From: Synechococcus sp. KORDI-52
Lineage (GTDB): Bacteria; Cyanobacteriota; Cyanobacteriia; PCC-6307; Cyanobiaceae
NCBI RefSeq assembly: GCF_000737595.1
Contig: NZ_CP006271.1
Span: 1,922,001 to 1,986,000, forward strand
DNA length: 64,000 nucleotides
Reading direction: 5' to 3'
The position numbers and the translations under genes are program-made. This document shows positions 1 through 64,000 of the stretch, piece after piece (within the stretch, counting starts at the first letter, position 1; each line of letters begins with the position of its first letter). The notes below the pieces were generated by a model. The model did not search any database and was not told the DNA's origin. It was given only the letters and a program-made list of their open reading frames with translations.

Positions 1-118
1 CCAGCACCCGATCGGTGGGCTGAAGATCAGCCGCCTCGACAATCCGCTGCAGCACGGAATCGTCCCGCAACCAGTGCTGGCCGAAGCGCTTTCGGGCGTG
101 GTGTCCGGAGAAAGCCAT
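1..118 (-). CDS. rsmA: 16S rRNA dimethyladenosine transferase RsmA (KsgA), N-terminus only
   Basis: The frame opens at ATG 118 and runs off the left edge, giving about 39 residues. The segment KRFGQHWLRDD is the N-terminal signature of RsmA/KsgA. That family dimethylates two adjacent adenines in the 3' terminal hairpin of 16S rRNA with S-adenosylmethionine, a late step in small-subunit assembly. The SAM-binding Rossmann domain lies outside the window, so only the family can be called. The start is 14 nt after the stop of the yraN-like gene on the same strand, so the two are probably co-transcribed. Confidence 0.85.
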   Translation of the reverse strand, partial: MAFSGHHARKRFGQHWLRDDSVLQRIVEAADLQPTDRVL

Positions 119-132
119 GGATCAACTGTGCA

Positions 133-501
133 TCAGCACAGCCGTTCCACATCCAGCCAACGAATCGTGCCGCGGGATGGCAGCAAAGGCACAAGAGCCA
201 GCCTGACCCGCAACAGCTGATCGGCTGATGCCGGATGGGCAGCACGCCAACAGCTGATCGTGCGGGCCATGCGACGCCTTTTGGCGGGATGAAAAGCATC
301 CAGGCCATGGCGATCACGGCTCCCAGATCGGCGCCCCTTGACCTCCACCACCAGCAAGGCGTTGTGTCGCATCAGCACCAGATCCAATTCGCCCCAGCGG
401 CAGTGCCAGTTGCGATCCAGCAATCGCCATCCATGCGCTTCAAGCTGCTGCAGGGCCTGCTGCTCCGCCCAGCGACCGCTGTATTGCGACTTCACCGGCA
501 T
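133..501 (-). CDS. YraN/UPF0102 family endonuclease-like protein
   Basis: This 122-residue protein has the UPF0102 (YraN) pattern: an N-terminal GRWAEQQALQQLEAHGW segment, then WGELDLVL and VVEVKGRR. These are the D...ExK parts of a PD-(D/E)xK nuclease fold. The family is widespread in bacteria but its substrate is not established, although it resembles Holliday-junction resolvases. ATG 501 was chosen over an in-frame TTG one codon upstream (504). It is followed closely by rsmA and diverges from the pentapeptide-repeat gene. The family call is firm; the function is inferred. Confidence 0.85.
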   Translation of the reverse strand: MPVKSQYSGRWAEQQALQQLEAHGWRLLDRNWHCRWGELDLVLMRHNALLVVEVKGRRSGSRDRHGLDAFHPAKRRRMARTISCWRAAHPASADQLLRVRLALVPLLPSRGTIRWLDVERLC

Positions 502-573
502 CAACCATCACGTCTCGATCCAAACCATTCCCCCGATGAACGGTTCTAGGGTTCATTTGTGGTTGTTTCGATC

Positions 574-1059
574 ATGCGCAGACGTTTCACGGCCATTTTG
601 ATCTCCCTGTTGCTGCTGACATGCCAGTGGCTGGCAGTAGCACCGGCTGATGCCGCCATCGATGTGGCCAAACAGGTGCTAATCGGTGCCGACTACGCCG
701 ACAAGGACCTGCGTGGAGCCACCTTCAACCTCAGCAACCTGCGCGAAGCCAACCTGTCCGGATCGGATCTCCGCGGAGCCAGCCTCTACGGCGCGAAGCT
801 GCAGGACGCTGACCTCAGCGGCTCCGATCTGCGTGAAGCCACGCTCGATTCCGCCGTGATGACGGGTACCAATCTCTCGGATACCGTGCTGGAGGGAGCC
901 TTCGCCTTCAACACCCGCTTCAAGGATGTGGTGATCACGGGAGCCGACTTCACGGATGTCCCCATGCGCGGGGACCAACTCAAAAGCCTCTGTGCCGTTG
1001 CCGATGGGACCAATTCCGTCACCGGCCGCAGCACCCGCGAGAGCCTCGGCTGCGCTTGA
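574..1059 (+). CDS. Secreted pentapeptide-repeat protein
   Basis: The protein has 161 residues from ATG 574; a GTG at 559 would add five. Residues 1-27 form a signal peptide (positive start, long hydrophobic run, cleavage near ADAA). Pentapeptide repeats of the A(D/N)LXX type follow, for example LRGATFNLSNLREANLSGSD, continuing for roughly 75 residues and predicting a right-handed quadrilateral beta-helix. A short C-terminal part has two cysteines, possibly a disulfide. The location would be periplasm or thylakoid lumen, where several cyanobacterial pentapeptide proteins are found. The role is unknown. The gene is 3 nt upstream of the next one, so they are probably one operon. Confidence 0.85.
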   Translation: MRRRFTAILISLLLLTCQWLAVAPADAAIDVAKQVLIGADYADKDLRGATFNLSNLREANLSGSDLRGASLYGAKLQDADLSGSDLREATLDSAVMTGTNLSDTVLEGAFAFNTRFKDVVITGADFTDVPMRGDQLKSLCAVADGTNSVTGRSTRESLGCA

Positions 1060-1062
1060 ACC

Positions 1063-1491
1063 ATGAGCTTTGATCCCCGCAGCCTCGAGCGCCTGCGTGA
1101 GTTGGGGCGTCAACTCCCCGCACGCCTGCCGGAACCGGAGAAGCCTTCCGCAGAGCCCAAAGCCAGCCAGGTGCGCCACCGCGTTGAAACCGAGAAGAAC
1201 CCGGAGGAGCTCTTCCGCGAACTGATGAAGGCCAGCCAGGACGGCACCGTTCCTGAACACCTCATGGCCCGCCTCAAACAGCTGGAGGCCCAACGCAAAC
1301 CATCGGGTCAAGTGGTGCCCTTCAACAGCGACACCGACGTCCCGGGGCTGGCCGCACCGGCCCACAGCCGGCCCGGACCTGGAAAAAACACCCAGCCCAA
1401 ACGACCGAAGGTTGACCCAGGCAGCGAGGAGGAAAGCCTCTATGTGGCTTTCGGGCAGTTGCTGCTAGAGGACGACGGAGACGACGTTTGA
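1063..1491 (+). CDS. Conserved hypothetical protein, charged and probably partly disordered
   Basis: This 142-residue protein has no motif that I can place. The N-terminal half is helical and charged, with arginine, glutamate and leucine. The middle is rich in proline, glycine and lysine ([17 protein letters not shown]) and is probably disordered. The C-terminus is an acidic helix ending [10 protein letters not shown]. It lies 3 nt after the pentapeptide-repeat gene, and its TGA overlaps the TTG start of rlmH. Translational coupling to a ribosomal methyltransferase hints at a housekeeping role, but that is inference only. Confidence 0.8.
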
Positions 1492-1922
1492 ACCCGGCCC
1501 GTTGCCGGATTCTTGCGGTGGGCAAAGTACGTCGCGGCTGGATTCAGGACGGTATTGAGCTCTACCTCAAACGCCTGCCTGGGTTGACCATCAACGAACT
1601 CCGGGACAGCAACCCAGACAAGGAAGCCGATGCCATCCGGGCGGCTCTACGACCCGACGAAACCATGATCGCCCTGATGGAACAGGGCGACACCCTGGCT
1701 TCGGTTCCCTTCGCGCGACGTCTGGAACAGTTCGGCAACGAGAGGCTGGCCTTTGTGATTGGTGGAGCCGATGGTCTGACCCCTGCACTCAAGGCACAGG
1801 CCCACTGGCGCCTGAGCCTCTCCCCAATGACCTTCCCCCACGAACTGGCGCGGCTGATGCTTGTCGAACAACTCTTCCGGGCCCAGGCGATTGTCCAGGG
1901 CAGCCCTTACCACCGCGCCTAG
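1488..1922 (+). CDS. rlmH: 23S rRNA (pseudouridine1915-N3)-methyltransferase RlmH
   Basis: The 144-residue SPOUT methyltransferase has the usual RlmH length. Visible signatures are [23 protein letters not shown] at the N-terminus, FVIGGADGL (the SAM-binding knot) near residue 90, and [22 protein letters not shown] and GSPYHRA at the C-terminus. RlmH methylates pseudouridine 1915 in helix 69 of 23S rRNA in the assembled ribosome. The start is a TTG at 1488 that overlaps the preceding TGA by three bases, so translation is probably coupled. Confidence 0.93.
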
Positions 1923-1931
1923 GGTTCCGCG

Positions 1932-2792
1932 ATGGTCGCCGATCTCACGTCATCCCCCATGCGTCTGGCACTGCTGTCCCCGATCCATGGCCAGTCGATT
2001 GATCACATCGCCCGACAACTCGAGAACTATCGGGTGTTTCTTGCGCCGTTTGAGTTGCGTCATTATTTCCACGTGTCTCTGGAGAGTCACCCAGATCTCC
2101 AATCCGAGCTCACCGCCTTCGCCGAACGGGAGGGGCACAACATTGTCTTCACCAAACGAAGGCAGCCCACCTGGCGGCCTTGCACGGCCTACGCCCTGTG
2201 TGAACTGATCAAAACGGCGCTTTCCGATCAGCACATCCACGACAAGGTTCTCATTCACACCGATACAGACCTCCTGGTTTCCGCAAAAGCCAAAGACCAG
2301 CTCCAAAACCACCGCATTGGCTGCGGGAACAACTTTTTCAAATTCAGCAATGTCCGTTGGAAATGGACAGGAAAAGCGAAAGCAGATCCTCGACTTCAAC
2401 ACTTCATCCAAGAAATGCTGGATGGAGACCTTTCAAAACTCCGCAGCGGGAGAGTTTGCGGAGTATTCATGCCCTGGGCTGTCTTCCAGCTTTTTGGGGT
2501 CATGTTCAGATACTACTTTAAAGACGATTATTTCAAGAGAAAGCCCGAGCGTCATTGGCCAGTCACTGAAATCGCGATTCCCAGCATTCTTCATCTTTTA
2601 GAAGGTCAGGACGCTATCTTCTCGCCTCCCCTAATTGAAGTACCTAAAGACAAGAAAGTACCCCGCCACATGATCGATCGACTGCTTAAGAGAGGTGATC
2701 ATTTCGGTCTCAAAAAAATTGCTCGTGATCCAAACAGTGATGCATTTCAGCACGTGCTGCGCTTACAGGCCCAAGCCGCAAAGGAGCTCTGA
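1932..2792 (+). CDS. Glycosyltransferase-like protein of unknown specificity
   Basis: The 286-residue protein has no clear family that I recognise. After MRLALLSPIHGQ, which looks like a nucleotide-sugar enzyme start, it carries KVLIHTDTDLLV. That hydrophobic strand followed by D-x-D resembles the metal/nucleotide-sugar site of GT-A glycosyltransferases. Later segments (CGVFMPWAVFQLFGVMF, then WPVTEIAIPSIL) could form the acceptor side. An in-frame ATG at 1959 (MRLALL) is an alternative start. The central and 3' parts are clearly richer in A and T than the neighbours, which suggests transfer. It is 2 nt upstream of an oxygenase gene, so the pair probably acts together. Confidence 0.7.
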   Translation: MVADLTSSPMRLALLSPIHGQSIDHIARQLENYRVFLAPFELRHYFHVSLESHPDLQSELTAFAEREGHNIVFTKRRQPTWRPCTAYALCELIKTALSDQHIHDKVLIHTDTDLLVSAKAKDQLQNHRIGCGNNFFKFSNVRWKWTGKAKADPRLQHFIQEMLDGDLSKLRSGRVCGVFMPWAVFQLFGVMFRYYFKDDYFKRKPERHWPVTEIAIPSILHLLEGQDAIFSPPLIEVPKDKKVPRHMIDRLLKRGDHFGLKKIARDPNSDAFQHVLRLQAQAAKEL

Positions 2793-2794
2793 CC

Positions 2795-3394
2795 GTGCTG
2801 CACGTCATCGACAACCTTCTGCCCGCCAGCGCCCTCCAGGACCTACGCGACCTCTGTGACATCCATGGGCGGATCAAGGAGGAGCACGACGGCGATGCTC
2901 AGTTCAGCTGGCGCCCCGAGACCGGATCTCCCCGCTCGATCCACGCACCTGCTCAGCAAGCCATCGTCGATCGCTACCTCGACGCAGCCCTTCTCCCCCT
3001 GGCAACACCGTTCGCCCCCCAGCGGGCCGGAGTCGAGTGGTGGTGCAACACCAACAACGATCTCGACTGGCACATCGACAAGGACGAACTGGAAGGCCAA
3101 CGCAGCGGCCGTTTCCTGCTGCCCTTGCTGTCCACCGTGTTCTACCCCCACGTGAGCTGCGCTGGCGGCGAACTGCTGGTGGCCGACAACCCTCCGATCG
3201 AGAACGGATACCAGGGGCCCTTACCCACCTTCCACTCAGTGATCTCGATCCCACCGGTGGTGAACCGCCTGGTGCTCTTCTCGCCCGGGATCCTGCATCG
3301 GATCAACCCCTTCGAAGGCGAGCGCTATTCCGTGGCCGTGAACATCTGGGAGCAAGCGCCCCTCACCACAACGGCTGCAGAGCCACAGGCTTGA
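2795..3394 (+). CDS. 2-oxoglutarate/Fe(II)-dependent oxygenase family protein
   Basis: The 199-residue protein is close in size to prolyl-hydroxylase-type oxygenases. The double-stranded beta-helix iron site is visible: the HxD motif in DWHIDKDEL (about residue 90) and a distal His in SPGILHRINPF. The Arg in GERYSVAVNIW would bind 2-oxoglutarate. Such enzymes hydroxylate proteins or small molecules using O2. The GTG start at 2795 lies 2 nt after the stop of the glycosyltransferase-like gene, so a shared modification pathway is likely. The substrate is unknown. Confidence 0.8.
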   Translation: MLHVIDNLLPASALQDLRDLCDIHGRIKEEHDGDAQFSWRPETGSPRSIHAPAQQAIVDRYLDAALLPLATPFAPQRAGVEWWCNTNNDLDWHIDKDELEGQRSGRFLLPLLSTVFYPHVSCAGGELLVADNPPIENGYQGPLPTFHSVISIPPVVNRLVLFSPGILHRINPFEGERYSVAVNIWEQAPLTTTAAEPQA

Positions 3395-3755
3395 ATTTTT
3401 CGATCGAAACCGTCCAGGCCCGCGGGGAGAAAGCCTGCAATCCCGCCTTGAACGCGGCCGTATCTCCCGTGTTCAACCAGTCCGCCTTGAGCCTGGGCAC
3501 GTCCTCCGGCAGCCGCTCCATCGGCAGCTCCACCAGCAGCAGGCTGTCGGCTCCAGCCGCACGCTGCAGAACACCCTGATCACTGCGCTGCCACACCCGC
3601 AGCAGCAGCTCCAGCACAAGAGCATGGCCCAACGCCTCCGGAGCTTCCCCCTGCGGAGCCACCTCTTTCTGAGACCGTCCCCCCAGAGGCAGGGCGCGCT
3701 GGCCTCGCTGATCAATCAACGCCATGGCCACGAGGTAAGGGGAGTCAGCCAACAC
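3363..3755 (-). CDS. Hypothetical protein, start uncertain
   Basis: The open frame from GTG 3755 gives 130 residues with no recognised domain. It has hydrophobic segments (LADSPYLVAMALIDQRG, SLLLVELPMERLP) that look like a folded alpha/beta protein rather than noise. The frame stays open upstream to a TAG inside the LexA-box region, so the true start may be slightly upstream at a non-standard codon. It overlaps the 3' end of the convergent oxygenase gene by 32 nt and diverges from umuD. It is the only good coding candidate in this stretch, but I cannot name a family. Confidence 0.5.
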   Translation of the reverse strand: MLADSPYLVAMALIDQRGQRALPLGGRSQKEVAPQGEAPEALGHALVLELLLRVWQRSDQGVLQRAAGADSLLLVELPMERLPEDVPRLKADWLNTGDTAAFKAGLQAFSPRAWTVSIEKFKPVALQPLW

Positions 3756-3803
3756 CAGATGTCGAAGGCCACCATCTTCACCGGGCCCTCCCCCATGACA
3801 AGC

Positions 3804-3817
3804 AGTACATGCGTACT
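3804..3817. promoter_or_regulatory. LexA (SOS) box upstream of umuDC
   Basis: The sequence AGTACATGCGTACT is a perfect palindrome of AGTAC-N4-GTACT, matching the cyanobacterial LexA consensus RGTACNNNDGTWCB. It ends 24 bp before the umuD start codon, exactly where an operator over the promoter would sit. Together with the error-prone polymerase genes behind it, this supports DNA-damage control. It could also affect the divergent 3363-3755 gene. Confidence 0.8.
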
Positions 3818-3841
3818 ATTTAGTCAGCTGTTGCTGCTGCC

Positions 3842-4273
3842 GTGGAGCTCCAACACAGTCCGCTGCCCCTGCAGCCCAAACGCAGTCGGCTCGCGCTTCC
3901 TCTGGCTGGGGAACGCATCGCCGCTGGCTTTCCGTCCCCCGCCGATGACTATGTCGATGTGGGGATCGACCTCAATGAACAACTGATCCGGCATCCCACC
4001 AGCACCTTTTTTCTGCATGTGAGCGGCAACTCCATGACCGATGCCGGCATCCATGACGGCGATCTCCTGGTGGTTGATCGCAGCCTCGACCCGCGACCGG
4101 GGAAGGTGGTCGTGGCTGTCCTTGACGGTGCATTCACCCTCAAGCGTCTGGTGCGCCATCGCGGCCGGTTGCGTCTGGAAGCTGCCCATCCGGACTATCC
4201 CCCCCTGGAGCTTCACCGCTGCAGCGAGGTGCAGATCTGGGGCGTCGCCATCCACGTGATCCATCCGCTCTGA
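3842..4273 (+). CDS. umuD: UmuD-type peptidase S24, subunit of DNA polymerase V
   Basis: The 143-residue protein matches UmuD length. The self-cleavage site is probably Ala28-Gly29 in ERIAAGFPSP; E. coli UmuD has Cys-Gly here. The nucleophile is Ser64 in VSGNSMTDAGI and the general base Lys101 in FTLKRL. RecA filaments trigger autocleavage, and the product joins UmuC as translesion polymerase V. The start is GTG 3842. It is preceded by a LexA box and followed 12 nt later by umuC, so this is a two-gene SOS operon. Confidence 0.92.
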   Translation: MELQHSPLPLQPKRSRLALPLAGERIAAGFPSPADDYVDVGIDLNEQLIRHPTSTFFLHVSGNSMTDAGIHDGDLLVVDRSLDPRPGKVVVAVLDGAFTLKRLVRHRGRLRLEAAHPDYPPLELHRCSEVQIWGVAIHVIHPL

Positions 4274-4285
4274 AGCGACATCGCC

Positions 4286-5560
4286 ATGCCTCAGGCCACG
4301 GCCCTGATCGATGGAAACAATTTCTATGCCTCCTGCGAGCAGAGCCTGGACCCGGCCCTGATCGGCCGCCCCGTGGTGGTGCTGTCCAACAACGACGGCT
4401 GCATCGTGGCGCGCAGCGCCGAAGCCCGTGCCCTGGGCCTCCGGATGGGAACGCCGTACTTCAAGGCGCGCCGGGAGCTTGAACAGCACAACGTTGTGGT
4501 GCGCAGTTCGAACTACGCCCTCTATGCCGACATGAGCCAGCGGATGATGAGCCTGCTGGAGGCCCACTGTGAAGAGCTGGAGGTGTATTCCATCGACGAA
4601 GCCTTCGGGCGGATTCGTCGTCCCAGCAATGGCGACCTGCAAGGTTGGGCCCGCCAGCTGCGGGCACGGGCCCGACAGAACCTCGGCATTCCGATTGCCA
4701 TCGGCCTGGGAGCCAGCAAGGGGCAAGCCAAGCTGGCCAATCGTCTGGCCAAGCAGACGCCGGACCATGCGGGGGTGTTCGACCTCGGCCAATGCGACAA
4801 CCCGGATCACTGGCTGGAAACGATTGCGATCGAGGATGTCTGGGGAATCGGTCGCCAATTGGCCCATTGGTGCCGCCTGCGGGGCATCAGCAACGCACGG
4901 CGCCTGCGGGACATGCCGAGTGGGGAGCTCCGCGCCAAATGCGGTGTGGTGGGTCTACGGCTGCAACGGGAACTGCGCGGCCACGCCTGCCTGCCACTGG
5001 ACCTGGCGCCGGCACCGAAGCAGGAAACCTGCGTGAGCCGCAGTTTCAGCCGGCCCATCACCAGCCAGGAGGAGCTGCACCAGGCCATCGCCACCTACGT
5101 GGTGCGCGCCGCCGAGAAATTGCGCAAGCAACGGCAACGGGCGGCAACTCTCACCATCTACACCCGCACCAGCCCGTTTGCTCCCGGGTTTTACAGCCGA
5201 GCGGCCAGCACGCAGCTGGATCTCCCAAGCAATGACACGGCCGTGCTGCTGCAGGCGGCACAGCCCCTGGTGGCACGGATCTTCCGGCCCCACCGTCAAC
5301 TGGCCAAGGCTGGCGTGCTGATGCAGCACCTGCAGAGCCACGACATCCTCCAAACCCATCTGATGGTGCCGATGAGTGAAGAACAACAGCAGAAACGGGA
5401 ATGCCTGATGCAGACCATCGACCGGATCAATCGGCGCTATGGCCGTGGAACCCTGCAATGGGCCGGTTGCGGCCTGCAACCCAGCTGGTTGATGCGGCGA
5501 GAGCAACTCAGCCGCGCCGCCACGACCCGTCTGCAGGATCTGCCGGTGGTAAGGGCCTGA
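4286..5560 (+). CDS. umuC: UmuC, catalytic subunit of translesion DNA polymerase V
   Basis: The 424-residue Y-family polymerase is the expected size. Motif I, ALIDGNNFYASCEQ, supplies the first metal-binding Asp near residue 9. Then come SNNDGCIVARSAEARALG and the catalytic YSIDEAF at about residues 102-108. A helix-hairpin-helix (VWGIGRQLAHW) and the UmuC C-terminal domain follow. It copies past DNA lesions with low fidelity. It lies 12 nt after umuD in one operon under the LexA box. No inactivating change is seen. Confidence 0.95.
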   Translation: MPQATALIDGNNFYASCEQSLDPALIGRPVVVLSNNDGCIVARSAEARALGLRMGTPYFKARRELEQHNVVVRSSNYALYADMSQRMMSLLEAHCEELEVYSIDEAFGRIRRPSNGDLQGWARQLRARARQNLGIPIAIGLGASKGQAKLANRLAKQTPDHAGVFDLGQCDNPDHWLETIAIEDVWGIGRQLAHWCRLRGISNARRLRDMPSGELRAKCGVVGLRLQRELRGHACLPLDLAPAPKQETCVSRSFSRPITSQEELHQAIATYVVRAAEKLRKQRQRAATLTIYTRTSPFAPGFYSRAASTQLDLPSNDTAVLLQAAQPLVARIFRPHRQLAKAGVLMQHLQSHDILQTHLMVPMSEEQQQKRECLMQTIDRINRRYGRGTLQWAGCGLQPSWLMRREQLSRAATTRLQDLPVVRA

Positions 5561-5569
5561 AGCCGTCGA

Positions 5570-5956
5570 TCACGGCTCACTCAGAAAACGACAGGCCGGA
5601 AGGCTGGTCGCCACCTGGTCCACACCCCTGAGAAAAGCCTCAGCATCGACAGCCCGCGTGCGTACAAAACTGGTTTGGATCTCCTTCAGCTGGGCCAGAG
5701 CGTCGTCGCGACTCAGGTCTGAGGATGTGTGGGCAAGGCTGCAGAGGGACGTGGCCACCCCACGGCCGAAGCCGCGGGAACTGGCCTGGCGCTGCACCGC
5801 AGACAGCACCATCGGGACGAGGATGCCACCCAACACGAGAACGAGGGCAATGAGGCCCCAGAGGCGACCGCCACGCACCCAGTAGGGAACGAGATAGAGA
5901 CCACTGTCGGCAGGGGACGGAGACCCCAATGGTGGCGGGGAGGAAGGAGGGGTCAT
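5570..5956 (-). CDS. Small single-pass membrane protein, unknown function
   Basis: The protein has 128 residues from ATG 5956 (GTG 5959 is one codon upstream). The order is a proline/serine-rich cytoplasmic start, one transmembrane helix near residues 33-54 (LWGLIALVLVLGGILVPMVL), then a soluble domain with two cysteines (TSLCSLA and LPACRF). No family is recognised. It is the last of a minus-strand run after dnaG and two other small genes, with a gap of only 3 nt to the gene before it. It converges with umuC. Confidence 0.75.
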   Translation of the reverse strand: MTPPSSPPPLGSPSPADSGLYLVPYWVRGGRLWGLIALVLVLGGILVPMVLSAVQRQASSRGFGRGVATSLCSLAHTSSDLSRDDALAQLKEIQTSFVRTRAVDAEAFLRGVDQVATSLPACRFLSEP

Positions 5957-5959
5957 CAC

Positions 5960-6256
5960 TCAGACCTCCTGCAGCAACTGAATGACCTGTTCACGGGTGC
6001 TGAGCAGCAACACCATCCGCTCCCCGTGGGCGTTGAGCCCCGTTTGCTCCCGCACCAGATCGGTGCTGGCCAACGCCAATCCGCCGGTTTCGGTGAACAG
6101 CACAGGCAGGGTGCCCTGGTGCCCGCGCATGCCCTGCAGATCCAGCGCCTGGCGGACAGCCCGCTGGGCTTTGTCGGAGCCCAGTCGCTCCACGAAGGCC
6201 GGCCAGAGGTGGTTGACCGGATCGAGCGCGGCGAAATCAAGCTGCGAATCAGACAT
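5960..6256 (-). CDS. Conserved hypothetical protein (98 aa)
   Basis: A compact soluble protein with a regular pattern: helical start (LDPVNHLWPAFVERLGSDKAQRAVRQAL), a central strand PVLFTETGGLALAS and a C-terminal MVLLLSTREQVIQLLQEV. I do not recognise a family. The ATG at 6256 overlaps the preceding stop by one base (TGATG), so it is translationally coupled to the upstream gene and probably belongs to the dnaG transcript. Confidence 0.75.
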   Translation of the reverse strand: MSDSQLDFAALDPVNHLWPAFVERLGSDKAQRAVRQALDLQGMRGHQGTLPVLFTETGGLALASTDLVREQTGLNAHGERMVLLLSTREQVIQLLQEV

Positions 6257-6513
6257 CAGGACGGCAGCAAGGCAAGGGCTTCGCTGATCATCTGCGGGGT
6301 CACAGGAATGCGCTCGAGCGGATCAGCATTGTCGAGGTAGGCCTCAAAGGAGGGGAAGCGCTCGATCACGGGGTCGGCCCCCTCGGCGGCGCAAGCCTCG
6401 ACCCAATCCCCCTCCTCCGGCTTCACCGCGACGTAGGCCTGCAGCGCTTCCTCCAGATCGCCACCGTCGCCGACGCCCTCGCCGTGCCAGATCGCTTCGA
6501 AGAATTCAGACAT
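6256..6513 (-). CDS. Conserved hypothetical acidic protein (85 aa)
   Basis: The 85-residue protein starts MSEFFEAIWHGEG and is rich in acidic residues. Its ATG at 6513 was chosen because the longer upstream frame overlaps dnaG and has no protein-like composition. It includes YVAVKPEEGDWVEACAAEG and ends EALALLPS. The function is unknown. It lies 55 nt downstream of dnaG and overlaps the next start by one base. Confidence 0.7.
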   Translation of the reverse strand: MSEFFEAIWHGEGVGDGGDLEEALQAYVAVKPEEGDWVEACAAEGADPVIERFPSFEAYLDNADPLERIPVTPQMISEALALLPS

Positions 6514-6568
6514 CTTCAACCCGAGGAACAGATCCTGATGCAGTTTGCCCAGACCACCGGCCTGTGGC

Positions 6569-8617
6569 TCAGGCTGCAGGAGGCACGGTGTAACTGGCAC
6601 AACGCTGCTGATCCAGATGGCCGATGTGTTTTCTCTCGGTGTAATACAGCTCCTGGTAGCGCAGCGCATCACGGTTGAGGTCATCGAACAGGGCCTGAAT
6701 CCGCACCTCCATATCCACGGAGGCCTGATCTGACGAAGCCTCCTGATCAATCAATACAGCGATGCAGGATTCCAGGGTTTGCAGACGCTGGCCGCCCCAG
6801 GCCTCCAACAAGTGCCGGCAGCGCTTCAAGCTTTTTTGCCGCTCCAACAGGGCAGCAATGCCCCGCAACTGCTCCAGCGGCTCCGCCAGGGCAACACGCT
6901 GCAATTCACCAGGCTCCAGCAGAGGCGTCAGGCGGGACACGAGCGCACTGCTCTCCAACAGGAGCTGATCGGTGAGCAAGCGGGGCAGATCGATGAGATC
7001 CAGCCCCTCGCCGTCGTCGTCGCAGCGGCTGATCGCCTCCAACCGCCCCTCACCCAGGTTGGTCTCCTCGAGGTCCGTGATGGCCGCCCAGAGATGGCGG
7101 TGATGGGGAATGGCGAAATCCTCCAGTTCGCGTTGGCGCAGTTCCTGGCGAATCGTGGCCCGATGCCGAGGGCAATGCAGATACAGCCGCAGCAGATCGG
7201 CCTCACAGCGCTCCCGATGTCCGGATTCCCCAGGCTGCTCGTGCCGGCTGGAGCGCCCATGCCAACGCTGGCCCTTCACCTGCTGGCGCAGGTCGTCCTC
7301 CAGCTGAAGCGCCAGTCGTCCCTGGCCACCACTGAGGCGCTCCGCCACCCGTTGGAGGTAGTGGGTGCGCACGGCGGACTGGGGCAGTTTGCCCAGCAGC
7401 CCCACCAGGGCGGTCACCGCCTGTTGGAACTGGTCGGCCCGGCTGAGATCGCGCTCCTCCAGCACCTGCTCGATCTGCCAATCCAGCCAGAGGGGGGCCT
7501 GATCGAGCAGAGCGCGGTAATCACCGGCCCCGTTCTGTTTGAGAAACTCATCGGGGTCCTTCCCGGACGGGAGGTGCAGAACCCGCAGCTCCAGCTGGCC
7601 CTGCATCGCCAGCTGCTCCACCTCACCGATGGCCCGATTGGCCGCACGAACGCCGGCGCCGTCGGCGTCGAAATTCAGAACGATCCGCTTGCTGTCGCTG
7701 ACGCGGCACAGCTGGGTGATCTGCTGACTGCTCAGAGCCGTGCCGAGGGAGGCCACGGCGTTGGTGATGCCGGCGGCATGCAGGGCAATCACATCGAAAT
7801 AGCCCTCCACCACCACCGCCCTGTCGTCCTTGCGGATGGCATTGGAGGCCTTGTCGAGCCCGAACAGATGCTTCCCCTTCTCGAACACTTCGGTCTCGGG
7901 GGAGTTGAGGTATTTCGGTTCGCTGCCATCAAGGCTGCGTCCCCCGAAACCGATCACCCGGCCCTGACGGTCATGGATCGGCACCATGACCCGATGGCGG
8001 AAGCGGTCATAAAACCCGTTGCCGCCCTTGCGGGGCACCACCAGCCCAGCAGCCTCCAGAAGCTCAGGTGCCAGGCCCTCGACCTGTTGAAGATGCTTGA
8101 GCAGACCATCCCACTGATCCGGCGCATAGCCGAGTTGAAAGGTCTCCTGCGTGGCGGGGCTCAACCCTCTGGCTTCATTGAGGTACTTGAGGGCCTCTGC
8201 GCCCGTTGGTGCCATCAACTGGCTGCGAAACCACCCGGCAGCCAGGGCAAGGGCCCGTTGCAGCTTGTCCCTGCGGGACAACTGCTGCCGCAGCCGTTCC
8301 TGCTGCGGACCATCCACCATCTCGATCGGCAGCTGATACCGCCGCGCCAGATCCAGCACCACATCGCTGAAACTCTGGCGCTGGAACTCCATCAGGAACT
8401 TGATGGAGTTGCCGCCAGCACCACAGGAGAAGCAGTAGTAGAACTGCTTGGCAGGCGACACCGTCATCGACGGTTTGCTGTCGTCATGGAACGGACAGAT
8501 CCCGACGAATTCCCGTCCCTTCTTCTTGAGCACCACGTGCTCGCCCACCACATCGACGATGTCGGCCCGTTCCTTGACGGCCTCGATCGTTCTGGGGTGC
8601 AGGCGGGCGTTCACCAT
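6569..8617 (-). CDS. dnaG: DNA primase DnaG
   Basis: The 682-residue protein has the three DnaG parts. The N-terminal CHC2 zinc ribbon has CPFHDDSKPSM and YYCFSCGAGG (Cys41, His44, Cys62, Cys65). The TOPRIM catalytic core has VVVEGYFDVIALHAAG and the metal-binding NFDADGAGVRAANRAI. The C-terminal helical region would bind DnaB helicase. It makes RNA primers for replication. It diverges from the EamA transporter gene. Three small unknown genes follow on the same strand. Confidence 0.97.
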   Translation of the reverse strand: MVNARLHPRTIEAVKERADIVDVVGEHVVLKKKGREFVGICPFHDDSKPSMTVSPAKQFYYCFSCGAGGNSIKFLMEFQRQSFSDVVLDLARRYQLPIEMVDGPQQERLRQQLSRRDKLQRALALAAGWFRSQLMAPTGAEALKYLNEARGLSPATQETFQLGYAPDQWDGLLKHLQQVEGLAPELLEAAGLVVPRKGGNGFYDRFRHRVMVPIHDRQGRVIGFGGRSLDGSEPKYLNSPETEVFEKGKHLFGLDKASNAIRKDDRAVVVEGYFDVIALHAAGITNAVASLGTALSSQQITQLCRVSDSKRIVLNFDADGAGVRAANRAIGEVEQLAMQGQLELRVLHLPSGKDPDEFLKQNGAGDYRALLDQAPLWLDWQIEQVLEERDLSRADQFQQAVTALVGLLGKLPQSAVRTHYLQRVAERLSGGQGRLALQLEDDLRQQVKGQRWHGRSSRHEQPGESGHRERCEADLLRLYLHCPRHRATIRQELRQRELEDFAIPHHRHLWAAITDLEETNLGEGRLEAISRCDDDGEGLDLIDLPRLLTDQLLLESSALVSRLTPLLEPGELQRVALAEPLEQLRGIAALLERQKSLKRCRHLLEAWGGQRLQTLESCIAVLIDQEASSDQASVDMEVRIQALFDDLNRDALRYQELYYTERKHIGHLDQQRCASYTVPPAA

Positions 8618-8670
8618 CGATCCATTCTGCGAAGTCGCAGGGTTCCGTGCACCCCGTCATCAGAACAGCC

Positions 8671-9561
8671 ATGGCCGAACCGCAGAACCCACAGCCCTGG
8701 TGGAACCGGGAATCAGTGCGGGGCAGCCGAGCCCTGATCCTCAGCTCCCTGGCCTTCAGCCTGATGACGGTCTGCGTCAAGCAACTGAACAGTCGGCTTC
8801 CGGTGGCGGAAATCGTGCTGTGCCGGGCCCTGATCAGCATCGTTCTGACCACTGTGGGCCTGCGCCTGGCCGGGGTCTCTCCCTGGGGCCAGCGACGGGG
8901 GCTGCTGGTGGCCCGGGGTGTACTGGGCAGCCTGGCCCTGCTCTGCTTCTTCGAGGCGATCGACCAGCTGCCGCTCGCTTCAGCGACGGTGCTCCAGTAC
9001 ACCTATCCCACCTTCACCGCCGTGGCAGCGCTGTTGCTTCTGGGCGAGCCCCTGCGCCGACGCATCAGTGCAGCGGTTCTTCTGGGCTGGATCGGCGTCA
9101 CCCTGGTGGTGCAACCGCAGTGGCTCACTGGAACAGCCCAACCTGCGCAACTGATCCCTGCCCTGATCGGCATTGCTGGCGCTCTGATGACCGCCCTGGC
9201 CTACGTGAGTGTGCGGCGGCTGTCTCAAACCGAGCACCCCTTGGTGATCATCCTCTATTTCCCGATGATCTCGGTTCCCATGACCCTGCCCTGGGTTCTG
9301 CACCAAGGGGTCTGGCCCCAAGGCATCGAATGGTTCTGGCTGCTGGGGGTCGGTGTGATGACCCAGCTGGGCCAGATCTGGGTGACCGAGGGCCTGCGCT
9401 GCCTGCCCGCCGCCCGGGCCACATCGATCAATTACGTGCAGGTGGTCTTTGCCGCTGGCTGGGGCTGGCTTTGGTTCGCAGAATCGATCAATGCCTGGCA
9501 GGTGGGCGGCGGGATGCTGGTGCTGGCCGCCACCCTGATCAGCCTGTCGGCGCGACGTTAG
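8671..9561 (+). CDS. EamA/DMT-family transporter
   Basis: From ATG 8671 the protein has 296 residues and about ten hydrophobic helices in two repeats of five, the layout of drug/metabolite transporters. One example is LASATVLQYTYPTFTAVAALLLLGEPL, typical of the end of EamA repeat 1. A GTG at 8647 would add eight residues. Substrates in this family range from amino acids to purines and cannot be read from sequence. It stands alone between divergent dnaG and a convergent lipoprotein gene. Confidence 0.9.
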   Translation: MAEPQNPQPWWNRESVRGSRALILSSLAFSLMTVCVKQLNSRLPVAEIVLCRALISIVLTTVGLRLAGVSPWGQRRGLLVARGVLGSLALLCFFEAIDQLPLASATVLQYTYPTFTAVAALLLLGEPLRRRISAAVLLGWIGVTLVVQPQWLTGTAQPAQLIPALIGIAGALMTALAYVSVRRLSQTEHPLVIILYFPMISVPMTLPWVLHQGVWPQGIEWFWLLGVGVMTQLGQIWVTEGLRCLPAARATSINYVQVVFAAGWGWLWFAESINAWQVGGGMLVLAATLISLSARR

Positions 9562-9564
9562 AGC

Positions 9565-10026
9565 TCAAGCTTTTTCCAAACCCAGGGGGTACGTCAGCCA
9601 GGCCTGGCGGTCGTCGGATCCGCCCTTGGGTCTGGCCAGACGCCAGCTCTGACCACGGGAGCCCCGCTGCATAAACAGTTCAAACGGACTGTCCACCTGC
9701 ACACGATCGCCGGGCAGCTGCCAGTCGAAGCGGCCTGAAATCCTCAGGCCCTGCTCGTCACCCAGGGCAAAACTTTCCTGGTCCTCCACCCGCACCCGGC
9801 TCACGCTTGGGGCGATGGGCATCGGGGTGAGATCGAGGGAGCTGGCGATTGCCGACTGGGTGAGCTGAATCTGAAGGGCCAGCGCTTCATTTAGTAAAGC
9901 CCGTGGCGGCTGAGATCCATTGCATGCCGTCAGTGAAACCAAGATCGATAGAACGCACAGCACCTGAAGCAAACGGCGCACAACGCGCTTGAAAGAAGAG
10001 ACAGGCAATGACAGCTGCGGCAACAT
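9565..10026 (-). CDS. Small lipoprotein, unknown function
   Basis: The 153-residue protein starts at ATG 10026. It has a basic N-terminus, a hydrophobic helix and a lipobox LTAC with Cys35, so it should be lipid-anchored. The mature part has beta-strand character ([28 protein letters not shown]) with no motif I can name. It diverges from ruvA, whose start is only 22 nt away, and converges with the transporter gene with 3 nt between them. Confidence 0.8.
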
Positions 10027-10048
10027 GACGCGGTTGAAACCTCTCCCC

Positions 10049-10693
10049 ATGATCGGCTGGCTGCAGGGACGACCGATGGAGTGCTGGACCCAAGGCAACC
10101 GTAGCGGCGTTCTGCTGGTTTGCGGTGGGGTGGGTTACGAGGTGCACCTCACAGAACGGCACCAGCAGAACCTTCCTGCTGAGCAGGATCTGAACCTGTG
10201 GATTCATCAGGTGCAGAGGGAGGACGGCAGCAGCCTCTATGGCTTTCCCGTGCGTCAAGAACGGGATCTGTTCCGACTGCTGATCAGCGTCAGCGGTGTC
10301 GGACCCCAAGCGGGTCTGGCCCTGATGCAGGAATGCAAGCCCCAGGAACTGGTGGACGCCATCAGCAGCGGTGACCTGCGTCGACTCTGCAAGGCGCAGG
10401 GCATCGGCAAACGCACCGCCGAGCGCCTGGCCGTGGAACTCAGAGCCTCCATTGCGGCCTTCGCCGGCGTCGATCCCGCCCCATCGCTCGCTGAGGGAAT
10501 CAGCTCTGAGCAGATGCCGGAAAGCGGAGCCGACGTCGAAGCCACCCTGTCGATGCTGGGTTACGACGATCTCGAAATCCGTCGCGCCATCCGTGCCATC
10601 GCCGAGGGAGCATATGGTCAACCCCCTGCAGGAGAAGATCAGGACGCCTGGCTGCGGGGCTGCCTCCAGTGGCTGAGTCGCGAATCGGCCTAA
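10049..10693 (+). CDS. ruvA: Holliday junction DNA helicase subunit RuvA
   Basis: The 214-residue RuvA starts at ATG 10049 (MIGWLQGR), chosen because the family begins there. Domain I (OB fold) has [10 protein letters not shown]. Domain II has two helix-hairpin-helix motifs: [18 protein letters not shown], and [20 protein letters not shown]. Domain III at the C-terminus ([16 protein letters not shown]) would contact RuvB. A RuvA tetramer binds four-way junctions and loads RuvB for branch migration. The gene precedes rpsO by 56 nt. Confidence 0.96.
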
Positions 10694-10749
10694 GCCGTCC
10701 CCCGCGAAGGTAAGCTGGTTGTTTGCACTGACAGGGCCGCCCCCCGCGC

Positions 10750-11019
10750 ATGTCGCTTGATACCACCGAGAAGCAGCAGCTGATCAACACCCACCAGACC
10801 CACGGCACCGACACCGGTTCGGCCGAGGTTCAGGTGGCGATGCTGAGTGAGCGAATCAACCGTCTCAGCAGCCACCTGCAGAACAACATCCATGACTACT
10901 CCTCACGCCAGGGGCTGCTCAAGATGATTGGCCGCCGCAAGCGCCTGCTGAGCTACATGCGCAGCAAGAGCGAGCAACGCTACGCCGACACGATCGCCAA
11001 ACTGGGCATCCGCGGCTGA
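10750..11019 (+). CDS. rpsO: 30S ribosomal protein S15
   Basis: The 89-residue S15 has the standard length and signatures: [20 protein letters not shown] and [15 protein letters not shown]. It binds the central domain of 16S rRNA (helices 20-22) early in small-subunit assembly. In other bacteria it represses its own mRNA, but no such structure is evident in the short leader here. The PAM68-like gene follows 12 nt later. Confidence 0.98.
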
Positions 11020-11031
11020 TCCAACTGCCCC

Positions 11032-11445
11032 ATGGCTGAGCAACGCAATGCCCTCCCCTTTGAGCCCAAAGGGTCTGGCAAGGGAAGCAAGCCTGCTTCA
11101 GGGGCTCCTCGACAGGAAGCCATTCCGCGTTACGTGGCCGATCGGATGGCTCGTCGTGTGGCTGTCTTCACAGGCCTCCCGTCCCTCGCTGGGATGGGAG
11201 TTTTTGTTGGCAGCTATGTCGTGGTCACCCGCGGCATCGCGGATATTCCTCCTGGACTGACGCTCACGGGCTCCGGCCTGTTCTTCCTACTGGGACTGGT
11301 CGGCCTCAGCGTTGGTGTGTTGACCGCCAGCTGGGACCCCGAACCCGGCTCTCTGCTCGGCTTCGAGAATTTCAAGCCGAACGTTCAGCGGATGAAGGAA
11401 TCGATACGGGCCCAGAAGCAGCAGCAAAAAGACTCAAAAGCCTGA
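11032..11445 (+). CDS. PAM68-like photosystem II assembly protein
   Basis: The 137-residue membrane protein has a basic N-terminal tail and two transmembrane helices. The first is about VFTGLPSLAGMGVFVGSYVV, the second GSGLFFLLGLVGLSVGVLTA, followed by the conserved SWDPEPGSLLGFENFKPNV. This matches the PAM68 family (older name DUF3464), which helps early photosystem II assembly in plants and cyanobacteria. The C-terminal tail is lysine- and glutamine-rich. It follows rpsO by 12 nt and converges with dnaE. Confidence 0.88.
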   Translation: MAEQRNALPFEPKGSGKGSKPASGAPRQEAIPRYVADRMARRVAVFTGLPSLAGMGVFVGSYVVVTRGIADIPPGLTLTGSGLFFLLGLVGLSVGVLTASWDPEPGSLLGFENFKPNVQRMKESIRAQKQQQKDSKA

Positions 11446-11467
11446 TCGGATTCACCTGATGGCCTGA

Positions 11468-14400
11468 TCAGGAGAGCACGAGACGGTCGCTGCTGCGGGC
11501 TTCAAAAGCCTGAGTGCGAAGCGAGGCGATCGCTGCATCAACATCTTTGACGCAGAACTGCGACCCAAGTCGCACGTAGCGAACGGTGTCGCCGTGACGC
11601 ACCTCAGCAACCACGGGCACCTTGACGCCCAACTCATCCCGTTCCGGACGATGTTGGTTCAGGCATTCCCGCAACTTGTGTTGGATGGCGATGTCGCTGG
11701 CCTGATCTGAGGGGAGCTGAATCAGCAGAAGATTGAGCTCATCAACGGCGCGGCAGTCTTCAATGATCAGCTGAACGCGCTCGTCACGCCGATCCACGCC
11801 AGCCCACACCAACAATCGCGCTTCGGCCATCAGGTGATCGGCGAGGCGGGCGTAGCTCTTGGGGAACACCACGGCTTCGCAACTTCCGGTGAGATCCTCG
11901 AGCTGCAGAATCGCCATGCGATCGCCCTTCCGCGTGGTGACCTGGCGCATTTCAGTCACCATCGCAATGGCACTCACCTTGGCTTTGTCTGGCTGTTCTT
12001 CCAGGGAGCCCAGACCGATGGGGGCCAGGAGTTTCGAGGAGGGGGTGAGCTGCTTGAGCGGGTGATCGGACAGGTAGAAGCCCACCAGATCTTTTTCGAG
12101 ACGCAGCTTTTCGGTCGGGGGATAGTCCGGTACCGGTGCAGCCTTGGGTGCATGGCTGAGATCCGCCGGCCCATCGGCATCGGCGGCAGGAGCCATCAGA
12201 TCAAAGAGGTTGCCCTGGCCGCTGTCTCGGTCTTTGGCCCGTGAGGAGGCCCAATCGAGCAGCAGATCCAGATCAGCCATCAACTGAGCACGGTTGGCCT
12301 GCGGATCCATGGCATCAAGGGCACCGCAGTGAATCAACGACTCCAGACCCCGGCGGTTGAGCACCGAGGACGGGAGCCGATCGCACAGATCGGCCAAGGA
12401 GCGGAAGGGCCCGTCACTGTCGCGGGCGGCGATCAAGTGACGAATCGCACCGTCCCCAAGGTTGCGTACGGCGGAGAGTCCGAACAGGATCCGATCGCCG
12501 TTGGGGGTGAAATCGGTGAGCGAAGCATTCACATCCGGGGGCATCACCTCAATACCCATCGCATTGCAATTGGAGATGTAGCGCTGCACCTTGTCGGCGG
12601 CTCCAGCATTCACCGTGAGCAGGGCCGCCATGTAAGCAACCGGGTAGTGCGCTTTCAGATAAGCCGTTTGGTAGGTGACGGCGCCATAGGCCGTGGAATG
12701 GCTCTTGTTGAAGCAGTATTCAGCAAAGAGAACCATCTGGTCGAACAGTTCGTCGGCGACCTTTTGATCAACGCCGCGCTCTCCGGCACCTTGAACGAAA
12801 ATGCCGCGGTGCTTCTGCATCTCGGACACTTTTTTCTTGCCCATCGCCCGCCGCAGCAGGTCTGCCTGACCCAGGGAGTAACCGGCCAGATCCTGCGCTA
12901 TCCGCATGATCTGTTCCTGGTAGACCATGATTCCGTAGGTCTCGGACAGGATCGGCTCAAGAATCGCGTGGGCGAAGTCGATCGCCTCCCGGCCGTGCTT
13001 GCGGTTGATGAATTTGGGGATCAGGCCAGCATCGAGGGGACCCGGTCTGTAGAGAGCAAGGATCGAGGAGATGTCTTCCAGGGATGACGGCTTGAGATCA
13101 CGCACGATCTGCCGCATGCCACTGGATTCCAACTGGAAGATCCCCTCCAGATCACCTCTCGCCAGAAGGGCAAAGGTCTCTTCATCCTGGGGCGGCAATT
13201 TGTCGGGATCGACACGGGTGCCACTGCTCACCTCCACCAGTTCGAGGGTCTTTTCGATCATCGTGAGGTTCTTCAACCCCAGGAAATCCATCTTCAACAG
13301 ACCCATGGATTCCACGTCTTCCATGAAGTACTGCGTGATCACCTGACCATCGTTGTTGCGCTGCAATGGCACCAGTTCATCGAGGGGGTCAGCGGCGATG
13401 ACCACACCAGCAGCGTGAACCCCGAAAGTTTTGTTGGTGCCCTCAATCCGCATGGCCATGTCCACCCAACGCTTCACCGTCGGATCAGCCTCGTACTTCT
13501 CGCGGAACTCGGGGTTGGGGGATTCCTCGCCGATCATCGCCTTGAGCTTGGCGGGCTTGCCGCGAACCACAGGGATCAGCTTCGCCAGACGGTCGGCATC
13601 GCCGTAGGGAATATCGAGCACTCGGGCCACATCCTTCAACACCGCCTTGGACGTCATCCGGTTGAAGGTGATGATCTGCGCCACCTTGTCTTCGCCGTAG
13701 CGCTCGGTGACGTAGTCGATCACCTCACCACGACGCTCGATGCAGAAGTCAGTGTCGATATCAGGCATCGACTTGCGTTCCGGATTGAGGAAGCGCTCAA
13801 ACAGCAGGCAGTTGGTGATCGGATCAATGTTGGTGATCCCCAGGCAGTACGCGACAAGCGACCCTGCAGCGGAACCACGACCCGGGCCGACGGGGATGTT
13901 CTGTTCCCGGGCAAAGCGGATGTAATCCCAGACCACCAGGAAGTAGGTGGGGAATCCCATCTGCTCCATGATCTTGAGCTCATGGGCCATGCGCTCGGCA
14001 TAGTCGTCGGGCAAGGGAGCCTCAAGGCTGAGCTCGAGCCGATCCCGCAATCCCTGCTCCGTCACCTCCCTCAGGTAGCTGACGGGGGTGTGGCCCTCGG
14101 GGATGGGGAAGCGGGGCATTTGATAGTGGCCAAGGATGTCGTAGGGCTCCACCTTCTCAGCCACCTTGACTGTGTTGGCGATCGCGTCCTGAACCACCTC
14201 AGGCTCAAGGTGATCCCCGAAAAGAAGGCCCATCTCCTCCTCGGTTTTGATGTATTCGGTACCGGTGTAACGCAGCCGCTTCTCATCGGTGATCAGCTTG
14301 CCGGTGAGCACGCAGAGCAATGCGTCGTGGGCTTCAACGTCCTGCTTGCTCAGGTAGTGGGCATCGTTGGTCGCAACGATCTGGATGCCGAGTTCCTTGG

Positions 14401-14986
14401 CAATTTTGACGATCTCCACGTTGACGATCCGATCCTCCGGGGATCCGTGGTCCTGGATCTCGAGGTAATAGTCGTCGCCGAAGACTTCCTGATACCAAGC
14501 TGCCACCTTGCGAGCCACATCGGGGCGACCACGCAAAATCGCCTGGGCGATCTCACCGCCGAGGCAGGCCGTGGCGATGATCAGACCTTCGCTGTGTTGC
14601 TTCAGCAGTTCCTTGTCAATGCAGGCACGGGAGAAGATCCCGCGTCCCCGCATCCCCCGCAGGTGACTGATGCTGGTGAGCTTTACCAGATTGCGGTAAC
14701 CGGTGGCGTTTTTCGCCAGCACAACCAGGTGGTACCGCTTCTCTTTCTTAGGTTGCGGGTCGTCAATGGACCCATTGATCACATACATCTCATTGCCGAT
14801 GATCGGCTTGAGATCCGTACCCCGACAGAGCTTCAGCAGCTCAATCGCGCCGTACATCACGCCGTGATCGGTCAGGGCGATGGCCGGCATGCCCAGCTGC
14901 TTCGCCCGCTCCACCATGGCAGGCAACTGCGACGCGCCATCAAGAAGGCTGTAGTCGCTGTGGTTGTGGAGAGGAACGAAAGCCAT
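11468..14986 (-). CDS. dnaE: DNA polymerase III alpha subunit
   Basis: The 1172-residue replicative polymerase has the DnaE1 layout. An N-terminal PHP domain begins [15 protein letters not shown]. The C-family catalytic core carries PDIDTDF near residue 405 and [18 protein letters not shown]. Helix-hairpin-helix, an OB fold ([17 protein letters not shown]) and a C-terminal tau-binding part follow. It is complete, unlike the split inteine-interrupted dnaE of many freshwater cyanobacteria. It lies at the 3' end of the long minus-strand run and converges with the PAM68-like gene. Confidence 0.97.
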
Positions 14987-15056
14987 GGGGTCAGATTAGG
15001 ACCCGACGCAAGATCCAGCGTTCAGGGGGAACACAACCCCCCACATGTGGCGCAAC

Positions 15057-16517
15057 TCAGGGAACCAGCGCGGCTTCCGGGCGTGACGCAAACACCTGCG
15101 CGGCCTGCTCGTACTGGTGAGCCACCTGAAGCAGACGCGGTTCATCCAACACATTGCCGATCAGTTGCATCCCGATCGGAAGACCCGCCGCACTGAATCC
15201 ACAGGGAACACTGATGGCGGGGAGTCCAGCCAGGTTGACCGGAATCGTCAGCAGGTCGGCCAGATACATCGCCAGAGGGTCGTCGGCGTGGGCGCCAGCC
15301 TTGAAGGCCGTGGACGGCGCTGTTGGCGTGAGCAGCACATCCACACTCTTGAAGGCCGCATCAAAGTCTCGCCGGATCAGGGTGCGCACCTGCTGCGCCT
15401 TTTTGTAGTAAGCATCAACGTATCCGGCGGAGAGGGCATAGGTGCCAATCAGGATTCGCCGTTGCACCTCGGCGCCAAACCCTTCAGCACGGCTTCTCGC
15501 CGTCATTGCAGCCAGGCTGTCGGCGTCTTCGGCACGGAAGCCGTATTTGACACCGTCGTATCGCGCCAGATTGGCCGAGGCCTCCGATGGTGCGATCACG
15601 TAGTAGGTAGCGATGCCGTCGTTGAACCGGGGGCAGCTCACCTCCACCAGTTCAGCGCCAAGAGCCTCAAGCTGGGCAGCAGAGGACTGCACCGATGCCT
15701 TTACCTCGGGATCGAGGCCTTCGGCGTCGAAGCACTCTTTGATCACCCCTACCTTGAGCCCCTTGATCGACTGGTTGAGGCCGGCACTGAAATCGGGAAC
15801 CGCTGCATCAAGGCAGGTGGAATCGCGGTGATCGGGTCCTGCGATCACCTGGAGCAGTTCGGCCACATCCTCGACATTGCCGGCGAAGGGACCCACCTGG
15901 TCCAGGGAACTGGCAAAGGCCACCAGGCCCCAACGGCTGACGCGGCCGTAGGTGGGCTTGAGGCCCACCACGCCACAGAACGACGCCGGTTGGCGGATGG
16001 AGCCACCGGTGTCGGACCCCAGCGAAGCGACACAACTGCCGGCGGCGACAGCCGCAGCACTGCCACCGGAGCTACCGCCCGGCACATGGGCGGTGTTCCA
16101 GGGGTTCTGCGTGGCACCAAACGCGGACGTTTCGGTAGAGCCACCCATGGCGAACTCATCCAGGTTTGTCTTGCCCACCAACACACCACCGGCTTGCCAA
16201 AGCCGCTCGGTCACCGTGGATTCGTAGGGCGGCACGAACTGCTCAAGCATCCTGCTGGAGCAGGTGGTGCGAACACCTTTGGTGCAGAGGTTGTCCTTGA
16301 TCGCCAGGGGAAGTCCAGCCAAGGGGCCCAGGTTCTCGCCGGCGGCGCGAGCTTCATCGATGCGTGACGCCTCAGCACGGGCCTTTTCGGCCGTGACTTC
16401 AACAAAAGCATTCAGCGAAGGCTCAGAACGTTCAAGCCGCTTGAGGTGCTGATCAACGAGCTCGCGGGAGGAAACCTCGCCGCACTGCAGTTGCTGACGC
16501 CACGCGCTGATCGTCAT
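15057..16517 (-). CDS. gatA: Aspartyl/glutamyl-tRNA amidotransferase subunit A
   Basis: The 486-residue amidase starts at ATG 16517; an ATG at 16532 would add five residues. Family signatures: Lys in [12 protein letters not shown], and [15 protein letters not shown] plus [15 protein letters not shown] carrying the catalytic serines. GatA hydrolyses glutamine and passes ammonia to GatB, which amidates misacylated Glu-tRNA(Gln) or Asp-tRNA(Asn). gatB and gatC are not in this window. It lies 43 nt after the DUF1816 gene. Confidence 0.96.
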
Positions 16518-16560
16518 GTCCCTGCGATCCATTGCAGCAAGGACGCTATCAGCCGCAGGA

Positions 16561-16806
16561 TCAGCCCTCCGCTGAGATGGTGAGGGGCTCGGAGCGCCGG
16601 GTCCGCAGCAGGGAATGGCTGATCGACTGGGGTTGCTCCGACTTGACGTCGTCCAGGAAGGAGCTGAGCTCGCTCTCCAGCCCCTTGCGGGTGATGAAAG
16701 GACCGAACCAATAGGTCACATCAGGGCCTGAGGTCTGAACACGCGCCCACCAAGCGACTCCAAAGCCATTGGCAAGGCTGCGCAGCGGCCGAATCAGGGG
16801 ACTCAT
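16561..16806 (-). CDS. DUF1816 family protein
   Basis: The 81-residue protein from ATG 16806 has the DUF1816 core: [32 protein letters not shown]. The family is restricted to cyanobacteria and relatives. Its fold is compared with the small CpcD-like linker domain of phycobilisomes, but the function is not settled. The C-terminal tail is variable. A longer frame starting at 16830 is possible. It lies between rlmB and gatA on the same strand. Confidence 0.85.
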
Positions 16807-16862
16807 GGGAGAACAAGGACCTCGGGGCATTGTGCCCCGAGATCTTGGTAAGCGCGCTGTTT

Positions 16863-18410
16863 TCAGGGAGATAGCTGGATGTTCTGATCGAACGGCAAGG
16901 CAGCATCCGGCTGCGGTGGGTTCAGATCAAGATCAATCCGATGTTCCGGGGCCTTCTCCACAGGAGCTTCAGGCTGTTCAGGCGGAGCAGCAGCAGCAGC
17001 AGAATCCGTCTCAACGGACGATTCAGCACCCGCAAGATTGGGCCGCCGAATCGGCGGAGAAGGCGCTTGGCCGTGAATGTCCTTCATCCAGTTGCGACGT
17101 GCCACTTCGTAGACGCAAAGAGCTGTGGCAACGGAGGCGTTGAGGCTGGGAGTGATGCCCCGCAGTGGGATGCGAACCAGCTGATCACAATGGCGCCGGG
17201 TCATCAGCGATAAGCCCTGATCCTCGGATCCGGTGACCAGCACCAGCGGGCCGCTGAGGTCGACATCGGTGAGGGTCACATCCCCTTCAGCGGCAAGGCC
17301 CACCACCCTGTAGCCGGCGTCCTTGAGCTTTTCCAGGGACCGATTGAGGTTGACCACACGCGCCACCGGCAGGTGTTCCAGGGCTCCGGCGGCCACCTTG
17401 GCGGCCGAACCGGTCAAGCCAGCACTGCGGCGCTGGGGAATCACCACACCGTGGGCGCCCATCGCCTCAGCAGAACGAACAACTGCCCCGAGGTTGTGGG
17501 GGTCGGTGACACCATCCAAGGCCACCAACAAGGGAGGTTCCCCCAGATCCGAGCAGCCCTCGATGAGGCTGTCGAGGTCGAGGGTTTCCGCCGCCGCCGT
17601 TTGAAGGGCGATGCCCTGGTGAACAGACCCACCTGTGATCTGTCCCAGCCGGGCCCAGGTCACCTCTTCCACGAGTACGCCCGAGGCCTTGGCCTCACGC
17701 AGAAGCTGGAGGAATTTGGACGCACTGCGCATCTCTGCAGTGCACCAGATGCGATGGATGGGTCGTCCGGCCTCCAATGCGGCCTGGGTGGCATGACGCC
17801 CCCAAATCAGATCGTCTGCTGGGGGTATGGCTGCTGCGGCCTCCGGTGCTGCATCTGGGCGCTGAGGACGGCCCTCGTCGTAACGGGATCTGGTGCGTTG
17901 GGACGGTTGGCGCCGTTCATCCCCGGAACGCCGACGGTCTCCATAACGGTTGTTGCGATCGCGAAAACGTCCTGGCCCCGAGCGGTCGTTTTGAGAGTCC
18001 GAACGGGAGGCGTTCTGATCCCGGTCGTAGGAACGCGAGCGATTGCCAAACCGCTCTTTCGAGCGATCACCCGCTCGATCATCGAAACGATCCCCAGACC
18101 GCTCAGTGAACCGATAACCGGAACGATCACCACCGCTCGAGCGCTCCCAGCCGCCATCGCGTGGCGGGCGTCTGTCGCGGAAACCGCTGCCTTCCCGACC
18201 ACTTTTGGCGTAAGGCGAACGACCGCCATTAGAGCGGCGGTTGCTTGGCATAGGCCGAGCATCGCTGGGGCGCCCCATCGAGGAGCGTCCTGAAGATGGT
18301 CGGCCAGCGGGCGTCCTGCCCCGTGGCGGTCGGCCACTGCCACTCCCTCCTGGCCCCGAACGTCCATCGCGGGATGGGCCGCTGGAGCGACGTTCAAAGC
18401 GAGGGCTCAT
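16863..18410 (-). CDS. rlmB: RlmB/TrmH-family rRNA 2'-O-methyltransferase with long disordered N-terminus
   Basis: The 515-residue protein is about twice the usual RlmB size. Residues 1 to about 195 are low-complexity, made of Arg, Gly, Ser and Asp (RSGDRFDDRAGDRSKERFG). Then comes the SpoU substrate-binding domain (LIWGRHATQAALEAGR) and the knotted catalytic domain. Motif 1 is LDGVTDPHNLGAVVRSAEA, motif 2 LVTGSEDQGLS, motif 3 IPLRGITPSLNASVATAL. RlmB methylates G2251 of 23S rRNA; a different target cannot be excluded. The acidic, proline-rich C-terminal tail is also unusual. It lies 15 nt after mrnC. Confidence 0.9.
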   Translation of the reverse strand: MSPRFERRSSGPSRDGRSGPGGSGSGRPPRGRTPAGRPSSGRSSMGRPSDARPMPSNRRSNGGRSPYAKSGREGSGFRDRRPPRDGGWERSSGGDRSGYRFTERSGDRFDDRAGDRSKERFGNRSRSYDRDQNASRSDSQNDRSGPGRFRDRNNRYGDRRRSGDERRQPSQRTRSRYDEGRPQRPDAAPEAAAAIPPADDLIWGRHATQAALEAGRPIHRIWCTAEMRSASKFLQLLREAKASGVLVEEVTWARLGQITGGSVHQGIALQTAAAETLDLDSLIEGCSDLGEPPLLVALDGVTDPHNLGAVVRSAEAMGAHGVVIPQRRSAGLTGSAAKVAAGALEHLPVARVVNLNRSLEKLKDAGYRVVGLAAEGDVTLTDVDLSGPLVLVTGSEDQGLSLMTRRHCDQLVRIPLRGITPSLNASVATALCVYEVARRNWMKDIHGQAPSPPIRRPNLAGAESSVETDSAAAAAPPEQPEAPVEKAPEHRIDLDLNPPQPDAALPFDQNIQLSP

Positions 18411-18425
18411 GGTGTCAAGGCAACG

Positions 18426-18836
18426 TTATGGGTTGGATCCGGCTTGCTCCAGGTGATCGAAGAGCTCCGCAAGCCGGGCTGGATTGTTCAGAAACAGCCA
18501 GCCCACCATTGTCTCAAATCCTGTGGCCCTTCCATACACAGCGGCATCGGCACGCCGAGGACCACGGCCTGCGCTGTTGCGCCCTCGACGCACGAGATCA
18601 CGTTCCTCGGAGGTCAGCAGTTCGCGATTTTCCAGCAGGGCCAGAAAACGGGATTGAGCATCGGCGCGCACATCAGCCACGACAGCGCGGTGCAAGTCAG
18701 CGGAGCGACCGGGCGTGACTCCATGGCGGAGACGCTGATGCAACTCCCAAACGGCATCACCGATCCAAGCCAGTTGCAATGGGCCCAACTGCTCGTTGAT
18801 GCCGACAGGAGCGTGGTTGCGAATCCAGTCGCTCAA
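18426..18836 (-). CDS. mrnC: Mini-ribonuclease III
   Basis: The 136-residue protein is an RNase III catalytic domain without a dsRNA-binding domain. Seen are LAWIGDAVWELHQRL near the N-terminus (the catalytic Asp in the GDAVWE box) and FETMVGWLFLNNPARL at the end (the second acidic cluster). In Bacillus, Mini-III matures 23S rRNA. The start is TTG at 18836, overlapping the STAS gene's TGA by three bases. Its position before rlmB makes a 23S rRNA maturation pair. Confidence 0.9.
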   Translation of the reverse strand: MSDWIRNHAPVGINEQLGPLQLAWIGDAVWELHQRLRHGVTPGRSADLHRAVVADVRADAQSRFLALLENRELLTSEERDLVRRGRNSAGRGPRRADAAVYGRATGFETMVGWLFLNNPARLAELFDHLEQAGSNP

Positions 18837-19222
18837 GCAGCCAGCTGGTTCAGGGCGGTCGGCAGATCGTCCACCAGATGCAGAAACTCTTCAAGTCGCA
18901 CCAATTTGACCGTCTGGGTCACCCTCGTGTTGCCGACGAGTAGAAACGATCTCTTGGCATCCGTGCATTGTTTGGCCAGTTGCACCAGAGCTCCGAGGCC
19001 GGATGAGTCAAGAAAATCGATCTTGCTCAGGTCAAGAACAGCAGGAAGTTTGCTGGCCTTCAGGACATCGGCCACGTAGTCCATGAACTGTTTCTCGGAG
19101 TACGCATCCAATTGGCCGGTGAAGTGAAACACCAGACATCCGGCCTTCTGTTCGAATCCGCCCCTTAGAGAGACGGTCAGTCGCTGCAGTTCGCTGATGG
19201 GATCAAGCCCCCCAGGCATCAT
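18833..19222 (-). CDS. STAS-domain protein (anti-anti-sigma-factor-like)
   Basis: The 129-residue protein has a full STAS domain: LVFHFTGQLDAYSEKQF, then VLDLSKIDFLDSSGLGALVQLAK. Here the Ser in LDSSGLG is the usual phosphorylation site. These proteins bind anti-sigma kinases and switch partners when dephosphorylated. No kinase or phosphatase partner is nearby. GTG 19228 is an alternative start. It overlaps mrnC by four bases. Confidence 0.85.
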   Translation of the reverse strand: MMPGGLDPISELQRLTVSLRGGFEQKAGCLVFHFTGQLDAYSEKQFMDYVADVLKASKLPAVLDLSKIDFLDSSGLGALVQLAKQCTDAKRSFLLVGNTRVTQTVKLVRLEEFLHLVDDLPTALNQLAA

Positions 19223-19264
19223 CGGCACGAAGTGTAGTGATGCTGAGCGTGGACTACCACCTCA

Positions 19265-20404
19265 TCAACGACGATCGGCCATCAGCGTCACAAACCGGGC
19301 GAAATGATGATCCGCGTCATGGGGTCCAGGACTGGCTTCCGGGTGGTACTGCACCCCGAAAACAGGCTTCTGACGGTGGGCAATCGCCGCCACGGTGCGG
19401 TCATTCAGGTTGAAGTGCGTGACATCGATGATGGTGGGATCCAGCGAATCAGCGGAGAGGGCGAAACCGTGATTCTGACTGGTGATTTCAACCTGGCCTG
19501 TGGTGCCACAGGGGTGATTGAGACCGCGATGCCCATAGGACAGCTTGAAGGTCTCGCCGCCGAGGGCCAGGCCAAGGATCTGATGGCCCAGACAGATGCC
19601 GAACAGGGGTAGATCGGATTCCTCCAGCAACAGCTTGGCCAGGGCAATCCCATGGCTCACCGCCGCCGGGTCGCCAGGGCCATTGGAGAGAAAGACACCG
19701 TTAGGGCGATGGGAACGAACCGTGGCCAGATCCGTGTCTGCCGGCAGAACAGTGACGTCACAGCCATGGGCGACAAGGCGGTCGAGGATGGCTCGCTTGA
19801 TCCCGAAATCAATGGCGACGACGCGGAAAGGAGCGTCGCTGCGACGCTGCAAACGCTGATCGAAGCCAACACTGCAGGCCTGATTCCATTGGTAGGGCTC
19901 ACGGGTGGTGACGCGGTCGGCCAAATTGAGCCCCTGCATCGACGGGGCCTGCTTCAGGAGCTCCAGCAACTGCGCCGGGGTCTGGCCGTCACTGCTGATC
20001 ACACCATTCATGGCCCCCACCTCACGCAGGTGACGGACCAGGGCACGGGTGTCCAAACCGCTGATACCCACCAGCTGAAAGGTCTGCATCCAGCTTTCAA
20101 GGGGCTGTTCACAGCGCCAGTTGCTGGGCAACGGAGCCAGCTGGCGAGCAATCACGCCACGGGCGTGAGGGCGATCAGCCTCTTGATCATCAGCGTTCAC
20201 CCCTGTGTTGCCGAGTTCGGGATAGGTGAAGCTCACCAATTGGCCGGCGTAGGAGGGGTCTGTCAGCACCTCCTGATATCCGGTCATCCCAGTGTTGAAC
20301 ACCACCTCACCAATGGTGGTGCCGCGATGGCCAAAGCCGACACCGGTGAGAACCGTGCCATCGGCAAGGACGAGATAAGCCTTGTCTGATGGTGAATCGG
20401 GCAT
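19265..20404 (-). CDS. carA: Carbamoyl-phosphate synthase small subunit
   Basis: The 379-residue CarA starts at ATG 20404 ([17 protein letters not shown]), the usual position. The N-terminal domain has [24 protein letters not shown]. The C-terminal class I amidotransferase has the nucleophile Cys in [13 protein letters not shown] and the His-Glu pair in [11 protein letters not shown]. It supplies ammonia from glutamine to CarB for arginine and pyrimidine synthesis. carB is not in the window. It lies 28 nt after trpD. Confidence 0.96.
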
Positions 20405-20432
20405 CGAAGGGCCGCCGCAGGTCATCAGTCAT

Positions 20433-21479
20433 TCATTCTCCATCTCCGTCGGACAGGGCCTCGCGTAGAGCGACAAGCTTGTCCCAGGCCTTGCCCTCGT
20501 TCAGAACAGTCAGAGCCTGGACGGTAGCCGCCGACAGATCGGTTTGCAGCCCAGCAGCCCAGAGCACCAACGCTGTGTTGAAGGCCACCACCTCCGTCTG
20601 CGCCAGCGATCCCTGCCCCTGCAGAACGTTCTGAAGGATCTGCTGGTTCATCGCGCAATCCCCACCCCGAAGCCGATCGAGGCCCACCCGCGTCAAGCCC
20701 AGGTCTTGAGGGGAAACCTCTTTTGTCGTGATGCCCCCGGATTCGATCAAACGCAAGGCATTGGGACCCGCCAACGACGCTTCATCGAGGCCTCCAGCAC
20801 CATGAACCACTACAGCGCGGGTCAAGCCCAATTGCTGAAGAGCTCCAGCCATGGGATCAAGAAGCTCCGAACGCGCCACTCCGAGAACCTGCGCCTGAGG
20901 CTGCAGGGGATTGACCAGGGGACCCAGCAGATTGAACACCGTGCGCACCCCCAAACTGCGTCGCAGCGGCGCCAGATTCACAAGGGCTGGATGCCAGGCC
21001 GGAGCGAACAAAAACGTGACCCCAGCTCCTGGCAAGGCCTCCACCACCTTGTTCAACGGTGCCTTGAGGTTGAGCCCTAACCCTTCCAGGACATCAGCTG
21101 AACCCACCTTGCCGCTGGCACTGCGGTTTCCGTGCTTCGCCACACTGACGCCACAGGCGGCGGCGGTGAAGGCGACAGCTGTAGAAATATTGAAGGTGTC
21201 AGCACCATCGCCACCGGTGCCGCAGGTATCGACCATGGCCAGATCTGGACGGGCACAGGGGAGGGGGCAGGCCTCTCGCAGGACAGCTGCCATGGCAGCC
21301 AGCTCATCGGCCACCATTCCCTTGGCCCTCAGCCCTGCCAGGAAAGCTCCGGTCTGAACAGGTTCGAGTTCCTCAGCCAGCCAGGCACGCATGAGAGCGG
21401 TGGCCTCTTCAGAGGCCAGGTTGTTGCCCTGCAACAGGTGGTCCAAACAACTGGACCAGGGACGCGTGTCTGAGGGCAT
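20433..21479 (-). CDS. trpD: Anthranilate phosphoribosyltransferase
   Basis: From ATG 21479 the protein has 348 residues. The phosphoribosyl-pyrophosphate site [17 protein letters not shown] and the anthranilate-site [18 protein letters not shown] are both present. It transfers phosphoribose to anthranilate in tryptophan synthesis. A longer upstream frame (to 21548) has no support. It is the first gene of the minus-strand run, and diverges from the ABC transporter gene. Confidence 0.95.
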
Positions 21480-21598
21480 GAAAGATTGGCTGGCAGTAAA
21501 AAACCCGGGTGCGAGGCACTCCGGGCCAGGTGATGGGGACCGTCCCACTATCTCTCAGATCAGCGACGAACGACCAGCGGTTGAAGTCGGATGCCTAG

Positions 21599-21612
21599 GT
21601 TGGCGAGCCAAC
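21599..21612. repeat. Short inverted repeat before the ABC transporter gene
   Basis: GTTGGC-GA-GCCAAC is a perfect 6-bp inverted repeat with a 2-base spacer. It ends 17 bp before the ATG at 21630. It could be an operator half-site pair or chance; no poly-T run follows, so it is not a terminator. Confidence 0.3.
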
Positions 21613-21629
21613 GGGAGCCACGAGCTCGC

Positions 21630-23393
21630 ATGGCTGTGCTTCGTCTCGACCTGATCGGCCGCTACCTGCGCCCCCATCGACGCACCGTCCTGTTGGGAGC
21701 CATCACTTTGGTGGTGGTCAACATTCTGCGGGTAACGATCCCGATGGAAGTGCGCAGCGTCGTCGATGAGCTGCAGGAGGGATTCAGCTATTCAGCGATC
21801 CTGCGTCAGGCGGGGTGGGTTGTGCTCCTTGCCAGCACCATGGGAGTGATTCGCCTGGCCTCGCGGCAGCTGATCTTCGGAGTGGGTCGGCAGGTGGAAG
21901 TTGATCTGCGCCAACGCCTGTTCGAGCACATGCTCCGTCAGGAACCCGAGTGGATTCAAAGCAAGGGCAGCGGTGAAGTCATCAGCCGTGCCACCAGCGA
22001 TGTGGAGAACATCCGGCGTCTGCTGGGATTCGCGATTCTCAGTCTGACCAACACGCTTCTGGCCTACGCACTCACGCTTCCAGCCATGTTGGCGATCGAT
22101 CCATGGCTGACCCTGGCCGCTGTGGGGCTCTATCCCGTGATGCTGAGCACTGTGCGGCTGTTTGGTGGGCGCATGATGCGTCAGAAGCGCGCCCAGCAGG
22201 AAGAACTTTCGGCTCTCAGCAATCTGATTCAGGAAGACCTCTCGGGGATCGGAGCCATCAAGATCTACGGCCAAGAGGCATCGGAACAGGAGGCCTTTGC
22301 GGCACGCAACCGCAGCTACCGAGACAGTGCCATTCGTCTGGGGAGAACTCAGAACACCCTGTTCCCTCTGCTTCAGGGCATTTCATCGATGTCGGTGCTG
22401 TTGCTGCTGGCCATCGGCAGCGGTCAGCTCGAATCCGGCCGCCTCAGTGTTGGTGGTCTCGTTGCACTGATCCTCTACGTGGAGCAACTTGTGGTCCCAA
22501 CGGCACTCTTGGGTTTCACACTCAACACCTTTCAGACCGGACAGGTCAGCCTCGAGCGGGTGGAGGAATTACTGCAGCGCGAGCCTCAGATCAAAGATGC
22601 AGATCCTGTGCCTGTCCGCTCTCGCTCAACCCAGCAACGGAAGGGATGCTTTGAAGCCCGTGGTCTGACGGTGCACTACGACAGTGCTGAGAACAACACG
22701 CTCAACGGCCTGAGCTTCTGCATCGAACCGGGAGAACTCGTGGCCGTTGTTGGTGCAGTGGGATGCGGCAAAACCACCCTGGCTCGTGCCTTCGGACGCA
22801 TGGTCCCCCTTTCGCCAGGCCAGCTGTTTTTGGATGGTGTGGATGTAACTCAGATGGCTCTTGAGGATTTGCGCCGTGATGTGGCAATCGTTCCCCAGGA
22901 GGGCTTTTTGTTCACCAGCTCCCTGGCTGACAATCTCCGCTATGGCGACCCTGAGGCAACGTATCAACAGGTCGAACTGGCTGCCGATCAGGCTCGCCTG
23001 GCTGATGACATCAAGGGATTTCCCGATGGTTTCGAAACCATCGTTGGCGAACGGGGCATCACGTTGAGTGGTGGGCAAAGGCAGCGCACGGCACTTGGAC
23101 GGGCCTTGCTGATGTCGTCGCCTGTGCTGGTTCTTGATGACGCCTTGGCGAGCGTCGACAACAACACGGCCGCAGCAATTCTCGATTCAATTCGAGCTCA
23201 GGATGCTCGCACGATCGTGATGATCAGCCATCAGCTGTCTGCCGCCGCTGCCTGCGATCGAATCCTTGTCATGGAGAGCGGGCGCATCGTTCAACAGGGG
23301 CACCACAGCCGACTGATTCAGCAGCCCGGGGTCTACAAGCGACTATGGGAGCGTCAGCAGGCATCACAACAACTGGACACCATGGCTTCCTGA
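21630..23393 (+). CDS. ABC exporter, fused membrane and ATPase domains
   Basis: The 587-residue half-transporter has six transmembrane helices in its first 320 residues. The ATPase follows: Walker A VGAVGCGKTTLA, Q-loop VPQEGFLF, signature LSGGQRQR, Walker B VLVLDDALASVD and switch MISHQLS. It resembles MsbA/MdlB-type multidrug or lipid exporters and would work as a homodimer. ATG 21630 was preferred to ATG 21591 because the protein then begins directly before the first helix. The substrate is unknown. Confidence 0.92.
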   Translation: MAVLRLDLIGRYLRPHRRTVLLGAITLVVVNILRVTIPMEVRSVVDELQEGFSYSAILRQAGWVVLLASTMGVIRLASRQLIFGVGRQVEVDLRQRLFEHMLRQEPEWIQSKGSGEVISRATSDVENIRRLLGFAILSLTNTLLAYALTLPAMLAIDPWLTLAAVGLYPVMLSTVRLFGGRMMRQKRAQQEELSALSNLIQEDLSGIGAIKIYGQEASEQEAFAARNRSYRDSAIRLGRTQNTLFPLLQGISSMSVLLLLAIGSGQLESGRLSVGGLVALILYVEQLVVPTALLGFTLNTFQTGQVSLERVEELLQREPQIKDADPVPVRSRSTQQRKGCFEARGLTVHYDSAENNTLNGLSFCIEPGELVAVVGAVGCGKTTLARAFGRMVPLSPGQLFLDGVDVTQMALEDLRRDVAIVPQEGFLFTSSLADNLRYGDPEATYQQVELAADQARLADDIKGFPDGFETIVGERGITLSGGQRQRTALGRALLMSSPVLVLDDALASVDNNTAAAILDSIRAQDARTIVMISHQLSAAAACDRILVMESGRIVQQGHHSRLIQQPGVYKRLWERQQASQQLDTMAS

Positions 23394-23461
23394 AGAATCT
23401 CGGAGCTGTTTCTGACAATTGTGATATTCGTGGCTTAGCTGGAAGAACGGCGATTGTTTTC

Positions 23462-23731
23462 ATGACCAGCGGGTCCCCATTTGCGGTGCGCTGCACGCTC
23501 ACGTTTGGCGACATCTACGGGCAAGTGCTGGCCTGGATGGCCGTGATCTTTGTGAGCCTGGCTTCAGGTCTCGCCCTGATGGGATCGTCGCGACCGGTGT
23601 TTGCCCTTGTTGGGGTGGGGCTGATTCTCGTCCTCAGTCTGCCTTTTCTACTGTTTGCGTTTGTCACAACGCTGTTGAACCATATCCAACTCGAACCACA
23701 AACCCCACTCGCTTCAGACAGCCAAAACTGA
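23462..23731 (+). CDS. Small two-helix membrane protein
   Basis: The 89-residue protein from ATG 23462 has two clear hydrophobic helices: VLAWMAVIFVSLASGLALMG and PVFALVGVGLILVLSLPFLLFAFV. Its C-terminal tail is short and polar. No family is recognised. It follows the ABC exporter by 68 nt and might share its transcript, but a link in function is only a guess. Confidence 0.75.
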   Translation: MTSGSPFAVRCTLTFGDIYGQVLAWMAVIFVSLASGLALMGSSRPVFALVGVGLILVLSLPFLLFAFVTTLLNHIQLEPQTPLASDSQN

Positions 23732-23829
23732 CACCGAATCCTCCAGAAAGTATGGATAATTCGCGACCTTGATTGATCCAATTCAACAGCTAAAACTCCA
23801 GAGCAGCACTGCTGATCGGCTGGACAGCC

Positions 23830-24060
23830 ATGAACAGTGAAAGCACGAAGGATTCAGCCTTCATTCCCATCACATATGAACTGTTAGCACCAACCGTCAA
23901 CGATTTTCATCCATTCCTGCAGCAGGATCAAGGCATTTTTATTCCAGAACAACCTGGTTCGGCCTTCTTTTGTGCGGGCGGTCAGTCAGGCGACCATGGC
24001 ATCAACTCTCGCTCGATCACGAACTTGATGCGGCAACAACGATCTGAATCAGCTGCCTAA
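23830..24060 (+). CDS. Short hypothetical protein (76 aa)
   Basis: An open frame from ATG 23830 in a stretch with no competing gene. It has FIPITYELLAPTVNDFHPFLQQDQGIFIPEQPG, then a polar tail. No domain or signal peptide is evident. It is 24 nt before msrA. The composition is plausible for a real protein but the evidence is thin. Confidence 0.4.
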   Translation: MNSESTKDSAFIPITYELLAPTVNDFHPFLQQDQGIFIPEQPGSAFFCAGGQSGDHGINSRSITNLMRQQRSESAA

Positions 24061-24084
24061 GCTCCGTTAATTGGCGAAATCAAC

Positions 24085-24801
24085 ATGCTGCCTTCCTGGC
24101 TGTCTCCCCGTGGCGGAGCTGAAGCCTCCACACCGGATAAGCACGCAGTCTTGGGGACGCCGCTCAAAGCTCCACTGATGGCCGACCAAGAGGAAGCAGT
24201 CTTTGCCTGTGGATGCTTTTGGGGAGCTGAAAAGGGGTTTTGGCGACTTCCGGGGGTGGTGACCACTGCTGTGGGCTACGCAGGCGGCCAAACCGAGCAA
24301 CCGACCTACAACCAGGTCTGCTCGGGCAGAACCGGACATACTGAAGTTGTGCGGGTGGTTTGGAGTCGCCCGGCTCTGGACTTCAGCGACCTGCTGAAAC
24401 TGTTTTGGGAATGCCACGACCCCACCCAGGGAGACCGGCAGGGTAACGACACCGGCAGCCAATACCGATCAGCCATCTACACCTTCAATCCGGAACATCT
24501 GCAACTGGCACTGGCCAGCCGGGAGGCTTATCAAGCCGCCCTCACTGAGAAGGGTTATGGCGCCATCACCACCGAAATACTGGAGAATCAAACCTTTTAC
24601 TTCGCCGAGGACTACCACCAGCAATATCTGGCCAAACCGGGCAGTCGCCCGTACTGCTCAGCAATGCCAACCCAGACTCTGCTCGGTGACTTTGAAGGCT
24701 CCAACTACAAACTTCCGAAGCAAGTCTGGGACAAGTACGACTGGTCAATCCAACACTGCGTGCTCCGCTCCGACAATTCCCCCATCCAGCTCTCCATCTG
24801 A
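24085..24801 (+). CDS. msrA: Peptide-methionine (S)-S-oxide reductase MsrA
   Basis: The 238-residue MsrA has the catalytic Cys in FACGCFWGAEKGFW, VGYAGGQTEQPTY, the conserved GNDTGSQYRSAIY and YFAEDYHQQYL. A C-terminal RPYCSA may supply a resolving Cys. It reduces S-methionine sulfoxide in oxidised proteins using thioredoxin. About 30 N-terminal residues precede the core; ATG 24178 (MADQEEAVFACG) is an alternative start. A decayed copy of its 3' end is found near 27.7 kb. Confidence 0.93.
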   Translation: MLPSWLSPRGGAEASTPDKHAVLGTPLKAPLMADQEEAVFACGCFWGAEKGFWRLPGVVTTAVGYAGGQTEQPTYNQVCSGRTGHTEVVRVVWSRPALDFSDLLKLFWECHDPTQGDRQGNDTGSQYRSAIYTFNPEHLQLALASREAYQAALTEKGYGAITTEILENQTFYFAEDYHQQYLAKPGSRPYCSAMPTQTLLGDFEGSNYKLPKQVWDKYDWSIQHCVLRSDNSPIQLSI

Positions 24802-24841
24802 AACATGATCAACAGAAAGGCGAGTCCTTAGAATTCAAAAA

Positions 24842-25147
24842 TCAGAGATCTTGAGCTGTTGTTTTAGTCTTAAAAATGAAGCCGTTTAAATTCCGGCCTG
24901 ATTCCATTGTGTTCGGTTCATAGGTTTTCGATTGAATATAGTGTCTTTCCATAAAGACGAATAGGAGATCGTTCTCGGAAATGGGGCCAACGTGACCATC
25001 TGAGTTTGTTTGCAATCCCCAATAAGCAGCATTTTTCACTATCCAGTATCTAGGGCGATCCATGGACGGATTGGCTGGATCATTGGATGTGCCCATCGTC
25101 AAACGCTGTGAGGCCGTCGCTACTGCAACACACAATCCCCATTTCAT
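24842..25147 (-). CDS. Hypothetical protein (101 aa)
   Basis: An open frame of 101 residues. The first 15 residues (MKWGLCVAVATASQR) resemble a short signal or membrane anchor. The rest is soluble (RYWIVKNAAYWGLQ, ISENDLLFVFMERHY). No family is recognised. The region is lower in GC than the core genes. It converges with msrA 40 nt away. Confidence 0.45.
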   Translation of the reverse strand: MKWGLCVAVATASQRLTMGTSNDPANPSMDRPRYWIVKNAAYWGLQTNSDGHVGPISENDLLFVFMERHYIQSKTYEPNTMESGRNLNGFIFKTKTTAQDL

Positions 25148-25219
25148 CGAAAGACTTCCTCCCGCATTTCAGATGAGTTCAATGAGAATTTGATGAACAC
25201 AGTCTCCTTGCAGAAGGAA

Positions 25220-25402
25220 TCAGACCTCGACGGCTTCACCCCTTACTGGGGACTGCTGGGGTTTTCCGCATCGCTCTGAAGTTGATGACTGCCACAACCG
25301 GTTAAAAGCTTCTTTGCGGAAGCCGTGACCTTCGTTGAGCGACGATGGGCCATCGGGGATGATCAGGCCCCTTTCGAGAAGAGTTCTGAATCTCAGATCC
25401 AT
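25220..25402 (-). CDS. Short hypothetical protein (60 aa)
   Basis: A 60-codon frame with a protein-like start, MDLRFRTLLERGLIIPDGPS, followed by LNEGHGFRKEAFNRLWQ and a polar tail. Nothing else competes for this DNA convincingly. There is no recognised domain. Shortness and lack of neighbours in an operon keep the call tentative. Confidence 0.35.
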   Translation of the reverse strand: MDLRFRTLLERGLIIPDGPSSLNEGHGFRKEAFNRLWQSSTSERCGKPQQSPVRGEAVEV

Positions 25403-25587
25403 GCCGTCTCATCGCGGTGAACTCACCAGATCCAGAAGTCGGCGCTGTCGACCACCCAGCCCTGAAACCTTGAAAATTAAATAGATCAACATGCACGAGC
25501 AATGAATCGATGATGGCTGCAACGATGTCACCTGTCGAGCAGGGTGACATTTTTGGGACTGGCAAGATGAACCGATCAGAACGATCA

Positions 25588-25791
25588 TCAGCGCTGATTG
25601 GTGAATTCCGGCGGCTCACCACTGTTGCTCTTTGCCGTTGCATCGATGAGTTTGAGGACGACGAAAAAGAACATCGCTGTAGCAATCATCCCAGGACCAA
25701 TCCCAATTCCAAAGATCGACAGCACCCAGCCTCCAAAAAAACTAATGAGCACCCATACAATGATTGCTTCAGTCCTCTCTGCTTGATTCAT
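25588..25791 (-). CDS. Small two-helix membrane protein (67 aa)
   Basis: The protein has two hydrophobic helices: AIIVWVLISFFGGWVLSIFG and IGPGMIATAMFFFVVLKLID, joined by a Gly-rich turn. Both ends are polar. The glycine pattern GIGIGPG recalls short integral membrane proteins of the YeaQ/GlsB type, but the match is not strong enough to name. It stands alone in a gene-poor stretch. Confidence 0.65.
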   Translation of the reverse strand: MNQAERTEAIIVWVLISFFGGWVLSIFGIGIGPGMIATAMFFFVVLKLIDATAKSNSGEPPEFTNQR

Positions 25792-26876
25792 CAGAGCGAT
25801 TCAACTAAAACAAGGATCCCCTCAGCGATCAGTTTCCACATCCCCCATTCGAGTGATTGAGGCAGATTTGTGTTGCCCCCTTTGGTTCAAGCACCCTTGG
25901 AGCCAGGCGAAACACATGTCGTGCTCTGCTTCAGCGAAAAAAGCATCAAGTCAGATCAGCCAAGACTCCATCACTCGATCCCCTCCAAGGTCTTGCACAC
26001 CTCCAGAGTGCTAACGATTGAAGGTTCAGGACATTGGCTCGAAGTGTTGAGAGAGGTTGATCCTTCAGGGACAGCAAAGACGGTGTCGGCGGCGATGGGT
26101 CCGATGCGGTGGAGAGGTAATGCCCTTGTGTTGGGCCTCCATCAGGTTCAGCAAGCTTGCATTGATAGCAGAATGATCGTCATTTATGACAGAGAATATT
26201 CAGCTCATGAAATCTTGTAGACAGCAAATAATCAAATAGAGCTTGTGCTTTTTTGTGATTACCGGTATTCGTATAACGCCTCACTATCTTGAAAAGCTCT
26301 TGCTTGGAGGAATGAGAAATCATTATTGTCTTTGATGTGTGAGCGTTCTGGCCCGTTCAACACACCATCGGGTTCTTCGAAGATCCACTCGATGATCGAT
26401 GTCGCAGGTGCCAGTAATGCTGATCACAGGGGCCCAGAACCTCTGCAACAACTGAGACGAGAGGCATACCAGCAGGTAGCACCCAGCGGCCTGCCCGGAT
26501 CGTCTTCAGCGAGGTTCACTTACCCCTGGTTTGCCGGAATCTTGCACACGCGTCAGAGGCATTGGGGCGCAGTGCTAAGACAAGTTGTTCAAGCGGGACC
26601 ACGTCAATGCGGGTGTTGGTGCAAGAAGGTCCAATAGAACGCAGCGCGGTCCGAAGCAACCATCCTCTTCTGGATGTTGGAATCTTTGATCAAGAGCTCT
26701 GCAACAGTGCAGCCTGGAATCGCCGCAGACGGCGGCTGAAGGGCTGGTGAATGGCAGCGGATGGCCATCGCACAACAGAGCGCAAGATTGGCAGGACTTG
26801 TATTGCTTAATTAGCTAATTAACAGACAACCACAAGAACTTAAAAATTTCCACTTTAAACTGTAGATCAAAACCAT
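25792..26876. other. About 1.1 kb with no convincing gene
   Basis: Two open frames (25870-26220 and 26326-26637, plus strand) exist, but neither has a recognisable domain, a clear start context or steady protein-like composition. The DNA is AT-richer than the core genome. A perfect palindrome lies near the right end. It is best read as decaying or non-coding sequence. Confidence 0.5.
26807..26822. repeat. Perfect 16-bp AT-rich palindrome
   Basis: TTAATTAGCTAATTAA reads the same on both strands. It lies 54 bp past the stop of the His-rich gene. It may be part of its 3' end or a protein site; no stable hairpin with a GC stem is present. Confidence 0.5.
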
Positions 26877-27362
26877 TTAATTGCTTGCAGCATGACAGAC
26901 AGCATTCAGCGTATGCACATCTGCTGCACTTGAAGGCTGATTACCGTTGATCAGGCCTCGTTGACAATCTGCCCGAGCAGTGACTCGAACCCCATCAACC
27001 GTATACGTGAATTCAACATCCTCAAGCTGAGGGGATGATTGATCAATTCCGTAATCAAGCATTCGATTGGTTTCAGGCACAACAATCGTGGGAGAATTTT
27101 GCACGCGAGAATTGGCAATTGCGGATGAAATCATTGCACCGGTCGCCAATCCTGCAATTCCCCAGGCAGCTCGTCTGTCTTGATACCAGCCCCAATGATT
27201 GTGGTGCCAATGACCACCGCCACCGTGATGATGACCGCCCCCACCGTGATGATGACCGCCCCCACCATGATGATGGCCACCGCCACCGTGATGATGGCCA
27301 GCGTGAATTGGCATGACTCCTGTCAAAGTCAAAGCCGACGCAAGCACGAAAATGCGAAGCAT
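26877..27362 (-). CDS. Secreted His/Gly-repeat protein
   Basis: The 161-residue protein has a signal peptide (residues 1-21, cleavage after PIHA). Then come four exact copies of HHHGGGG (residues 23-50) and an HWHHNHWGW segment. A Gly/Ala-rich hydrophobic stretch follows (WGIAGLATGAMISSAIA). The C-terminal domain has VEFTYTVDGVRVTARADCQRG and two cysteines. His clusters suggest binding of zinc, nickel or copper outside the cytoplasm; this is inference. The gene stands alone. Confidence 0.8.
   Translation of the reverse strand: MLRIFVLASALTLTGVMPIHAGHHHGGGGHHHGGGGHHHGGGGHHHGGGGHWHHNHWGWYQDRRAAWGIAGLATGAMISSAIANSRVQNSPTIVVPETNRMLDYGIDQSSPQLEDVEFTYTVDGVRVTARADCQRGLINGNQPSSAADVHTLNAVCHAASN
27213..27296 (-). 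repeat. Four tandem 21-bp repeats coding HHHGGGG
   Basis: Exactly four 21-bp units encode four identical HHHGGGG blocks inside the secreted His-rich protein. The DNA units differ only at synonymous sites (for example ccaccg or cccacc for glycines). This points to expansion by slippage followed by some drift. Confidence 0.85.
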
Positions 27363-27657
27363 GTCTTAGACAACACTTCTTGCTTCATAGCCACAGCCAA
27401 TCAATTGACAAACAACATTAAGTAATAAAAAGAAACCTTGATGAGGCTGTGGCACCTTGGGGACATCCTCTAAAGCATGCACGATTGCTGAGCAAAACTG
27501 AATTCACATCAGCCATGGAGGAGATCATCCAGGCACCTGATTTGTGCATGGACAGCCAGGGTCAGATGAAGTTGTGGCGAAGCATCCTTCCAGCCAAGGG
27601 GTGACTCCACCCCTGGCAGTTTCAGCGACACCTCAACAGAGTCGGCGATCTCCCGTG
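27363..27657. other. About 295 bp without a supported gene
   Basis: It covers the upstream region of the His-rich gene, AT-rich near 27400-27440, so its promoter should lie there. The right part may hold further unrecognisable remains of the second msrA copy. I see no tRNA, strong hairpin or convincing open frame. Confidence 0.4.
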
Positions 27658-27780
27658 TTCCTCAGCGACTTTGAAGGCACCCACTTGAAGCGTCCGAAGC
27701 AGGGCTGGGCCAGATGCGACTGATGGATCAGTCAGTGCACGCTCCGATCCGACAACGCCCCGATTCAGTTCAGCGCCTGA
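27658..27780 (+). pseudogene. Remnant of a second msrA (C-terminal 40 codons)
   Basis: Read in one frame, this DNA gives FLSDFEGTHLKRPKQGWARCD, then a TGA, then WISQCTLRSDNAPIQFSA and a stop. It aligns without gaps to the C-terminus of the intact msrA (LLGDFEGSNYKLPKQVWDKYD, then WSIQHCVLRSDNSPIQLSI region, with the stop replacing W). The internal TGA at 27721-27723 and loss of the 5' part make it a pseudogene. No catalytic residues remain. Confidence 0.85.
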
Positions 27781-27789
27781 ACGAGGGAA

Positions 27790-27879
27790 TCAGAAGGATT
27801 CAAACAACAACGTCACCAGAGACAGGCCAAAGGCGAAGACCAAAAGAGCTGCTTTGGTGGGTTTCTTTTTTGATGCCAT
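27790..27879 (-). CDS. Tiny membrane protein (29 aa)
   Basis: ATG 27879 opens a 29-codon frame. It has a basic head MASKKKPTK followed by one hydrophobic helix (AALLVFAFGLSLVTLLF) and ESF. This is the charge pattern of a positive-inside single-pass membrane peptide. It starts 4 nt after the stop of the next small gene on the same strand, which suggests coupling. No family is recognised. Confidence 0.5.
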   Translation of the reverse strand: MASKKKPTKAALLVFAFGLSLVTLLFESF

Positions 27880-27883
27880 GGGT

Positions 27884-28036
27884 TCAACCAGCGATGGAGC
27901 CAGAAAACAGGGTGAACAGCAGGAGAGAAGCCCAGACCGCAATCAACAGAGTCTTTCGATTGGGCTTCTGATCTGTCCTATCAAGCGACATGGAAGGTGC
28001 ATCCTGAGTCTTCACTAGAGGTTTTGTATCACCCAT
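27884..28036 (-). CDS. Small membrane protein (50 aa)
   Basis: ATG 28036 opens a 50-codon frame; ATG 27991 is an alternative giving 35 residues. The polar, lysine-containing head (TDQKPNRK) is followed by the helix TLLIAVWASLLLFTLFSGSIAG at the C-terminus. It is followed after 4 nt by an even smaller membrane protein gene. The pair resembles small regulators or subunits of membrane complexes, but the partner is unknown. Confidence 0.5.
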   Translation of the reverse strand: MGDTKPLVKTQDAPSMSLDRTDQKPNRKTLLIAVWASLLLFTLFSGSIAG

Positions 28037-28129
28037 CGCGGCTGCAGAAGGTTCACAACAACCTCTTCAACCCCGGGCTGATCACCACCCGCTTGGTTCG
28101 GCCAGGATGGTGGTGAATCAAGCCACGAC

Positions 28130-28294
28130 ATGCCCGAGCCCTGGTCTGATCGTCAGGTGATCCTGGCCATCGCCCTCACTTTGATTTTGGTTCTCGGTCT
28201 GATCCTCGGCAGTGTTACGCGCAACAGAGAGCAGCAAGCACCGATGCTCTGGCGCGACACGCCGCAACCTGAGGCGACACCATTGGCAATCTGA
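28130..28294 (+). CDS. Small single-pass membrane protein (54 aa)
   Basis: ATG 28130 opens 54 codons. The start is polar (MPEPWSDRQ), then a long helix (VILAIALTLILVLGLILGSV) and a polar tail with RNREQQ and a proline-rich end. It is a clean membrane-protein pattern in a region of otherwise weak coding. No family is recognised. It precedes the SAP-like gene on the same strand. Confidence 0.55.
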   Translation: MPEPWSDRQVILAIALTLILVLGLILGSVTRNREQQAPMLWRDTPQPEATPLAI

Positions 28295-28361
28295 CCACCT
28301 GCGCAGAAGGAGATTGCCTCTTGGTGCGATCGTGGAAGGAGAAGGAACCCTCCGTTCTGCA

Positions 28362-28697
28362 GTGAGTGAACGGCCTGATCGATCCGAGCAGCGTCAACTG
28401 CATCCTTTGCCCAGGGGGCTTGTTGAGCTCTACGGCTTGATTGCCGTTCTGGTGGTGCTGATCCCTGAATGGTTGGCGGATGGGACCCTGAATCTGGGCC
28501 AGGCGAAAGGGCCTGCGGCCCTCCCTATGCGTTCGAGGGCCTGGCGCACCCTTCCGGAGCTGCGTTTGGCTGCGATGAGCTTGGCGGAGCTGCGTCAGGC
28601 AGCCTCCGAGCTGCGGCTGTACCAGTACGGGTCAGCGACGCGCGACCAGCTCACCGCGCGGTTGCTCAGGCGACTCAGACGCTGGGATGCACTGTGA
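28362..28697 (+). CDS. Membrane protein with SAP-like C-terminal segment, start uncertain
   Basis: From GTG 28362 the frame gives 111 residues. A hydrophobic segment (ELYGLIAVLVVLIPEWLADG) is followed by a helical domain. That domain reads LPELRLAAMSLAELRQAASELRLYQYGSATRDQLTARLLRRL, with the rhythm of SAP-like (DNA-binding helix-turn-helix) or Rho-N-like motifs. In-frame starts further upstream (TTG 28315, GTG 28333) are possible. tRNA-Pro follows 14 nt later. Confidence 0.65.
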   Translation: MSERPDRSEQRQLHPLPRGLVELYGLIAVLVVLIPEWLADGTLNLGQAKGPAALPMRSRAWRTLPELRLAAMSLAELRQAASELRLYQYGSATRDQLTARLLRRLRRWDAL

Positions 28698-28711
28698 TAA
28701 CTTAATTCTGA

Positions 28712-28785
28712 CGGGGCGTGGCGCAGCTTGGTAGCGCACCACTTTGGGGTAGTGGGGGTCGTGGGTTCAAATCCCGCCGCTCCGA
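28712..28785 (+). tRNA. tRNA-Pro (anticodon GGG)
   Basis: The 74-nt cloverleaf is complete. Acceptor CGGGGCG pairs with CGCTCCG (one G-T pair), discriminator A. The D-arm holds gcgcagcttggtagcgc. The anticodon arm is CCACT-TTGGGGT-AGTGG with GGG at positions 34-36. The T-loop is GGTTCAAATCC. CCA is not encoded. It reads CCC, and CCT by wobble. A hairpin terminator follows about 46 nt later. Confidence 0.93.
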
Positions 28786-28831
28786 TTCAACCGTGTTGTT
28801 TCCCCACCTGAACATCAACGCTTCAGGGCTT

Positions 28832-28861
28832 GAGCCGGCAGACATGCCGGCTCTTTTTTTT
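28832..28861 (+). terminator. Rho-independent terminator after tRNA-Pro
   Basis: The 9-bp stem GAGCCGGCA / TGCCGGCTC with loop GACA is followed by eight T. It is a textbook intrinsic terminator on the plus strand for tRNA-Pro. On the minus strand it lies just past the stop of the CRP-family gene. Confidence 0.9.
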
Positions 28862-28865
28862 GCAA

Positions 28866-29513
28866 TCAGTGGCGGCCGGTGCCGGTCACCACCAGATGCC
28901 TGGAGGTATCGATCTGCAGCCAGCCTTCATCCCGCAACTGACCCAAGACGCGGGTCACGGTCACCCGGGTGGTGCTGAGGGCGCTGGCGATCTCCTGATG
29001 GGTGAGGCGGAGGTTGAGCCGCAAACCGGCCTCACAGGGTTCGCCGAAGTCCTTGGCGAGCAGCTCCAGGAAACCCCGAACCCGTTCCTCAACGCGCCGC
29101 AATCCCAGCAGGGCCAGCAGCGACTCGGCCTGGCGGTAGCGGGCAGCCATGGCCTTGGCCAGGCCCAGTGCCAACTGAGGAGAGTGCTCGAGCTCCGCCA
29201 GATTGCAGCAGAGCAGATCGCAATCGGTGAGCGCTACAGCCTCATAGGCCTCCACATTGGTGAATGCCGCACCAAAGGGTTCATTAGGGCCCACCAGGCC
29301 CAGCACCAGCTCATCACCATGCACCGAGAGTGCCCCCAGCTTCACCATGCCGCGAACCACAAACCAAACGCTGTTCTTCAGCAGAGGAACAAAACTTCCC
29401 GAGGTGACATGAACAACATTGCGATTGTCGTAGCTGTTTTCAAGAAACGCCTTGAAACCAAGAGCTGTTGAACTCAGATCAGCCGACGGAGTGGCAAGCA
29501 TTTGGAATCCCAT
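28866..29513 (-). CDS. ptrA: CRP/FNR-family transcription regulator, PtrA-like
   Basis: The 215-residue protein has an N-terminal cyclic-nucleotide-binding-type beta-barrel (GMVKLGALSVHGDELVLGLVGPNEPFG). It has a dimerisation helix and a C-terminal winged helix-turn-helix (LTHQEIASALSTTRVTVTRVLGQLRDEGWL). The length and fold fit the cyanobacterial NtcA/PtrA group. PtrA of marine Synechococcus is a phosphate-responsive activator under PhoB control. Standing beside two pstS genes, this is the best guess, but a different CRP paralogue is possible. Its upstream region holds a weak Pho-like repeat. Confidence 0.75.
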   Translation of the reverse strand: MGFQMLATPSADLSSTALGFKAFLENSYDNRNVVHVTSGSFVPLLKNSVWFVVRGMVKLGALSVHGDELVLGLVGPNEPFGAAFTNVEAYEAVALTDCDLLCCNLAELEHSPQLALGLAKAMAARYRQAESLLALLGLRRVEERVRGFLELLAKDFGEPCEAGLRLNLRLTHQEIASALSTTRVTVTRVLGQLRDEGWLQIDTSRHLVVTGTGRH

Positions 29514-29551
29514 GAATCCAGGAAAACTGTATTGAGGACAACATCGATTCC

Positions 29552-29581
29552 CAACAAAGAGCTGGGAGAGATTCGGTTAAG
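29552..29581 (-). promoter_or_regulatory. Weak Pho-box-like repeat upstream of ptrA
   Basis: On the minus strand the sequence reads CTTAACCG-AAT-CTCTCCCA-GCT-CTTTGTTG, three octamers spaced 11 bp. Only the first fits the cyanobacterial Pho octamer (C/T)TTAACC(T/A) well. It lies 39-68 bp before the start codon. This is suggestive only. Confidence 0.3.
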
Positions 29582-29624
29582 AAGGCTCTAACACTGATCG
29601 AAACTCGAATCATTCAGCGCACAC

Positions 29625-29647
29625 AAAAGGGCCCCGAGGGGCCCTTT
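29625..29647 (-). terminator. Rho-independent terminator after pstS (soluble type)
   Basis: On the minus strand AAAGGGCCC-CTCG-GGGCCCTTT forms a 9-bp stem with a 4-base loop, followed by T residues. It lies 35 bp past the stop of pstS and ends its transcript before ptrA, so the two are not simply one operon. Confidence 0.8.
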
Positions 29648-29681
29648 GAAGGTTGGTTTTTAAAACCACTTCAAGCGAGGA

Positions 29682-30656
29682 TCACTTGCCGATCTTTTTC
29701 ACAGCGGCCTTGGACTTGGCCAGGATATCGCCCTTGAGGGGAACGAAGCCCAGGGAAGGAGCTTTGTTCTGAGCAGCATTGCTCAGCATGTAGTTGAAGG
29801 CGTCCTGCACCACCTTGGCTTTGTCACCGTTGCCGGTTTTGTAAGCCAAAACCCAGGTGAGGGTTGCGATGGGATAAGCACCCTTGGCGGTGGGGTTGGG
29901 GTTCTTGCCAGCCAGGTCCTTGTCCAGGCTGATGCCGTTGAGGGCCTTGGCACCTGCAGCCACAGAGGGCTTGAGGAACTCACCGGACTTGTTCTGAAGC
30001 GCGGCGGCAACCACCTTGCCCTTGATGTACGACTGGTTCACATAACCAATCGCACCTTCGCGGTTCTGGATGAGGCCTGCCACACCGGAGTTGCCTTTGG
30101 CACCCACGCCTGCAGGCCACTTCACCGATTTGCCGGTTCCGAGGGTCCAGGTCTTGGAGAAGGCCTGCATCGAGTTGGTGAAGGCCTTGGTGGTGCCAGA
30201 GCCATCCGAGCGGTGAACCCAGGTGAGGGTGCCGGGCTTGCAGCCGAGCTCCTTCCAATCCTTGATTTTGCCCATGGCGACCTTCACGGCCTGCTCCTGA
30301 GTGAGCTTGAGATTGCAGCCGGGCTTGTTGTAGCCGAAGGCGATGGTGCCACCCACCATCGGGATCTGAACCACACCGCGGCTGACCTTGGCCATGTCTG
30401 CTTTCTTCATCGGGTCATCCGATGCACCGAAGTTCACGGTCTGGTCGATGAAGGCTTTACGGCCGGAACCGGAACCCACGGCCTGATAGTTGACCTGAGG
30501 GCCACCCGCCTTGGCCAGGTCGGAGAACCAACGCTGGTAAATCTTGGCTGGGAACGAAGCACCAGCACCGTTCAATTTGGGAGCTGCCGAAGCCGACATG
30601 CCTGCCCCGAGAACAAGCAGGGAGGAGGCGAGAAAAGCCTTTTGTGCAATGCGCAT
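29682..30656 (-). CDS. pstS: Phosphate-binding protein PstS, soluble periplasmic type
   Basis: The 324-residue protein from ATG 30656 has an ordinary signal peptide (MRIAQKAFLASSLLVLGAGMSASA) and no lipobox cysteine. The phosphate-binding loops are clear: GAGASFPAKIY, GSGSGRKAF, GASDDPMKK and RSDGSGTTKAF. It binds inorganic phosphate in the periplasm for the Pst ABC transporter; pstCAB are not in this window. It is close in sequence to the lipoprotein pstS upstream. A Pho-box-like repeat and terminator lie on each side. Confidence 0.95.
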   Translation of the reverse strand: MRIAQKAFLASSLLVLGAGMSASAAPKLNGAGASFPAKIYQRWFSDLAKAGGPQVNYQAVGSGSGRKAFIDQTVNFGASDDPMKKADMAKVSRGVVQIPMVGGTIAFGYNKPGCNLKLTQEQAVKVAMGKIKDWKELGCKPGTLTWVHRSDGSGTTKAFTNSMQAFSKTWTLGTGKSVKWPAGVGAKGNSGVAGLIQNREGAIGYVNQSYIKGKVVAAALQNKSGEFLKPSVAAGAKALNGISLDKDLAGKNPNPTAKGAYPIATLTWVLAYKTGNGDKAKVVQDAFNYMLSNAAQNKAPSLGFVPLKGDILAKSKAAVKKIGK

Positions 30657-30720
30657 CACGACAACCGAAAGAGGGAGGAGGCTGTATCAACCAAGACCTA
30701 ATCGGAGCTCAAACCTGCTG

Positions 30721-30749
30721 TCGTTATGCGCCCGTTAACAATGGTTAAG
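30721..30749 (-). promoter_or_regulatory. Candidate Pho box upstream of pstS
   Basis: On the minus strand CTTAACC-ATTG-TTAACGG-GCGC-ATAACGA gives three TTAAC-like cores at a 10-11 bp period. This matches the cyanobacterial Pho box of repeated (C/T)TTAACC octamers bound by PhoB (SphR). It ends 65 bp before the pstS start codon, a fitting distance. Confidence 0.6.
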
Positions 30750-30776
30750 GAAGCATGAAACCCTCTTTAAACCATC

Positions 30777-30806
30777 AAAAAACCCGGTTTGAAAGGCCAA
30801 ACCGGG
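30777..30806 (-). terminator. Rho-independent terminator after pstS (lipoprotein type)
   Basis: On the minus strand CCCGGTTTG-GCCTTT-CAAACCGGG forms a 9-bp stem with a 6-base loop, followed by six T. It lies 32 bp past the stop of the lipoprotein-type pstS. It separates that transcript from the downstream pstS, which has its own promoter region. Confidence 0.88.
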
Positions 30807-30837
30807 GCATGACGTTCACCCAACCAAGGGTTCATGT

Positions 30838-31842
30838 TCAAGGCTGAATGCCCTTCACCGCACTGCGGGATTTTTCAAGAATGGTGCCCCGCAGAGGCAC
30901 AAAGCCCAAGGCCGCCGCACCCTCCTGGGTGGAATCATCCAGCATGTAAGTGAAGACGTCCCGCACAGCATCGGCTTTCGCGCCATTGCCATTGGCGTAG
31001 GCGAGCACCCAGGTCAGCGTGGCGATGGGGTACGCACCAGCGGCCTCGGGGTTGGGGTTGCTGCCAGCCAGATTCTCATCGAGCTCAATGCCGTTGAGGG
31101 CTTTGGCACCGGCCTCCACGGAGGGCTTGAGGAATTCACCGGATTTGTTCTGGACCGCAGCAGCCTGCACATTCCCCTTGATGTACGACTGATTCACATA
31201 TCCGATCGCACCAACCCGGTTGTCGATCACCCCAGCCACGCCGGAGTTGCCCTTGGCCCCCACGCCAACCGGCCACTTCACCGATTTGCCGCTGCCAAGG
31301 GTCCACGTTGGCGAGAAGGCCTGCATCGAATTGGTGAAGGCCTTGGTGGTGCCGGATCCATCCGAACGATGCACCCAGGTGATCGTGCCCGCTTCACAAC
31401 CGAGCTCCTTCCAATCGCTGATGGTGCCAGTGGCCACGCCCACCGCCTGCTCCTGGGTGAGCTGAAGCTCGCACCCCGGCTTGTTGTATCCGAAGGCGAT
31501 CGTCCCCCCCACCATGGGGATCTGGACCACCCCCTGGCTCACCTGCTGGCGGTCGGCCTCTTTGATCGGGTCGTCTGACGCTGCGAAATCCACGGTGCCA
31601 TCAATGAAGGCCTTGCGTCCGGAACCGGAGCCCACAGCCTGATAGTTCACTTTGATTCCGCCGGAGCCGGCCAAGTCAGCAAACCAGCTTTGGTACACCT
31701 TCGCGGGGAAGGAGGCCCCTGCCGCATTGAGGCTGGACACATCGGAGCTGCCAGCACAGGCGGCAAGGCCAACAGCCAGGACGCTGAGGCTAGAAACAAC
31801 CAGGGAACGATGGGCCAAAACTGTGTGCGTGATTTCGACCAT
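30838..31842 (-). CDS. pstS: Phosphate-binding protein PstS, lipoprotein type
   Basis: From ATG 31842 the protein has 334 residues with a lipobox ending at Cys29 (VLAVGLAAC). This makes it a lipid-anchored PstS, unlike its neighbour. The same phosphate loops are present (AAGASFPAKVY, GSGSGRKAF, AASDDPIKE, RSDGSGTTKAF). The frame continues upstream to 31923, but those residues are not signal-peptide-like. Co-existing anchored and soluble forms would differ in location or affinity. It lies 23 nt after a small unknown gene. Confidence 0.93.
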   Translation of the reverse strand: MVEITHTVLAHRSLVVSSLSVLAVGLAACAGSSDVSSLNAAGASFPAKVYQSWFADLAGSGGIKVNYQAVGSGSGRKAFIDGTVDFAASDDPIKEADRQQVSQGVVQIPMVGGTIAFGYNKPGCELQLTQEQAVGVATGTISDWKELGCEAGTITWVHRSDGSGTTKAFTNSMQAFSPTWTLGSGKSVKWPVGVGAKGNSGVAGVIDNRVGAIGYVNQSYIKGNVQAAAVQNKSGEFLKPSVEAGAKALNGIELDENLAGSNPNPEAAGAYPIATLTWVLAYANGNGAKADAVRDVFTYMLDDSTQEGAAALGFVPLRGTILEKSRSAVKGIQP

Positions 31843-31865
31843 CCTCCCAAGCCGTTGATCCACCC

Positions 31866-32135
31866 TCAGGTGGTGGGCACAACGCTGGATGCAACGGTGA
31901 GCCGCGTGGCCACCGCATAACAACGAAGCCAGCGGTTCACCCGTCTGCGATGGGGGGCGGGAACCTCATGAATCAACTGACTGAGTTCATCAGCCCCCAT
32001 TCGTCGCAGGGCGCGGACATCCACGTGCCAAAGCGCTTCCGCTTCACGGATCAACCGCGCCCAGGTACGCACTTGCTGCCACTGGCGCAGACGGGAGCGT
32101 ATGGGCCGTTGATGGGGATGCAGAAAAGCCGTCAT
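31866..32135 (-). CDS. Conserved hypothetical basic protein (89 aa)
   Basis: The 89-residue protein is basic and helical: RSRLRQWQQVRTWARLIREAEALWHVDV, then LRRMGADELSQLIHEV and RRRVNRWLRCYAVATRL. It might bind nucleic acid, but no family is recognised. It is 23 nt upstream of the lipoprotein-type pstS on the same strand, so it may share the phosphate-regulated transcript. Confidence 0.7.
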   Translation of the reverse strand: MTAFLHPHQRPIRSRLRQWQQVRTWARLIREAEALWHVDVRALRRMGADELSQLIHEVPAPHRRRVNRWLRCYAVATRLTVASSVVPTT

Positions 32136-32214
32136 GGCTTCAGCGTGCTTCCTGCAGCGGCACTCTCTGCAAAATCACCCAGACCCTTCGGAGTGCTGAA
32201 GCAAATGCGCAATC

Positions 32215-33057
32215 TCAGGCGCTGAGGCGATCGGCCTCGAGCTCAACGGGGGCGACAGCAAACTCCAGGTCCTTGACCTCGCGATCACTCAAACGACGGG
32301 TCCAGGCGCCCTTAATCGGATCGTTCCAACGGAAACCCGCTGCCTTGGCCAGATGGCGTTCATCGAAGGACACCCGGGCACGCATCAACCGACGCGGTTC
32401 CAGGCCCCGCTCCAACAGCTGCTCAAGGTCGTCACAGCGGGCGAAGACCTCCGCGATGTAGATGCAATCGCTGAGGGCGCGGTGGGCCGCCCAGACGGGG
32501 ACGCCATAAGCCAAGGCCAGGTCCCGCACCGACGGCCGCGAACGCAACTGACGATCCACCGGCCAGCGGATGTCGTCCATGGTGCACAGCCATGGTGTTG
32601 CGGTGGCCGGCACCACACCCAGACCGAACCACTGGCGATCGAAGGCCGCGTTGTGGGCCACCAGCAGATCGGCAGCGTCCAGCAGATGCTCAAACCACAC
32701 CAGCGCCTCCTGCCAGGGCTGGGGCCGGCGGGTGACGGCGGCGGGGATCCGGTTGATCGCCTCTGCTGCGTTGGAGTCCACCGGCAGAAGAAACGATTGC
32801 TGGGCCAGCACCGAACGACTCGGCACATCAAACAAAATGCAGCCCAGCTCAAGGCACTGATCCTGCAGCGGATCCAGACCGGAGGTTTCGGTGTCGATGA
32901 TCAGCAGGGTGGACGGGGTGACCTCTGGCGCATCCTCGGGCTGATCAGTCTTGGCCTCGGGTTCAACGCCCGGCGGAGAAGGCAACGGCGTTGGCGCTGT
33001 TTGGGACTCCGCCTGAGGCTTTGAAAACCCCGCAAGCAAATCGAGCTGTTCAGGCAT
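32215..33057 (-). CDS. DnaQ-family 3'-5' exonuclease
   Basis: The 280-residue protein has a variable proline-rich N-terminus and then an exonuclease fold. Motif I is LLIIDTETSGLDP (Asp and Glu metal ligands). Then come LLVAHNAAFDRQWF and, at the end, WAAHRALSDC as the HxxxxD motif. All four acidic residues are present. DnaQ-like enzymes proofread polymerase III or degrade RNA ends. The C-terminal 80 residues (KAAGFRWNDPIKGAWTRRL) form a short extra domain. The exact role is open. Confidence 0.85.
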   Translation of the reverse strand: MPEQLDLLAGFSKPQAESQTAPTPLPSPPGVEPEAKTDQPEDAPEVTPSTLLIIDTETSGLDPLQDQCLELGCILFDVPSRSVLAQQSFLLPVDSNAAEAINRIPAAVTRRPQPWQEALVWFEHLLDAADLLVAHNAAFDRQWFGLGVVPATATPWLCTMDDIRWPVDRQLRSRPSVRDLALAYGVPVWAAHRALSDCIYIAEVFARCDDLEQLLERGLEPRRLMRARVSFDERHLAKAAGFRWNDPIKGAWTRRLSDREVKDLEFAVAPVELEADRLSA

Positions 33058-33142
33058 GGCGCAGTAACTCCCCCCGACCCTGATTCTCCCGCCCCGGGCA
33101 AGGTGGCTGCTGCCTAGGGTTCAACCTCTTCTTTTCAATCGA

Positions 33143-33598
33143 ATGGCCCTTGGGATCGGCGATCGGCTCCCCTCCTTCAGCCTGGAAGATCAGAACGGTG
33201 ACCTTCGCACTCCCGCCTCGGTGAAGGGCCGCTGGTTGGTGCTGTTTTTTTATCCCAAGGACGACACGCCCGGGTGCACGGCTGAAGCCTGCAGCTTCCG
33301 CGACAACGCGGAGAGCTTTGCCGCCCTCGATGCAGAGGTCTGGGGCATCAGCGGTGATGACGCCGTCAGCCACCGCCGTTTCGCCACCCGCCACAACCTC
33401 ACGTTTCCGCTGCTGTGCGACCGCAACAACGCCCTGCGCCGTGAGATGGGTGTGCCCAAAGCTCTTGGTCTTCTACCCGGCCGCGTCACCTACATCGTTG
33501 ACGGGGAGGGGGTGATCCGTCACAGCTTCAGCAACTTGTTGGATGGCCCGGCCCACGTGCGGGAAGCACAGCAGGTGCTGAATCAGCTGCGCGGTTGA
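33143..33598 (+). CDS. Thiol peroxidase of the BCP/PrxQ type
   Basis: The 151-residue peroxiredoxin has peroxidatic and resolving cysteines five residues apart in YPKDDTPGCTAEACSFRD, typical of PrxQ/BCP. Later segments WGISGDDAVSHRRF and YIVDGEGVIRH complete the thioredoxin fold. It reduces hydrogen peroxide and organic hydroperoxides with thioredoxin. It overlaps nothing and is followed 2 nt later by the DUF1350 gene. Confidence 0.93.
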   Translation: MALGIGDRLPSFSLEDQNGDLRTPASVKGRWLVLFFYPKDDTPGCTAEACSFRDNAESFAALDAEVWGISGDDAVSHRRFATRHNLTFPLLCDRNNALRREMGVPKALGLLPGRVTYIVDGEGVIRHSFSNLLDGPAHVREAQQVLNQLRG

Positions 33599-33600
33599 GC

Positions 33601-34329
33601 ATGGCCCACTGGCGTCAACTGGGTGCGATCTGGCAACTGCGGCCGGCAGAACCAACGGGATTGATCGAATTCATCGGCGGCAGCTATCTGGCGGCAACAC
33701 CCCAGATCAGCTACCGCAGGCTGCTGGACGATCTGGCGGCGGACGGGTTGGCCGTGCATGCCTGGGCCTATGTGCCTGGGTTCGATCATCAACGCCAGGC
33801 CCGGGATGCCTGGAGCGACTTCCGCTCAGCGCGTCGCCAACTTGAGGAGCGCTGCGGAGCCCTTGCAGCTCCGCTGCGGCTTGGCCACAGCCTGGGATGC
33901 AAGCTTCACCTGCTGGCCCCCGATGGGGGTCGCGGCAGCAGGGCCCTGGTGGCCCTGAGCTTCAACAACTTCAACGCCGACCGTTCGATTCCCCTGCTGG
34001 GTGAACTGGCACCCCGGCTCGGGGTGGAAACCGAGTTCAGCCCCAGTCCCACCGAAACGCTTCGCTTGATCAGCCGCCACTACCAACAGGAGCGGAACCT
34101 GGTGGTGCGCTTCGGGCGCGATGAGCTGGATCAAAGCAGCGATCTGATCCAGGCCCTGAGAGCACGTCCATCTGATGCCAGCTCAACCCTGGACCTGCCC
34201 GGCGATCACCTCACCCCAGCCAGTGCCGGCCTGCGGCGCAGCTTTCTCGGAGACTGGGCGGATGACCCCAAGCGGGTGGCGGTCATCCGTCAGCTGAGCC
34301 GAACCATCGGCCAGGCGATCAAGCCCTGA
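33601..34329 (+). CDS. DUF1350 alpha/beta-hydrolase-like protein
   Basis: The 242-residue protein starts at ATG 33601; TTG 33595 would add two residues. It fits DUF1350 of cyanobacteria and plants: [21 protein letters not shown] and [12 protein letters not shown]. The latter has the GxSxG nucleophile elbow of an alpha/beta hydrolase. The substrate is unknown. It lies 2 nt after the peroxiredoxin and its 3' end overlaps convergent acs by 11 nt. Confidence 0.85.
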
Positions 34330-36292
34330 GGCGATCCAGAACGGAGCGGTCCTCCAGGGTGCTGGTGTCGCCACTGACCTCCTGACCCGCCGCCAGGGCC
34401 CGCAAAATTCGGCGCATGATCTTGCCGCTGCGGGTCTTGGGCAGGGCATCACTGCAACGGATTTCATCCGGCCGGGCAATCGGACCGATTTCCGTTCCCA
34501 CGTGGGCCCGCAACTCCTTCACCAAGTCGTCATCGCCCTCACGGCCGGCCTCCAGGGTGACGAAGGCCACGATGCCTTCACCCTTGAGTTCATCGGGCCG
34601 ACCCACGACAGCCGCCTCCGCCACCGCGGGGTGACTCACCAAAGCTGATTCGATCTCCATCGTGCCGAGACGGTGGCCCGAGACGTTGATCACGTCATCG
34701 ACGCGACCCATGACCCAGAAGTAGCCATCGGCATCTCGCCGGGCACCATCTCCAGCGAAATAGAGGTAGGACCCATCGGCAGGCCGGATGTGCTCCCAGT
34801 AGCTCTCGCGGAAACGTTGGGGATTGCCGTGCACCGTGCGCATCATTCCGGGCCAGGGGGCACGCACCGCCAGGTACCCGCCTTCATCGGCACCACAGCT
34901 GTTGCCCTCTGCATCGATGATGTCGGCCTGGATGCCTGGCAGGGGCAGGGTGGCGGAGCCGGGCTTGGTGGGCGTTGCCCCCGGCAGGGGGCTGATCATC
35001 ACTCCACCGGTTTCGGTCTGCCACCAGGTGTCGACAATGGGGCAGCGGTTGCCTCCAATCACCTCGCGATACCACATCCAAGCCTCCGGATTGATCGGTT
35101 CGCCAACGGTGCCGAGCAGGCGGAGGCTGCTCATGTCGAACTGATCCGGCACGGAGCGACCGCTCTTCATGAACGCCCGGATGGCGGTGGGAGCCGTGTA
35201 GAAGATCGAGATCTCGTGTTTCTGGATCAACTCCCAGAAGGCCCCGGGATTGGACGGTCGGGGTGCCCCCTCGTACATCACCGTCGTTGCGCCATTCGAT
35301 AACGGGCCGTAGACGATGTAGCTGTGGCCGGTGATCCAACCCACGTCTGCCGTACACCAGAAGACATCCTCATCCCGGATGTCGAAGATCCACTGGAAGG
35401 TGAGGTGGGCCCAGAGGTTGTAACCGGCGGTGGTGTGCACCACGCCCTTGGGTTTGCCGGTGGAGCCGGAGGTGTAGAGAACAAAGAGGCGGTCCTCGCT
35501 GGCCATCGGCTCAGCAGGGCAGTCGGCACTCTGACCCTCCACCAGGTCATGCCACCACTGATCACGGCCGGCAACCATCTCCACCTCCTGCTTGGTGCGC
35601 TGCACCACAAGCACGCCGGTCACCGAGGGGCAGGCGCCATTGGCCAGCGCCGCATCCACCGCGGGCTTGAGCGACACCGGCTTGTCCTTGCGGAAGCCGC
35701 CATCCGCGGTGATCACCGCTTTCACGTCGCCGTCATTGAGACGGTCGCGAAGGGCTTCCGCGGAAAAGCCACCGAACACCACCGAATGGGGCGCACCGAC
35801 GCGCGCACAGGCGAGCATGGCGATCGCCGCCTCCGGCACCATCGGCATGTAGAGCGCCACCAGGTCACCCTTGCCGATGCCCATGGCCTTGAGGCCATTG
35901 GCGGCTTTGCACACCTCGGCATGCAGGTCCTGATAAGTGAACCGACGCACATCCCCCGGTTCGCCTTCCCAGATCAATGCTGTTTTCTGCGCCGTCGGCC
36001 CGTCGAGATGGCGATCCAGGCAGTTGTAGGAGAGGTTCGTGGTCCCTCCCTCAAACCAGCGCGCGAACGGTGGATTGGACCAATCGAGCACGGTGTGGAA
36101 GGGCTCGAACCAGTGCAGTTCTCGGCAAGCGGCCTCACCCCAGAACGCATCAGGATCGGCTTTGGCGGCATCGGCCATGGCCCGGTAGGCCTCGAGGCTG
36201 CCGATGCGGGCCTTGGCGGAGGTGTCTGCTGGCGGCTCGAACACCCGCTGCTCCTGCAGCACGCTTTCGATGGTGGTGTTGGCGTCGGTCAC
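34319..36292 (-). CDS. acs: Acetyl-coenzyme A synthetase (AMP-forming)
   Basis: The 657-residue ligase is the right length. It has the AMP-binding motif [19 protein letters not shown] and then [26 protein letters not shown] and the C-terminal [10 protein letters not shown] follow, the latter holding the lysine that acetylation controls in other bacteria. It converts acetate, ATP and CoA to acetyl-CoA. It stands alone, diverging from the HAD gene. A deacetylase partner is not visible here. Confidence 0.96.
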
Positions 36293-36421
36293 AGCAGACT
36301 GCGCAGTGCTTCTCCTCGAAGGGTAAGGATCAGGACCCCGCTTGATCCAGGTCCCGTATCAATCCGTCGGACGATGATGCAGTCGATACGAAAGGATTGA
36401 GCTGGGCATCGCCGTTCCAGG

Positions 36422-37072
36422 ATGAAACTGCCACCTGCCGCCTGCCTGTTCGATCTGGATGGGCTGCTGCTCGACACCGAGCCGCTGCATGGCCGGGGTT
36501 GGTGGGAAGCCGCGGCCCACTTCGGTACCCAGCTGAGCGAGAACCAGTTGATGCAGTTGAAGGGCCGCCGCCGGCTCGACTGTGCGACCCAGGTGGATGC
36601 ATGGCTGGAGAAACCGGTGGGCCCCAATGCCCTGTTGGAGGTGCAGCAGCCGATCGTTCGTGCCCTGCTCCCCCATGCGAGCGCGATGCCCGCAGCGCAG
36701 GAACTGGTGGCGCAATGCCACAACCGGGGCATCCCCATGGCGCTGGTCACCAGCAGCAGCAGCGACGCCGTTGCCTTCAAAGCAGCCCCCCATCCCTGGC
36801 TTGAGCAGATCCAGGAACGGGTCTACGGCGACGACCCTGAGCTTGAGGCAGGCAAACCTGACCCCGCCCCCTTTCGGCTTGCTGCCCAACGCTTGGGGCT
36901 CCAGCCCAAAGACTGCTGGGCACTTGAGGATTCCCAGGCCGGGTGCCAATCAGCCCGTAGGGCCGGTTGTCAGGTCTGGCTGGTGAGCGCCCAGGGATCG
37001 GAACATCCAGACTTCGCTGCCAACCCCTGTGAAATCAATAGCCTGGGAGTTGTATTGGATCTGTTGTGTTGA
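36422..37072 (+). CDS. HAD-family phosphatase
   Basis: The 216-residue hydrolase has motif I FDLDGLLLDTEP, motif II VTSSSSD, the lysine motif AGKPDPAPF and motif IV ALEDSQAGCQSAR. Its helical cap between residues 15 and 90 marks the beta-phosphoglucomutase-like subgroup. Such enzymes dephosphorylate sugar or nucleotide phosphates; the substrate cannot be told. It converges with the prenyl synthase gene 23 nt away. Confidence 0.9.
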   Translation: MKLPPAACLFDLDGLLLDTEPLHGRGWWEAAAHFGTQLSENQLMQLKGRRRLDCATQVDAWLEKPVGPNALLEVQQPIVRALLPHASAMPAAQELVAQCHNRGIPMALVTSSSSDAVAFKAAPHPWLEQIQERVYGDDPELEAGKPDPAPFRLAAQRLGLQPKDCWALEDSQAGCQSARRAGCQVWLVSAQGSEHPDFAANPCEINSLGVVLDLLC

Positions 37073-37095
37073 ACTCGTTGTATTGAGGTTGCTGC

Positions 37096-38067
37096 TCAGT
37101 ACAGACGGCTGAGGACAAAGTCCGGCAAGTCCATCAAGGCGCGTTGCGCCGCAGACTCCGGCAGCCAGGCGATCGATTCACGGGATTCGCGGGCAAAGGT
37201 TTCCGCCAACTCGCGGGTGCGTTCAATCGCCTTGGAGCCCCGCACCATCTCCAGCGCCTTGTCCAGATCACCGGACTCGGAGAACTGGCGATCGATCAAC
37301 GGCTGCAACGAAGAATGCTCCTCAAGGGCATAGAAGGTGGGGGCAGTGAGGTAACCGCTGGCGAGATCGCTGGCAGCAGGCTTGCCGAGCTGCTGATCGT
37401 TGCCGGTGAAGTCAAGGATGTCGTCAACAACCTGGAAGGCCAGGCCCAACTGACGGCCAAATTGATAAAGGCTGTCGAGCTGGGATGGAGAGCAACCACT
37501 GAGCACCCCAGCGGCGCGGCAGCTGTTGGCGATCAGGGAAGCCGTCTTGCAATAACTTTTTTCGAGATAGGTCTCAAAAGTCTGGGCTGTGTCGAAACGA
37601 TACAGACCCTGTTTGACCTCACCATCGGCGAGATCCATGATCACGCGGCTGAGCAGCTTGACCACATCGAGGTCATCAAGGTTGGCGAGGTGCCAGCTGG
37701 CCTGGGCGAAAAGGAAGTCGCCAGCAAGCACAGCGACGCGAGCATCAAAGCGGCTATGGACCGTATCCACACCGCGCCGGGTTGAAGCCTCATCCACCAC
37801 ATCGTCGTGAACGAGCGAGGCCGTGTGGATCATCTCTGTGATCTCGGCCAGGCGGCGATGGCGGGGCGAGAGCTCTCCCTGCGCGGAGAGGGCCCGCGAC
37901 AGCAGCAGCACAATGCCCGGTCTTATTCGCTTGCCGCCGGCACTGAACAGGTGTTCAGCGGCGGCCTGGAGGATGGGATGACCTGCGCCGATCAGGCTGC
38001 GCAGATCTCCGAGCAGGGTTTCAAGGTCTGTCTCTACCGGTTGGAGTAGCTCGGTAACGGTGCTCAT
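37096..38067 (-). CDS. Long-chain trans-prenyl diphosphate synthase (solanesyl type)
   Basis: From ATG 38067 the protein has 323 residues with both aspartate motifs: LVHDDVVDEASTRRG and FQVVDDILDF. A basic KRIRPG motif lies before them. It extends farnesyl or geranylgeranyl diphosphate with isopentenyl units to the side chain of plastoquinone. The absence of bulky aromatics right before the first motif (HTASLVHDD) fits a long product. It is last after murI. The frame upstream to 38301 is murI antisense. Confidence 0.92.
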   Translation of the reverse strand: MSTVTELLQPVETDLETLLGDLRSLIGAGHPILQAAAEHLFSAGGKRIRPGIVLLLSRALSAQGELSPRHRRLAEITEMIHTASLVHDDVVDEASTRRGVDTVHSRFDARVAVLAGDFLFAQASWHLANLDDLDVVKLLSRVIMDLADGEVKQGLYRFDTAQTFETYLEKSYCKTASLIANSCRAAGVLSGCSPSQLDSLYQFGRQLGLAFQVVDDILDFTGNDQQLGKPAASDLASGYLTAPTFYALEEHSSLQPLIDRQFSESGDLDKALEMVRGSKAIERTRELAETFARESRESIAWLPESAAQRALMDLPDFVLSRLY

Positions 38068-38104
38068 GACTCCCCTCGGCGCCGCGATCCTAGTGGCCCC
38101 ACGC

Positions 38105-38902
38105 TCAGTCCTGCAGCAGCTGGAGGCTGACGGCAGGCCGCTGGCCCAACCAGGGGGTGGCACGCATCGCAAAGCCATCAGGGTCAGCGGTGACACAGAA
38201 CCGGCAGCTCTCCAAGGACAACGAGCATGGGATCGAATCAATCGTTTCCGGCGGCCCCAGAACAGCGTCCAATTGACGAGCGACGCCGATGGCCGGGTCA
38301 ATGATCAGGACCGACTCCGGCAGCAGCTGCCGCAACAGGGGCACCAGCAACGGGTAATGGGTGCAACCCAGCACGATCGAATCGACTGAAGCCGCCAACA
38401 AGGGTTCGAGATAGGCCTGGGCCGCACGGCGCAGGTCGTCGCTGTTCATGTCGCCGGCTTCGATCAACGGAACAAAGGCGGGACAGGCCTGCTCAATCAC
38501 CACCGAACCGGGGTGAAGCGCTTCGATGCTGGCCCGGTAGGCCGAGGAGGCAACGGTGGCCGGCGTGGCCAGCACACCGACACGGCGCGTTTCCACCATC
38601 GCTGCGGCGGCGCCGATCAGGCCGATCACCGCGGCCCCGGCCTGGCCCTCGGCCACATCCCTCGCCAGCGCGTTCGTGGTGTTGCAGGCCATCACCACCG
38701 TGGAGACATGCTGATCCCGCAACCAGCCCACCACCTCTGCGGCGATGCGACGGATCTCATCCGGTTGACGGTTGCCGTAAGGGACCCGGGCCGTGTCACC
38801 GAGGTACACACAGGGAACAGCACCGTGGCGTTCGAGCACCCGTCGGAGAACCGTCAAACCACCCAGGCCGCTGTCGAAGAATCCCAGCAGTTGCTGCGTC
38901 AT
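38105..38902 (-). CDS. murI: Glutamate racemase MurI
   Basis: The 265-residue racemase starts FFDSGLGGLTVL. The two catalytic cysteines are in MACNTTNAL and VLGCTHYPLL, both intact. It makes D-glutamate for peptidoglycan. The start overlaps the amidase stop by four bases, and the prenyl synthase follows 37 nt later, so this is a small envelope operon. Confidence 0.95.
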   Translation of the reverse strand: MTQQLLGFFDSGLGGLTVLRRVLERHGAVPCVYLGDTARVPYGNRQPDEIRRIAAEVVGWLRDQHVSTVVMACNTTNALARDVAEGQAGAAVIGLIGAAAAMVETRRVGVLATPATVASSAYRASIEALHPGSVVIEQACPAFVPLIEAGDMNSDDLRRAAQAYLEPLLAASVDSIVLGCTHYPLLVPLLRQLLPESVLIIDPAIGVARQLDAVLGPPETIDSIPCSLSLESCRFCVTADPDGFAMRATPWLGQRPAVSLQLLQD

Positions 38903-39993
38903 CGCACCTCCTGCTTCAGGTAGTTGAGAATTCCAGCGGCCAGGGCCAGGGCCAACCGGCGGCGATGGGCAGCGTTGGCCAGACGTGGCGCATCAATGGC
39001 TCCCGTAACAAATCCCATTTCCACCAGGGCCGAGGGCATGGTGGTGCGGCGGATCACGAAGAAGCGACCACGTCTGACGCCACGATTGGGCGTCCCTGGG
39101 GACACGTCCATCATCTGCTGCTGCAGGTAGGAGGCCAGGCGTCCGGAGCGAGGGTCCGAAAAGAAAAAGGTCTCAATCCCGTTCACATCGGGACGGTTCA
39201 TGCTCAACGCATTGGCATGGATGCTCACGAAAGCGTTTGCCCCAGTTCGATTGGCCAGGGAGACCCGCGGCGGCAGGTCCACATCCACCTCACGCGTGCG
39301 GGTCAACCGAACATCAACACCGCGAGCACGGAGCAGATCTGCAACCTGCAGGGAAACATCCAACACCACGTTGGTCTCGCGCAGGCCACCAATGCCGATG
39401 GCCCCAGGGTCTGGCCCGCCGTGACCGGGATCGATCACGACACGGTACTTATTGCGGGTCACCGTTGGAAGCCCGGACGGGTCGACTGGCGTTCGACTAG
39501 GACGGAAGCCCCCCGGCGGACGCCATGCCGTGGCACGACCCGTCAGATCGCCCTCGCCGAAATCGTTCAAGCCTCGGGTGGGAAGGCCGGTGAAGACCAG
39601 TTCCCAGCGATCCGGGGCGGTTCCACGCAGGCGCAGATCATCGGGGTTGAGATCCACATCGGGGCGGAACTCCACCACCAGTCGGGTGGCACCGGCGCGG
39701 GGCTTGCCCAGCCGGATTTCACGGACGGCACCCCGTCCTGCCAAGCGGCGCGGGAACCTCAGCTCGCCGGGGAAGTCAATCCAAACCCTGGTGCCACGGC
39801 CATCGCTGGCCGCCTGAAAAAAAGCTTCCAACCGGGCGTTGCGGCTCGTGCGCAGCTTGAGGACCCCTTCTTCGGTGAAGGCCCAAGCCGCCAGTGCACT
39901 GGCAGCTCGGGCAGGCAAGGCCTGGGTGAAGGCAGTGCACTGCAGGGCCGCGGCCAGAAGCCAGGCCAGTCGTCGGGATGACGCTGGAGGCAT
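38899..39993 (-). CDS. N-acetylmuramoyl-L-alanine amidase with AMIN-like N-domain
   Basis: The 364-residue protein has a signal peptide, then a beta-rich AMIN-type domain (WIDFPGELRFPRRLAGRGAV). A C-terminal Amidase_3 domain follows: VVIDPGHGGPDPGAIG, GLRETNVVLD, FVSIHANALS and PSALVEMGFVTG. The zinc and catalytic His and Glu residues are all present. It cleaves the bond between muramic acid and the stem peptide for cell separation. It is 4 nt overlapped with murI and 5 nt after the nitrilase gene. Confidence 0.93.
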   Translation of the reverse strand: MPPASSRRLAWLLAAALQCTAFTQALPARAASALAAWAFTEEGVLKLRTSRNARLEAFFQAASDGRGTRVWIDFPGELRFPRRLAGRGAVREIRLGKPRAGATRLVVEFRPDVDLNPDDLRLRGTAPDRWELVFTGLPTRGLNDFGEGDLTGRATAWRPPGGFRPSRTPVDPSGLPTVTRNKYRVVIDPGHGGPDPGAIGIGGLRETNVVLDVSLQVADLLRARGVDVRLTRTREVDVDLPPRVSLANRTGANAFVSIHANALSMNRPDVNGIETFFFSDPRSGRLASYLQQQMMDVSPGTPNRGVRRGRFFVIRRTTMPSALVEMGFVTGAIDAPRLANAAHRRRLALALAAGILNYLKQEVR

Positions 39994-39998
39994 GGTGC

Positions 39999-40820
39999 TC
40001 AGAACATGGCGGGCTGACGGTGCCGAAGGCTCGGCATCTGACCCCGAACATGACCGAGGTGATTGGTGTTGACCGGAGCAATGGCTGCTCCCGCCTGAAC
40101 ACCCGCATCAGCGAGAACCGTTCCCCAGGGATCAATCACCAGAGCGTGTCCGTGACTCTGACGGCGACCGTGGTGGAGTCCCGTCTGCGCCGGAGCCAGC
40201 ACATAGGCCGTGTTCTCAATGGCCCTGGCCTGAAGGAGAACCTGCCAATGGTCCTTTCCGGTGAAGGCTGTGAATGCCGCAGGAATCATCAACAGGTCTG
40301 CGCCGGCACCGACGAGATGGCGATACAGCTCAGGAAACCGCACGTCGTAGCAAATGGACAGCCCCACCCTGCACAGACCAGGGATATCAACCACCGGAGG
40401 TAGAGCTCTGCCAGGATTCACCGTTGCCGACTCGCGATAGGTGTTGCCGTCCGGCAGGTCGACATCGAAGAGGTGGATTTTGTCGTAGCGGCCCAAAAGA
40501 ACGCCATCACGGTCCACCAGCTCAGCGCGGTTCAGGGTGCGTGATCCATCACCCACCGGCACGGGAAAGCCACCGCCAAGCAGCGCCACCTGGTATCGAC
40601 GCGCCATGGTCACCAGGAAGCGACTGCTCTGCTCAGCCAGGGTCGGGGCCAGCTCCAGGCGCTGGCTGTCCTCACCCATGAAGGCGAAATTCTCAGGCAG
40701 GCCGATCAGCTCGGCACCACGGCGTGCGGCCAGATCGATCTGCTCTTCAGCAGCATTGAAGTTGACCTCCGGATCCTGACCACTCGTCAGCTGGACGGCA
40801 GCCGCCAGGAAGTCGCTCAT
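39999..40820 (-). CDS. Carbon-nitrogen hydrolase (Nit/omega-amidase-like)
   Basis: The 273-residue enzyme has the full nitrilase triad: Glu in IGLPENFAF, Lys in GRYDKIHLFDVDL and Cys in SICYDVRFPELYR. The Nit1/Nit2 group repairs deaminated glutathione or hydrolyses alpha-keto-glutaramate. The exact substrate cannot be read. It lies between comB and the amidase gene on one strand, but no functional link is evident. Confidence 0.88.
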   Translation of the reverse strand: MSDFLAAAVQLTSGQDPEVNFNAAEEQIDLAARRGAELIGLPENFAFMGEDSQRLELAPTLAEQSSRFLVTMARRYQVALLGGGFPVPVGDGSRTLNRAELVDRDGVLLGRYDKIHLFDVDLPDGNTYRESATVNPGRALPPVVDIPGLCRVGLSICYDVRFPELYRHLVGAGADLLMIPAAFTAFTGKDHWQVLLQARAIENTAYVLAPAQTGLHHGRRQSHGHALVIDPWGTVLADAGVQAGAAIAPVNTNHLGHVRGQMPSLRHRQPAMF

Positions 40821-40854
40821 ATCAACCGATCAGATCGACAAACTTTAGTGAGGG

Positions 40855-41586
40855 TCAGGTCGCCCGAAGCACTCCGGGCTCGACCTGTGTCGGAACGACA
40901 CTGAGCTGGTCGAGACCAGCACAGCAGCGGAAGTCCTTGTCGTGGTCGCCCAGGCGAATCAACCTCTGACCATGGGTCGCTGTACGGAGGCACGCCTCTG
41001 GTTCGGATTGCCACAGACGCCAGAGGGAGACCGCTGCCGTGAGTTCGTCATTGGCGGCACTGCTCCCGGTGGGATCCAGCTCCAGCAAGCGATGGCCCAA
41101 GGCGCCAGCGGCCAGGGAGTCTTCCAGGGAATAGGCCCCCTCCCAACCGCTGCCGACAATCGCCACGTGGTTGGGTTGTTTCGCCAGCAAACGCTGGGCC
41201 ACGGCATCGCGGTTCGGTAACGCCGCCGTCAACAGCAGGGGAACCTCGCGGACACGATCGAGAGCGCGGGTGCCATTGGTGGTGCTCATGAACAGACGCT
41301 TGCCAGCCACCCGCTCCGGCGTCACGGCAACGGGTGAATTACCCAGGTCAAATCCCTCGAGCATCTGCCCACCGCGCTCACCGAGCAGCAAACGCCCATC
41401 CGCGGGCCACGCCGTTGCCGCCGCCCGCAGATCGTCGAGGCTGGCGAAGGCCTGCACCGCCTCGGCTCCGTTGTGCAACGCCCAGGCAATCGTGGTGGTG
41501 GCCCGCAGCACATCAATCACCACCGCCGCATCGGAGTGAAGGTCCTGCGGCATCTCTGCCGGCACATGGAAGTAAGAGATCTGCAT
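40855..41586 (-). CDS. comB: 2-phosphosulfolactate phosphatase (ComB family)
   Basis: From ATG 41586 the protein has 243 residues matching Com[35 protein letters not shown] and [22 protein letters not shown]. In methanogens it acts in coenzyme M synthesis. In cyanobacteria that pathway is absent, so the true substrate is open. It diverges from ubiD (gap 63 nt) and is followed by the nitrilase gene. Confidence 0.88.
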
Positions 41587-41649
41587 GGCCACGCTGAACA
41601 CCGGCGTGCGACACAGTACCGAGATCGCCTCCGCCGAGATCGTCTTTCC

Positions 41650-43212
41650 ATGGCCCTGTTCCAATCCGGTCCGGCCACCCGAGATCTGCGGGGCTTTCTC
41701 AAGCTGCTCGAGGACCGAGGCCAGCTGCGTCGAATTACTGCACCGGTGGACCCTGACCTCGAGCTGGCGGCCATTGCCGACCGGGTGCTGAGTCAGGGGG
41801 GGCCCGCCCTGCTGTTCGAGAACGTGATCGGCTCCTCGATGCCGGTGGCCGTCAACACCCTTGGCACCGTGGAACGGGTGGTGTGGAGCATGGGCCTCGA
41901 ACGGGCCGAGCAGCTGGAGGAGCTGGGGTCACGCCTGGCCCTGTTGCAGCAACCCCGACCGCCCAAGGGGCTGCAGGAAACCATACAGTTCGCCCGGGTC
42001 TTCTGGGACCTGGTCAAGGCCAAGCCCGACCGCGACCTCACCCCCCCCTGCCGGCAGCAGGTGTTCCGCGGCGATGAAGTCGATCTCAACAACATCCCCC
42101 TGATCCGGCCTTGGCCTGGTGATGCCGGGGGCGTGATCACCCTTGGGCTGGTGATCACCAAAGACCCAGAAACCGGTGTCCCCAACGTGGGCGTCTACCG
42201 GCTTCAGAAGCACTCGGTGAACACGATGACAGTTCACTGGTTGAGCGTGCGCGGCGGCGCCCGCCACCTGCGCAAGGCTGCCACCATGGGCAAGAAGCTG
42301 GAGGTCGCTGTGGCCATCGGCGTGCACCCGCTGCTGGTGATGGCCGCCGCCACACCGATCCCGGTGCAGCTGAGCGAGTGGCTGTTCGCAGGCATCTATG
42401 CCGGAGAGGGGGTTCGTCTGGCCCCCTGCAAAACCATCGACCTGCAGGTGCCCAGCCACAGCGAAGTGGTGCTGGAGGGAACGATCACCCCAGGGGACGT
42501 GCTGCCGGATGGGCCCTTCGGGGATCACATGGGGTTCTACGGCGGTGTGGAGGACTCACCTCTGGTGCGCTTCCACTGCATGACCCAACGGCGAGACCCG
42601 GTGTTTCTCACCACTTTCAGCGGCCGTCCCCCCAAGGAGGAAGCGATGCTGGCCATCGCGCTTAACCGGATCTACACACCGATCCTGCGGCAGCAGATTC
42701 CAGAGATCAACGACTTCTTCCTGCCGATGGAAGCGCTCAGCTACAAGCTGGCGGTGATCTCGATCGACAAGGCCTATCCGGGGCAGGCCAAGCGTGCTGC
42801 CATGGCCTTCTGGAGTGCCCTACCGCAATTCACATACACCAAGTTTGTTGTGGTAGTGGACAGTCACATCAACGTGCGCGACCCGCGTCAGGTGGTCTGG
42901 GCCATCGCGGCCCAGGTGGATCCCCAGCGTGACCTGTTCACCCTGGAAAACACCCCCTTCGACACCCTGGACTTCGCCAGCGAGCAATTGGGCCTCGGGG
43001 GACGACTGGCCATTGATGCCACCACCAAGGTGGGACCTGAGAAAAATCATGACTGGGGTGAACCCCTGAGTCGGCCGGCGGATCTGGAACAACGGGTCAA
43101 CGACCGCTGGGCCGAGCTGGGTCTGGAAGATCTCGGCACCGACGACCCTGACCCCAGCCTGTTCGGCTATGCCCTCGATCGCCTGATTCAGGGCCTGAAG
43201 ACCGGCCAATAG
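41650..43212 (+). CDS. ubiD: UbiD-family decarboxylase
   Basis: From ATG 41650 the protein has 520 residues with typical UbiD segments: [34 protein letters not shown] and [12 protein letters not shown]. The prenylated-FMN-dependent family decarboxylates aromatic acids such as 4-hydroxy-3-polyprenylbenzoate. In cyanobacteria it serves plastoquinone synthesis, which fits the prenyl synthase nearby. The start was chosen because the upstream frame is comB antisense. Confidence 0.93.
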
Positions 43213-43236
43213 GATCAGCCCAACGACGTTGCAACC

Positions 43237-44562
43237 TTGAGCGGCACAGGCCAACCCGACGACCCTCGTGAGCTCAAGGCCGGAGGAAGCCTCCAGGGAC
43301 GGGTGAAGGTTCCAGGCGATAAATCGATCTCGCACCGATCGCTGCTGTTTGGCGCCATCGCAGAGGGCACCACAACCATTGATGGTTTGCTCCCGGCCGA
43401 AGACCCCCTGAGCACGGCCGCCTGCCTGCGGGCGATGGGCGTCAGCATTAGCCCGATCACCGACGGCGGCATCGTCACCGTTGAAGGGGTTGGCCTGGAC
43501 GGATTGCAGGAGCCAGCAGAAGTGCTCGACTGCGGCAACTCTGGCACCACGATGCGATTGATGCTGGGCCTGCTGGCGGGCCGCAACGGTCGCCATTTTG
43601 TGCTGGATGGCGATGCCTCCCTGCGCCGCCGCCCGATGCGTCGGGTGGGGCAACCGTTGGCCTCGATGGGTGCGGATGTGCGTGGCCGTGATGGGGGCAA
43701 CCTGGCACCGCTGGCCGTGCAGGGGCGACGGCTCAAAGGAACGGTGATCGGCACGCCCGTGGCCAGTGCTCAGGTGAAATCAGCCCTGCTCCTGGCTGCG
43801 CTCACGGCCGAGAGCCCGACCACGGTGATCGAACCGGCCCAGTCCCGTGATCACAGCGAGCGGATGCTGAAGGCCTTCGGTGCCGATCTCACGGTGGGCG
43901 GCGAAATGGGACGACACATCAGCGTGCGTCCCGGCGCCACCCTGCATGGCCAAAACGTTGTGGTCCCTGGCGACATCAGCTCAGCGGCCTTCTGGCTTGT
44001 GGCAGGAGCCTTGATCCCAGACGCCGATCTCACCATCGAAAACGTGGGGCTGAACCCAACACGCACCGGGATACTGGAGGTGTTGGAGCAGATGGGTGCG
44101 CGGATCGACGTGCTCAACCCCCGCGATGTGGCGGGCGAACCGGTGGGCGATCTGCGGGTGACCCACGGCCCCTTGAAACCCTTCAACTTTGGCGAGGACA
44201 TAATGCCCCGCCTCGTGGATGAGGTGCCGATCCTCAGTGTCGCCGCCTGTTTCTGCGAGGGCGAAAGCAGAATCACTGGAGCGTCTGAACTGCGGGTGAA
44301 GGAAACCGATCGGCTGGCGGTGATGGCCCGGCAGCTCAAGGCCATGGGAGCCGATATTGATGAACACGACGACGGCATGACCATCCGGGGCGGTCTACCG
44401 CTCAAGGGAGCCGTGCTGGACAGCGAAACCGATCACCGGGTGGCAATGAGTCTCGGCGTGGCAGCCATGCTCGCTGACGGCAACTCCAGCCTGGCGAGAA
44501 GCGAAGCCGCGGCCGTGTCGTATCCCTCGTTCTGGGACGAACTTGAAAGGCTCCGCTGCTGA
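43237..44562 (+). CDS. aroA: 3-phosphoshikimate 1-carboxyvinyltransferase (EPSP synthase)
   Basis: The 441-residue enzyme has [38 protein letters not shown] and [19 protein letters not shown]. It joins shikimate-3-phosphate and PEP in the shikimate pathway. The start is TTG 43237, 24 nt after ubiD. The loop [11 protein letters not shown] has the normal glycine and proline-free pattern of a class II-like form. It overlaps the methyltransferase-like gene by 20 nt. Confidence 0.96.
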
Positions 44563-45460
44563 GCTCGGTGGGCTCCGCGTTTACCCGACGGCGGATGGCA
44601 GCTTCAGCCTGCACAGCGATCACTTCGGGGAGGCCTTTCACAACTCGGCGGGGGCCCTGAATGAGGCCCGGGCCAAGTTCGTCCAACCCGCGGAGCTGCA
44701 GCGCTTCAGCAGCGGCTCTGGCTTGAGGATCCTGGATGTGTGCCTGGGGCTCGGCTACAACACAGCCGCTGTGCTTGAGGCCTTGCCGACGGCTGGGCCG
44801 GTCGTGCAGTGGTGGGGGCTTGAGCTGGACCGCCGCCCCCTGGAACAAGCCTTGAAGCAGGCAAGTTTCCAATCCCTCTGGTCACCCCCTGTGCTGGCGA
44901 GACTTGAAGCCATTCGCGACCACGGCGGCTGGGATGAGCCCAACAGCCGAGGGATCCAGCTCTGGGGGGACGCCCGTCCGATGCTCCGGGAGATTCCTAA
45001 GCATGTTCACTTCGATCTGATCCTTCTGGATGCCTTCTCTCCCCAGCGCTGCCCGGAACTGTGGAGCGAGGAATTCCTGGGAGCCCTGGCGCATCGCTTG
45101 GCGCCGCAGGGGCGGCTGCTGACCTACAGCCGTTCCGCTGCGGTACGGACCAGCCTGAAGCGGGCGGGCTTGAGCCTGTATTCCCTGCTTCCGGCCCCGG
45201 GCGAACGGGTGGGGTGGAGCAGCGGCACCATGGCCACGCCTGCAGACGCGGCCTGTCCTCCGGACGGCCCTGGTTGGCGCCCCCTCTCGGCGATGGAGTG
45301 GGAACACCTGCAGACCAGGGCGGCCGTGCCGTTTCGCGATCCCCAGGGCAACGCCACGGCTGAGGTCATCCTTGAGTGCCGCCGCCTTGAACAAGAGCAT
45401 TGCGGCTACGAAGCCACGAATGCCTGGCAAAGGCGCTGGCGCAGGGACAGTCCGTCCTGA
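44543..45460 (+). CDS. MnmC-like methyltransferase-domain protein
   Basis: The 305-residue protein resembles the methyltransferase half of MnmC (DUF752). It has [22 protein letters not shown] at the start, [20 protein letters not shown] for SAM binding and [19 protein letters not shown]. Bacterial MnmC methylates the wobble uridine of tRNA. The FAD oxidase half is missing, so the reaction may be the simple methylation or something different. The TTG start lies inside the aroA 3' end, a 20-nt overlap. Confidence 0.85.
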
Positions 45461-45496
45461 GCCCGGTAGATTCCGCCCGTCTTCCCCCCGCTCCGC

Positions 45497-46849
45497 ATGC
45501 TCGCCGTAGCCGTTCTGGCCGCTGGAAAAGGCACCCGCATGAAGAGCGCGCTCCCGAAAGTGCTCCAACCGCTGGCGGGAGCCACCCTGGTGGAGCGGGT
45601 GCTCGCCAGTGCTGGCAACCTGCAACCGGAACGGCGACTGCTGATCGTGGGGCATCAGGCCGAACGGGTGGAGCAACAGCTTGCTCCTCTCGGAGGTCTG
45701 GAATTCGTTCTGCAGCAGCCCCAGAACGGCACAGGCCATGCGGTTCAACAGCTGATCCCAGCGCTGGAGGGCTTTGAAGGAGAACTGCTCGTACTCAACG
45801 GCGATGTTCCGTTGCTGAGGAGCGAAACGGTCGAAGCGCTTGTGAAGCAGCATCGCGCCAGCGCTGCCGATGTCACCCTGCTGACGGCACGGCTCGCGGA
45901 TCCCACCGGTTACGGGCGTGTGTTCGCCGATGCCGACGGCCAGGTCAGCAGCATCATTGAGCATCGCGATTGCACGGACGATCAACGCAGCAACAACCTC
46001 ACCAACGCCGGCATCTACTGCTTCAACTGGAATGCCCTGGCCAACGTTCTGCCGAAGCTCAGCACTGACAACGATCAGGGGGAGCTCTATCTCACCGACA
46101 CGGTGGCGATGCTGCCGAAGGCCATGCACCTGGAGGTGGCAGATGTCGATGAGGTGAACGGCATCAACAACCGGCGGCAATTGGCCCAATGCGAAGCCCT
46201 GCTGCAGCAACGGTTGCGCCACCACTGGATGGATGAAGGGGTCACCTTCATTGATCCCGAAAGCTGCACCCTCAGCGAAGGCTGCAGCTTCGGCAGCGAT
46301 GTGGTGATCGAACCGCAAACCCACTTCCGTGGCCGCTGCGTGATTGGCGACAACTGCCGGATCGGCCCCGGAAGCCTTGTGGAAAATGCATCTTTGGGAG
46401 CCAACGTCAGCGTGGTGCACTCGGTGGTGCGGGAGGCCAACGTCGGCAACGATGTTGCGATCGGCCCCTTTGCTCACCTCCGGCCGGCCGCCGATGTCGG
46501 CGATGGCTGCCGCATCGGCAACTTTGTGGAGGTGAAGAAAAGCCAGCTGGGTGCCGGTACCAAGGTGAACCACCTCAGCTACATCGGCGACGCCCAGCTC
46601 GGGGAGAAGGTCAACGTGGGGGCAGGCACGATCACAGCGAACTACGACGGGGTGAACAAGCACCGCACCGTGATCGGCAGCAACAGCAAAACGGGTGCCA
46701 ACTCCGTGCTGGTGGCCCCCATCAATGTCGGGGAACAAGCCACCATCGGCGCCGGATCAACGATCACCAAGGATGTGGCGGATGGCGCCCTGGCGATTGG
46801 ACGTGCCCGCCAGATGACCAAGGAGGGTTGGGCCGAACGAAAGGCTTAA
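45497..46849 (+). CDS. glmU: Bifunctional UDP-GlcNAc pyrophosphorylase/GlcN-1-P acetyltransferase
   Basis: The 450-residue GlmU has an N-terminal uridyltransferase with [17 protein letters not shown] and NGDVPLL. A C-terminal left-handed beta-helix follows with hexapeptide repeats ([18 protein letters not shown], then [17 protein letters not shown]). It makes UDP-GlcNAc for peptidoglycan and lipopolysaccharide. It follows the methyltransferase-like gene by 36 nt and converges with murF 10 nt away. Confidence 0.97.
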
Positions 46850-46859
46850 TCCAGCCGGT

Positions 46860-48220
46860 TCAGAACCGTGGCAACAGTGGAATCAACCGCTCCAGGGCAA
46901 CGCCGCGACTGGCCTTGAGTAGCACAACATCTCCGGAGTCGAGCCAAGCTGAAAGGGGCGCTGCGGCGTCTTCCGGCTTCGCCACCAGCTCCAGGTTGGG
47001 CAGGGATGCCGCAACATCAGCCATCACCTTCCCCTCGGCACCGGCATCCACCAGCACGAGGCCATCCAACCCGAGCTGCACGGCGCGGTCGGCCACCAAG
47101 CGATGCAGCTCAAGGCTGCGTTCGCCCAGTTCCAGCATGGTGCCCAGCACAGCAAAACGACGCCCCGGTTGCGCAGCCAACAGCTCCAGGGCCGCCAACA
47201 CCGCCTCGGGCGACGCGTTGTAGGTCTCATCGAGGAGCGTCAAGCCACCCTGCTGCAGGCGGCGGTTGCGTCCACCCGGAACCATCACCTGCATCCCTTG
47301 CAACGCCTTGCGAGACACGCCCAATTGATCAGCCACAGCCACCGCCAACAGCAGATTGCGAGCGTTGTGGCGCCCCTCCAGTTGAAGCGGGAGACGATCC
47401 GCATCGATCAGCAACTGGTCACCTTCAATGGCTCCGATCAGATCAGCGCTCTTCAAATCGGATTCAGCCTCGGGATCGTCACTCAGGCGCACCCGCACCA
47501 CGCGGCCGGACCAGACCGCCGCCAGGGCCGACTCCAGCAGTGGGTCACCGGCGGGGATCACCACGGTCCCCTGCGGATGCAACCCAGATGTGATTTCACA
47601 TTTGGCCGCCGCAATCGCTTCACAGCTGCCCAAACGCCCGATGTGGGCCGTTCCGATGTTGGTGATCACCGCAAGGTCCGGCTCGGTGCAGCGGGAGAGA
47701 CGCTCGATCTCCCCAGGCCCGCGCATGCCCATCTCAATCACCAAAGCCGCATCGGCCGCCGTGGCGCCCAGAACGGTGAGCGGGACCCCAACATCGTTGT
47801 TGTTGTTGCCCTCACTGGCGACGATGGAGCCCAGGGGTGCCAATGCCGCTCGCATCAACTCCCGGGTTGTGGTTTTGCCCGCTGACCCCGTCACCGCCAC
47901 CAAGGGCTGAGCCAAGGCACGGCGATGCAGCAAGCCCAGCTGTTGATAGGCCAACAGGGTGTCATCCACCCGCCAATGCAGCAGCTCCGGAGGCAGCGGT
48001 TCAGCCCAACTGCGGCTCACCACAGCAGCCTGGACCTGGCGTACCGGCAGTTGATCGAGAAAGTGATGGCCATCGAACCGCTCACCCACCAGGGGGACAA
48101 ACAAATCACCCGCCTGGAGCTGACGGCTGTCGGTGCACACCCGTCCCACCACGGCATCGGGTTCCAACGTGTGGCCCCGGGGTGCACCCCAGGCATCGGT
48201 CAGCTGGCGCAGCGTCAGGG

Positions 48221-48224
<4 letters not shown>
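46860..48224 (-). CDS. murF: UDP-MurNAc-tripeptide D-alanyl-D-alanine ligase MurF
   Basis: The 454-residue Mur ligase has the P-loop VTGSAGKTTTRELM, then SEGNNNNDVGVPLTVL, VIEMGMRGPGEI and LLDETYNASPEAVLAALE. It adds D-Ala-D-Ala to the cell-wall precursor. It overlaps the preceding membrane-protein gene by four bases. This is the last gene of the menD-menB-ldt-glgA-murF series on the minus strand. Confidence 0.96.
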
Positions 48225-50538
<2,314 letters not shown>

Positions 50539-50590
50539 TCAGATCGGCGTTGGCGCGGCGACTTTAAGGGGAATTTAGGAATCTGTTCGG

Positions 50591-51136
50591 TCAGGGAAGA
50601 ACGGTCACCTGAGTTCCAAGCGACACCTGGCGATACAGAGCACCCACATCCTCGTTGTAGAGCCGCACACAGCCATGGGAGACAGCCCGTCCCACCGTCC
50701 AGCGGTGGGGGGTGCCATGGAACCCCGTGGTGGTGCATCCCTTGATCGTGATCCAGGCATCGCCGTCATGGGCATCGCGTCCGAGGCAGTCGCGTTGGAA
50801 GGCGATCCAGTGGCTGCCCAGAGGGTTGTCGGGCCCCTGCTCCTCCACCCGTTCGCCACTCACCGGATGCACCCACACCGGATTGGGAATTTTCTGCAGC
50901 ACTTCAAACCGTCCAGTGGGAGTTTCCCAGCCCGGCATACCGATGGCCACCGGGAAGGCGTTGTTCAGATTTCCCTTCTCGAGCAGAAACACGCGTCGAC
51001 GACCGCGCAGCATCACCACATGGCGGCTGTTCTGTCCGCGCAGATCCTTTGGCAGTGAGGCGAGACCAGCCGGGACGGAATCCGCTGCCGCCGCCTGAAG
51101 CAGGGCAAGCGGTTCCGGCGGAGGAAGAGGCAACAT
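50591..51136 (-). CDS. L,D-transpeptidase (YkuD family)
   Basis: The 181-residue protein has the YkuD catalytic region: GFHGTPHRWTVGRAVSHGCVRL, with the distal His, then His-Gly-Cys. It would cross-link peptidoglycan stems or attach lipoproteins to the wall. The N-terminus is short, with no obvious signal peptide, so export is unclear and an upstream start may exist. It lies 5 nt after menB. Confidence 0.88.
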   Translation of the reverse strand: MLPLPPPEPLALLQAAAADSVPAGLASLPKDLRGQNSRHVVMLRGRRRVFLLEKGNLNNAFPVAIGMPGWETPTGRFEVLQKIPNPVWVHPVSGERVEEQGPDNPLGSHWIAFQRDCLGRDAHDGDAWITIKGCTTTGFHGTPHRWTVGRAVSHGCVRLYNEDVGALYRQVSLGTQVTVLP

Positions 51137-51141
51137 GCCCG

Positions 51142-52011
51142 TCAGGGTAACCAGCCCGTGTCGGAAAAATCAGGGGAACGCTTCTCAAGAAAGGCATTGC
51201 GGCCTTCCAAGGCTTCCTCGGTTCGGTAGAAGAGATGGGTGGCATTGCCGGCCAACTCCTGCAGCCCGGCGAGGCCATCGGTTTCGGCATTGAAGGCAGC
51301 CTTGAGGCAACGAATGGCCGTGGGGCTGTGCTGCAGCACGTCCCGGGCCCAACGCACCCCCTCCGCCTCCAGCTGCTCCAACGGCACCACGGCATTAACG
51401 AGCCCCATCTCCAGGGCCTCCTTGGCGCCGTAGCGGCGGCAGAGAAACCAGATTTCACGGGCCTTGCGCTGGCCAACCACCCGCGCCAGGTAGCCCGCCC
51501 CAAAGCCACCGTCAAAACTTCCGACCTTGGGACCGGTCTGGCCGAACACAGCGTTGTCGGCGGCAAGGCTGAGGTCGCAAAGCAAATGCAGCACCTGGCC
51601 GCCACCCATGGCGTAGCCGGCCACCAGGGCAATCACCACCTTGGGCAAGCTGCGGATGATGCGCTGCAGATCCAGCACATTCAGGCGCGGCAGGCCGTCC
51701 TCGCCGACATAGCCGCCATCGCCGCGAACGCTCTGGTCGCCACCAGAACAGAAGGCATAGCCACCATCGGGGGCTGGGCCAACGCCGGTGAACAGCACCA
51801 CACCGATGTCACGGTCATCCCGGATGCGCGTGAAGGCATCACATAGCTCCATCACCGTTTGCGGGCGGAAGGCGTTGCGCTTGGCGGGGCGGTTGATGGC
51901 CACACGCGCCAGGCCGTCTGCGCAACGGTCCACCAGGATGTCCTGATAGGTGCCCCACGGTGTCCATTGCGCGGTTGGCGCACCGGGGAGCACCTGACGC
52001 ATGTCACTCAT
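51142..52011 (-). CDS. menB: 1,4-dihydroxy-2-naphthoyl-CoA synthase
   Basis: The 289-residue crotonase-family enzyme has [16 protein letters not shown] and [11 protein letters not shown] (MenB-specific). [20 protein letters not shown] supplies the oxyanion hole. It closes the naphthoate ring in phylloquinone synthesis for photosystem I. It is 5 nt after menD. Confidence 0.96.
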
Positions 52012-52016
52012 CGGGT

Positions 52017-53702
52017 TCAGGGCTCAGTGCGCTCATTCTGAGCAGCGGCGCGCAACTGCAGACGCAGGGCGGCATCATGACCACGGTCGCTGCACAACCG
52101 CAACAACACAGGCCGTTGCTGCGATAAGCCCCAGGCCAAGGTCTCCTGCAGATCATCCAGACAGGCCACCTGGCGACCAGGAACACCATGGGCCGCCGCC
52201 AGGGCCAGGGGATCCACCTGCTGGGGCATGGCGAACAGGCGTTCGAAGCCCGGTGTGTCGATCGGCAACTGCTGAAAAATCCCGCCGCCACCGTTGTCGA
52301 TCAGCACCACAAGCAGTGGTGGAGCTGCAGCAGCGGACGACGCGTGCAGCCAACCGTTGCTGTCATGCAGCAAGGCCAGATCACCGGTCACCAGAGCCAA
52401 CGGACCGAGATTTGCCGCCAGGCCCATGGCGAGCGACAAGGTACCGTCAATGCCCGAGGCGCCACGGAAGCTGAAGCAGCGGTGGCTGCCGCTTGCAGGA
52501 CCGCCCCAGGTCAACCAATCGCGCACCGGAGAACTGGCGGCGAGCATCACCGGCAACCGCTCCGGCAGGAGCTGGGGAAGCCAGTAGGCCAGAGCGGGCT
52601 CGTTGACGGCGCCGCTCAAGGGCAGCTGGGCCTCGATCCACGGCGAGAGGTCGTCGGTGCCGACCGATGGCTTGCTCGCCAGATCACCAAGGGGCTGTTG
52701 GGCGATCCAGGCAGCCATCCCCCCCGACCACTGGCTGGCCTGCTGCAGGGGATCCAGAGGCCTCGACTCCCCCTCCGTAATCAACACTTGGGGGCCCTGG
52801 TGCCGCTGAAGCCAGGCCTCCAGCCGCCGGCTGGCGGGCATCGGGCCAAGCCGCAACACCTGAACATCCTGAGAAAGGTTCAGCCCATCCAGTTGCAGCT
52901 CCCAGTGCTCGATCCGATTGGGGCAATCGGCGGCAACGGCGGCGAGGGGATCGGCCAGCACAGGCCAACCGCTGAGGTTCAACCAACGGTGCAACGCTTG
53001 TTGATAGGCCGCCAAAGCGGGCGAAAGTCCGCGCCAGGGGCCGGCAATCACCACCCCCGGGCGCCCAGCATTGAGATGAGGGGCAGGCCCAATCTCGGGA
53101 GGAGGCTCAACGCAAGCCGTGGGTGGGCATGCTCCCGAGACGAGCTGGTGTTGCTGCTCGAGACTGGGGTGCAGTGGCTCATCGAAGGGAAGGTTGAGCT
53201 GCACCGGTCCCGGCGGCCCGCTGCCTGCACCCTGGGCTTGCTGCCAGGCCTGAACCGCCAGGGCGTTGAGGGCGTCGTTGGCTTGGGTGTGGACGCCGTC
53301 TGCCGCTCCACTGCAGAACCAGCGGCAGGCCGCGAGCAGGAAGGATTCCTGATTGACGGTCTGGTTGGCGCCGCAGTTTTTGAGCCGGGCGGGGCGATCC
53401 GCCGTGAGCAGCAGCAAGGGCTGACAGGAGCGGTCCGCCTCCACCGCCGCGGGCAGCAAGTTGGCCACCGCTGTGCCGGAGGTGGTGACCACCGCCACAG
53501 CACGACCATGGGCAGTGGCCATGCCGAGGGCCAGAAACGCGGCGGACCGCTCGTCAATGGCCGTGACCACCTGCAGCTTCGCCTGGGAGGTCAGCACTCC
53601 CGCCGCTGTTGCCAGGGGACCGGACCGGCTGCCAGGGCAAAGCACCAGCTGCTTCAGCCCCTGGAGGCACAGTGCCTCAAGCAGGGTGAGGGCAGCCTGC
53701 AC
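52017..53702 (-). CDS. menD: SEPHCHC synthase MenD
   Basis: The 561-residue ThDP-dependent enzyme has [16 protein letters not shown] at the N-terminus, [16 protein letters not shown] and the ThDP motif [15 protein letters not shown]. It condenses isochorismate and 2-oxoglutarate in phylloquinone synthesis. The listed start is GTG 53702; the family usually begins a few residues earlier, and the frame is open upstream, so the true start may be just before. It diverges from lepB. Confidence 0.95.
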
Positions 53703-53759
53703 ATTGATGCGAGCGATGGTCAGGGCAGCAGGCCAGGCTGGTGTGATCTTCGGTCAACG

Positions 53760-54350
53760 ATGACCCAACCCACGACACCCGCTCCAGGAGAAGACAACAA
53801 GGGCTTCTGGCGCAATCTGATTCTCTGGGCCCTGCTCGCGCTGCTGTTGCGCTGGATGGTGGTGGAACCGCGCTGGATTCCCTCCGGCTCGATGTTGCCC
53901 ACCCTGCAGCTGCAGGACCGCATCCTGGTGGAGAAGGTGAGGCCCCGCCTGGCCCGCAGCCGCCACAGCCATCTGCACCGGGGCGATGTGGTGGTGTTCG
54001 CTCCGCCCGAGCAACTCGTGGCCGCTGGCTATGACGGATCCGCTGCGCTGATCAAACGGGTGGTGGGGCTGCCTGGCGATCAGCTGGACGTGCACGACGG
54101 CAAATTGTTCCGTAACGGCGAACCGGCTGCAGAACCCTGGTTGGCGGAACCGATCAACTACGCCATGGCCCCGATCACCGTGCCAGCCGATCAGCTGTGG
54201 GTGATGGGGGACAACCGCAATGCCAGCCTTGATTCCCACCTCTGGGGATCACTGCCTGAAACCAATGTTCTGGGCACGGCGGTGTGGCGGTATTGGCCGC
54301 TGCAGAGGTTCGGACCATTACGGATCACCGACAACGGGGATGGCGGTTGA
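53760..54350 (+). CDS. lepB: Signal peptidase I
   Basis: From ATG 53760 the protein has 196 residues. One N-terminal helix (LILWALLALLLRWMVV) is followed by the catalytic Ser in IPSGSMLPTLQLQD and Lys in ALIKRVVGLPGDQLDV. The box GDNRNASLDSHLWGSLP completes the fold. It removes signal peptides at the membrane. It diverges from menD. Confidence 0.95.
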   Translation: MTQPTTPAPGEDNKGFWRNLILWALLALLLRWMVVEPRWIPSGSMLPTLQLQDRILVEKVRPRLARSRHSHLHRGDVVVFAPPEQLVAAGYDGSAALIKRVVGLPGDQLDVHDGKLFRNGEPAAEPWLAEPINYAMAPITVPADQLWVMGDNRNASLDSHLWGSLPETNVLGTAVWRYWPLQRFGPLRITDNGDGG

Positions 54351-54399
54351 TGCCAAGGGCTTGCGTTAAAGTCAAATGCGTGATGTACATCACAATCAG

Positions 54400-54753
54400 A
54401 TGTTTAACCCTGAGTTTTTGACAGCTGACAGCAGTGATGCTCATGCGGGAAATAGCCTGATCCAATACCTGCAGGAGCAGTCGCCGGACACCCTGCAGCG
54501 GGTCGCGAAATCAGCCAGTAACGATATTCAGGACATTATTCGCCACAATGTTCAGGGATTGTTGGGAATGCTCCCTGGCGAGCACTTTGAAGTGAAGGTG
54601 ACAGCGAATCGCGACAACCTCGCCAACATGCTGGCCTCAGCGATGATGACCGGGTATTTCCTGCGCCAGATGGAACAGCGCAAGGAGCTCGAGGAAACCC
54701 TGTTCGCAGACGAACAGATGGCAATCGAGCCGGACGACGAACTCAAGCTTTGA
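54400..54753 (+). CDS. DUF760 family protein
   Basis: The 117-residue protein from ATG 54400 (MFNPEFL) has the cyanobacterial and chloroplast DUF760 pattern: LIQYLQEQSPDTLQRVAKSAS, IIRHNVQGLLGMLPGEHFEVKV and LANMLASAMMTGYFLRQMEQR. The function is unknown. An earlier ATG at 54376 would add eight residues. It converges and overlaps with the DUF4336 gene by 11 nt. Confidence 0.88.
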   Translation: MFNPEFLTADSSDAHAGNSLIQYLQEQSPDTLQRVAKSASNDIQDIIRHNVQGLLGMLPGEHFEVKVTANRDNLANMLASAMMTGYFLRQMEQRKELEETLFADEQMAIEPDDELKL

Positions 54754-55939
54754 TCACGGGCTGAACGGGCACAACGCCGAGATCGAGCAAACGCTGATCA
54801 ATGGATCCAAGAAACTCCCAGTTGTCTGAATTGGGAGCCCAATCCTGCTGTTGCAATGAGTCGAGCAGATGTTGCAGGGTTTCGGGCGCGAAGGTGACTG
54901 GCGCGCTGTAGTGAGCCGGAACCAGCCAGCGCAGCTCAGCCAGATTGCTCAGCTCATGCAACCAACTCAACAGAGCGTGCTGAGCTCTGGGCAAGACCAG
55001 CCGCTCGAGCACCGGGGCCACCTGCAGCCTGGGCGCTTCGCTGCCCATCAAGCCATCGGCAGCCGCCTGCCACCCCGGCATCCAGCGGAAGGGATAGAGG
55101 CCGAAGTGGGCCTTAAGGGAGCGAAGCCCGGGCTTGAAGGCATCCCGCAGCAACTCCGGCAGCGCCGGAACCTCCAGTGGTTCTGGTCTCAGATAAGAGG
55201 CAAACAGCACCAGCCTGGCCCAGCCACGGCGGCGGGCTGCTGCCGAATCCGTGAGCGGCTCATCTCCGCGTTCACGGGAATGGAACAACAACGGCGTTGG
55301 GTCGAGATCGAACAATGCCGGTGGTTCAGCACTGATGCCCACCAGGGCGTCTGTCACCAAAAGAGCCCCTGACGGGCGATGGAAACAGGAGACTTCCTGG
55401 AAGCGACCCACGCCAAGGTCGAGGGGTCCGAGGGACAACCACTCACAAACATCGCCATGGGGGAGGCCATCGTCGAACAAGACCTTGGTGCGGCCTGCCG
55501 GAACGCCCAGCCAGGCCAGAGGCAACTGCACCGGGAAGCTCCACTGGCCTGGACACACCCACACCTCCGCATCGGGGAAGGCGCGGGCCAAGGGGCCGAG
55601 GGGAAGCTTGTGCTCCAAACCGGAGGCGGTGGGCAGCACGATCGTGCGCACCGGACCGTGCTGTTGTTCGAGGCCGGCGATGGCTTGGAGAACCTCGCCG
55701 GTGGGCGGTAGGGGGTTCACCAACATCAAGCCACCAGGCACCTTGGCCACGGTGAGCCGCACCGGTACGGCCACGTAATACACCCCTTGCAGCTGCTCCA
55801 GGCTCCAGAGCTGGCCGGGGATCAGCTCACTGAACACCGTGCGACGACGGCCATAGGGGTAGAGCGGCAGCAGAGGCCACCATGGCCAGACCTGATCGTC
55901 TCGCGAGATACCCTCAGTTGCACTCAGATCTCCTGCCAT
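54743..55939 (-). CDS. DUF4336 family protein
   Basis: From ATG 55939 the protein has 398 residues. It fits DUF4336 of cyanobacteria: WPWWPLLPLYPYGRRRTVFSEL, then WSLEQLQGVYYVAVPVRLTV and a metallo-hydrolase-like arrangement (VFCRAH-like parts are not clear). RTIVLPTASGLEHKLPLGPLARAFP is distinctive. The catalytic role is not established. It diverges from the recombinase-like gene and marks the left edge of the accessory island. Confidence 0.82.
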   Translation of the reverse strand: MAGDLSATEGISRDDQVWPWWPLLPLYPYGRRRTVFSELIPGQLWSLEQLQGVYYVAVPVRLTVAKVPGGLMLVNPLPPTGEVLQAIAGLEQQHGPVRTIVLPTASGLEHKLPLGPLARAFPDAEVWVCPGQWSFPVQLPLAWLGVPAGRTKVLFDDGLPHGDVCEWLSLGPLDLGVGRFQEVSCFHRPSGALLVTDALVGISAEPPALFDLDPTPLLFHSRERGDEPLTDSAAARRRGWARLVLFASYLRPEPLEVPALPELLRDAFKPGLRSLKAHFGLYPFRWMPGWQAAADGLMGSEAPRLQVAPVLERLVLPRAQHALLSWLHELSNLAELRWLVPAHYSAPVTFAPETLQHLLDSLQQQDWAPNSDNWEFLGSIDQRLLDLGVVPVQPVIKA

Positions 55940-55968
55940 GACTGGATTTAACTGTCTCGTGGTCTCAA

Positions 55969-56053
55969 GTTGTGCAACTGGGCACAACCTTGTGCGAGTG
56001 GCTTTAGGGACAAAACAGGGATAGGCTAGGCGTGCAAGCCACTCTGTCCCTGT
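55969..56053. repeat. Cluster of short inverted repeats before the recombinase gene
   Basis: GTTGTGC (55969) and GCACAAC (55982) form an inverted repeat with a third TTGTGC at 55990. GAGTGGC (55996) pairs with GCCACTC (56038). ACAGGGA (56014) pairs with TCCCTGT (56047), which ends right before ATG 56054. Such repeats fit recombinase core or arm sites or an operator. Which one cannot be decided from this window. Confidence 0.5.
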
Positions 56054-57277
56054 ATGACAGCAGCCACTGGGCTTCGCCGCAACAGCGCAAGGCTGAAGGG
56101 CCTAGCCAAGTATCTCCGCACCAAGCACTCTGACCGCTTCGGTCTGTCACTGCGACGCAAGACGAGGCCCAGTGGAGAGGAGTTGATCTACCTGACCTTC
56201 AACTCCAGGCCTGACGGAAGTGGTGACCAGAAGTGGCTGAAGTTGAACGCGTCATACCAAGACGGGGATGTCGTGATCTCAACTGCCGTCGACACGGCAC
56301 TCGCAGAGTTCGACAACAACCTCAAAAAGAATGCGGGTGGCCCCGTGGGCAGCTCGCTGGGGGTTTACCAACGACAAGCCTTAGGACGCATCGAAAGCTC
56401 AGGGAACTCTGAGAAACACGCTTCGCGACGTGTGAAATGGCTTAAGTCCTGCGTTCAGTGGCTGTCAGAGAACAACGGAAGGGCCACAAGCAGAGACGAC
56501 CTTCTGCGTTGGATCCAGAGCTGGCCGGCCGAAGCTCGAAGTCGGCGGGATGCGATCTCTGCAGCGTGTCTTTTGTTCGACATCGCTACCGATGGGAAAC
56601 GACTCAATCCCGGCCGAGAAAACGGCTATCAAGAACCCGCTGCAGGACAGGGGAAGCCAGTCGACCCTGCCGAAATAGAGCGAGTCATCCTGGGCCTTTG
56701 GAAGCGTTCTGAAAACTCAGAGCTCGCTCATGCTTGCGCTTGGATCACGAGCTGGGTCGCCCTTACGGGTGCCAGAGGAGCCATGGTGATGGCCTCTGAG
56801 TTGTTGTGGAAAGAACCTGGTCAAATTGAAGTTGCTGTTGGGAGCTACGTGCGCTGTCGGGACAGCAAGCGAGGCAGAAACCGACCAGCGAACCTTTGTC
56901 CGTCCTGGAGGGGCTTGCTGGAGAGCGTCGGAATTGAACGACTGCAACGACCACCAGTAAGGCTTCGTAAAGCCGCTAGTCCTTGGGACGACAAACCCAC
57001 CCTTGAACAGCAACGAAAAACTGAACAAGAACTTGGAGCCTTACATGGATGGCTCTGGCGGGAATTATCTGATGAGAAGGGCCTCAAGGCAGACCGAGAA
57101 CTTATTGGACTGCGCACACTGCGACACAACGCTGCACGACGTCTCCTCGAGGTAAAGCAGTTGGACCTACTGCAAATCGCCGGACTGCTCTCTACATCAG
57201 AAGAGATGCTGAGGCGCACCTATGCCGACCATCACCGGTTCCGCTCGCACGAAATCATTCGAGAAGTCTTCGGATAA
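56054..57277 (+). CDS. Tyrosine-recombinase-like integrase
   Basis: The 407-residue protein has an N-terminal DNA-binding-like part (SARLKGLAKYLRTKHSDRFG) and a C-terminal catalytic-like domain. Box I Arg is in ALTGARGAMVMASELLW (about residue 240). The second Arg is in GLRTLRHNAARRLL (about 353); the usual His of HxLR is an Arg here. The tyrosine is in MLRRTYADHHRF (about 389). It would insert or excise an element. It opens the island with the restriction genes. The altered box II might reduce activity. Confidence 0.8.
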   Translation: MTAATGLRRNSARLKGLAKYLRTKHSDRFGLSLRRKTRPSGEELIYLTFNSRPDGSGDQKWLKLNASYQDGDVVISTAVDTALAEFDNNLKKNAGGPVGSSLGVYQRQALGRIESSGNSEKHASRRVKWLKSCVQWLSENNGRATSRDDLLRWIQSWPAEARSRRDAISAACLLFDIATDGKRLNPGRENGYQEPAAGQGKPVDPAEIERVILGLWKRSENSELAHACAWITSWVALTGARGAMVMASELLWKEPGQIEVAVGSYVRCRDSKRGRNRPANLCPSWRGLLESVGIERLQRPPVRLRKAASPWDDKPTLEQQRKTEQELGALHGWLWRELSDEKGLKADRELIGLRTLRHNAARRLLEVKQLDLLQIAGLLSTSEEMLRRTYADHHRFRSHEIIREVFG

Positions 57278-57308
57278 GGGTTTACATGGGTCAGGCGCCT
57301 GCCCTTGC

Positions 57309-57614
57309 TCAATCCAGATCGCCGGTCTGCACCTTCTGCCGAATCGCGCGCAGCAGCTCACGAATCCACTCCAAGTTGGTCGACACTCCACCGCTGTGGC
57401 GTTCGCGCCGTGCTTCGAAGAACAAACAACAGCGCAGCTCGGTGAGCGTGGAAGGTGTTCCGCGGTTCGCTAAATCGGCACAGGGCTCAAACCCGCCCAT
57501 CACCTCATAGCCGTTGATGGTGTGGGCGAAACGCTCCCAACCCCAAAGCTCTGCCTCGGGATCAGGAATGCTCTCCAGCAACAACTGCTCGTTCGGGATC
57601 AAGTGCAGTGGCAT
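57309..57614 (-). CDS. Conserved small cyanobacterial protein (101 aa)
   Basis: From ATG 57614 the protein has 101 residues. WGWERFAHTINGYEVMGGFEPCADLANR is followed by STLTELRCCLFFEARRERH and a helical tail. This FAHT(I/F)N-YE...LTELR-CLFFE pattern recurs in cyanobacterial proteins of unknown function. It has no helix-turn-helix, so it does not look like a restriction-system controller protein. It diverges from hsdM across 151 bp that hold a palindrome. Confidence 0.72.
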   Translation of the reverse strand: MPLHLIPNEQLLLESIPDPEAELWGWERFAHTINGYEVMGGFEPCADLANRGTPSTLTELRCCLFFEARRERHSGGVSTNLEWIRELLRAIRQKVQTGDLD

Positions 57615-57664
57615 GCCCAATCCAGAAGAGATGACCTGAGCTTCGGTGGTGATGGCAACAAGGT

Positions 57665-57684
57665 CATCCCTCAGTTGAGGGATG
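57665..57684. promoter_or_regulatory. 20-bp perfect palindrome between hsdM and the divergent gene
   Basis: CATCCCTCA-GT-TGAGGGATG has 9-bp arms with a 2-base centre. It sits 82 bp before the chosen hsdM start and 51 bp before the divergent start. A second weaker repeat, CCCC-ACAAAT-GGGG, follows near 57703. The position suits an operator for the restriction genes. The 2-base loop is too tight for a good RNA hairpin. Confidence 0.6.
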
Positions 57685-57765
57685 AAACTCTCATCAAAGT
57701 CCCCACAAATGGGGGAGGCAAACCCAAGTCACTGCAGGCACACTGAGAGGACGGACGAAGGAGCA

Positions 57766-59454
57766 GTGACCGACTCAGGAACCCTTAACGACAACGTCGA
57801 AGACAGCGGTGCACTCGATGCCCTGTTGGCATCAGTACGGGCCGACGAAGCTCCCGCCACAAAGAAAAAAGGACGCAAGAAGAAAGAGGCACCCGCCAAG
57901 GACTTCAAGGCAGTGCTCTGGGCATCAGCGGACAAACTCCGTGCCCAGATGGATGCCGCTGAATACAAGCATCTGGTCCTGGGTCTGATCTTCCTGAAAT
58001 ACATCTCCGACACCTTCGTGGAACAGCAGCAGAAGGTGCTGGCGACGGTGAGCAACCCAGAGTCCGACTACTACCTGGGCGATGACCCAGCAGATCACCA
58101 GGAAGCACTGGAAGATCGGGACTACTACACCCAGGAGAACGTGTTCTGGGTGCCTGCTGATGCTCGCTGGGAATCCCTGAGGAACCAGGCAAAGCAACCC
58201 GACATCGGGCAATTAATAGACAGGGCACTGGTTGCCATAGAAAACGAGAACCCCACGCTTCGGGGGAAGTTGGACAAGCGGTTCGGTGCTGCCCAACTGG
58301 AACCAGGGCGGATGGGTGAACTGGTGGACCTCATCTCCACCATTGGGTTTGGCGAAGGGAAGAAGTCAGGCGATGTCCTGGGTGAGGTCTACGAGTATTT
58401 CCTTGGTCAGTTCGCCAGTGCTGAAGGCAAGAAGGGCGGTCAGTTCTATACGCCTGCCCATGTGGTGAAGACCCTGGTTGCCGTGCTGGCGCCTCATAAG
58501 GGTCGGGTTTATGACCCCTGCTGTGGATCGGGCGGCATGTTCGTCCAAAGCGAGCGGTTCGTCGAAAGTCACGGCGGGCGACGTGACGACATCTCCATTT
58601 ATGGGCAGGAGAGCAATCCCACGACCTGGCGGTTGGCAGCGATGAACCTGGCGATCCGTGGGTTTGCTGCTGACCTCGGTCAGGAACCTGCTGACACCTT
58701 TGCCCGTGATCAGCACCCCGACCAGAAGTTCGACTACATCCTTGCCAACCCTCCGTTCAACATTTCGGACTGGGGCGGGGAGAAATACGACAGTGATCCC
58801 CGCTGGACCTTTGGGCGTCCTCCTGCTGGGAATGCCAACTACGCCTGGTTACAGCACATGCTTTGGAAACTTCGCCCTGGCGGGGAAGCAGGTGTGGTGC
58901 TCGCCAATGGATCGATGAGTTCCAACCAAAGCGGTGAAGGGCAGATCCGTGAGGCGATGGTTCGTGGTGATGCCGTGGAGGTGATGGTGGCGTTGCCTGG
59001 GCAGTTGTTCCTCAACACTCAGATCCCTGTCTGCCTTTGGTTCCTCACCAACGACAAGACCCAACGTGGTCGAGATAGGCGAGGAGAGACCTTGTTCATC
59101 GATGCCCGTCAGATGGGTTCGATGGTCAGTCGGGTAGAGCGAGTGCTCACCGATGAGGACATCGCCAAGGTTGCTGACACGGTTCATGCCTGGCGTGCTG
59201 ATGGAGATGTCGAGACCTCTTATGAAGATGTTTCTGGGTTCTGCTACTCCGCCAAGTTCGACGAGATCGAGAAGAACAGTTTTGTGTTGACTCCTGGTCG
59301 TTATGTAGGAGCAGCAGATCTAGAAGAGGACGATGAACCCTTTGATCAGAAGATGAAGCGTTTGACTGCTCTGCTCAAGCAGCAGCAGGAAGAAGGGGCG
59401 AGGTTAGACCTACAAATCATGAAAAATTTGGAGGCAATTCTAAATAATGGATAG
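57766..59454 (+). CDS. hsdM: Type I restriction-modification methyltransferase subunit HsdM
   Basis: From GTG 57766 the protein has 562 residues; AAGGAG lies close before it, and ATG 57682 is less likely because a palindrome covers it. A lysine-rich stretch ([13 protein letters not shown]) leads to the HsdM N-domain ([18 protein letters not shown]). The adenine methylase follows: DPCCGSGGM near residue 250 and ILANPPFN near 327. With HsdS it methylates the target adenine. It overlaps hsdS by 8 nt. Confidence 0.95.
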
Positions 59455-60775
59455 TCAATGGAGGGCGGTCAAAGTCAGCGATGTAGCTAAATTGATTTAT
59501 AGATATCCATCGTTTTATGGATTCAATAGACCGCCCAGTGGTATACCTGTCATCAGAGGTGAGCATCTTATCGAAAACGGTGAAATTTGCTCTGACCCAA
59601 AGGAATACTGGTTTGTTAGTAAAGAGGATTCGGATAATTTCCCAAAAACGATTCTAGAGAAACATGACATCGTAATGGCGGTTCGTGGCACGGTAGGCAA
59701 GTTTTCCAGGGTGAGAAAGTCGCATGCGGGATATCAGATTTCACCCAATACCATCCGAATATCTCCCGATCCTGAGAAAATAGATCCTTCGTATATGTTC
59801 TTTGCCTTGCAGCACAGGCATGTTTCAAGTTTTCTGCTTGGGTCTGTTGCTACATCTGCGGTCCCAGGGATTCGCGCTAAAGATATTAACGAAGCGCCTT
59901 TGCTTCTTCCGTCAATGAAGGAGCAAGTATTAATAGCCGATTTTCTCTCCCTCATATATGACAAAATTAAACTTCTCAAAGAGGCAAATGAAGCGCTTGA
60001 CGCTGTAGCGAAAGTTCTTTTCAAGTCCTGGTTTATGGACTTTGACCCTGTAAGGGCAAAGGTAGAAGGGCGACCGACTGGATTGCCTGATGAGATCAAT
60101 GAGTTGTTCCCCGATTCATTTGAGGAGTCGGAACTGGGAGAGATTCCGAATGGGTGGAGCGTTGCATCAATAAAAGATCAGTCCTCTTATCTCTCCAGGG
60201 GAATCTCACCCAAATACTGTGAGAGCGATGAGGGTGTAGTGGTCCTGAATCAGAAATGCATTAGAGGTGGTGCTATCGATTTCTCTAAGTCACGAAGGCA
60301 CGATCCTGCCAAAAAGAAAATAGCAGGAAGGGAAATTTCAAGGTTTGACTGCCTAGTTAATTCAACAGGAGTTGGGACCCTTGGTCGAGTAGCAATTGTC
60401 CCAGAGTTGACATTCGGTGATGTCATTGTTGATTCACATGTCACGGTTGTGAGGGGGAGAAGTGAGCATTCAACCTTCTACTTGACCAATACTCTTTTAA
60501 ACCGCCAACTAGAAATAGAGGCGCTGGGAGAAGGTTCTACTGGTCAAACTGAATTGTCCAGGGCGGTTCTTGGCGAAATGGCAATAGTTGTGCCTCCAGA
60601 AGGCCTTTTAAATGCCTTCTACTCCTCGACTGTTTGCCTCTTTGAGAAAAGATGGTTAAACGAAGCGACATCAGTGACTCTTTCTTCGCTTAGGGATGCC
60701 CTCTTGCCCCGCCTCATCTCAGGTGAACTAAGAGTTCCAGATGCCGAGAAGATGCTGGAGGAGGTCGGTATCTGA
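59447..60775 (+). CDS. hsdS: Type I restriction-modification specificity subunit HsdS
   Basis: The 442-residue protein has two target-recognition domains (about 1-165 and 230-400). They are joined by the conserved helical spacer [21 protein letters not shown] and end with a second spacer ([17 protein letters not shown]). It sets the two half-sites recognised. The DNA is clearly AT-richer than hsdM and hsdR, especially in the first half, typical of domain swapping by recombination. It starts 8 nt inside hsdM and ends 1 nt over hsdR. Confidence 0.93.
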
Positions 60776-63700
60776 TGGCATTCATCTCAGAAGACGATCT
60801 GGAGCAGATGTCCCTGGAGTGGTTCCAGGAGATCGGATACACCTTTATCCATGGACCACTGCTTGCTCCTGACGGAGAGACCCCAGAGCGGGATGACTTC
60901 CGCCAGGTGGTGCTTACTGGTCGACTTCGTTCGGCACTGACGAAACTCAACCCAGGAGTGCCAGCAGCAACCATAGAGTCGGCAGTGCTCCAACTGGCGA
61001 ACCCCAATACTCCTGGTCTGCTGCCATCCAATCGTCAGTTCCATCGCTGGATGACGACGGGTCTGCCCATCACCTACATGGATGGAAACCAAGAGATCGG
61101 CATCCGCCTCAAGGTGATTGGGTTTGACGACCCCAAATCCAACGACTGGTTGGTGGTCAACCAATTGGCGATCCAGGGTCTGAAACACAACCGACGCCCT
61201 GACGTTGTCGTCTACCTGAACGGTCTCCCCGTAGCAGTCCTGGAACTTAAAAACCCTGCCGACGAGAAGGCAGACATCTGGGCAGCGTTCAACCAACTCC
61301 AGACCTACAAGGACAACATCCCAGACCTGTTCACCTCCAACGTGCTGATGGTGATCAGTGATGGCACCTATGCCCGTGCGGGATCGCTATCCGCCTCAAA
61401 GGAACGCTTCCAGCAGTGGCGGGTGATCGACGCCGAGCAGGACCTGGATCCACTTGGCAAGTTCCGTGAACTGGAGACCTTGATCCGTGGTCTCTTCGAT
61501 CAGAAGCGCCTGCTCGACTTCATCCGCTACTTCTGCCTGTTTGAGGACGACGGCAAGATCATCAAGAAGATCGCTGCCTACCACCAGTTCCATGCCGTTC
61601 GGGCAGCAGTGGAGCGGGTGGCAGAAGCAAGCAAACCAGGCGGCGACCGAAAGGGTGGAGTGGTCTGGCACACCCAGGGCGCTGGCAAAAGCATTGAGAT
61701 GGCGTGTCTGGCGGGCAAGTTGCTCACCGACCAACGCCTTCAGAATCCAACCCTGGTGATGGTCACTGACCGTCAAGACCTCGATGGGCAGTTGTTTGGG
61801 GTCTTCGCTGGAGCAGGGGATCTCCTTGGCGAGAACCCTCAGCAGGCAGACAGCAGGCAAGAACTACGGGATCTACTCGCCAACCGACCCAGTGGCGGAA
61901 TCATCTTCACCACGATCCAGAAGTTCGGCACCGAAGAGGGTGAGGACAAGTTCCCAACCTTGAGTGACCGCCACAACATCGTGGTCATCTGTGACGAGGC
62001 ACACAGGACCCAATACGGATTCAAGGGGCGCCTCGACAGCAAAACAGGCGAGATCAAATACGGACTGGCAAAGGCACTACGGGATGCTCTGCCCGAGGCA
62101 ACCTTCCTTGCCTTCACGGGAACACCCATCTCTCAAGACGACCGTGACACCCAGGCAGTCTTTGGGCATTACGTCTCCGTCTACGACATCCAGCAGGCAG
62201 TCGAAGACGGTGCCACGGTGCCGATCTACTACGAGTCCCGACTGGCGAAGTTGGGATTGAAGGAGAGCGTCCTCTCTGGCGTCGACGACCAAGTGGATGA
62301 ACTCTTTAGCGATGAGGACGACATCCCTGCTGCTGAGCGAGCAAAGAGTCGTTGGGCAGCGTTGGAGGCGCTGGTGGGTGCTGAACCTCGCCTGAAGCAG
62401 GTGGCAGCAGATCTGGTCTCTCATTACGAGCAGAGATCCAAGACCCAACCAGGCAAGGCAATGGTTGTGGCGATGAGTCGGGACATCTGTGCCCGTCTCT
62501 ATGACGCCATCGTTGCTCTACGCCCTGATTGGCACGACACCGATACGAGCAAAGGTGCCATCAAGGTCGTGATGACGGCATCGGCATCAGACGAGCAGCA
62601 CCTCCAACCTCACCACACCAGTAAGCAGCAAAAGAAAGATCTGGAGAAGCGGTTCAAGGACCCTGCCGATCCCTTGAAGATCGTGATCGTCAGGGACATG
62701 TGGTTAACGGGATTCGATGCCCCGTGTATGGCGACCATGTATGTCGACAAACCGATGAAAGGGGCGAACCTTGCTCAGGCAATCGCCCGTGTGAACAGGG
62801 TTTTCAAGGACAAACCAGGCGGTCTGATCGTCGATTACATCGGCATCGCTCCTCAACTGAAGGAAGCACTGGCGACCTACACAGCAGCAAAGGGCAAGGG
62901 CAAACCAACACTCGACACCAGCGAGGCAGTTCGGATCCTGAGGGAGCAACTCCAGATCGCCAAGGACATCCTTCACCCAGTGGATTGGAGCGGGTTCAGG
63001 GAGAAGGGCAAAGCACTTGAACTGATCTCCAACTGCCTCGACCACATCCTTGGCATTGCTGATGGCAAGCAGCGTTTCTGTGACACCGTTCTGAAGGTCA
63101 CCAAGGCATTCGCCCTCTGTGGCACCACTGAAGAGGCGATGGCGGTCTCCGAAGAGGTGGCGTTCCTTCAGGCAGTAAGAGCACCCCTGATCAAGGGTGA
63201 TGGCAGCGGGTCAGGTGACCCCATCGATGTGAACTACAAACTCCAGCAACTGCTGTCTGAGTCGCTGGTGGCAGAGGGCGTCATGGATGTCTTCAAGGTT
63301 GCTGGTCTGAAGAATCCCGACATCAGCATCATGTCGGACCAGTTCCTGGCAGAGGTTGCCAAGATTCCCCAGAAGAACCTGGCGGTGGAACTGCTCCAGC
63401 GCCTGATCAAGGACGAACTGAAGACCAAGTTCAAGACCAACGTCGTCAAGCAGAAGCGGTTCAGCGAACTGCTGACGGCATCGCTGAACAAATACTCAAA
63501 CCGTGCTGTCGAGGCGGCACAGGTGATCGCTGAACTGATCGAGATGGCGAAGAAGTTCCGTGAGGAACTAGAACGTGGCGTTGCCCTTGGTCTGACTGAT
63601 GCCGAACAGTCCTTCTACGACGCTTTGGCAGACAACCCGTCAGCACAGGAACTGATGAAGGAAGACGTGCTGGCGACCATGGCAAGGGAATTGGCGGAGA

Positions 63701-63882
63701 TGCTCAGACGTGACGCCACCATCGACTGGCAGTTCAAGGAAAACGTCAGGGCGAAACTCCGCCTGAAGATCAAGACGCTGCTCAAGCGATATAAATACCC
63801 GCCTGATCAGCAGGTCACTGCCATTGATTTGGTGCTCCAGCAGGCAGAGACCTTGGGAGAAGAGCTAGTGGAGGCGGCATGA
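60775..63882 (+). CDS. hsdR: Type I restriction enzyme motor and nuclease subunit HsdR
   Basis: The 1035-residue protein has all expected parts. The PD-(D/E)xK nuclease is RRPDVVVYL and VAVLELKNP (about 140-162). The helicase has HTQGAGKSIEMA (about 300), VICDEAHRTQ (about 405) and FLAFTGTP (about 447). A C-terminal HsdM-HsdS contact region follows. It pulls and cuts unmethylated DNA with ATP. It is complete and uninterrupted. The start overlaps hsdS by one base and the next gene by four. Confidence 0.96.
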   Translation: MAFISEDDLEQMSLEWFQEIGYTFIHGPLLAPDGETPERDDFRQVVLTGRLRSALTKLNPGVPAATIESAVLQLANPNTPGLLPSNRQFHRWMTTGLPITYMDGNQEIGIRLKVIGFDDPKSNDWLVVNQLAIQGLKHNRRPDVVVYLNGLPVAVLELKNPADEKADIWAAFNQLQTYKDNIPDLFTSNVLMVISDGTYARAGSLSASKERFQQWRVIDAEQDLDPLGKFRELETLIRGLFDQKRLLDFIRYFCLFEDDGKIIKKIAAYHQFHAVRAAVERVAEASKPGGDRKGGVVWHTQGAGKSIEMACLAGKLLTDQRLQNPTLVMVTDRQDLDGQLFGVFAGAGDLLGENPQQADSRQELRDLLANRPSGGIIFTTIQKFGTEEGEDKFPTLSDRHNIVVICDEAHRTQYGFKGRLDSKTGEIKYGLAKALRDALPEATFLAFTGTPISQDDRDTQAVFGHYVSVYDIQQAVEDGATVPIYYESRLAKLGLKESVLSGVDDQVDELFSDEDDIPAAERAKSRWAALEALVGAEPRLKQVAADLVSHYEQRSKTQPGKAMVVAMSRDICARLYDAIVALRPDWHDTDTSKGAIKVVMTASASDEQHLQPHHTSKQQKKDLEKRFKDPADPLKIVIVRDMWLTGFDAPCMATMYVDKPMKGANLAQAIARVNRVFKDKPGGLIVDYIGIAPQLKEALATYTAAKGKGKPTLDTSEAVRILREQLQIAKDILHPVDWSGFREKGKALELISNCLDHILGIADGKQRFCDTVLKVTKAFALCGTTEEAMAVSEEVAFLQAVRAPLIKGDGSGSGDPIDVNYKLQQLLSESLVAEGVMDVFKVAGLKNPDISIMSDQFLAEVAKIPQKNLAVELLQRLIKDELKTKFKTNVVKQKRFSELLTASLNKYSNRAVEAAQVIAELIEMAKKFREELERGVALGLTDAEQSFYDALADNPSAQELMKEDVLATMARELAEMLRRDATIDWQFKENVRAKLRLKIKTLLKRYKYPPDQQVTAIDLVLQQAETLGEELVEAA

Positions 63883-64000
63883 GGAACTACTACAGAGTGA
63901 TGCTGGGCAGAGGAAACATGTATGCCGATGTCTGTCGACAGCGGGGGTTTATCGGCGCTGGGTTCGACATCAAGCAAGACCTGAGCAACTCTCTCCCTGA
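63879..64000 (+). CDS. Unknown protein coupled to hsdR, possible restriction-associated nuclease, N-terminus only
   Basis: ATG 63879 overlaps the hsdR stop by four bases (ATGA). The 40 visible residues begin MRNYYRVMLGRGNMYADVC and continue RQRGFIGAGFDIKQDLS before the edge. The YYRVMLGRG...FIGAGFDI pattern resembles the N-terminus of Mrr-like or other restriction-endonuclease proteins found with Type I systems. I base this on memory of such sequences, not a search. The catalytic part lies outside the window. The tight overlap says it belongs to the same operon. Confidence 0.6.
   Translation, partial: MRNYYRVMLGRGNMYADVCRQRGFIGAGFDIKQDLSNSLP

Follow-up and report, generated by a model that had tools for sequence, protein, structure and literature searches.

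The palindrome between hsdM and a divergently oriented small gene is probably one unit of a two-unit operator of a Synechococcus regulon, in which an activator of the LuxR/NarL type would act at the promoters of several genes. The stretch of DNA analysed, hereafter the window, comprises 64,000 nucleotides of Synechococcus sp. KORDI-52, and the features under discussion are compiled in Table 1.

Table 1. Coordinates, within the window, of the palindrome, the two operator units, the candidate promoter elements and the neighbouring genes.
Feature	Position	Strand	Description
Reported palindrome	57664..57685	.	TCATCCCTCA-GT-TGAGGGATGA; perfect 10-bp arms, 2-nt centre
Unit 1	57667..57682	.	TCCCTCAGTTGAGGGA; exact 7-2-7 core, 14/14 to TCCCYCRNNYGRGGGA
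Unit 2	57701..57716	.	CCCCACAAATGGGGGA; degenerate, 12/14, offset +34 from unit 1
Candidate -10 of hsdM	57739..57744	+	CACACT, 23-28 nt after unit 2; assigned by analogy
Candidate -10 of small gene	57639..57644	-	GAAGCT, 23-28 nt after unit 1
Small conserved gene	57309..57614	-	101 aa; transcribed away from hsdM
hsdM	57766..59454	+	N6_Mtase 1.4e-104, HsdM_N 3.1e-23; GTG start codon, 49 nt downstream of unit 2
hsdS	59447..60775	+	Methylase_S 1.5e-15
hsdR	60775..63882	+	HSDR_N 1.5e-44, T1RH-like_C 6e-117

With regard to the palindrome itself, a preliminary description had reported 20 bp with 9-bp arms; it is present at that place, and its actual span is 57664-57685, with arms of 10 bp rather than 9. 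It occupies the 151-base gap between hsdM (GTG at 57766, plus strand) and the small minus-strand gene (57614-57309). The window contains four perfect inverted repeats with 10-bp arms and a spacer of 0-8 nt, where 20 Markov-1 simulations averaged 0.85, and 12 with 9-bp arms, where 3.8 would be expected; the further 10-bp-arm repeats lie at 8385-8410, 23024-23043 and 29626-29647. A bare palindrome is mildly unusual and weak evidence when taken alone, and its weight comes from recurrence. The idea that it forms part of a coding frame was rejected: a minus-strand frame is open upstream, but start distances span more than one frame, and at locus L051 the frame of the small-gene homologue (103 aa) does not stay open past the gene.

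The hsdM-hsdS-hsdR run was recognised by Pfam and PADLOC, and among the NCBIfam models hsdR alone scored above the cut-off. Gene starts were taken from a simple in-house gene caller, which missed hsdS and an integrase-like open reading frame; the hsdM start at 57766 is the choice of this caller, and an in-frame ATG is also present at 57682. Homologues of the small gene were found in 42 of the 300 genomes of the family, and the gene gave no match in Pfam, NCBIfam, PADLOC or PHROG. It is adjoined by the integrase-like frame (56054-57277, plus strand, 407 aa), which had no match in the same four collections and whose C-terminus we take, from its motif, to resemble a tyrosine recombinase. Just past hsdR, between it and rmuC, a gene that extends beyond the window end (L195:9919-10806) carries a NucS_C/YhcG-like nuclease domain.

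The palindrome belongs to a motif family with the core TCCCTCA-NN-TGAGGGA, that is, inverted heptamers around a 2-nt centre (7-2-7). The exact core, TCCCTCANNTGAGGGA, was present in 33 of the 300 family genomes (reversed-pattern control, 0), with 19 of 24 genomes in genus g1, 10 of 23 in genus g34, and four among the remaining 253. In the KORDI-52 genome, three places matched with at most three mismatches of 20 specified bases, the window palindrome included (reversed control, 0), and TCCCYCRNNYGRGGGA was matched exactly at nine (control, 0); allowing one mismatch gave 20 matches versus 12 in the control, a small excess. The looser pattern TCCCYCRNNYGRGGGA summed to 276 copies versus 14 reversed over the 47 g1 and g34 genomes, and to 8 copies versus 17 reversed in 23 genomes of other genera. 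Within the phylum, the strict doublet was restricted to five genomes out of 386, each of them in g1. In a collection of 84,980 species, it was found in five stretches, all from Synechococcus, and in viral contigs none was found, both scans being ones that may omit records near the genome of the window. A phage origin of the doublet was rejected on the viral-contig result. A different palindrome, TCTTCCCTCTTTGGAGGGTTGA, was noticed together with two variants of it; the 12 genomes concerned belong to genus g17 (L031-L042). In the literature searched, the coverage of which was partial, neither the motif nor the LuxR/NarL-type regulator described below was found in print; in the cases checked there, the string TCCCTCA corresponded to one probe and one primer.

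Copies of the motif are frequently paired. Doublets were observed in 54 of 89 arrays, with a spacing of 34 bp in 47 of them, 35 bp in five and 33 bp in two, and none had a third unit at the doublet spacing; neighbouring units totalled 54 versus 1.2 in shuffled flanks. Upstream of small-gene homologues (L048, L049, L050 and L051), the 34-bp spacing of the pair is kept while the spacer has diverged. In the window, unit 1 is promoter-proximal for the small gene and distal for hsdM, for which unit 2 is the proximal one. The marked palindrome does lie in the upstream region of hsdM, as the preliminary description had it, but as the distal unit, the proximal one being that at 57701-57716.

A dispersed, palindromic motif in doublets would also suit a REP-type extragenic repeat, or an mRNA hairpin acting as terminator or stabiliser, with no promoter role. 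Array placement lends this reading some ground: of the 89 arrays, 30 lie between divergent genes, 25 have tandem and 16 have convergent neighbours, three are inside called genes and 15 were undecided, and the 16 convergent arrays and the three in called genes count against a promoter switch. Unit positions 5 and 12 also covary, with 19 C-G pairs versus about eight expected. Flank pairing, however, did not reach significance in singlets or at unit 1, and was weak for unit-2 flanks (reached by 22 of 2000 shuffles) and outer flanks (58 of 2000), while the pairing of unit 1 with the reverse complement of unit 2 fell below that of shuffles (3.26 vs 3.57). Moreover, the regular spacing to gene starts and to a downstream hexamer, described below, and the conservation of units despite diverged spacers are unexpected for such repeats. 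We consider a repeat or hairpin without promoter role very unlikely, and a hairpin or terminator was rejected as the main reading on the flank and unit-pairing tests, two of the flank tests being weakly positive. Five doublets between convergent genes (L103, L109, L115, L125 and L133), from five genomes, lie shortly downstream of stop codons, share a common left-hand gene and have no visible promoter role.

The position of the units was analysed in flanks that have a called start 40-80 nt ahead of them, of which 45 remained after collapse at 60% identity and 39 after six with a second unit were dropped. Of these 39, 30 have a T at position 28 downstream of the unit (binomial p 1e-11 vs the mean T content) and 21 an A at position 24 (p 3e-5), and the pattern nAnnnT was found at offset 23 in 19, the next best offset having six. 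rmuC and the lux operon contribute seven rows each to this set, and the by-family count, grouped by hand, is the safer one: T at +28 held in 15 of 24 gene families, where about six were expected, and failed in nine. In non-facing flanks, a set that includes uncalled genes, the proportion was 55 of 164. The distance to the start was 49-54 nt in 24 of the 39 facing flanks, and 12 of the 24 families have a member at 46-54 nt.

The hexamers at this position match TATAAT poorly. For hsdM they read CACACT in the window, CAAAAT in three other genomes (G231, G253 and G261) and GAAAAT in a second hsdM family; for the nuclease-helicase gene, AAGAAT (G213) and CAAAAT (G285), with GCATCG at a fragment in G249; and for the lux operon, CTCAAT. 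Across 20 lux-operon promoters, selected because they carry a unit, the hexamer (unselected) averaged 1.77 bits and the proximal unit (partly selected) 1.64 bits, compared with 0.37-0.70 bits for spacers and other flanks. With the -10-like hexamer as the reference point, the unit stops 22 nt upstream. If the hexamer is a -10 element, its location at 23-28 nt would place the centre of the unit near -42.5, and the constant start distance of about 50 nt would follow from transcription starting some 15 nt before the start codon. The position -42.5 is that of class II activators. The geometry thus looks like that of an activator rather than a repressor, a repressor bound upstream being a less likely alternative.

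The preliminary description had proposed a dimer-bound operator occupied by a repressor specific to hsd, and had pointed to related hsd operons as the place to look for the same palindrome. A search with HsdM_N in the 47 genomes returned 12 matches in 10 genomes, and in eight of them a unit lies 49-59 nt upstream of the gene's own start (best score kept within 40-74 nt upstream). The distances are 49 nt in the KORDI-52 genome (G000; 12/14, partner 14/14) and 50 nt in its second copy, 50 in G112, 49 in G231, 49 in G253 (13/14), 49 in G261 (12/14, a pseudogene), 50 in G297 and 59 in G156 (13/14). The remaining four matches fall within same-strand gene runs whose head carries a unit. In G285 (two matches) and G213, hsdM follows a nuclease-helicase gene with a doublet, the proximal unit of which (11/14; partner 14/14) ends 48 nt before that gene. 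The run in G075 has a 14/14 unit as well, 183 nt ahead of what was called as its first gene. The second copy in KORDI-52 stands at the second of the three palindrome places in that genome, and its product matches HsdM_N (E 1.6e-17). This truncated second hsdM (L002:1106-1453; G000:C1 about 1832253-1832600) comprises the N-terminal part only and keeps its unit 50 nt upstream.

The palindrome is therefore conserved before related hsd operons, so that the absence of conservation named in the preliminary description as a refuting outcome was not observed, and conservation and position together lend good support to an operator, which we infer to be protein-bound; the repressor part of the proposal was not supported. 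A bound repressor specific to hsd, which we hold to be highly improbable, would agree with the finding that the observed hsdM runs have a unit in their promoter regions, but the same kind of unit precedes genes other than hsd, namely the small gene, rmuC, the nuclease-helicase gene, a LuxR/NarL-type operon and others, and its location, near -42.5, is upstream of and not over the -10-like hexamer. The proximal unit of hsdM in the window scores 12/14, which counts against the promoter-switch reading.

Units about 50 nt before starts were found at hsdM, the small gene, rmuC, the nuclease-helicase gene and the LuxR/NarL-type operon. In 20 island loci, which had been selected for their proximity to the small gene, rmuC and hsdM, a unit of at least 13/14 at 46-60 nt was present at 17 of 249 called genes, and for the same 249 genes neither the reversed motif nor a unit at 5-19 nt gave any (0 in both controls). 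The small gene had a unit of at least 13/14 at all 11 loci first examined in g1 and g34, compared with a unit of at least 12/14 at 0 of 11 loci in other genera; among later loci, a unit was seen in G249 and none in G197 and G297, these counts leaving out G101, G239 and the second G253 copy. For rmuC, seven of 16 loci (13 genomes) have a unit at 49-51 nt, one (G147) has a unit but no resolved start, and eight, one of them cut by a contig end, are without a unit and count against a shared switch. The KORDI-52 rmuC, which is preceded by a unit at 51 nt, begins approximately 2.2 kb beyond the end of the window. In G141, an N6_N4_Mtase DNA methylase gene (L050:2-1354) faces the small gene instead of hsdM; its frame offers two ATG codons, at 50 nt and at 26 nt from the doublet.

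Variable contents are flanked by the small gene and rmuC in several genomes. hsdMSR lies between them in KORDI-52; the islands of G285 and G213 hold the nuclease-helicase gene (AAA_11/AAA_12, RNase_H_2) and then HsdM genes; that of G089 holds the nuclease-helicase gene together with DUF499, DUF1156-methylase and PLD/SNF2-helicase genes; and that of G253 holds a type III restriction gene. rmuC itself is accessory (13 of 39 genomes). The units thus adjoin variable defence genes, and the integrase-like frame at 56054-57277 adjoins the small gene, both of which would fit a recombination or insertion site for island cassettes; yet the units are tied to gene starts, and no strict doublet was found in viral contigs, so that we regard such a site as exceedingly improbable.

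As for the protein that would bind the operator, a LuxR/NarL-type gene recurs beside units. Its product has a GerE domain (6.3e-16) and a receiver below the Pfam cut-off, and its nearest solved relatives include NarL, DevR and, closest of all, VraR (1.6e-18). The receiver is degenerate, with a Ser aligned to the Asp of VraR that we take to be the phosphoacceptor. In the 300-genome set, g1 and g34 alone were listed with copies at 66% identity or above, or with fragments of high identity, and the best relatives outside these genera reach 41-44%; the KORDI-52 copy lies at G000:C1:1581868-1582575. A unit was found upstream of the gene at 20 of 25 orthologue loci (five without) and at none of five paralogue loci. 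At these orthologue loci, the unit is located 264-279 nt before the lux start and, wherever a small leading ORF had been called, 50-53 nt before this ORF.

Genomes with the orthologue contain a mean of 8.4 motif copies (n=27) compared with 2.4 in those without (n=20; p 1.5e-6), and the difference persists within g1 (p 3e-4) and g34 (p 2e-3), the sorting being by hand and all three tests ignoring phylogeny. Six genomes counted as bearing the regulator have fragments or stops (G075, G174, G207, G216, G225 and G273). The small gene and the regulator lie within 18 kb of each other in nine of the 12 genomes that have both; in KORDI-52 the regulator is about 397 kb from the island.

The LuxR/NarL-like regulator is the most likely candidate for the binder. 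The operator might instead keep the same role while another transcription factor binds it, the LuxR/NarL gene being a mere target or an island passenger. Two genomes lean that way: G259, a clear exception, combines 12 motif copies with the lack of a close orthologue (its best relative is 40% identical, with no unit beside it), and G216 has 17 sites alongside a broken regulator copy. Against this, both the distribution of the regulator and its own upstream unit, at 20 of 25 loci, fit the regulator well, and we judge a different binder unlikely. The small protein was set aside as binder, motif-containing genomes often being without its gene; its single-sequence AlphaFold model is poor (mean pLDDT 59.5, all-helical), and the search for a solved relative found none (best E 0.2).

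In the LuxR/NarL-type activator model, which we favour, the operator would consist of 7-2-7 inverted heptamers in two units 34 bp apart. The proximal unit, 22 nt upstream of the -10-like hexamer, would be bound by a dimeric activator that contacts RNA polymerase and replaces the -35 element, presumably in answer to a signal. The doublet in the window would serve back-to-back promoters, those of hsdMSR and of the small gene. As rmuC, nuclease-helicase and DNA methylase genes carry the same module, exchangeable defence cassettes may be placed under one switch, with the GerE-domain regulator, whose own operon usually bears a unit, as the predicted binder. A broader proposal, made tentatively and with slightly less than even confidence, is that of a plug-in promoter (7-2-7 at about -42.5 and often at -76.5) that would bring any defence operon of the island under one LuxR/NarL-type activator, providing co-ordinated, inducible restriction-modification.

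Sites of the NarL, VraR and DevR type are 7-2-7 inverted heptamers; a statement of this spacing for NarL was looked for in the literature consulted and not found there. The motif described here shares the inverted heptamers with a 2-nt centre, and the candidate shares the GerE domain; the differences are the receiver below the Pfam cut-off and the heptamer, TCCCTCA here compared with TACYYMT for NarL (PMC4886647).

The transcription of type I restriction-modification (R-M) loci is a subject on which a 2025 review finds 'surprisingly little information' (PMC12707154), and the preliminary description had held that such systems rarely have a known controller and that a bound repressor here would be new. 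The novelty is smaller than this, since HsdC (PMC5282649) and RptR (PMC12255303) have already been published. RptR is a repressor of type I R-M defence islands, and its case resembles the present one in that a transcription factor controls a type I R-M island via repeated short palindromes at the promoter; in the cited account, it is encoded by the island's first gene and binds TAGCTA (PMC12255303), in contrast to the 7-2-7 palindrome, activator-like position, use by several operons and LuxR/NarL-like candidate described here. HsdC and related C proteins act at type I hsd loci in Mollicutes, likewise with a conserved repeat at the hsd promoter and further genomic targets, but the repeats reported are direct, (GTGTTAN5)2, and the protein belongs to another family (PMC5282649). 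The BrxR/WYL systems provide a further parallel, one regulator family being attached to many defence systems, although the regulators described there have WYL domains (PMC9122601, PMC9122589). Transcriptional control of type I loci is accordingly of a known kind, and what differs is the type of site, the activator-like geometry, the fact that several operons have the site in common, and the candidate of the LuxR/NarL type. The finding supplies a putative operator, a promoter model and a candidate regulator, and, if it is true, one regulator would switch the exchangeable defence operons of cyanobacterial islands together.
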